Source: a virus
DNA length: 29,080 bases
IMG/VR virus record: IMGVR_UViG_3300010354_000434
Coordinates: 1-29,080 of that record
Reading direction: 5' to 3' (one strand)
Part shown: in pieces, positions 1 to 29,080 of the stretch
Layout: each line of letters starts with the position of its first letter
How positions within the stretch are numbered: the first letter of the stretch is position 1
Translations under genes and position numbers: made by a program
The notes under the pieces: generated by a model
Database searches by the model: none
What the model saw: the letters and a program-made list of their open reading frames with translations, nothing else
What the model was told of the DNA's origin: nothing

Positions 1-904
1 ACATTCTGAAGTATTAAATAGATATGTGAATACTGGAACACAAATTCCAGAGGAACAATATGATCAGTTATCACCATCATTACAGAAGTCCTACAAAAGA
101 ATGAGAGGTGTTGTTGGATATGAAGGTTGGGAGTTTAAAATATTAAGTTATGATGAAAAAATAAAATTTATAGAAAAGGATGGTTACCAATTAAATCGTT
201 TTCATATATTTCCAATATTTAAATATTCAAATGATAAAGATAAAGATAATATCGCAATAAAAATTATTGACGTAAAAGGTGATGAATTAACTGAATATGA
301 TATAAAAAAATTACTTGAATATTCAAATGATAAAGACCTTATTACAACAAAAATTATTGAATCAAAAGGTAAAGAATTAGATGGTGATGAAATATATTTA
401 TTACTTAAATATTCAAATGATAAAGAACTTATTATAACAAAAATTATTCAAACAAAAGGAAATAAATTAAAAAGTGATGATGTATCTTATTTACTTAAAT
501 ATTCAAAAGATAAAGACCTTATTGTTAAAAAATTTATTGAAGTTGGATTACAAATTGATGAGGAACAATATAAAGAATTATCCCCATCATGGCAAAAATA
601 TTATAGAATAATTAGAGGTGTTCACGGATATAAAAATTGGGAATTCAAATATTTAACTGATGATGAAAGAATAAAATTTATTGAAAAAACAGGTTGGATT
701 AAAAATTCAATATATGATATCGGTTATTTGATTAAATATTCAGAAGATAAAGAATTAATAAAGAAATTACTATTACAAAATGGTGTTGATTATAAATTAA
801 TAAACGATATGTTACTTATGTTTAATATAGATATTCCATTGATACCAGATAATTACCAGTCAATGTTAAATGAAATAAGGAGAATAAAACAGATAATGGG
901 ATGA
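1..904 (+). CDS. Repeat-solenoid paralog 1, 5'-truncated by window edge, with two head modules
   Basis: Function unknown. The frame is open from base 2 (His-Ser-Glu-Val-Leu-Asn-Arg-Tyr), which matches residues 3 onward of the five downstream paralogs. The real ATG therefore lies about five bases upstream of the window, and the GTG at 26 is an internal Val codon. After the shared head module (IPEEQYDQLSPSLQKSYKRMR, then WEFKIL) come four ~30-residue repeats of the type YSNDKDLITTKIIESKG. A second, diverged head module follows at about 530-700 (LQIDEEQYKELSPSWQKYY, then NWEFKYL). The usual cap (ELIKKLLLQNGVDYKLIND, then LNEIRRIKQIM) ends the protein. It overlaps the next gene by ATGA, suggesting translational coupling. 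It looks like an in-frame fusion of two family members. Soluble, Lys/Ile/Asp-rich and probably all-helical; no catalytic motif is visible. Confidence 0.85.
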   Translation, partial: HSEVLNRYVNTGTQIPEEQYDQLSPSLQKSYKRMRGVVGYEGWEFKILSYDEKIKFIEKDGYQLNRFHIFPIFKYSNDKDKDNIAIKIIDVKGDELTEYDIKKLLEYSNDKDLITTKIIESKGKELDGDEIYLLLKYSNDKELIITKIIQTKGNKLKSDDVSYLLKYSKDKDLIVKKFIEVGLQIDEEQYKELSPSWQKYYRIIRGVHGYKNWEFKYLTDDERIKFIEKTGWIKNSIYDIGYLIKYSEDKELIKKLLLQNGVDYKLINDMLLMFNIDIPLIPDNYQSMLNEIRRIKQIMG

Positions 905-1689
905 AATATTCTGAAGTATTAAATAGATATGTAAATACAGGATCACCAATTCCAGAAAAACAATATGATCAGTTATCACCATCATTGAAGAAGTCTTATA
1001 TGAGGATGAGAAGTATTTCTGGATACTTTGGTTGGGAATTTAAACTTTTAACTGATGATGAGAAAATTAAATATATCGATACAAAAGGTAAAGAGTTGGA
1101 ATATAATGGTGTAGAATATTTACTTTATTATTCAGAAAACAAAGACCTTATTGCAACAAAAATTATTGAATCAAAAGGTAAAAAATTAGATTATAAAGAT
1201 GTAAAAAAATTATTTAAATATTCAAAAGATAAATATAACATTGCAATAAAAATTATAGAAACATTAAATGAAATAGATGATAATGTGATTTCTTATTTAG
1301 TTAGTGATTTTTATCAATCAGATATTAAAGATAATATTATAAAAAAAATTATTGAAAATAATAAAAAAATTAAAGAAATGAGCAGTAATAAAATAGTTCA
1401 TTTTCTTAGACATTCACAAAATATAGATGATGTCGCAATAAAAATTATTGAAACAATAGATAAAAAATATTTTTCTGTTTATAATATTAAATATTTATTT
1501 ATTTTTACAGAAAACAAAGAATTAATAAAAAATTTATTATTACAAAATGGTGTTGATTATAAATTAATAAATACTGCAATAAGAGATTATAACTTTGAAA
1601 AAGATGGAATTAGTTATATTAAACCAATACCAGACAATTATCAAGAAATGTTAAATGAAATAAGGAGAATTAAAGAAATAATGAAATGA
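901..1689 (+). CDS. Repeat-solenoid paralog 2
   Basis: Function unknown; 262 residues. The head module covers about residues 1-60 (MKYSEVLNRYVNTGSPIPEK, SPSLKKSYMRMR, GWEFKLL). Four ~30-residue repeats follow, two regular (ENKDLIATKIIESKG) and two degenerate with insertions. The cap is ELIKNLLLQNGVDYKLINTA, ending LNEIRRIKEIMK. It starts inside the stop of paralog 1 (ATGA) and ends the same way into paralog 3, so the six genes read as one translationally coupled unit. The first repeat (1111-1191) is almost identical at DNA level to a repeat in paralog 6, which points to recent exchange. No signal peptide, membrane segment or catalytic motif is visible. Confidence 0.88.
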   Translation: MKYSEVLNRYVNTGSPIPEKQYDQLSPSLKKSYMRMRSISGYFGWEFKLLTDDEKIKYIDTKGKELEYNGVEYLLYYSENKDLIATKIIESKGKKLDYKDVKKLFKYSKDKYNIAIKIIETLNEIDDNVISYLVSDFYQSDIKDNIIKKIIENNKKIKEMSSNKIVHFLRHSQNIDDVAIKIIETIDKKYFSVYNIKYLFIFTENKELIKNLLLQNGVDYKLINTAIRDYNFEKDGISYIKPIPDNYQEMLNEIRRIKEIMK

Positions 1690-2363
1690 AACATTCTGAA
1701 GTATTAAATAGGTATGTAAATACAGGCTCACTAATCCCAGAAAAACAATATGATCAGTTATCACCATCATTGAAAAAATCTTATATGAGAATGAGAGGTA
1801 TTTCAGGTTACAAAAAATGGGAATTTAAACTGTTAAGTGAAGATGAAAAACTTAAATTTATTGAAATAAAAAACTGGACATTAACAAATAATCAAATATT
1901 AGATATATTTGATTATTCACCAAATAAAGTTATTATCGCAACAAAAATTATTGAAACATTTGGTATAAATTTGGATGATTATATCATACTTGAAATAATA
2001 TTACCACAATTTAAAGATTCAAAAAATAAAGATAATGTTATAATAAAAATTATCGAAACATTAGGTAAAAATTTAAGAAATACTGAAATAAAATATCTAC
2101 TTAAAAATTCAGATAATAAAGATGAGATAGTAATAAAAATTATTCAAAAAATAGGTGAAGATTTGGATAATGCTGATATATATTATTTACTTTTATATTC
2201 AAAAGATAAAGAATTAATAAAGAAAACATTATTACAAAATGGCGTTGATTATATGTTAATAAACATAGTTATAACACATAATAATTTAGATATCTCATTT
2301 ATACCAGATAATTACCAATCAATGTTACAAGAAATAAGGAGAATTAAAGAAATAATGAGATGA
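1686..2363 (+). CDS. Repeat-solenoid paralog 3
   Basis: Function unknown; 225 residues. It has the family head (MKHSEVLNRYVNTGSLIPEK, then SPSLKKSYMRMR and WEFKLL) and three ~30-residue repeats. The first repeat carries an extra few residues (ILEIILPQFKDS). The cap KELIKKTLLQNGVDYMLIN is followed by LQEIRRIKEIMR. Coupled by ATGA overlaps to both neighbours. The opening ~90 bases are nearly the same as in paralogs 4 and 6, while the repeat interior diverges. The ends are thus conserved and the middle varies in repeat number and sequence, as expected of a binding scaffold with a variable surface. That role is inference only. Confidence 0.88.
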   Translation: MKHSEVLNRYVNTGSLIPEKQYDQLSPSLKKSYMRMRGISGYKKWEFKLLSEDEKLKFIEIKNWTLTNNQILDIFDYSPNKVIIATKIIETFGINLDDYIILEIILPQFKDSKNKDNVIIKIIETLGKNLRNTEIKYLLKNSDNKDEIVIKIIQKIGEDLDNADIYYLLLYSKDKELIKKTLLQNGVDYMLINIVITHNNLDISFIPDNYQSMLQEIRRIKEIMR

Positions 2364-3031
2364 AACATTCAGAAGTATTAAATAGATATGTAAATACTGG
2401 ATCACTAATTCCAGAAAAACAATATGATCAGTTATCACCATCATTGAAAAAATCTTATAAGAGAATAAGAGAAATTGCGGGATACGTTGATTGGGAATTT
2501 AAAATATTAAGTGACGATGAAAAAATTAAATATATTGAAACACAAGGTGAAAATTTTAACATTTATTACATAAATGACATTATTAAATATTCTTTTAACA
2601 AAGACAGAGTTGCCACAAAAATTATTGAAATAAAAGGTGAAAAATTGAGTCCTGGTAAAATAGCCGCGTTAATGAAAGATTCTGAAGATGCAGACGATAT
2701 CGCAACAAAAATTATTGAAAAAAAGGCGGGACTATTAAATGATGATGTTCAACTTATACCGATAATAATTTATTACGCAAAAAATAAAGACAACATAATA
2801 ATAAAGATTATACAATCAAAAGATATGGTTATTGACCAATTTAATATGGTTGATTTACTTAAATATTCTATTGACAAAGAATTAATAAAGAAAACATTAT
2901 TACAAAATGGAGTTAATTATGAATTAATAAATAAAGTGATAAAAGATAATTATTTAGACACGCCACCAATATTACATAATAACCCTTTGGTATTAAATGA
3001 AATAAGAAGAATTAAAGAAATAATGAGATGA
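2360..3031 (+). CDS. Repeat-solenoid paralog 4
   Basis: Function unknown; 223 residues. Family head (MKHSEVLNRYVNTGSLIPEK, SPSLKKSYKRIREIAGY, DWEFKIL), then three repeats (NKDRVATKIIEIKGEKL, ADDIATKIIEKKAG, NKDNIIIKIIQSKD) and the cap KELIKKTLLQNGVNYELINK. The terminal helix is LNEIRRIKEIMR. The segment before it, normally IPDNYQ, is diverged here (PILHNNPLV). ATGA overlaps on both sides place it in the coupled array. No other domain is visible. Confidence 0.88.
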   Translation: MKHSEVLNRYVNTGSLIPEKQYDQLSPSLKKSYKRIREIAGYVDWEFKILSDDEKIKYIETQGENFNIYYINDIIKYSFNKDRVATKIIEIKGEKLSPGKIAALMKDSEDADDIATKIIEKKAGLLNDDVQLIPIIIYYAKNKDNIIIKIIQSKDMVIDQFNMVDLLKYSIDKELIKKTLLQNGVNYELINKVIKDNYLDTPPILHNNPLVLNEIRRIKEIMR

Positions 3032-3876
3032 AACATTCAGAAGTATTAAATAGGTACGTAAATACTGGAACACGGATACCGGAAGAACAATATGATAAAT
3101 TACCATCATCATTACAAAAATCTTATAAAAGAATGAGAGGTGTTGTTGGATATGAACGTTGGGAATTTAAAATTTTAACTGATGATGAAAGAATTAAATT
3201 TATTGAATCAAAAGGTAAAAATTTACTCAATGAAAATATTGATAATATACTTCATTATTCACAAAATAGACAAAATATTATAATAAAAATTATAGAATCA
3301 AAAGGAGATAATTTAGGTACCGCGGATATAAAATCTTTACTTGAGTACTCACAAAATAAAGATGATACTGTAACAAAAATTATTAATGTAAAAGGTGAAA
3401 AATTAATTGATGGAAGTATACCAAAATTACTTGCATATTCTCATAATAAAACTGATAATAATGCAATAAAAATTATTGAATTAATAGGTGAAAAATTAGG
3501 TGATTACGATATCGAACATTTAATTAAATATACAAAAAATAAAGATGATATTGCAACAAAAATTATCGATGTAAAAGGTGAAAAATTAGAACCTAAGAGT
3601 GTACAATATTTACTTTTATATTCAATAAATAAAGACTTTATTGCAACAAAAATTATTCAAGTAAAACGTGATGGATTAAATGAATGGAGTTTAGGGTCAT
3701 TACTTTATTTTTCAAAAGATAAAGAATTAATAAAGAAATTATTATTACAAAATGGTGTTGACTATAAATTTATAAACGACACAATAACAAATTTGAAAGC
3801 AGATATCCCGTTAATACCGAACAATTATACACAAACGTTAAACGAAATAAAAAGAATAAAAGAAATAATGAAATGA
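3028..3876 (+). CDS. Repeat-solenoid paralog 5 (longest repeat run)
   Basis: Function unknown; 282 residues. It carries the family head (RYVNTGTRIPEEQYDKLPSS, then QKSYKRMRGVVGY and WEFKIL) and five consecutive ~30-residue repeats, the most in the array. Repeat cores are IIIKIIESKGDNL, TVTKIINVKGEKL, NAIKIIELIGEKL, IATKIIDVKGEKL and IATKIIQVKRDGL. The cap (ELIKKLLLQNGVDYKFINDT) and terminal helix (LNEIKRIKEIMK) are standard. The head shares the VVGYE variant with paralog 1, suggesting those two share a source. It is translationally coupled to its neighbours by ATGA overlaps. Confidence 0.88.
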   Translation: MKHSEVLNRYVNTGTRIPEEQYDKLPSSLQKSYKRMRGVVGYERWEFKILTDDERIKFIESKGKNLLNENIDNILHYSQNRQNIIIKIIESKGDNLGTADIKSLLEYSQNKDDTVTKIINVKGEKLIDGSIPKLLAYSHNKTDNNAIKIIELIGEKLGDYDIEHLIKYTKNKDDIATKIIDVKGEKLEPKSVQYLLLYSINKDFIATKIIQVKRDGLNEWSLGSLLYFSKDKELIKKLLLQNGVDYKFINDTITNLKADIPLIPNNYTQTLNEIKRIKEIMK

Positions 3877-4364
3877 AACATTCAGAAGTATTAAATAGAT
3901 ATGTAAATACTGGATCACGAATTCCAGAGGAACAATATAATCAGTTATCACCATCATTAAAGAAGTCTTATAAGAGGATTAGAGAAATTGCTGCGGAATA
4001 TGACAATTGGGAACTTAAAATGTTAACTGATGATGAAAAAATTAAACATATTGAAAAAAAAAGTAAAGAATTGAATTATTATGATATAGAATATTTACTT
4101 TATTATTCAGAAAACAAAGACCTTATTGCAATAAAAATTATTGAATCAAAAGGTAAAGAATTAGATGGTGCTGATATATTATATTTACTTGAATATTCAA
4201 AAGATAAAGAATTAATAAAGAAAACATTATTACAAAATGGTGTTGATTATAAATTAATAAATGATGTTATTATTCATAATGTTGATGAAAATATTTCATT
4301 AATACCAGACAATTATCAAGAAATGTTAAATGAAATAAGAAGAATAAAAGAGATAATGAAATAA
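3873..4364 (+). CDS. Repeat-solenoid paralog 6 (minimal form)
   Basis: Function unknown; 163 residues, the shortest member. It contains the head (MKHSEVLNRYVNTGSRIPEE, SPSLKKSYKRIREIAAEY, NWELKML), one full repeat (ENKDLIAIKIIESKGKEL) and the cap (KELIKKTLLQNGVDYKLIND), ending LNEIRRIKEIMK. It shows the minimal building plan of the family. Its repeat DNA (4085-4165) differs from the equivalent stretch of paralog 2 at about three positions. It closes the plus-strand array and ends 6 bases from the stop of the convergent dCMP deaminase gene; no GC-rich terminator is visible between them. Confidence 0.88.
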   Translation: MKHSEVLNRYVNTGSRIPEEQYNQLSPSLKKSYKRIREIAAEYDNWELKMLTDDEKIKHIEKKSKELNYYDIEYLLYYSENKDLIAIKIIESKGKELDGADILYLLEYSKDKELIKKTLLQNGVDYKLINDVIIHNVDENISLIPDNYQEMLNEIRRIKEIMK

Positions 4365-4370
4365 ATATTT

Positions 4371-4811
4371 TTAATAAAAATTTAATTTTATATTACATTC
4401 TTTAAACATTTCTAATGTTTTCTTTTTGGATTCAATCCAATGACTTCCTTTAACGTCATCTTGGGTATTTTTACAAAAAACTTCAATAATACCACTATTT
4501 ATTATTAGTTTAGCACAATCAGAACATGGAACACCACAAGTCAAATATATTTTTGAATTTTTTGTAGATGATCCTATTCTCGCTGCATTAACAATTGAAT
4601 TCGCTTCTGCATGAATCATCCAAAAATACTTTTCAGGTCTCTCCTGTCTTTCTTGTTTTGAATCATCTAAACCTCTTGGAAAAGAATTATAACCTGTAGA
4701 AATAATCTCATTATCTTCACCAACGATTACTGCACCTATTTGTGTCGATTCATCTTTTGATTTTAATTTTATTTGTTCGGCAATATTTAAAAAATATTCA
4801 GTCCAGTTCAT
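4371..4811 (-). CDS. cd: Deoxycytidylate (dCMP) deaminase
   Basis: Converts dCMP to dUMP, the precursor for thymidylate synthesis; cytoplasmic. The 146-residue protein shows the zinc-dependent cytidine/deoxycytidylate deaminase signatures: H67-A-E69 (WMIHAEANS; His zinc ligand and Glu proton shuttle) and P95-C96-S-D-C99 (two Cys ligands). The N-terminal fold is typical (KSKDESTQIGAVIVGEDNEI, then STGYNSFPRG). Length is slightly short of T4 Cd (about 190) but complete. It overlaps the upstream 65-codon gene by ATGA, so the two form a small operon. It converges on the paralog array. The symbol follows the T4 gene; other deaminases of the family are less likely given the phage setting. Confidence 0.9.
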   Translation of the reverse strand: MNWTEYFLNIAEQIKLKSKDESTQIGAVIVGEDNEIISTGYNSFPRGLDDSKQERQERPEKYFWMIHAEANSIVNAARIGSSTKNSKIYLTCGVPCSDCAKLIINSGIIEVFCKNTQDDVKGSHWIESKKKTLEMFKECNIKLNFY

Positions 4812-5005
4812 GATAATTTTTGTTTGGATATGTAATGTATTTTATTATTTTGATATAATCCCATATTTTTAGCGACACCTTTTTCAACCAATTTACCTAT
4901 CTCAATAAGATTTTTAGTATCATTCAATGAGATTCCAATAATAAATCTTTCATTGTCAAATTTTTCATAAGTTAATGGCTTTATAATTTTACTTTGGTCT
5001 TCCAT
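4808..5005 (-). CDS. Small unknown protein upstream of dCMP deaminase
   Basis: Not recognised; 65 residues. Soluble, with a mixed beta/alpha look (FDNERFIIGISL, then TKNLIEIGKLVEKGVAKNMG) and a basic C-terminus. It is accepted as a gene because its stop overlaps the dCMP deaminase start by ATGA, its ATG follows an A/T-rich leader, and it fills the space up to the capsid-gene terminator. It may simply provide translational coupling for the deaminase, or be a small nucleotide-metabolism accessory; neither can be shown. Confidence 0.65.
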   Translation of the reverse strand: MEDQSKIIKPLTYEKFDNERFIIGISLNDTKNLIEIGKLVEKGVAKNMGLYQNNKIHYISKQKLS

Positions 5006-5048
5006 AATTTTATTTTATTGGTAAATATAATAATAAATAATGACTAAA

Positions 5049-5082
5049 ACAAAAAAAGGGAACCCCTTTTGGGATTCCCTTT
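5049..5082 (-). terminator. Intrinsic terminator after the capsid gene
   Basis: Read on the minus strand, AAAGGGAA-T-CCC, loop AAAA, GGG-G-TTCCC closes an 11-12 bp stem with one mismatch and runs into a seven-T tract. It ends the protease-scaffold-capsid transcription unit and separates it from the deaminase genes. Confidence 0.88.
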
Positions 5083-5102
5083 ATATATAAGAATAATTAA
5101 TA

Positions 5103-6821
5103 TTATCTTAATGTATCAATACCAAATGTAGTTAATCCAAATACGTCAATTACACCATAGTAACGGTTATTAACCATTTTCTTTGCGTAACGAGTCATAA
5201 TACCCTTAATTGGGGTAAAGTTAAATGGATTGTACATAGTTGGAGTCAACTGTAATGGTACATAAGGTGCGTAAATATAACCAGCATCCAATAAGGATTT
5301 TCCTTTATGTCCAATAATAATTTTACCTGCTGGTAAATAAGGGTCACGGAAAACTTGGTAACGACCAGCTAAAGAACCAATTTTTTCAATACCCATGTTG
5401 TATTGGTCTTGCTCAGGATGTGCGTTTGATACGTGGAAATATTCCAAATCATCAAATACTGCAGATACTTCAGAAGAAACAACAATCCAGTTAGCACCAC
5501 CACGAAGAGTTGTTTTATGGATTTGTGCTGAAATTTGATTAACTTTAGTAACCAATGTTTGATTCCAGTCTTTTTGAGTATATCCTAAGAAAGGAGTGTT
5601 TCCACTAGCACCATATCTCCACTCGTTGTAGTCCCATTTACTTCTCCAAGCAGCACCCTTACGGATATCACGAAGAATTTCACGGTCAATTTCTGCTGCG
5701 ATTTGTTCAGACAATAAAGCTGTTAATTCAGCTTCAGCATCTATATTATGGAATGCAGACACGTCTTGTGCAAGTTCAGGAGACCAGCTAGCTCTTAACT
5801 TTCTTTCAGTAACAGATACAGTTACTGATTGAAGATCAAAAGATACTTCACCGATTTCATCTTCAAATTCAAGAGATGCATATGTTTTATAAGTAATTTT
5901 AAAGTTAGCAATCGCCAAATCATTAGATGAAAAATCTGAACCAGAGAAACCAGTTGTTGCATCATAACTTTCTAAATCAACACTTAAATAAATTTTTCCC
6001 TCTTCATCACAAATATCTTGGTATTTTTCTAAATTAGACCCACTTTTTTGTCCGTATTCTACAATACCTTTTCCGTATTTTTGAGTTACAACATTAAAGT
6101 TTTTAACACCATTATTTGTGGTTGTATTACCAGTAATTTCAACAGCTAAAGAAGCTAAAAATTCTTCAGTATCCATAACATTACCATCAGCACCAACTAA
6201 TTTACCTTGTCCAGCTTTTGTAAAACCACTCATTACAACGATAGCACTTGACACAGATGAACCACTTAAAGCTGTTGTAGACTCAGAAGGTACACCAGCA
6301 CTAAAAGTTACGAATGCATAAGGTGTTGTTGTTGTAACAGTCGCAGTTCCTCTTGAATAGTCAAATAATCCTTGGTCAGCGGCGTCACTACCTTCATAAA
6401 AACGATCATAAAGACTTTTAGTTGACGTATAACCAGCCGCTGGGTCCGCTTCAGTATTTGGATAACCAAAAGGTGATGCTTTTGTATCTTGAATTTTAGG
6501 TACAAAGAAGAATAATTTACCAATTGGTAAATTCATCGCTTGTACAGAAACGATATCGTTAGCTAATAATTTTGAAAATACCCTACGAATGATAGGGAAT
6601 ACAACTGTTTCAAATGAACCACTTGCATCAGAAACCGCAGCTTCGTTAATTAAATAAGATGCTTGGTTTTCATATAACTGAGCTACGTTATCTTTTTGAT
6701 GACCGTCAAGACCTTCCAAAAATCCTAAATCATCCCATTTTTTAATGGTATCTTCTTTGATAACACGTAGGTGTTTTAATCCAATGTTACCAACAATACC
6801 TGATTCTAATAATGCTCCCAT
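5103..6821 (-). CDS. 23: Major capsid protein, T4 gp23-like
   Basis: Main head-shell subunit, HK97 fold. The 572-residue protein starts MGALLESGIVGNIG and contains the gp23-type segment VFPIIRRVFSKLLANDIVSVQAMNLPIGKLFFF (about residues 74-106, given here in pieces: FPIIRRVF, ANDIVSVQAMNLPIGKLFFF). The C-terminal part has FHVSNAHPEQDQYNMG, YQVFRDPYLPAG, YAPYVPLQLTPTMYNP and a final GVIDVFGL segment, as in gp23. Y56-L-I-N-E60, just before A61-A, fits the prohead-protease cleavage rule (Ile/Leu-x-Glu), implying removal of about 60 residues during maturation, as in T4. It lies directly after the scaffold gene and before a strong terminator. Its DNA is less AT-rich than most neighbours, as expected for a highly expressed gene. 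Confidence 0.93.
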   Translation of the reverse strand: MGALLESGIVGNIGLKHLRVIKEDTIKKWDDLGFLEGLDGHQKDNVAQLYENQASYLINEAAVSDASGSFETVVFPIIRRVFSKLLANDIVSVQAMNLPIGKLFFFVPKIQDTKASPFGYPNTEADPAAGYTSTKSLYDRFYEGSDAADQGLFDYSRGTATVTTTTPYAFVTFSAGVPSESTTALSGSSVSSAIVVMSGFTKAGQGKLVGADGNVMDTEEFLASLAVEITGNTTTNNGVKNFNVVTQKYGKGIVEYGQKSGSNLEKYQDICDEEGKIYLSVDLESYDATTGFSGSDFSSNDLAIANFKITYKTYASLEFEDEIGEVSFDLQSVTVSVTERKLRASWSPELAQDVSAFHNIDAEAELTALLSEQIAAEIDREILRDIRKGAAWRSKWDYNEWRYGASGNTPFLGYTQKDWNQTLVTKVNQISAQIHKTTLRGGANWIVVSSEVSAVFDDLEYFHVSNAHPEQDQYNMGIEKIGSLAGRYQVFRDPYLPAGKIIIGHKGKSLLDAGYIYAPYVPLQLTPTMYNPFNFTPIKGIMTRYAKKMVNNRYYGVIDVFGLTTFGIDTLR

Positions 6822-6848
6822 TTTTAATTTTTTTTTTAATTTTATTTT

Positions 6849-8099
6849 TTATTTTAATTTTGTCATCAAATCTTTCATTCTCTTAAACTGAGGATTCTCA
6901 TAAGCCTTTGACTCTGAAAGAACCTGAGTTGAAGATGAAGAACTTGGACTTGTTTTTAATTTGTCAACTACAGATTCAGATATCGGTTTTTTAGTATCTA
7001 AATCGTTTTTAATCAAATTATAAAGATTTTTTGATTCTTTTAATGTAGATACAGAATCAAATTTCTTCAAAATGTTTATTTTTTCTTTTTTTGTGGTAGA
7101 ATGTTCAGTAAATAATCTGGTAGCGTATGCTAAATTAGCGTTAAATACCGCAACTTCATTAAGTTTTTCTTTAAATAAAACTAAGGCTTTTTTATATTCT
7201 GTGTTCTGTTTTTTTAATTTTTCTACTTCTTCATTGATAGCACCAGAAGCGAATATTTTTTTACCTTTTATACCTAATCTATTACTACCTCCTTTATCTC
7301 CATGAGCATTCCATTTAGTTCTTGCTGCTTCAGTTGCCTCAATTTCTTTAGAATGGTTCGTATGATCTATTTCGTCATCTAATTCAATTTCATAAACGTT
7401 TTCATATTCTTCATCTATTTCGTCGTCTAATTCAATTTCATAAATGGTTTCATCTTCTTCATTATCTGTAAATTCATCATCTGTAAATTCATCATCATGA
7501 TTATTTAAATCATCTTCTTCATACATTGGATATTCGTCCATTTCAGATTCATCTAATTTAATAATGTATTCATTATCACCATCTTTAAATTCAATCCTAC
7601 CGTCGTCTTTTTTAACGATAAATCCATCTTCAGGTTTCATTGCTTTAAAAATTGTAAAGACTTCATCATGGTCAGCTTCTGTATAATCAAGAACTTCTTC
7701 TCCATCTATATTAGAATCATTATTACCCATTTCAAACTGACTATCGTCATCAGATTCATCATCTGTAAATTCATCATCTGTAAATTCATCAGATTCATCA
7801 TCTTCATCAGATTCATCATCTTCATCAGATTCATCATCTTCATCAGATTCATCATCTTCAGGAGTTTCATCATCTTCAGGGGTTTCATCTTCATCATTAT
7901 TTGATGATACATCTTTTTCTTCTTTACTAGGATTTTGTTCATAAAGATCATTTTCCTCTTCTTCCAAAGATTCTTTTAACAAATCATTTAGTTCTTGTTT
8001 CATTGTAGAAGCAAGTATACCTTTTGCGTTCGTTTTCACGGCCTCTTCAAGTGTTTGAACTTGAAGCAATGCTTGTTCTAAAATTGATTTTTCATTCAT
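6849..8099 (-). CDS. 22: Prohead core scaffolding protein, gp22-like, with acidic repeats
   Basis: Probable internal scaffold around which the capsid assembles and which the prohead protease later digests. The assignment is mainly positional: it sits between protease and capsid genes exactly as T4 gene 22, with an acidic, coiled, low-complexity composition. The 416 residues begin with a helical segment (LQVQTLEEAVKTNAKGILAS). A very acidic middle has repeated DESDED and EFTDD units (about residues 65-120) and a second acidic cluster containing two YEIELDDEID copies. A Lys-rich helical end (LKKQNTEYKKALVLFKEKL) closes with QFKRMKDLMTKLK. That last motif resembles the protease C-terminus. The gap to the capsid gene is only 27 bases, so they are cotranscribed. 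The acidic centre is unusually long. Confidence 0.8.
   Translation of the reverse strand: MNEKSILEQALLQVQTLEEAVKTNAKGILASTMKQELNDLLKESLEEEENDLYEQNPSKEEKDVSSNNDEDETPEDDETPEDDESDEDDESDEDDESDEDDESDEFTDDEFTDDESDDDSQFEMGNNDSNIDGEEVLDYTEADHDEVFTIFKAMKPEDGFIVKKDDGRIEFKDGDNEYIIKLDESEMDEYPMYEEDDLNNHDDEFTDDEFTDNEEDETIYEIELDDEIDEEYENVYEIELDDEIDHTNHSKEIEATEAARTKWNAHGDKGGSNRLGIKGKKIFASGAINEEVEKLKKQNTEYKKALVLFKEKLNEVAVFNANLAYATRLFTEHSTTKKEKINILKKFDSVSTLKESKNLYNLIKNDLDTKKPISESVVDKLKTSPSSSSSTQVLSESKAYENPQFKRMKDLMTKLK
7789..7860 (-). repeat. 18-bp direct repeats in the scaffold gene
   Basis: About four head-to-tail copies of an 18-bp unit (AGATTCATCATCTTCATC on the plus strand) encode the DESDED runs. Related 15-bp units (ATCATCTGTAAATTC), coding for the EFTDD motif, flank them at about 7759-7788 and recur near 7465-7495. 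These repeats are prone to slippage, so the length of the acidic domain probably varies between relatives. Confidence 0.85.
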
Positions 8100-8140
8100 T
8101 GGAAAATTATTTTTTATATAAATATTACATTATTATAAAA
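8100..8140 (-). promoter_or_regulatory. AT-box upstream of scaffold gene (promoter-like)
   Basis: On the coding strand the leader reads GTAATATTTATATAAAAAAT a little upstream of the ATG. It matches the AT-box found before the portal, KTSC and C39/GNAT genes in this window. It may be a late promoter for scaffold and capsid. In such AT-rich DNA the evidence is only moderate. Confidence 0.35.
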
Positions 8141-8175
8141 AATTTACTTTTTAACAATAAAAAACGTAATTTTTT

Positions 8176-8859
8176 TTATTTATATAAAAAATTGTCTAAT
8201 TTTTTCATTAGATTTTTCATTTTATCTACAGATTGAGATTTTTCTTCTATCGATTCTTCGTAATTATTCCTATCGTCAATATTTTTAAATATATATGCAC
8301 CTGGAGTTGATGGGGATGATACTAAATCAAAACATACTAATTCAAAATCATCTTGAACAATATTTTGTCCTTTGATATTTTTTAATGATCCTACACCTCT
8401 TGAAGAAATTCCTAAAGTTGCTCCATTCATTAAAAGCATGGCCGCTTGGTCACCTTTAGTACTAACTATTCCCATTTTTTTCCATCCCGGTGATGTAAAT
8501 AATTTTATTTTACCCATTAATATTTTTCCATCCCACCATGTTTCAAGTATTGAGTGTGAGACTCTATCTAAATCAATCAATGAACTCGAAGGATGATTTA
8601 ATTCATTTAAAGCACCTCCTTTTCTTATTATATTTTGATATTTTTCATTTTCTCTTTTTAATAAATTTTCAGGATATATTCTACCATTTTTGTTTGGTGT
8701 ATCAAATTTTTGTAAAACCGCATGCAGTATTATTTCATCAAAAAAATTAGTATCTTTCATTTCAGATATAATTTTTTTATTATCTTTTGGTGAAATATGT
8801 CCTGCGTCATATTCTATTAAAAGTTTTCTACCATCTTTAAATACATGTTCATTTTCCAT
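8176..8859 (-). CDS. 21: Prohead core protease, T4 gp21-like
   Basis: Serine protease of the herpesvirus-assemblin/T4 gp21 type that digests the scaffold and trims the capsid protein during head maturation. The 227-residue protein shows LHAVLQKFDTPNKNGRIYP (residues 45-63), the catalytic His region GGALNELNHP (His89), and the nucleophile region GATLGISSRG (Ser152 or Ser153). These are followed by DFELVCFDLVSSPSTPGA. These are the family's diagnostic blocks, and the length matches T4 gp21 (about 212). The C-terminus VDKMKNLMKKLDNFLYK resembles the end of the scaffold. It sits immediately upstream of the scaffold and capsid genes as in T4. Its start MENEHVF is preceded by ATATTTATTAAAAT. Confidence 0.92.
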   Translation of the reverse strand: MENEHVFKDGRKLLIEYDAGHISPKDNKKIISEMKDTNFFDEIILHAVLQKFDTPNKNGRIYPENLLKRENEKYQNIIRKGGALNELNHPSSSLIDLDRVSHSILETWWDGKILMGKIKLFTSPGWKKMGIVSTKGDQAAMLLMNGATLGISSRGVGSLKNIKGQNIVQDDFELVCFDLVSSPSTPGAYIFKNIDDRNNYEESIEEKSQSVDKMKNLMKKLDNFLYK

Positions 8860-8891
8860 ATTTTAATAAATATTATATAATAAATATATCA

Positions 8892-9317
8892 TTACCTCTT
8901 TTTATTAAAGAAATTAAAAAGAATTTCATCAATTAAAAACTCATCAATAACGTGTTTTGATAAAGTTTTAATAACTTCTTTTATCTCTTTAGACTTTATT
9001 TCAAAATGTTTGTCGACAAATAATGTTATTTCCAAATCCATAAAAGATCTTTTATTTATTTTTATACTATTTGTTTTTATATCTAAATCTACAATTGATT
9101 CTTTCTTAAAAAAATCAGTTTTTAAATTAAAAATATAACTTCTTATTGTTTTATTAATTTTTGAAATTATTTTTTTATAATCGTAATTTTCTTCAGATGG
9201 TTGTGTCCAAGAATTTAATTTAATATAAATTGTTTTTAAATTTTTAAAATCAACAGTTCCATAACCAATTTTAACATTATTATGTACTCCAATGTTAATA
9301 AATTTTCCTTTTTTCAT
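8892..9317 (-). CDS. Unknown head-module protein (position of T4 gp68)
   Basis: Not recognised; 141 residues from the chosen ATG at 9317 (MKKGKFINIG). An in-frame ATG at 9347 would add ten residues, but those codons coincide with a promoter-like AT-box, so I prefer the shorter form. The N-terminal half looks beta-rich (NNVKIGYGTVDFKNLKTIYI, then LNSWTQPSEENYDY). The C-terminal half is helical and Lys-rich and ends DEILFNFFNKKR. It lies between portal and protease, where T4 has the small core proteins gp67 and gp68, so a prohead-core role is possible on position alone. It starts a transcription unit after the terminator at 9384-9413. Confidence 0.72.
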   Translation of the reverse strand: MKKGKFINIGVHNNVKIGYGTVDFKNLKTIYIKLNSWTQPSEENYDYKKIISKINKTIRSYIFNLKTDFFKKESIVDLDIKTNSIKINKRSFMDLEITLFVDKHFEIKSKEIKEVIKTLSKHVIDEFLIDEILFNFFNKKR

Positions 9318-9383
9318 TAATATATTTTTTATATATAAAATATACATAATAAAATTAAAAAATCAAAATTTTATATATATAAA

Positions 9384-9413
9384 AAAAACCTTGGATATTT
9401 ATCCAAGGTTTTT
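9384..9413 (-). terminator. Intrinsic terminator between head-gene units (symmetrical)
   Basis: A perfect 13-bp stem (AAAAACCTTGGAT / ATCCAAGGTTTTT) with a 4-base loop is flanked by A and T tracts on both sides. It would end minus-strand transcription after the gene at 9421-10173 and could work in either direction. Confidence 0.9.
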
Positions 9414-9420
9414 AATTATA

Positions 9421-10173
9421 TTAAATTAAACCATTTTTAAGTTCTAATAACTTATAATAGTTATACCTTGATGATTTTGTTTCATCTACTTGTTTTTTTA
9501 CATTCATAAGTTTTTCAGTCAAAGAATCATCATTTGATTCACTTAAAATATTTTTTATTTTATCAGATAATTCTGATTTAATTATATTCATTTCTTCTAA
9601 TAATTTTTTTTCATCCATAGATACAATTTTTTTAAATGTTTTTTTCTGTTCTTCATTTAAAAAATCACCGTATTTAATATTGAAATTGTTTACTAAAACA
9701 TTATTCAGTAAAGAAAAATTTTCAATTTGAACATTTGAAATATCATTTGTTTTAATTTCTTTTTCTTCAGTTAAAAATTTAATAAAATTTTCTTTAGACC
9801 GGAATTTTTCATTAATATTATTAATATTATGTTCTTCAGATATAGAATCCAACCATTCGTATAATTCATTCTTTTCAGAAACTACGTCTTTTAATATTTT
9901 ATTTAATTTTTTACAATCTGAGTTTATTGATTTCATTTTTTCAATGAAATGAGGTTCTAAAGTTTCCACAAATAATCTGGCATTATCTTTCTGTTGGATA
10001 TAAGTTGTTTCCATATCTTCATAAAACTTATAAACCTCGACCAAATTTTTATTAGATTTTAATTTTTTAATTAAATCTAATAATTCTTTTCGATTACCAG
10101 AATTATATGATTCTGTCAATTTAACCAATAATTTTGTTTTTAATTCACCAAATTTTACCATATTATTTTTCAT
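9421..10173 (-). CDS. Unknown helical protein downstream of portal
   Basis: Not recognised; up to 250 residues, almost entirely predicted helix and coiled coil. Segments include KLLVKLTESYNSGNRKELLD, YKFYEDMETTYIQQKDNARL, SDCKKLNKILKDVVSEKNEL and LTEKLMNVKKQVDETKSSRY. The first ATG (10173) overlaps the portal end by 11 bases. The ATG of Met5 (10161, MVKFGELKTK) starts just past the portal stop and is an equally good choice. It is the last gene of the terminase-portal unit, ahead of a terminator, in the slot of T4 gp67. A prohead core or head-completion role is possible but rests only on position and helical composition. Confidence 0.8.
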   Translation of the reverse strand: MKNNMVKFGELKTKLLVKLTESYNSGNRKELLDLIKKLKSNKNLVEVYKFYEDMETTYIQQKDNARLFVETLEPHFIEKMKSINSDCKKLNKILKDVVSEKNELYEWLDSISEEHNINNINEKFRSKENFIKFLTEEKEIKTNDISNVQIENFSLLNNVLVNNFNIKYGDFLNEEQKKTFKKIVSMDEKKLLEEMNIIKSELSDKIKNILSESNDDSLTEKLMNVKKQVDETKSSRYNYYKLLELKNGLI

Positions 10174-13100
10174 TTAAAATGTTTTTTAATTTATTTTCTA
10201 TTTCATAAATATTATTTTGTGCTTTATTTATGTCAAATAAATCACTTAAATCATCACCATCACCTAACATATTTAATATATTTCTTTTCTTTGTTGATTC
10301 TGCTAATGGTTCCGATCCGCCTGAAGATGGTGGAGGTACACCACCCATATCCATACCACCACCAGCAGCTTCACCAGATGATTGCCCTTGTTCTAATTTT
10401 TCTCTTTCTTCTTCGGGAATACCGTATTTTGAATCAACATCATCAAATACACCTGAACGTTTAATAATTGTCGATGTATTTGTTAATTCAAATCCCATCG
10501 CCCTTTCTAATCTTTGTTGTTGCAAATCAAGTAAAACTTCACTATCACTCATACCTAGAATATTCTTTTTTGCCCAAGTGTGAGAAACCGGTAATATACC
10601 AATTTGTGAATTATCGGATGTTGCGTCTTTATATAATAATATTTTTTCCTTCCATTGTTCAATTCTTAATAAATCAGATTGTGCGGATGGATTAGTTAAA
10701 GAAAGTGTAAAATTGTCTAATTCATCTTCCATACCAAGAAGATAAAGATGCATCAATGCGATTTTATTTAATTCCTGAACTAATGATTTTTGTATTCTAT
10801 TGATTGTTCTGGCAAAACGAATATCCATCAATGCTAATTGTTTTCCATCACCTACTACATCCTCAAATCCTAAAAAAGCTTTAGGTATACGAAGAGCAGA
10901 CAACATTTTCTTTTGAATATATTCAATATCCGCGATTTCTCCTAAATTTTGTGCTCCAGCTAAAGTTTCAATTGGATTTGTTTGAGACGGGTCTCTAATT
11001 GGTATAAAATAATCTTGGTCTACTGCCATTTGATTATATCTCATATCTATTTGACCATTTCTAGAATCTACTACTTGGTCTCTTTTGAATTTACTTGCAA
11101 CACGTTGTACATATGCTTCAATATCTTTATCGTCCATATTACCTACAAATACTTTAAAAACTCTTCTTTCGGGTGCTCTGGTGTTGTGTACAGGAATATT
11201 ATTCGCAATAAAATTATGTTCCTCATGTTCTACACTAATGTCATAAACTTTTTCTTCACCCCATTCTGATATGTTAATAATATTTTCAGTTAAGGGGGTA
11301 ATTAATTCACTAATCGTAACCTCATATGAATAAGTTTCTTTTATTCTACGACCAGATTCAATTTCATGACCACCTTCTCGAAAACGTGTTTTGATATGAC
11401 CTGAATTTAACCCCATTCCTGACCATAGTTCTTTAATATCTTCAATAAGTTTTTTATTACACAGGGCGATTGTAGTGAACATTGTTCCTTTTGGTGTGTG
11501 TCGAATACATCCGTCAGCATCCATTAAACCCTCCATAAATGATTTTTTAATATCGTATTCTTGTTGAAATACCCATTTTGGAATTCTTTTATTGTGTGCC
11601 CCTTTTATATAACCTAATTCAATTAAAATATCTTTTAATCTTTTAGAACTAACTGAGTATGATGTGTATTTTCTATTATTACTGACATTGAGTGATATTC
11701 TATATTCGTATTTTTTAAATAATTGATAATATTTTTCATTAACTTCTTCATCACTTCCTTCGGCAAAACCTACAACATCACCTGAAATAAACCCATCCCC
11801 TATCATGAAACCAAAAAATTTAGCAAAATCAGCATCAACATAATCAGGTAAGTTTAGTGTGTTTGGTTTAATTTCACCTTTAGTGTATGTCACTAAATGT
11901 GTTGGTTGAATATTAAACTCTTCACAAACCATCAATGCAGTTAAATGAGGTAACCCTTTAATTCCTTTACCACCATACAAAAATTGTCTAATCTTTATTA
12001 TATCCCCACATTTTCTCATTTTTTCGGAAATGGAATCGTTAAATTTTTGAGACCTAAATTCACCCACTCCTTCTTTTGTTAAATAAGAATAAAGAATATC
12101 ACCATTACGATTAATTTTTTTTGGTATTACGGGTAGATTATTAACATTAGTATTAATTAATTTATGTTTTTTAATCATTAAGTCTTTTGCGTCAACATAC
12201 TTTAACACATCTCCATCCTGAACTAAAATTGGGTGGGTTTCTGTGCAAATAATTTCATTATGTAAAGATTTTATTTTCAAAACTTTTTTAATTCCATTAT
12301 CTTTAACGTAGGTGACTTTATTCGAGATAAGGTTTTGACTTTTATCAAAGCTTAAAATAGTGTCACCTTCTTGAATATCTTTTATGTATTTGTAACCATC
12401 GATGGTCCTTACTCTTGTGTCACCCACTAAACATGTTCTATAAATTAACATAGCGTCTTCAGCTAACAGTAATTGTTTCCAAATTCTTCTAATTTTATCT
12501 AACATACTTGTTCCGTATGGTAATTTTCTATCATCACCTAATAATCTAAAGTGTGCAATTTCCCATGCTTGAAATTCTAATTCTTTATTCGTCCATTGGA
12601 ATCTTAATTCTCTTGTTGGTATTTTTTCATTTCTTTGATTTGGTGACTTGGATTCTCTACCTTCTATTCTTTCTATTTCAATGTTAGGTAATTGTTGACA
12701 ACCGATAATACCTTTTTCAGGATCTATTTTTAGATAAACAAAATTATCACCATATTTACAAACACCTCTAGCCCACATTTGTAAATTAGTATTTAAATCA
12801 AGTCTATTTATAAATAGATCTTCTAAAATTGATTTAACTCTAGAAGATTCAGAAAAAATTGTTAATATATCACCTTTTTCTGAAAGTGTTGTTGACTCTT
12901 CAGCGTATATATCCAATGCTGCTGATATTTCTGGTGTGAACTCCATACTTTCATAATCGTAATACGCTGACAATCTATTCGGTTCATAATATACTGATTG
13001 ATTATAAAGTGATTGTTCTAATTTAGTCCATTTATCCGCAATATATTGTGTTTGTTGTGCTTGTAATATTGCTTTTTCATATTCTTCCCTACTATTTGTT

Positions 13101-13216
13101 TTTAGTATTTCATCTTTTGAAAAATTAAATGATTGAGGTTCCTGTAAATTACTTTTATCAGAAAACCCAAACATTCTGGTTAATTTTTGAAATACTGTTA
13201 GATTATTATCCGCCAT
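10163..13216 (-). CDS. 20: Portal protein, T4 gp20-like, interrupted by an intein
   Basis: Forms the dodecameric portal vertex through which DNA is packaged and the tail attaches. The precursor is 1017 residues; removing the intein (residues 262-678) leaves about 600, near T4 gp20 (524). Portal features include YYEPNRLSAYYDYESMEFTP, EISAALDIYAEE, WARGVCKYGDNFVYLKID and LPYGTSMLDKIRRIWKQLLL. After the intein come RAPERRVFKVFVGNM, YFIPIRDPSQTNPIETLAG and DIEYIQKKMLSALRIPKAFL. The intein interrupts the highly conserved IYR-(x)-RAPERRVF stretch. The mature C-terminus has a Gly/Ser/Pro-rich linker (GEAAGGGMDMGGVPPPSSGG) before a final helix. The start MADNNLTVF follows a clear AT-box. It is cotranscribed with terminase. 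Confidence 0.94.
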   Translation of the reverse strand: MADNNLTVFQKLTRMFGFSDKSNLQEPQSFNFSKDEILKTNSREEYEKAILQAQQTQYIADKWTKLEQSLYNQSVYYEPNRLSAYYDYESMEFTPEISAALDIYAEESTTLSEKGDILTIFSESSRVKSILEDLFINRLDLNTNLQMWARGVCKYGDNFVYLKIDPEKGIIGCQQLPNIEIERIEGRESKSPNQRNEKIPTRELRFQWTNKELEFQAWEIAHFRLLGDDRKLPYGTSMLDKIRRIWKQLLLAEDAMLIYRTCLVGDTRVRTIDGYKYIKDIQEGDTILSFDKSQNLISNKVTYVKDNGIKKVLKIKSLHNEIICTETHPILVQDGDVLKYVDAKDLMIKKHKLINTNVNNLPVIPKKINRNGDILYSYLTKEGVGEFRSQKFNDSISEKMRKCGDIIKIRQFLYGGKGIKGLPHLTALMVCEEFNIQPTHLVTYTKGEIKPNTLNLPDYVDADFAKFFGFMIGDGFISGDVVGFAEGSDEEVNEKYYQLFKKYEYRISLNVSNNRKYTSYSVSSKRLKDILIELGYIKGAHNKRIPKWVFQQEYDIKKSFMEGLMDADGCIRHTPKGTMFTTIALCNKKLIEDIKELWSGMGLNSGHIKTRFREGGHEIESGRRIKETYSYEVTISELITPLTENIINISEWGEEKVYDISVEHEEHNFIANNIPVHNTRAPERRVFKVFVGNMDDKDIEAYVQRVASKFKRDQVVDSRNGQIDMRYNQMAVDQDYFIPIRDPSQTNPIETLAGAQNLGEIADIEYIQKKMLSALRIPKAFLGFEDVVGDGKQLALMDIRFARTINRIQKSLVQELNKIALMHLYLLGMEDELDNFTLSLTNPSAQSDLLRIEQWKEKILLYKDATSDNSQIGILPVSHTWAKKNILGMSDSEVLLDLQQQRLERAMGFELTNTSTIIKRSGVFDDVDSKYGIPEEEREKLEQGQSSGEAAGGGMDMGGVPPPSSGGSEPLAESTKKRNILNMLGDGDDLSDLFDINKAQNNIYEIENKLKNILNEK
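11183..12433 (-). mobile_element. Intein with LAGLIDADG homing endonuclease in the portal gene
   Basis: A 417-residue in-frame element (precursor residues 262-678). It begins with Cys262 (CLVGDTRVRTIDGYKYIKDI, splicing block A), has block B NEIICTETHPILV with Thr and His, and ends VYDISVEHEEHNFI...IPVHN with the penultimate His and final Asn678. The next extein residue is Thr679. The endonuclease domain shows two LAGLIDADG motifs, FFGFMIGDGFIS (Asp474) and FMEGLMDADGCI (Asp568); both acidic catalytic residues are intact. All splicing residues are present, so it should be active both for protein splicing and for homing into intein-free portal genes. Confidence 0.95.
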
Positions 13217-13245
13217 ATATATATAAATATTTTTTTATTAAAATA
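13217..13245 (-). promoter_or_regulatory. AT-box upstream of portal gene (promoter-like)
   Basis: The coding-strand leader carries AATATTTATATATATATGG right at the start codon, matching the boxes before the scaffold, KTSC and C39/GNAT genes. It may be a late promoter or an A/T-rich translation enhancer; the sequence alone does not decide. Confidence 0.35.
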
Positions 13246-13275
13246 TAATTAATTATTTTATTATTATAAATAATT

Positions 13276-16200
13276 TTATTTTTTTCTTTTAGAGAATAAC
13301 CAAGAAAATTCTTTATAATTATCTTTAGTTGGTGTATTTAAAAAATAATTATTATCAGGATTATTCATTTGTAATGCGCCAATTGAATCAAACGCAACAC
13401 CATATGAATAAAATGATTTTTTTGTTTCATATGTTCTTTCAGATAATGTCCAAGATTCTAACATTGCTTTATTCGCATTTTCATTTTTTTCCAACTGATT
13501 AAAACACATATCTGCAGCATACAATGCCATTGATAAACTCATTATTGAATCATCATGATGTCCTTTCATATGGTCTGGTCTTCCGTTAATATATACAAAT
13601 GTGCTTAATTCATTTAAAAGTCTAGAAGATCTAACCTTGAAATCTTTTCTTAATTGTTCTTCAAAAGCGGCAATAATTTGAGTTCTTTTATTATTAAAAT
13701 TAATCCCCGGAATTTTATCCAAAGATTTTCGATTGTATTCCCAAATATTTTTTGTATTTACCCCATCAATATATAAATTCTTATAATTCATTTCTTGTAA
13801 TTTTCTTGATGTTGCAATCCCCATACCACCCGTGATGTCAACAACAATAAATGCTTCATAAAGAACACCCCACTTATAACATATAGTGGCTAAATCATCT
13901 GGAGGTATTTTACCAATATATTCAGCAACTTGTTCCCGTTCATCAAAATCTATAATATTGATTGATGAAAAATCTTCACTATCTCCCCGGCTAACATCGC
14001 AACCCATTATATATCTATGTCCTTGAATAGGTTCTTTCCATTGCCAAAAAGTACCCTGCATATATTTTTCTTTTGGTTCTCTTATTAAATTTTTTGATAT
14101 GTTTTGTTGTACACTACCAGGAATTACACCATCACCAGACCCTAAAAAATCTGCTTCAAGCTCTTGTGAAATCTTACGTCTATCGTATTTAAATTTTTTA
14201 GACATTGATTCAAACCATGAAGAGAAAGGTTTATACCCCATTTCAATATAGTCATTATATTTTTCAATATCAAAATCGTACATAACCACTTCATCATCAT
14301 TATATCTTTCTCTATTTAACATATAATCACATATATCTGTACATTTTACCCATCTTAAATCTTTAGAATAACGAGGATCTTTAAACCATCTTAAATCAGT
14401 TACATGAAAATTATTTAATTTTCTAACGGATTGTTCATAAACACCGTGATATATAGGGTCAAATCCATTGGGTGTTGAAATTAATATAATTTTTCCTCCT
14501 GTATTATGTGAAATAATACTATTACTTATAAAAGATGAACCATCAGGTATTTCCAAATCATAAGTATAATCTTCAAATGTTTCTATATTTATAATTTCTT
14601 CATAATAATAATTTAGTGATTCTTCGTATCTTTTTATCCATTTTAATAAAGTATTTTTATTTTTTAAATTCTTACTGATTAATTTTTCATAACTATGATA
14701 TGAAATATGATTACCATTTTTTCTCATTAATATATCAAGAAATCTATAACTTTTTTCATATTCAGTTCTGGTGATATTGTTTTCTTTTAGAATTGTTTTT
14801 AATTCATTTTTATTTGCGGATATATATATTGAATTTTTTATTTTGTTTATAAAAAATTCTTTTTTATTTTGTTTACGTTCTAATCTAAATCCTATTTCAT
14901 TATAAAAATGAGGTATAAATTCATTTTTAATAAAAAGATTGTAAATTTTAGTTATATGATTTTTATCTTTTAAAATAGATGTTTTTGATGTTTTTTGTTC
15001 ACTATATCTAATATATGATCTAACTCCAAAATTCGATAATAATATTTGTAATTGATTAATTAATTTTTTTGATGTAGAAGAGTATTTTATACCGTTTTTA
15101 AACACACAACCATCCCCATCAAACATTCCTTGTAAAAAAGATTTTATTACTATTTTAGATGATTGTAAAATATAATTAGGTATTTCTTTATCTTTTGCTA
15201 TTGTTTTTTTCATACCCACATATTCAAAAAAGAATCTTTGTAAATAAGACGAAGTATAATAAAAATGATTTTTTCTATTTTTAATAAAACCAAAATCTAA
15301 AAGAAATTTCTCAATATCAATATCACCATTACATATTTGTATAGTATTTTTTGAAAAACTACCTTCCGCAATATATAACCCCATCAAATATGGTAAATTT
15401 AAATCATCAGAAAGTTTTTTTGGTAATTTATATTTTTCATTTTCATTTCCATGTTTTAATGGAAAGACAATTTCGTTATCTTCTCCGAATAAATTTTGGT
15501 TATATTGTATTTTAATTTTATCACCCAATTTTAGATTTTCCATCCATTCCCATTCGTCATCACCATCTTTATTTGTTAATAATGGATGTTTATAAGAACC
15601 GATTAATTCAAAACCACTTTTCGTTTGTATTTTATAACATTTAGATTTTTCAGATTTAAATGTATTTTTTATATTTGTTATTTTTAAATCTTTATTAATT
15701 ACTTTTAAATTTCCATTATATTTTGTAAATCCAATTTTTTCTTTTTCTACCACAATATCTTTCAATTGAATTAATCCATTATTTGTTAATATATAACTAT
15801 CTTCATGAACACATGATAAAGACGCCATGGATGCTGCCCAAAAATCGTCTCCCGCTTCAATATATGCTGCTTCATCGAAAATAAGTATAGTTGGTGTATA
15901 ACCACGTAACGCATCGGCTGATGTCGCTACCGCTTTAACTTCACAACCATTATTTAATCTAAATCTACTTTCTGAGTTTTTATCAACAGAGAATCCTACA
16001 TTAATCCAATCAGGCCATTGGTCAAGGAAATGGCGAATTTTATTCGCCATTTCAATTGCAGTATCTCTTTTATTTGCAATAACAAGTACCCTTTCTGGGT
16101 TCTCTGGTTTTGCTATTTGTAATCTTCTAGATATCCAAGCCGCAGTAACTGTTGTTACACCCGCTTGTCTATATTTTCTTGTTATATTTTCATTATATTT

Positions 16201-16359
16201 TTCATAATCATTTATTAATTGTATTTGATCAGGAAATAAATCTAATGGGACATATTTTTTTTGTGTATTATCATATGTCGTTAAATACGTTTTTAATGCA
16301 TAAGGAGCATCTTTTAATATACGGACATATTCTCTTAATTGTATTATTTTATCATCCAT
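13276..16359 (-). CDS. 17: Terminase large subunit, T4 gp17-like, interrupted by an intein
   Basis: ATPase and nuclease that pumps DNA into the prohead and cuts the concatemer. I choose ATG 16359 (MDDKIIQLREYVRILKDAPY). The upstream in-frame ATG at 16395 lies inside a terminator hairpin. The precursor is 1027 residues; without the intein it is about 590, near T4 gp17 (610). The Walker A equivalent is KYRQAGVTT (about residues 62-70), with Val where gp17 has the P-loop Lys. Walker B is ILIFDEAA with the catalytic Glu163. The C-motif is ILISTPNG. The RuvC-like nuclease has MGCDVSRGDSEDFSS (Asp788), VVDITGGMG (Asp841) and KGHHDDS (Asp936/937). The intein splits the ATPase domain between Walker B and the C-motif. 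The gene starts the portal transcription unit. Confidence 0.94.
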   Translation of the reverse strand: MDDKIIQLREYVRILKDAPYALKTYLTTYDNTQKKYVPLDLFPDQIQLINDYEKYNENITRKYRQAGVTTVTAAWISRRLQIAKPENPERVLVIANKRDTAIEMANKIRHFLDQWPDWINVGFSVDKNSESRFRLNNGCEVKAVATSADALRGYTPTILIFDEAAYIEAGDDFWAASMASLSCVHEDSYILTNNGLIQLKDIVVEKEKIGFTKYNGNLKVINKDLKITNIKNTFKSEKSKCYKIQTKSGFELIGSYKHPLLTNKDGDDEWEWMENLKLGDKIKIQYNQNLFGEDNEIVFPLKHGNENEKYKLPKKLSDDLNLPYLMGLYIAEGSFSKNTIQICNGDIDIEKFLLDFGFIKNRKNHFYYTSSYLQRFFFEYVGMKKTIAKDKEIPNYILQSSKIVIKSFLQGMFDGDGCVFKNGIKYSSTSKKLINQLQILLSNFGVRSYIRYSEQKTSKTSILKDKNHITKIYNLFIKNEFIPHFYNEIGFRLERKQNKKEFFINKIKNSIYISANKNELKTILKENNITRTEYEKSYRFLDILMRKNGNHISYHSYEKLISKNLKNKNTLLKWIKRYEESLNYYYEEIINIETFEDYTYDLEIPDGSSFISNSIISHNTGGKIILISTPNGFDPIYHGVYEQSVRKLNNFHVTDLRWFKDPRYSKDLRWVKCTDICDYMLNRERYNDDEVVMYDFDIEKYNDYIEMGYKPFSSWFESMSKKFKYDRRKISQELEADFLGSGDGVIPGSVQQNISKNLIREPKEKYMQGTFWQWKEPIQGHRYIMGCDVSRGDSEDFSSINIIDFDEREQVAEYIGKIPPDDLATICYKWGVLYEAFIVVDITGGMGIATSRKLQEMNYKNLYIDGVNTKNIWEYNRKSLDKIPGINFNNKRTQIIAAFEEQLRKDFKVRSSRLLNELSTFVYINGRPDHMKGHHDDSIMSLSMALYAADMCFNQLEKNENANKAMLESWTLSERTYETKKSFYSYGVAFDSIGALQMNNPDNNYFLNTPTKDNYKEFSWLFSKRKK
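14503..15813 (-). mobile_element. Intein with LAGLIDADG homing endonuclease in the terminase gene
   Basis: A 437-residue in-frame element (residues 183-619 counted from ATG 16359). It starts with Cys (CVHEDSYILTNNGLIQLKDI), has block B ELIGSYKHPLLT, and ends DYTYDLEIPDGSSFISNSII then SHN, with Thr as the next extein residue. LAGLIDADG motifs are YLMGLYIAEGSF (Glu332) and FLQGMFDGDGCV (Asp416), so both metal-binding acids are present. It is more AT-rich and Lys/Asn/Ile-rich than the flanking terminase exteins, which suggests independent arrival. It is not a close copy of the portal intein. Confidence 0.95.
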
Positions 16360-16375
16360 ATTTTTAATATATAAA

Positions 16376-16400
16376 AAAAGGTGGTAAAAAACCACCTTTT
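16376..16400 (-). terminator. Intrinsic terminator upstream of terminase
   Basis: The stem AAAAGGTGGT / ACCACCTTTT is perfect over 10 bp with a 5-base A loop; on the minus strand it leads into a T tract. It ends the 16424-19877 gene group and isolates the terminase-portal unit. Confidence 0.9.
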
Positions 16401-16423
16401 ATTTTTATGTTATATAGTTTTTA

Positions 16424-17719
16424 TTAATTTAAATTAATACCTAAATCATTTAATAAATCTCTCAAATCATCATCATCAGTTCTATTTGTTGTGTCATCTA
16501 ACACATCTCTAAATTTTTTTATAGAAGTATCATATTCTTCTTTTTTAAACATTTTATTCACACTATCCATAATTTGATTCATCATCATTTTACCTTTATT
16601 TGAACGATATAAAATTTCTCTTGCAAAAACTAAAAATTCTTTTTCTGGTAGTTTAAAAATATTATTTAGTAGAAAATTTTGTAATTCTTTTTTATCTTCA
16701 TCTATGAGAATTTCTTCAGGAAATTCTTCTCTAATTCTTTCCCATATTGAAGGACCTAATCTTATGTCCCATATTTCTTTTTCTAAAGTATCTTCACTAG
16801 ATTCAATATCATCAAAATTATCTGGTCTACCATCCAACGCAAATAATTCCATTGTTCCTTTAATTAATTCATGAACTAATACTGGAAAATTAATTCCTCT
16901 AGCAATAACTTTACCTGGATCTCCTTCTTCTTTACCGGATTCAGCGCTTTCTTTACCCGCCGATGAACCACTTAAACCTTTTATCGTTTCGGCACTTAAT
17001 TGCCAATAATTTAAATCATTTATTGACATCATTATACCGTATAAATTTATAATATCTGGACGACCGGTAATTTCTTCTAATCTTTCTGAAACTGTATGAA
17101 ACATATAATGACCTTTCTTAGATGCTCCTTGAATTATTGCGTTTACTAGTCTTCTTTTTGCTTTCCCTAGATCTAACTTTTCTACATCGTTTAAAATTTC
17201 TATTTCATTTTCAATATTAACTTGTTCAGGATTTTCTTCATTTGGTTTATCTCTATTAAAATCACTCATATCAATTTCTTTCATTCCCACGATTTTTGCA
17301 TCATATTCAATAGCACCTTCGGGTATTGCTAATTCTTTCATCGTTAATTCAATAGCTAATTGTTCCAATTCTTTTTTGTGTCTTCTTTCTATGTCCATAA
17401 TAGTATTATGTGCATTAGCCAACATTTGTTGGAGAGGTAAAACACCTGACATACCTCTTTGTAATGGAGATCTATCACCTAAATACCTTCTTAAATTTGA
17501 CACGACTTGTCTATATCTATCTGATGCTAAAACTTCTTGAAAGTTTTTATTTGGTTCTTGACCTGTAATAGGGAACGGGACTTTTCTAAGTGGTGTATCA
17601 CCTCTTGATAATTTATCTTGTAAACCTTGGTCAGGTCTATCGTCTGTATAAAAATCCATAGCCATTTCTTTAACAGTATTTTCTATTAAAGATAATAAAT
17701 TTTTTTTATTTATTTGCAT
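16424..17719 (-). CDS. Unknown, probable virion-associated protein (431 aa)
   Basis: Not recognised. 431 residues with a conserved-looking helical N-terminus (MQINKKNLLSLIENTVKEMA), then YRQVVSNLRRYLGDRSPLQR and a central coiled segment (NTIMDIERRHKKELEQLAIE). A well-folded middle (KRRLVNAIIQGASKKGHYMF, LYGIMMSINDLNYW, NFPVLVHELIKGTMELFALD) precedes an acidic C-terminus (TTNRTDDDDLRDLLND). Ser/Gly-rich GSSAGKESAESGKEEGDPGK looks like a flexible linker. It lies seven bases after the neighbouring repeat-rich gene and directly ahead of a terminator preceding terminase. A head, neck or packaging-accessory role is plausible from position only. The HELIK stretch lacks the second His of a zinc protease motif. 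Confidence 0.85.
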   Translation of the reverse strand: MQINKKNLLSLIENTVKEMAMDFYTDDRPDQGLQDKLSRGDTPLRKVPFPITGQEPNKNFQEVLASDRYRQVVSNLRRYLGDRSPLQRGMSGVLPLQQMLANAHNTIMDIERRHKKELEQLAIELTMKELAIPEGAIEYDAKIVGMKEIDMSDFNRDKPNEENPEQVNIENEIEILNDVEKLDLGKAKRRLVNAIIQGASKKGHYMFHTVSERLEEITGRPDIINLYGIMMSINDLNYWQLSAETIKGLSGSSAGKESAESGKEEGDPGKVIARGINFPVLVHELIKGTMELFALDGRPDNFDDIESSEDTLEKEIWDIRLGPSIWERIREEFPEEILIDEDKKELQNFLLNNIFKLPEKEFLVFAREILYRSNKGKMMMNQIMDSVNKMFKKEEYDTSIKKFRDVLDDTTNRTDDDDLRDLLNDLGINLN

Positions 17720-17725
17720 AATTTT

Positions 17726-18424
17726 TTATTTTAATCCTTTTGGTAATGATTTCTTTTCTTCACCTGGTTTTTTTGGTGATGGTGAATATGGTGTAGATGG
17801 TTTAACTATTGGTTTTTTTGTTCCAGGTTTGGTTTTAGTATCTGGTTCATTTTCTTTTAATCCTTTTGGTGATGATTTTTGTCCTGGTTTAGGTGAATAT
17901 GGTGTAGATGGTTTAACTATTGGTTTTTGAATACCAGGTTTAGTTTTAGTATCTGTTTCATTTTCTTTCACATCACTTTTAGTTATAGAATCATATGTCA
18001 TGAATTCAGGAATACCATTATGACCCGTTTTTACATTTGGACCAACATTAACTTCATTTAGTTTATGTTTAATTAAATTAACAATATCACCTTTAGAGGT
18101 GAAATTATGAAAATATTTATTTTCGACTAACTTTTCAACAAATTTAGATGATCTATTTTTTAAACCTCTTTTTCTTCTTGGTTTGTAAATTTCCTCTTCT
18201 TCCTCATAATCATCTTTTTCTCTTAATTCAACATTAAAACCCTTATCAGTCATTTTTTTTATATCATTCGGATTTGCCGTGTTTTTCGAAAATACAACAT
18301 TTCCTACGGATTCATTAAACATAATTTTATTTAAAGACATGATTTGTTTATCATCTAACATAGATAATGTTCTTTCTGTAAAACCTTCCTTTAAAAGTTT
18401 TTTTATAATATTATTTCTTTTCAT
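17726..18424 (-). CDS. Unknown Pro/Lys/Thr-rich protein with a duplicated 37-residue unit
   Basis: Not recognised; 232 residues. The N-terminus is helical (NIIKKLLKEGFTERTLSMLD) and a basic cluster follows (KPRRKRGLKNRSSKF). The C-terminal half is disordered and carries two copies of a 37-residue unit containing DTKTKPG, KKPIVKPSTPYSP and PKGLK. Such tails usually act as tethers or binding linkers. The ATG overlaps the stop of the upstream gene (ATGA), so it belongs to the 19877-16424 transcription unit. Nothing points to an enzyme. Confidence 0.8.
   Translation of the reverse strand: MKRNNIIKKLLKEGFTERTLSMLDDKQIMSLNKIMFNESVGNVVFSKNTANPNDIKKMTDKGFNVELREKDDYEEEEEIYKPRRKRGLKNRSSKFVEKLVENKYFHNFTSKGDIVNLIKHKLNEVNVGPNVKTGHNGIPEFMTYDSITKSDVKENETDTKTKPGIQKPIVKPSTPYSPKPGQKSSPKGLKENEPDTKTKPGTKKPIVKPSTPYSPSPKKPGEEKKSLPKGLK
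17784..17971 (-). repeat. Two 111-bp-spaced direct repeats within the Pro/Lys-rich gene
   Basis: About 77 bases starting at 17784 recur at 17895 (both begin GAATATGGTGTAGATGGTTT). The 111-bp offset is exactly 37 codons. The copies differ by a handful of substitutions, so the duplication is recent or under recombinational correction. Confidence 0.88.
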
Positions 18425-18822
18425 GATATTTGTGTTTTTATATTTTTATATTCTAATGTAAATCCTTTGGATTTTAATTTTTTTGTTATAGAATCAATAG
18501 ATTCACCAAATCTAAAAAATAATCTTTCATTTTCAGAATCCAAATTTAATTTTTCCCAAGCCATTGCTATGATGCCATCAACCGAATCAATTATACCAAA
18601 ATAATCTGAATTCTGAATTAATTCTAAATTTAAATCGGAATCTTTTAATAAACCAACAGTATCAATATATTCAATATCAGGAGATTTTATTGAACTTGTA
18701 GAAGATGCTGGTATATCAAACCATTCCTCCATTTCAATTTCATCATTTTCACTGAAAATAAATTCATATTGTTTTTGTCCTTTATAATCTAATCCAATTT
18801 CATTAACATAAATTAATCTCAT
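18421..18822 (-). CDS. Unknown acidic protein (133 aa)
   Basis: Not recognised. 133 residues, acidic, mixed alpha/beta: MRLIYVNEIGLDYKGQKQYE and FIFSENDEIEMEEWFDIPAS at the N-terminus, then DYFGIIDSVDGIIAMAWEKL and FRFGESIDSITKKLKSKGFT. A compact single domain seems likely. It shares a one-base stop/start overlap with the gene upstream and an ATGA overlap with the gene downstream, so translation is coupled across three genes. Placed among putative virion genes, it could be a small structural or regulatory partner; no family is evident. Confidence 0.82.
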   Translation of the reverse strand: MRLIYVNEIGLDYKGQKQYEFIFSENDEIEMEEWFDIPASSTSSIKSPDIEYIDTVGLLKDSDLNLELIQNSDYFGIIDSVDGIIAMAWEKLNLDSENERLFFRFGESIDSITKKLKSKGFTLEYKNIKTQIS

Positions 18823-19877
18823 TATTTAAAATATTTTCCTAATGTTGAATTTATACTATTGTTTATTTCTTTTTTTATTTCATCTAAATCTATTTCATGA
18901 ATATCATCTTCATTATTTGAATTATTTTTCATTGGGTTATTTCCAATATAACCACCATATTTTGGTAATTGTTTATTATTACTTGAAGATGGATCAATAT
19001 CTTCCTCACCTAATGCATATTTTCTTAAATCGATTTCTTCGTCTGTAGAAATTGGGGTGTTTACAAATTTTTCTAATTTACCCATCGTTTCACTTAAATC
19101 TTCATCTTCAGGTGTTTCAGGTTCTTCTTCAGGTGTTTCAGGTTCTTCTTCAGGTGTTTCAGGTTCTTCTTCAGGTGTTTCAGGTTTATATTCTTCATCT
19201 CTGTCAAACTTTTTACCAATCTCTTCGATATCATCATCATCTAATTTATCTAAATTTACTGCAGAGATAATCATATTTAAAACATATTTTATGTCATCAC
19301 TTTCCATTTTTTCCTTTTGGTCCCTCAATTCTTGACCTAGTTTGCCGGAAAATTTTTGTATTTCAGACATATAGTCAGAAGGTTTTTCATTTGATTCGGG
19401 TTCATCAACAGGCATTTCTGCAGGCATTTCTGCAGGCATTTCTGACGGTGATTCTGCAGGCGTTTCTACAGGCATTTCTGCAGGCATTTCTGACGGTGAT
19501 TCTGCCGATACGGACGATGAGGTATCAGTATCTGATGATGGTTGTTTTAAAACATACTTTGTTGCTTCTTGAATATCTTGACCACTAATTAATTGTAATC
19601 TTTTTAAAGCTTCAGCGTATGATGAAAATTTATTTTTGTTTTTCATAAACATACCACCAATATAGTCTAAAGAACTTTCATTTAAACCCTTTTTTACATA
19701 ATATCCGTCTTTTTCTTTCACGATACCATAAACACCATTAATTGTTTCAGTAATATAATCAAAATTATTTTTTTCTGGTGTTCTAGGTTTATTTCCGTAA
19801 TAAGTTAATTCAAGGATACGTTTTAATTTTTCATCACCTTGTAATTTTTCACTTCCTAATGGCTTTAAATTTCCCAT
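18822..19877 (-). CDS. Unknown protein with folded N-domain and two low-complexity repeat tracts
   Basis: Not recognised as a named family; 351 residues. A folded N-terminal region contains NGVYGIVKEKDGYYVKKGLN, LDYIGGMFMKNKNKFSSYAE and ALKRLQLISGQ. A Pro/Glu/Met/Ser tract follows with repeated PAEMP units, then a helical segment (MSEIQKFSGKLGQELRDQKE). A second tract has four 7-residue ETPEEEP units, and a short acidic C-terminal helix ends the protein. The composition suits a virion protein with flexible spacers. It opens the four-gene unit that runs to the terminator before terminase. Its start MGNLKPLGSEKLQG follows AAAAAAAATATGGG-type leader DNA with no Shine-Dalgarno. Confidence 0.83.
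   Translation of the reverse strand: MGNLKPLGSEKLQGDEKLKRILELTYYGNKPRTPEKNNFDYITETINGVYGIVKEKDGYYVKKGLNESSLDYIGGMFMKNKNKFSSYAEALKRLQLISGQDIQEATKYVLKQPSSDTDTSSSVSAESPSEMPAEMPVETPAESPSEMPAEMPAEMPVDEPESNEKPSDYMSEIQKFSGKLGQELRDQKEKMESDDIKYVLNMIISAVNLDKLDDDDIEEIGKKFDRDEEYKPETPEEEPETPEEEPETPEEEPETPEDEDLSETMGKLEKFVNTPISTDEEIDLRKYALGEEDIDPSSSNNKQLPKYGGYIGNNPMKNNSNNEDDIHEIDLDEIKKEINNSINSTLGKYFK
19109..19190 (-). repeat. 21-bp tandem repeat (four copies)
   Basis: Four consecutive copies of a 21-bp unit (plus strand CAGGTGTTTCAGGTTCTTCTT) encode ETPEEEP. They are essentially identical, so slippage is likely. Confidence 0.9.
19411..19506 (-). repeat. 12-bp units nested in a larger duplication
   Basis: GGCATTTCTGCA-type 12-bp units (coding PAEM) are arranged in two related blocks, each ending TCTGACGGTGATTCTGC, giving the SPSEMPAEMP-type protein repeats. 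Confidence 0.85.
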
Positions 19878-19950
19878 ATTTTTTTTATTATAAGTTTATT
19901 ATTATTAGTATATTATAAATATTCAAATAAATACAAAAAATAATGTTTTT

Positions 19951-20736
19951 TTATTGTTTTATAGATAACTCTTTATTAATAGTTCCGGTTTTAATATCCA
20001 TTATTTTTTTTATATAACCATTTCTTCTTAACAATTTAAATGTTAAATTTTCATATGAAAATTCCCCGTCTTTTTCTAAACCACTTTGTCTAAATTTTTT
20101 TAATTTATTTTTTATTAGTTCAATTCGTTTTATTTTTTTATCGTTATTCATTTCGTTATTTATAATATCATCAATTTGTTTTTCAAATTCTTGACTTTTT
20201 TGTAAAATCTTTTCTTCATCAATTTCAAACGGTGTTTTCATTTTTTTTGGTTCCACAATCCATTCATCATTTAAAACTGAATATATTCCTGATGATAAAA
20301 GTTTATCATTAATATTTTGAACATATAATTCTACTTCATAATTTTTAATTTTTATATCAGTAGTTAAAGACCAATTTTTCTTTTTAGTTTCAAAAAATTC
20401 CTTTATTATTTCTTCATAAATTTTTAAATCATTTTGGTTTGAAACTAATTCATTCATATCATATATAATATGTAAATCAATATCTGAATACTTTGACCAA
20501 TTATAATTTGATAAAGACCCAGTTAAATGAATATCAAAAACAAAAAAATCTATTTTTAAAAAATCTAAAAATTTATCTGAAATTTCTAATAATTTTTTTC
20601 TAATATCTTTTTTTAAATAATATGATTCATTTATTTTTTCGAAAATATCTGGGGATAATGAATTTTTTAATTTAAAAGACTTTAAAATCTTTTTGTTTTT
20701 ATTAATGTCTTCTATTAATTCCTTTATAATGTTCAT
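19951..20736 (-). CDS. Nucleotidyltransferase-fold protein
   Basis: Member of the DNA polymerase beta-like nucleotidyltransferase superfamily, which transfers NMP to protein, RNA or small molecules. In 261 residues the signature LTGSLSNYNWSKYSDIDLHI (residues 71-90) gives Gly73-Ser74 and the metal-binding Asp85-x-Asp87. A third acidic residue may be Glu135 in YEVELYVQN. The N-terminal region is helical (IRKKLLEISDKFLDFLKIDF). The C-terminal part has DEEKILQKSQEFEKQIDDII, resembling helical partners of such enzymes. The substrate is unknown; stand-alone members also occur in toxin systems and phages. It overlaps the upstream KTSC gene by ATGA, so the two are coupled. Confidence 0.85.
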   Translation of the reverse strand: MNIIKELIEDINKNKKILKSFKLKNSLSPDIFEKINESYYLKKDIRKKLLEISDKFLDFLKIDFFVFDIHLTGSLSNYNWSKYSDIDLHIIYDMNELVSNQNDLKIYEEIIKEFFETKKKNWSLTTDIKIKNYEVELYVQNINDKLLSSGIYSVLNDEWIVEPKKMKTPFEIDEEKILQKSQEFEKQIDDIINNEMNNDKKIKRIELIKNKLKKFRQSGLEKDGEFSYENLTFKLLRRNGYIKKIMDIKTGTINKELSIKQ

Positions 20737-20978
20737 TTTATTTTTTCATATTTATATTTTTTTGAAATATTACTACTAAAATATTTACCTTGTGATTCGG
20801 CCATTCTTAGTTTTGTAAATACTTCCCAAGGAACATCATCATATTTATATGTTGATTCATTATTAAATTCCATTAATAATGTTTTATCTTCAGTATTATA
20901 TATTGATTTCTTAATATTAGATGATTGAATTTCCACTTCGATTATTTTACCATTAATTTTTTCAGATAATATAGCCAT
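20733..20978 (-). CDS. KTSC-domain protein
   Basis: An 81-residue single-domain protein of the KTSC family (named for a Lys-Thr-Ser-Cys-type motif; function unknown, linked to RNA-associated proteins by domain fusions). Seen here: QSSNIKKSIYNTEDKTLLME, FNNESTYKYDDVPWEVFTKL and AESQGKYFSSNISKKYKY. These follow the family order: Ser-Ser-x-Ile, strand, YxYxxVP, A-x-S-x-G-x-[YF]-[FY], then I-x-x-x-Y. The gene overlaps the nucleotidyltransferase start by four bases, which suggests they act together. Its leader has a strong copy of the AT-box. Confidence 0.88.
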   Translation of the reverse strand: MAILSEKINGKIIEVEIQSSNIKKSIYNTEDKTLLMEFNNESTYKYDDVPWEVFTKLRMAESQGKYFSSNISKKYKYEKIK

Positions 20979-21000
20979 ATTTTTTATATATAAATATTAC
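20979..21000 (-). promoter_or_regulatory. AT-box upstream of KTSC gene (promoter-like)
   Basis: The coding strand reads GGTAATATTTATATATAAAA followed by AATATGG, with the start codon in the last group. It is the clearest copy of the recurrent AT-box and lies directly after the Hsp20 terminator, where a promoter would be needed. Confidence 0.42.
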
Positions 21001-21006
21001 CAAAAA

Positions 21007-21035
21007 ATTAAAACCCCACATTGTGGGGTTTTAAT
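21007..21035 (-). terminator. Intrinsic terminator after Hsp20 gene
   Basis: Stem ATTAAAACCCCAC / GTGGGGTTTTAAT, 13 bp, with a 3-base loop. It begins right after the Hsp20 stop codon and stops read-through into the KTSC gene. Confidence 0.9.
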
Positions 21036-21404
21036 TTAATTTAAGGAAATTGTTCTTTCTTTTATTTTTTCTTTCGATTTAGGTAGTGTAATTTCCAATA
21101 CACCATTTTTTATATTCCCTTCAATATCATTTTCTGATACATCATCTGGGATTAAATAAGATTTTTTAAAAGAATTCATAAAAGAAAAATTTTCATTTTC
21201 ATTTTTTTCTTTTTTGTATTTAATTATCAACAAATCATCCTTAATTAAAATAGATAAGTCATCTTTTGTTAATCCAGGAACTGATAGATAAATTAAATAC
21301 TTATCATCTTTTTCAAATAGTTTTACAGAATTATCTTTTAAAAATTCTTTTTCAAAGAATGTGTTTAACACATCTTTTAACGGGTCTTTGTACAATGTCA
21401 TCAT
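21036..21404 (-). CDS. hsp20: Small heat-shock protein (Hsp20 / alpha-crystallin family)
   Basis: ATP-independent holdase that keeps unfolding proteins soluble. The 122 residues consist of a short N-terminal arm (MMTLYKDPLKDVLNTFFEKE) and an alpha-crystallin domain: YLIYLSVPGLTKDDLSILIK, DDLLIIKYKKEK, SFKKSYLIPDDVSENDIEGN and the hallmark KNGVLEITLPK. A C-terminal extension ends RTISLN. Length is typical for short bacterial Hsp20s. Hsp20 genes are known in T4-like phages, where a role in head assembly or host stress has been suggested. It is divergent from the ClpC-like unfoldase with a 127-base shared control region, and has its own terminator. Confidence 0.92.
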   Translation of the reverse strand: MMTLYKDPLKDVLNTFFEKEFLKDNSVKLFEKDDKYLIYLSVPGLTKDDLSILIKDDLLIIKYKKEKNENENFSFMNSFKKSYLIPDDVSENDIEGNIKNGVLEITLPKSKEKIKERTISLN

Positions 21405-21456
21405 ATTTTTATTTTTTTATTTTTTTTATTTCAAAAAATATTCCATTTAAAAAAAA

Positions 21457-21471
21457 AAGACAAAATGTCTT
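21457..21471. promoter_or_regulatory. Inverted repeat between hsp20 and the ClpC-like gene
   Basis: AAGACA-AAA-TGTCTT is a perfect 6-bp inverted repeat in the divergent control region. Its right end overlaps the putative -33 TTG of the unfoldase promoter, so it could be an operator. On the minus strand it is followed by a T run and could instead be a weak terminator. Confidence 0.4.
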
Positions 21472-21499
21472 GTTAAAGTGAAAAAAAGTCATATATTTG
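21470..21499 (+). promoter_or_regulatory. Bacteroidota-type promoter for the ClpC-like gene
   Basis: TTG (21470-21472), 19 bases, then TATATTTG (21492-21499) fits the Bacteroidota -33 TTG / -7 TAnnTTTG pattern. The start codon lies 33 bases downstream. This suggests transcription by the host primary sigma factor. Confidence 0.55.
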
Positions 21500-21531
21500 T
21501 GTTTTATATAATAGTTTAAAAACAAAAACAA

Positions 21532-23547
21532 ATGGCAGTAGATTATTTTGATGAAAATCAACAAACATCCTCTAAAAGAGGTAAAAAGGGGTCTAGAACA
21601 CCGATTCTTGATAATTTTTCAAGGGATTTAAACAAATTAGCTGAAGAAGGTAAAATTGACCCTATTATTGGTCGAGAATCTGAAGTTAAAAGAATTTCTC
21701 AAATTATTTCAAGAAAGAAAAAAAACAATGTTGTAATTGTAGGAGATGCTGGTGTAGGTAAATCGGTGTTGGTTGAAAAATTAGCACTATTGATTGTAAA
21801 AGGAGAATGTCCTCCAAATCTATTAGATAAAAGAATATTATCATTAGATTTAACCTCATTAGTTGCCGGAACAAAATATAGAGGTCAATTCGAAGAAAGA
21901 ATTAAAGCTGTATTAAACGAATTACAAAACGAACCCAATATTATTGTATTCATAGATGAATTACACACAATGGTTGGTGCTGGTAATGCAACAGGTTCTA
22001 TGGATGCTGCTAATATTTTAAAACCAGCTCTTGCTCGTGGTGAAATACAATGTATAGGTGCAACAACATTTGATGAGTATAAAAAACATATTGAAAAGGA
22101 TGCTGCTTTAGTTAGAAGATTTCAAAAAATAATTCTAAAAGAACCAAGTAAATCAGAAACTATTTTAATCTTAAACAACCTAAAAGAAGTGTACCAAAAT
22201 TATCACAAAGTTGTTTATAGTGACGGTGTAGTAGAAAATATTGTTAATTTATCCTCACAATACATTACTGATAGACAATTCCCAGACAAGGCTATTGATA
22301 TATTAGATGAACTAGGTTCAAACAAAAAAATTAATATTAAGATTCCAGATTCAATTGAACAATTAAAAAAAGAAGTGGATAAGATAAAAGAAAATAAATT
22401 ACAAGTTGTAAAAAATCAAAACTATGAGTTAGCAGCTAAGCTCAGAGACGAGGAGAAAAAGATTTTAACTAAACTTGAGAATGAAAAAGATAAATGGACA
22501 CAAAAACAAAAAGACAATTTAATACCAATTGTTGTGGATGATGTTTATCAAATTATTTCTGACATAACAGGTATCCCGATATCTAAATTAGATAATGATG
22601 AAACTGAGAAATTATTAAAGCTTGAAGAAAGACTTTCTTCTAAAATTATTGGTCAGAATGATGCAATTTCAATTATATCTAAATCAATAAGAAGAAATAG
22701 AGTCGGAATAAAAGAAAATAATAGACCGATTGGTTCATTTATTTTCGTAGGATCTACAGGTGTTGGAAAAACTTTTTTAGCCAAAACAATTGCTGAGGTT
22801 GTCTTCGGAGATCCGAATAAAATGATTCGTGTTGATATGAGTGAGTTTATGGAAAAACATAACGTATCTCGTTTAATTGGATCACCTCCAGGTTATGTTG
22901 GTCATGATGAAGGTGGTCAGTTAACCGAAAAAATAAAAAACAATCCATTTTCAGTTATTCTATTTGATGAAATCGAAAAAGCACATAAAGATGTGTATAA
23001 CATTTTACTTCAAATAATGGATGAAGGTCATCTTACCGATTCTTTTGGTAGAAAAGTAAATTTTACTAATACAATTATAATCATGACATCTAATGTTGGT
23101 GCTAAAAAAGTAAATGATTTTGGTAATGGTTTAGGTTTCGTCACATCTTCTAGTGAATCTCAAAAACTTGAGGTTAAAAAATCAATTATACAACAATCTT
23201 TAAAGCAACAATTCACTCCAGAATTTTTAAATAGAATTGATGATATAATTTTATTTAATTATTTAAATAGTGATGATATTAGAAAAATCATAAATAATGA
23301 GTTAATTAAATTGGTAAATAGATTAACTGAAAAAAATTATCAAATATCTTTTGATGAGAGTATTCATGCAGAAATAATGAAGTTAAATACATTAGAAGAA
23401 TATGGCGCAAGACCAATAAAAAGGATTATTCAAAATTTATGTGAAGATTTCTTATCTGACGAAATTTTAAAAGGTAATATAAAAGAAAACATACCAGTAA
23501 TTTTAAAATTTAAAAATGAAAAAATAGAATTTTCAAAAATAAAGTAA
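21532..23547 (+). CDS. ClpC/ClpA-like AAA+ protein unfoldase lacking the N-domain
   Basis: Hexameric Hsp100 ATPase that threads proteins, probably into a ClpP protease. The 671 residues hold two AAA+ modules. The first has Walker A GDAGVGKS (71-78), Walker B VFIDELH (139-145), pore loop KYRG (115-118) and the Arg pair LVRRF (195-196). A short middle domain carries a UVR-like motif, [14 protein letters not shown]. The second has Walker A GSTGVGKT (407-414), pore segment [13 protein letters not shown] and Walker [12 protein letters not shown]. Length equals ClpC (about 820) minus the ~150-residue Clp-N domain, which is absent: residues 1-25 are a short basic tail. NGLGFVTS (534-536 LGF) sits where ClpA/ClpC carry the ClpP-docking tripeptide. 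ClpB is excluded by the short middle domain. The start [11 protein letters not shown] follows AAAAACAAAAACAA. Confidence 0.93.
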
Positions 23548-23611
23548 ATATTTTAATTTTTTACAAATTTATATATATTTATATTTATATTTAATTATAT
23601 CTATTTTATAT

Positions 23612-23705
23612 AAGGAATCTTTGCCGATATCCTTTCGTTTTAAGTCGTGGAGTTGAATCCACAAATGACCTATAAGCCTCGACTCCAAATCGAGGCTTTT
23701 TTTTT
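23612..23705 (+). ncRNA. Candidate small structured RNA or structured 3' UTR
   Basis: The 220-base gap between the unfoldase and receiver-domain genes holds three successive hairpins and no ORF. (1) AAGGAATC / GATaTCCTT with loop TTTGCC (about 23612-23632). (2) GTGGA / TCCAC with loop GTTGAA (23647-23662). (3) A terminator stem. GGAGT of hairpin 2 (23649-23653) can also pair with ACTCC around the terminator loop (23682-23686), allowing alternative folds. It is richer in GC than its surroundings. It could be an independent RNA or a regulatory 3' end of the unfoldase mRNA. Confidence 0.5.
23674..23705 (+). terminator. Intrinsic terminator after the ClpC-like gene / RNA
   Basis: Stem AAGCCTCGA / TCGAGGCTT (9 bp) with a 7-base loop CTCCAAA, followed by a run of nine T. 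Confidence 0.92.
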
Positions 23706-23766
23706 ATTAAAAATTTTTATTTATGAAATTATTTTGTTATATTTGATATTAAATACTTAATAACAA

Positions 23767-24225
23767 ATGTATAAAATATATTTAGACGATATTAGAACAC
23801 CCATCGATGAAGATTGGATTGTGGTTAGAAATTATGATGAGTTTGTTAATAAAACTATTGAATTAGGATTAAAAAATATTGATTTAATTTCTTTAGACCA
23901 TGATTTAGGTGATACCGCTATTAGTGAATATCACAACAATGTATTTATTAATAATCAATTAGATTATTCTAATATTAAAGAAAAAACAGGATTAGATTGT
24001 GCTAAATGGTTGATAGATTTTTTTTATGAAACTAATTCAATATGGTCTTCGTATGATGAAAATAATAAAAAAATAAATAAAATAAAATTTCCGATTGTTT
24101 ACACACATTCAGCTAATCCTATTGGTTCAGAAAATATTATTAATTATATTAATAGTTTTTTAAAATTTGAACATCAACCAATGACTTGCAAAAAAATAAA
24201 AATTAATTTTTTAATAAAAAAATAA
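23767..24225 (+). CDS. Receiver-like domain protein, predicted cyclic-phosphate-processing (cREC) family
   Basis: A 152-residue protein with a receiver (CheY-like) fold pattern. The N-terminal MYKIYLDDIRTP has the acidic pair Asp7-Asp8, and ISLDHDLGD (Asp44-His-Asp46) is in the place of the phospho-acceptor strand. KTGLDCAKWLIDFF follows, then a C-terminal HSANPIGSENI. This matches the family annotated as a cyclic-phosphate-processing receiver domain, predicted from genome context to act on nucleotide or RNA phosphate ends rather than in two-component signalling; the activity is unproven. The LDHDL His is characteristic of this family and unlike ordinary receivers. The leader has TATATTTG, a possible -7 box. 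It precedes a small unknown gene by five bases, so they are probably cotranscribed. Confidence 0.8.
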   Translation: MYKIYLDDIRTPIDEDWIVVRNYDEFVNKTIELGLKNIDLISLDHDLGDTAISEYHNNVFINNQLDYSNIKEKTGLDCAKWLIDFFYETNSIWSSYDENNKKINKIKFPIVYTHSANPIGSENIINYINSFLKFEHQPMTCKKIKINFLIKK

Positions 24226-24230
24226 AACAA

Positions 24231-24545
24231 ATGACAAAAAATACCAGTATTAAAAAATTAAACATAGAAGGTAAATATAATGATTTTTCAGACTTCTATG
24301 ATGTAAATAAAGTTATAATATATAATAATATTCTTAAATTATTTGAAAATTTTAAAAATAAAGAAAAAGAGCATATTATTCTAAGATTAAGTGCAAATAT
24401 TGAAAATATAGAATGGAAAACTAATTTAGAATTTTCAAGGGAAGATATCTATGTCCTTGAACGTGATATTTTACCTTATTTTGAAGAACTGGAAGAATAC
24501 GAAACTTGTGATAAAATTACTAAGTTATATGAAAGTATAAAATAA
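24231..24545 (+). CDS. Unknown protein (104 aa)
   Basis: Not recognised. 104 residues, acidic, probably alpha/beta: KKLNIEGKYNDFSDFYDVNK, VIIYNNILKLFENFKNKEKE, then a strand-like region HIILRLSANIENIEWKTNLE and an acidic helix REDIYVLERDILPYFEELEE. It starts five bases after the receiver-like gene and ends at a bidirectional terminator, so it is the last gene of that unit. An EYETCDKITKLYESIK tail follows. No catalytic motif. Confidence 0.75.
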   Translation: MTKNTSIKKLNIEGKYNDFSDFYDVNKVIIYNNILKLFENFKNKEKEHIILRLSANIENIEWKTNLEFSREDIYVLERDILPYFEELEEYETCDKITKLYESIK

Positions 24546-24577
24546 AAAAGGGAGGTTAATTACAACCCCCCTTTTTT
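24544..24577. terminator. Bidirectional intrinsic terminator between convergent units
   Basis: AAAAAAGGG-A-GGTT / AACC-C-CCCTTTTTT, one mismatch, loop AATTAC. The A and T tracts allow it to serve both the plus-strand receiver unit and the minus-strand membrane-protein genes. Confidence 0.9.
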
Positions 24578-24594
24578 AAAATTTAAACTAAATA

Positions 24595-24762
24595 CTACCA
24601 ATCTTTTCCAGATACGTTTGCGTCTTTAGATACCGCAAAACCTAACGCGGTTAAAATTGTGGTAACCAATCCAGCTTGGCTAGCGTTAATCCAATTCATG
24701 TAAGTTGCAAAAGATACAGCAGCTAAAGCTAATCCCGCAACAGTTGTTTTCCAACTTTTCAT
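24595..24762 (-). CDS. Small membrane protein, holin-like (55 aa)
   Basis: A short gene reading MKSWKTTVAGLALAAVSFAT, then YMNWINASQAGLVTTILTAL and GFAVSKDANVSGKDW. It has two hydrophobic segments (about residues 7-22 and 30-44) joined by a short polar turn, with charged ends. The N-terminus (two Lys, then a hydrophobic Ala-rich stretch) could also act as a signal anchor. It is richer in GC-containing codons (GCG, GCA, GGA) than its surroundings, which supports real coding. It follows the larger membrane-protein gene on the same strand and is ended by the bidirectional terminator. Size and topology fit phage holins or antiholins, but no family match can be claimed. Confidence 0.78.
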   Translation of the reverse strand: MKSWKTTVAGLALAAVSFATYMNWINASQAGLVTTILTALGFAVSKDANVSGKDW

Positions 24763-24830
24763 AATTTTTAATTTTTTAAAAAAATTTATTTATCAATAAA
24801 TATTTGCAATTTTTAAAAAAATTAAAAAAT

Positions 24831-25094
24831 TTATTCTTCAGGTGTGGATTGGTCTTTTCCCAGATTTTTTTTATTAATCCATTTATCTATTGATGATATC
24901 CCAAATGACCCCAACGTTATGATTAAGAAACCATCAAAAATAAACTCATTAATTAATAATTTTTTCCCCATCCAACCTGTTATAATATCTGTTATCATAG
25001 CTAAAATCATCATAATAAAAGATATAAAACCTATGACAGACTTTTCATTAATCGAATTATTATCATTAAATAATTCTTTTAAAAATTTATTCAT
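24831..25094 (-). CDS. Putative holin-like two-helix membrane protein (87 aa)
   Basis: 87 residues. A hydrophilic N-terminus (MNKFLKELFNDNNSINEKS) is followed by two membrane helices, about VIGFISFIMMILAMITDIIT and FIFDGFLIITLGSFGISSID. A charged tail (NKKNLGKDQSTPEE) ends it. This arrangement and length are usual for small phage holins that open the inner membrane for lysis. It is followed by the 55-residue membrane gene on the same strand, suggesting a holin/antiholin-type pair. The transcript diverges from the C39-peptidase/GNAT gene. No endolysin is recognised next to it, so the lysis role is tentative; it could equally be a virion or superinfection membrane protein. Confidence 0.8.
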   Translation of the reverse strand: MNKFLKELFNDNNSINEKSVIGFISFIMMILAMITDIITGWMGKKLLINEFIFDGFLIITLGSFGISSIDKWINKKNLGKDQSTPEE

Positions 25095-25145
25095 TTTTTT
25101 GTAATCTTTGTTTATATATAATTATCAAATTAAATAATAAAATAA

Positions 25146-25169
25146 TATATTTATATATAAAAAAACAAA
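25146..25169 (+). promoter_or_regulatory. AT-box upstream of the C39/GNAT gene (promoter-like)
   Basis: ATATATTTATATATAAAAAA followed by ACAAAATG has the same core as the boxes before the scaffold, portal and KTSC genes, now on the plus strand. It stands in a 75-base divergent intergenic region that must contain promoters for both sides. Confidence 0.4.
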
Positions 25170-26141
25170 ATGAATTTAAATGAACAGATTTGTAAAATAA
25201 AAAAATTCATGTACTTGAATGAGGACGATGAATTAACACATATATATCAACCAACAGGCAATTCGTGTGGACCAACATGTATTAAAATGGTTGGTGACTT
25301 TATAAAAGGTAATGTTGGTTCAATAGATGATATTTGTATTGAATGTGGTACAGATTGGGTTGAAGGTACTCCACCTAATAAAATGAAAATAGGTTTAGAT
25401 AAATTAAAAATAAATTATATTGAACATATTCATGAAATTGAACCTTACCAATCTTTAAAAAATGTAATTGATAAAGGAAATATCGCAATAGTAAGAACTA
25501 TCACAAAAAATGTTCCTCATTGGATAGTTATACATGGATATAACGATGATGTTTTTGATGTTAATGACCCATGGTTAGGACCCATAAAATATAATGAATC
25601 ACAACTTGAGGCTATATGGAAAATTCGTGATTTTTTCTTTTATGAAATTGTTACTGGTAATCAAAAAATTTTGAATGATGTTATCATTAGAAAAATGACA
25701 TCAGATGATGTTGATTATTTAAAAGATAAATTATCAGATGTTTTTGATAAAACAGGTTTAAGTAATCAACAAATTATGGATGAAATTTCTCATTTTGATA
25801 TAAATATTTCGTTTGTTGCAACCGTCAATGATGAAATCGCTGGATTTTATTTCATTGGAAATGACCAAATCCCTGAAATTAAAGGAAATATAGTATATGA
25901 TAATCTTAGTAAATTAAATGGGGTTGAAGGAATTGGTCTCGGGGTAATTAAAAAGTTTAAAAATATGGGAATAGGTAAAAAATTAATAGAACACTCTCAA
26001 AGAATACCTAATATTGATTATATATGGGGATATCAGTTTAAAAGTTTAAAAAATATTGATGATTGGTTAAAACGAAGAAAAATTTATTATCAAAACAACG
26101 ATATTTACATAACGTATCAAATTTTAAATAATGATTTATGA
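25170..26141 (+). CDS. C39-like cysteine peptidase fused to a GNAT acetyltransferase
   Basis: A 323-residue two-domain protein. Residues 20-160 look like a papain-fold C39-type peptidase: IYQPTGNSCGPTCIKMVGDF (Gln27, Cys33), PHWIVIHGYNDDVFDV (His117) and NDPWLG (Asp133) give a full Gln-Cys-His-Asp set. Residues 171-323 look like a GNAT N-acetyltransferase, with VIIRKMTSDDVDYLKDKLSD, FVATVNDEIAGFYFIG and the acetyl-CoA loop region KKFKNMGIGKKLIEHSQ. C39 domains usually cut Gly-Gly leader peptides, so the fusion could cleave and acetylate one substrate. No signal peptide is visible. The N-terminus LNEQICKIKKFMYLNE resembles the terminal helix of the paralog array. The gene overlaps the SGNH hydrolase gene by ATGA. 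Confidence 0.82.
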   Translation: MNLNEQICKIKKFMYLNEDDELTHIYQPTGNSCGPTCIKMVGDFIKGNVGSIDDICIECGTDWVEGTPPNKMKIGLDKLKINYIEHIHEIEPYQSLKNVIDKGNIAIVRTITKNVPHWIVIHGYNDDVFDVNDPWLGPIKYNESQLEAIWKIRDFFFYEIVTGNQKILNDVIIRKMTSDDVDYLKDKLSDVFDKTGLSNQQIMDEISHFDINISFVATVNDEIAGFYFIGNDQIPEIKGNIVYDNLSKLNGVEGIGLGVIKKFKNMGIGKKLIEHSQRIPNIDYIWGYQFKSLKNIDDWLKRRKIYYQNNDIYITYQILNNDL

Positions 26142-26737
26142 AAGAATTATATCTAATGTTTTTTTTAATTTTATCACCTTTAATTTCTCAAGATACTACG
26201 ATAGATTTAAATAATATACCAGTTTTATTTATTGGTGATTCTCACACATCTAATCATTCATGGGGATGGCAAGTTATTCTTAAAAATAAGACTAAATTAA
26301 AGTTACATAATACATCTATTATTGGTAAACAATTACCATGGATGGTTAATGTTGCTAAAAAAACTATTACACCATATTTCAAATATTGTTTTATATATGG
26401 AGGAGTAAACGATTTATATGGTAAAAGAGACCCATATTTAGTATTTAAAGATGTTCAGAAAATAGTTAATATATGTAAAAAAAATAATGTAGAATGTGTT
26501 GTTATAACAGGGGTTAGTCCAAATTGTATTGAACCATTAAAAGACAGTAGATTATTTTTGAAAAATTATACTAAATATCAACAATTATTAATAGATAGTA
26601 CCACTAATGCGAAAGTTATAAATATAACTACTGTTAATAAAAATGACTGTTTTGACTGGGTTTGTCACATGAAATATTCTGGACACAAGAAAATATCTGA
26701 GTTAATTATTAAAAAAATGAATTTTAAATCTTACTAA
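26138..26737 (+). CDS. SGNH/GDSL-type hydrolase with signal peptide
   Basis: Probable esterase or deacetylase of the SGNH superfamily, acting on acyl groups of glycans or lipids. In 199 residues a hydrophobic start (MKELYLMFFLILSPLISQDT) looks like a signal peptide. VLFIGDSHTS carries the GDS nucleophile (Ser35), YGGVNDLY the block-III Gly89 and Asn91, and FDWVCHMKYSGHKKIS the catalytic Asp173 and His177. The order and spacing match the family. Export implies action in the periplasm or on the surface, possibly de-acetylating cell-wall or surface polysaccharide. Translation is coupled to the C39/GNAT gene by ATGA, which hints at opposing acetyl-transfer and acetyl-removal steps, though this is speculative. 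Confidence 0.83.
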   Translation: MKELYLMFFLILSPLISQDTTIDLNNIPVLFIGDSHTSNHSWGWQVILKNKTKLKLHNTSIIGKQLPWMVNVAKKTITPYFKYCFIYGGVNDLYGKRDPYLVFKDVQKIVNICKKNNVECVVITGVSPNCIEPLKDSRLFLKNYTKYQQLLIDSTTNAKVINITTVNKNDCFDWVCHMKYSGHKKISELIIKKMNFKSY

Positions 26738-26789
26738 ATTTGATATTGTAATTTTTTTTTCATATATTTTTAATATATTACGATAATCT

Positions 26790-27536
26790 ATGAAAATAAC
26801 AGTAATTGGTGAATTATGTACAGATATTTTTATTTATGGTGAGTCTAAAAAACTTTGTCCAGAAGCACCTGTTCCTATTTTTATTCCTTCTTTTACAAAA
26901 ATGAATGAAGGTATGTCAGGTAATGTTGTTAAAAATATAAAATCATTAAAAAAAAATATATTTATTGATTTTTTTCACCAAACAGAAAAAATAACTAAAA
27001 CTAGATATATTGATTTAAAAAGTAATCACATGTTTATTAGAATAGATGAAGGTGAACAAAATATTAAACCAATAAAATTATCTGATAAAATTATTAATTC
27101 TATTAAAGAATCTGATGCGTTAATTGTTAGTGATTATAATAAAGGATTTTTATCAAATGAAATTTTATGTGAATTGGGTAATAATGCAAAATTTTCAATT
27201 TTAGATACTAAAAAAATAATTAATTCAGAGATTATTTCTGGTTTTAATTTCATTAAATTAAATGAAATTGAGTTTTATAATCAAAAATATATTAATTTAA
27301 ATAATAAAAATAATATTATAGTAACTTTGGGTTCTAAAGGAGCAAAATTTAATGATACTATATTTCCATCACATAAACCAAAAAAAACCATAGATGTTAG
27401 CGGTGCTGGAGACACATTTACAGCATCATTTACGTTAAAATATTTAAAAACATCAGACATAAATAAATCTATTTTATTTGCAAATAAAATGTGTTCTATT
27501 GTTGTGAGTAAAAGAGGTGTTAACGTTCCAAAATAA
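26790..27536 (+). CDS. PfkB-family sugar kinase, HldE (RfaE) kinase-domain-like, shortened
   Basis: Ribokinase-fold kinase closest in motif pattern to the heptose-7-phosphate kinase domain of HldE. It has the start MKITVIGELCTDIFIYG, the sugar-site CPEAPVPIF (residues 23-31), a GMSGNVVKNI equivalent of GGAANVA, ITKTRYI, MFIRIDEGE, LIVSDYNKGFLS, and the ATP/catalytic VSGAGDTFTASF with base Asp208. At 248 residues it is about 60 shorter than HldE kinase domains. The loss includes roughly 20 residues between the GNV motif and ITKTR (the lid region), so activity may be altered. There is no adenylyltransferase domain. It is followed 14 bases later by a glycosyltransferase, which suggests production or use of a heptose-like nucleotide sugar. 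Confidence 0.83.
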   Translation: MKITVIGELCTDIFIYGESKKLCPEAPVPIFIPSFTKMNEGMSGNVVKNIKSLKKNIFIDFFHQTEKITKTRYIDLKSNHMFIRIDEGEQNIKPIKLSDKIINSIKESDALIVSDYNKGFLSNEILCELGNNAKFSILDTKKIINSEIISGFNFIKLNEIEFYNQKYINLNNKNNIIVTLGSKGAKFNDTIFPSHKPKKTIDVSGAGDTFTASFTLKYLKTSDINKSILFANKMCSIVVSKRGVNVPK

Positions 27537-27550
27537 TAAATCCATAAAAT

Positions 27551-28219
27551 ATGATAAGTGTAGTTATTTCAACAAGAAAAATTGACGAATCTAATGTGTT
27601 AAAAATTAAGAAAAAATTTTCTCATCCAAGAACTGAAATATTAATATATGAAAATAATAATGAATTTTCATTATCTAAATTATATAATAAAGGATTAGTT
27701 GAATCAACAAACAAGATTGTTGTTTTTATGCACGATGATATTGATATTGAAACACCTAACATTACGCATATTTTAAATCAACTATTTAATAAATTTCCTG
27801 AACATGGAATTATTGGTCTAGCGGGAACAGATGAATTAATTAGTGGTATGTGGTGGGAAAAGAGAGATAAAATGTATGGTAAAGTAAAACATTTACATAA
27901 TGGAAAAATTCATTGTAATCATTATTCAGAAAGTTTAGGTTCTAATTTAAAAAATGTTGTTACTATTGATGGATTATTTTTTGCTGTTCATAAAGATAGA
28001 ATCAAAGAAAAATTTGATGAAGAATTCGATGGATTTCATTTTTACGATATTCCTTTTTGTGTTTTAAATTATTTACAAGGTGTTAAAATTGGTGTAACTA
28101 CTAAAATTATGGTTGTACATAAATCAATAGGACAAGTAAATGAACAATGGGTAAATAATAAATCAATTTTTGAAAAAAAATATGGTAATAAATTACCTTT
28201 AATTACAAAAAGTTTTTAA
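27551..28219 (+). CDS. Glycosyltransferase, family 2-like (GT-A fold)
   Basis: A 222-residue protein with the GT-A pattern: MISVVISTRKIDESNVLKIK at the nucleotide-binding start, SLSKLYNKGLVESTNKIVVF, and MHDDIDIE as the metal-binding Asp-rich motif. An acceptor-side region follows, IIGLAGTDELISGMWWEKRD, with VVTIDGLFFAVHKDRIKEKF and GFHFYDIPFCVLNYLQG. This layout matches the small family-2-like glycosyltransferases that lack membrane helices. Donor and acceptor are unknown; the HldE-like kinase just upstream suggests a heptose-type sugar. It could decorate phage proteins or host surface glycans. It is complete at both ends. Confidence 0.85.
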   Translation: MISVVISTRKIDESNVLKIKKKFSHPRTEILIYENNNEFSLSKLYNKGLVESTNKIVVFMHDDIDIETPNITHILNQLFNKFPEHGIIGLAGTDELISGMWWEKRDKMYGKVKHLHNGKIHCNHYSESLGSNLKNVVTIDGLFFAVHKDRIKEKFDEEFDGFHFYDIPFCVLNYLQGVKIGVTTKIMVVHKSIGQVNEQWVNNKSIFEKKYGNKLPLITKSF

Positions 28220-28254
28220 CTTTATTTCTTATATTTATTATTAAAAAACAAAAC

Positions 28255-28506
28255 ATGAAAAATTTATTTGAAAATTTGAAAAATTTTTTTAGTGGAACTA
28301 AAAACACTGAGACAGTTAAATCTGAACCAGTTGAAGTAGTTAAACCACAAGAAACAGTGAAAAAATCAAGTACAAAACAATCAAAACCTAAAAAAAAGGT
28401 TTCTGAGGAAATTCCTACAATCACACTTGACACTGTAACAATTACTGCAAGTAAAAATTCTTCAACATCAAATGATACTGATGTTAGAGGTCCTGAACAC
28501 CAGTAA
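28255..28506 (+). CDS. Small Lys/Pro-rich protein with TonB-box-like C-terminus
   Basis: Not recognised; 83 residues. A short amphipathic start (MKNLFENLKNFFSGT) is followed by a disordered Lys/Pro/Glu/Ser linker (EPVEVVKPQETVKKSSTKQS, then KPKKKVSEEIPTI). The sequence LDTVTITASKNSS closely resembles TonB boxes of outer-membrane receptors (for example the DTLVVTA type), and a polar tail ends it. The ATG follows AAAAAACAAAAC, the usual leader here. It is the last protein gene before the tmRNA, 21 bases ahead of it. It may be a virion or periplasmic protein; nothing catalytic is seen. The reverse strand also has an open frame, but without family resemblance. Confidence 0.7.
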   Translation: MKNLFENLKNFFSGTKNTETVKSEPVEVVKPQETVKKSSTKQSKPKKKVSEEIPTITLDTVTITASKNSSTSNDTDVRGPEHQ

Positions 28507-28527
28507 TTTATTGGTATTTTAAATTAC

Positions 28528-28950
28528 GGGGGTGAATTAGAATCGATTGGCGTTGGTATTGTAAGTAGGCACGTAGTCGGATTTCATCTACGACTTTAAT
28601 AAACGGTGGAAACAATTAAACGGAGACGTTTACAAAAACATGGAAGTTGTTGGTTTACTATCAACTTCTAACGTGGAAGTAGCCTAAGGGTAAAAAACAC
28701 AACGGGTCGATGGACATATAACCTTGGAACAGAAGTCCCTACGGTGTGATACAACCACAAAAGTGTCAAAGGTCTAGTTCAGAACTCTACCTATAAACCC
28801 ATGAAAATGGTTAAAGTGAATTCGACACAGTTATTGGTAACAATGTCAAAATAGGAACCAATTATTTGTCAGTTATGAATTAATTGAATAAACGTGTAGT
28901 CTATTTATGATATAATGAGCAAGACCTGGCGGCGGTGGCCAGCACCTCCA
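28528..28950 (+). ncRNA. ssrA: tmRNA (transfer-messenger RNA), divergent phage copy
   Basis: Ribosome-rescue RNA. The 5' end GGGGGTGAATTAGAATCGAT fits the tmRNA start. GGGGGTG (28528-28534) pairs with CACCTCC (28943-28949) in a 7-bp acceptor stem with a G3-U wobble, the alanyl-tRNA synthetase identity signal. Discriminator A28950 is followed by CTA, so CCA must be added. Helix P2 is extensive: 28556-28568 with 28901-28914, then GCACGT (28569-28574) with ACGTGT (28892-28897). T stem CTGGC / GCCAG (28926-28942) encloses GGCGGTG instead of TTCRANY. A pk1-like GTAG/CTAC stem, the hairpin AAACG-GAGA-CGTTT (28618-28631), an 8-bp stem 28642-28649/28662-28669 and a CCAT-GAAA-ATGG hairpin lie inside. 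No ALAA-type tag is found. Length is about 423 nt, usual for tmRNA. Confidence 0.85.
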
Positions 28951-28961
28951 CTAAAAAAAAC

Positions 28962-28991
28962 AAAAAAACCCACAATTAAGTGGGTTTTTTT
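28962..28991 (+). terminator. Intrinsic terminator after the tmRNA
   Basis: AAAAAAACCCAC / GTGGGTTTTTTT, 12 bp, loop AATTAA, directly downstream of the tmRNA 3' end. The T-rich arm forms the U tract. The remaining bases to 29080 are AT-rich with no gene visible. Confidence 0.92.
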
Positions 28992-29080
28992 GTTTGTACA
29001 TATTAAATTTTTATTAAATTTATATTTTTTATTATTATCTTATATTATATAAATAAATATATAGATTTATAATAAAAAAG

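Follow-up and report, generated by a model that had tools for sequence, protein, structure and literature searches.

The phage and its relatives

The tmRNA gene near the right end of the window, the whole 29,080-base viral record analyzed here, raises the question of which reading frame it adds to stalled proteins, and what becomes of those proteins. The preliminary description listed three competing readings: (a) Gly-Asn-Asn-stop, (b) a frame open from GGA at 28622 to TAA at 28685 and ending Glu-Val-Ala, and (c) a reading that follows TAGTC. All three are present in the sequence, and frame conservation is seen for (b) only.

The window comes from a large T4-like phage; among its gene products are the portal, the terminase, a gp21-type prohead protease, and a major capsid protein (gp23) of T4-like type. 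The host is probably a member of the Bacteroidota, to judge from distant capsid matches (Flavobacterium phage immuto, 39%; Microcystis phage Mel-JY01, 40%) and the geometry of the tmRNA. The portal protein and terminase large subunit genes contain inteins with LAGLIDADG domains (10163–13216 and 13276–16395, both leftwards).

All of the relatives are metagenome contigs. A 19-base pattern from the tmRNA 5' end matches one close relative (L007), capsid and glycosyltransferase searches yield related contigs, with the tmRNA DNA matched in 14 of 42 records, and a pattern built on the opening codons of frame (b), which excludes the C-terminal end of the tag, matches 56 viral contigs. From these T4-like phage contigs, 36 distinct, full-length, intron-free tmRNAs were aligned. 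The exact pattern AACGGTGGAAACAATTAA has no match in the viral contigs, and a pattern search of a genome collection gives 16 matches, none of which encodes the tag when translated. DNA similarity to the INPHARED phages is limited to terminator-like or tRNA-like matches, and the tag family was found neither in that collection nor in the text of the open-access literature searched.

Two other RNAs were seen in these searches. In several relatives a GOLLD RNA precedes the tmRNA by approximately 0.2 to 2.5 kb (L094 8104–8509, L092 8298–8707, L093 8298–8707, L099 873–1277, and L108 1–282); none was found in the window. Other phages have permuted two-piece tmRNAs (L001 4316–4597 and L003 2472–2753, both leftwards, and L002, L004–L006, and L008), whose apparent tag, read by hand, is a long one with the ending LAV (for example, ANASKGEVTVTGKNVKFSARTAQRQPLAV).

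The tmRNA gene and its fold

The Rfam covariance model RF00023 matches positions 28528–28953 end to end (model positions 1–374) with 47.8 bits and an E value of 7.8e-18. With a gathering cut-off of 47 bits the gene is borderline for standard tools: ARAGORN does not call it, a cmscan of the whole window at the gathering threshold reports no tmRNA, and an RF00023 family search of the record loses the gene at its first filter. Ten tag-bearing relatives score 73–111 bits against the same model. The Rfam match and the 36-sequence alignment define a one-piece gene transcribed rightwards at 28528–28950, 423 nt up to the discriminator base A, after which CTA is present and CCA is not encoded. The preliminary description correctly recognized a tmRNA here and ended it at 28690; the gene is 260 nt longer at its 3' end. 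Immediately downstream lies a terminator-like hairpin (28958–28995) that the scan scored on the minus strand, although it is nearly symmetric and a U run is also present on the plus strand.

The outer structure that had been proposed is borne out by the Rfam match and by the homologues. The acceptor stem (5' strand GGGGGUG, 28528–28534; partner CACCUCC, 28943–28949; seven pairs), the end of P2, both helices of pseudoknot 1 (PK1), and the T-stem show 100% pairing across the 36 homologues. The 5' strand of P2 (28556–28574) pairs with 28892–28913, with its inner six pairs at 100% and its outer part at 79%. Two-sided changes occur at 18 of the 44 named pairs, compared with 3–8 in slid controls. 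Because 36 homologues align over their full length with paired stems, and the two-sided changes exceed the controls, the match is not a chance one; on the evidence of this alignment the window tmRNA is a genuine ribosome-rescue RNA gene.

The resume codon and tag reading frame

PK1 occupies 28575–28610 (helix 1, 28575–28579 with 28591–28595; helix 2, 28583–28588 with 28605–28610) and is followed by an 11-nt spacer, AACAAUUAAAC (28611–28621), and then by GGA at 28622–28624 with UUAAAC just upstream. In E. coli tmRNA 11 nt likewise separate PK1 from the resume codon, and A86 is the main determinant of frame choice (PMC2481249); its equivalent here, 28618, at −4 to the resume codon, is invariant in the 36 sequences. 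The spacer length and the invariant A identify GGA 28622 as the resume codon. The Gly resume codon of Flavobacteriales tmRNAs has the same offset from the 5' end (94–98 nt) and also follows UUAAAC-like letters.

The frame beginning at this codon, GDVYKNMEVVGLLSTSNVEVA*, extends to TAA at 28685–28687, and its first 18 codons are open in all 27 distinct sequences compared, whereas stops interrupt the other two frames in 11 and 22 of them. Its pN/pS is 0.29, compared with 0.75 and 2.7 for the two alternatives, and a value this low was reached by one of 200 column shuffles; these ratios count pairs of related sequences and are thus descriptive figures. In five relatives (L091, L094, L099, L151, and L163) ARAGORN calls the homologous tag, GNVYNNMEVAGLLATSKVAA and its kin, and in L123 a shortened version, ATSNVEVA. 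Reading (b) is therefore the one reading conserved as a frame.

Two hairpins are predicted in this region. One surrounds the resume codon (AAACG-GAGA-CGUUU, 28618–28631); its five pairs are kept in 36 of 36 sequences with one-sided changes only, and its loop is of the GNRA type throughout the family (GCAA, GAGA, or GAAA). The other, a P5-like hairpin (28641–28670; RNAalifold columns 115–144), would lie within the tag frame and not after it, with the stop codon 3' of the hairpin.

A lineage-specific tag

The window tag is 21 residues long and ends Glu-Val-Ala (VEVA). Tags of the family have 20 or 21 residues and follow the pattern G[ND]VY[NK]NME..GLLATS with a variable end, which is KVAA in 16 of the 36, VAVA in 13, VEVA in five, and VSVA in two. 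All thus end VAA or VxVA, in a region untouched by the search pattern. Small hydrophobic residues are usual at the C-termini of tmRNA tags. The window tag lacks the C-terminal (A)LAA of LAA-type ssrA degrons, and the preliminary description was right that an (N)YALAA-like tag is not encoded in any frame, since the tag ends NVEVA. As evidence against its proposal, that description had named a structure-based alignment giving both a normal resume codon and a tag with a known Clp-degron ending; the alignment gives the former, but with a lineage-specific ending in place of the latter. As far as comparison of these sequences can tell, the resume codon is normal, the tag is lineage-specific, and its novel ending is real and shared by the relatives.

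Flavobacteriales tmRNAs (RF00023) are the closest point of comparison, having the same G3-U70 acceptor pair, P2, PK1, 11-nt spacer, Gly resume-codon offset, and UUAAAC. Their tags differ in typically having nine residues and ending LAA or MAA at all 30 loci examined (e.g. GENNYALAA), where the phage tags have 20–21 and end VEVA, VAVA, or KVAA; the phage frame also runs through its P5-like hairpin, and the window has the T-loop GGCGGUG.

Clp and SmpB genes

A gene transcribed rightwards at 21532–23547 encodes a ClpA/ClpC/ClpB-like AAA+ unfoldase with two AAA modules and a UVR motif and without an N-terminal domain, which does not reach the equivalog cut-offs for ClpA and ClpB. By eye, it has an LGF tripeptide (VGF in relatives) in the place of the ClpP-docking loop; IGF/IGL loops of Clp unfoldases dock ClpP (PMC8138137). 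Homologues are present in 29 of the 33 tag-bearing phage records, with 67–88% identity to the window protein among the full-length matches listed. The ClpC-like gene is in two pieces in G059 (57554–61396, leftwards; one in-frame TAG) and G002 (75450–77455, leftwards), possibly as the result of an insertion, intein, or intron.

Nine of the 33 records encode SmpB; in G027, G048, and G053 its gene follows the tmRNA at a distance of approximately 0.1 kb. SmpB was not found in G037, G038, or G045, the relatives nearest to the window, and the window, a 29-kb fragment, contains neither SmpB nor ClpP. ClpP is encoded by five of the 33, exactly those longer than 200 kb (203–311 kb); its gene in G027, for instance, is at 28695–29219, and in four of these it lies 131–172 kb from the tmRNA by record coordinates, so that it is not to be expected in shorter contigs. 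Ser (AASMGS), His (MLHQ), and Asp (RDLW) stand, by eye, at the apparent catalytic places. We considered whether these could be head-maturation proteases and rejected this, as a representative phage ClpP matches the Clp protease model at 1e-67 and the head-maturation model at 3e-17, and a separate protease of the T4 gp21 type is encoded in the window (PF03420, 8176–8859).

Phages already known to carry tmRNAs include mycobacteriophages Bxz1, Wildcat and others, and Bacillus phage G. Phage Melnitz also has one (PMC9004378), and huge phages with tmRNA and SmpB have been reported (PMC7162821). As here, those tmRNAs are phage-encoded with SmpB in part, but the tag family described here was not found in the INPHARED collection or the literature searched, and is joined to ClpC-like and ClpP genes. 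Jumbo phages with ClpP and ClpA/ClpX genes, and thus phage-encoded Clp parts as here, have also been reported, in an article that does not mention tmRNA or SmpB (PMC7824862). Within the open-access literature searched, no report joins tmRNA or SmpB and ClpP or a Clp unfoldase with a private tag.

Proposed fate of tagged proteins

We hold it highly probable that the locus as a whole is a functional one-piece tmRNA that resumes at GGA 28622 and encodes a degron tag of the xVAA/VxVA type, with Clp degradation the most likely outcome. Sequence comparison shows the RNA, fold, frame, and conserved peptide; charging, SmpB use, degradation, the protease concerned, and the host are inferences. The third pair of the acceptor stem is GU in 36 of 36 sequences, corresponding to G3-U70, the alanine identity pair of tRNA-Ala; since this pair and the first alanine are kept, the window tmRNA is expected, by tRNA-Ala identity rules, to be charged with alanine. 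It would then enter stalled ribosomes with SmpB, supplied by the host for the window phage and by the phage itself in some relatives. Translation would switch to GGA 28622, adding Ala and GDVYKNMEVVGLLSTSNVEVA, with release at UAA 28685; the tag expected under reading (b) is AGDVYKNMEVVGLLSTSNVEVA. This tag would act as a lineage-specific C-terminal degron, and tagged products would most likely be unfolded and degraded, either by host ClpXP or by a phage ClpC-like/ClpP pair.

Re-routing of tagged products to a phage protease is possible, because the tag has an end typical of tmRNA tags and a ClpC-like unfoldase is encoded in the window; it is plausible, though unproven, that the phages have a tag-and-degrade route complete in itself. 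A stronger form, in which jumbo T4-like phages have a private pathway with their own ClpC-like and ClpP proteins reading xVAA/VxVA while host ClpXP reads ALAA, is one that we put forward only tentatively; if true, it would separate phage protein recycling from that of the host. It is rather unlikely that the phage tag instead spares tagged proteins by escaping host ClpXP: the tag does differ from all 30 Flavobacteriales tags, with their LAA or MAA ends, but the tags still end Val-Ala or Ala-Ala across a diverse family, and relatives encode ClpC-like and ClpP proteins. Sparing of tagged products is not indicated.

The T-loop and D-loop

The T-arm, CUGGC-GGCGGUG-GCCAG (28926–28942), consists of a 5-bp stem, 100% paired in the 36 sequences with two-sided changes at all five pairs, and a non-canonical 7-nt loop (28931–28937). 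A UUCRANN T-loop is present in 31 of the 36; the window instead has GGCGGUG, and is grouped with L007 (GGCGGUG) and L090 (GGCAGUG) as GGC[G/A]GUG. The L130 loop is AGCGAUA, and that of L114 has one extra base. The D-loop region (28535–28547) also varies, with AG in the window group and UG in L130 in place of the GG of most relatives. With numbering by analogy to tRNA, C56, R57, and G19 are retained in the window group, and the elbow pair 19–56 may persist while 18–55 changes.

The loss of UUCRANN, the D-loop change, and the borderline Rfam score could all be read as signs of a decaying RNA or a decoy restricted to the tRNA-like domain that inhibits host trans-translation, for which mycobacteriophage DS6A provides a precedent (PMC4131195; PMC11915505), and the GGCGGUG loop could weaken EF-Tu or SmpB binding. 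We consider a decoy improbable. The DS6A RNA is likewise a phage tmRNA with anomalies, but it has no tag, whereas the window tmRNA is full length with its conserved tag frame intact; moreover, the T-stem has changed twice with compensation within the GGCRGUG group (CUGGC/GCCAG in the window, CCGGU/ACCGG in L007), which argues that the stem is under selection. A functional tmRNA thus remains the preferred reading.

In a tree built without the T-arm and D-loop, the sister of the window is L116 (support 0.94), whose T-loop is canonical. An origin of the odd T-loop in one clade is therefore not clean, and accounting for it takes either two changes or an exchange of the tRNA-like domain; the topology suggests that the domain has been swapped.

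Group I introns interrupt the tmRNA T-loop in L097 (1290–1504, leftwards) and L107 (1855–2067) by Rfam match, and similar interruptions, judged from sequence, are present in L127, L133, and L161; sequence downstream of these introns may encode a putative homing endonuclease. Introns in bacterial tmRNA T-loops are known (PMC11915505). A rewritten T-loop would remove the insertion site, although to propose this as the reason for the change is a guess.

The other reading frames

Both helices of PK1 show compensatory changes, with A-U replaced by G-C (columns 52/64) and U-A by G-U or A-U (56/83). Reading (c) lies inside helix 1 and is not conserved. Reading (a), in which UAAAC GGU GGA AAC AAU UAA would give the tag Gly-Gly-Asn-Asn-stop and release ribosomes without a degradation signal, begins much as GENNYALAA does, with U-A in positions −5/−4, but is refuted by the comparison: its GGUGGA (28605–28610) is the 3' strand of helix 2, paired in all 36 sequences, it leaves no spacer between PK1 and codon, and its stop is missing in L102, L108, L120, and others, among them L116, which encodes the window's peptide.

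Implications for phage biology

The rewritten T-loop and its matching D-loop change represent natural variation of the tRNA elbow within a tmRNA. To our knowledge, phage tmRNAs have been recognized without their purpose being known; a conserved tag unlike that of the host, in a phage family of which some members also carry SmpB, nearly all a ClpC-like unfoldase, and the largest ClpP, makes phage re-routing of stalled proteins directly testable.
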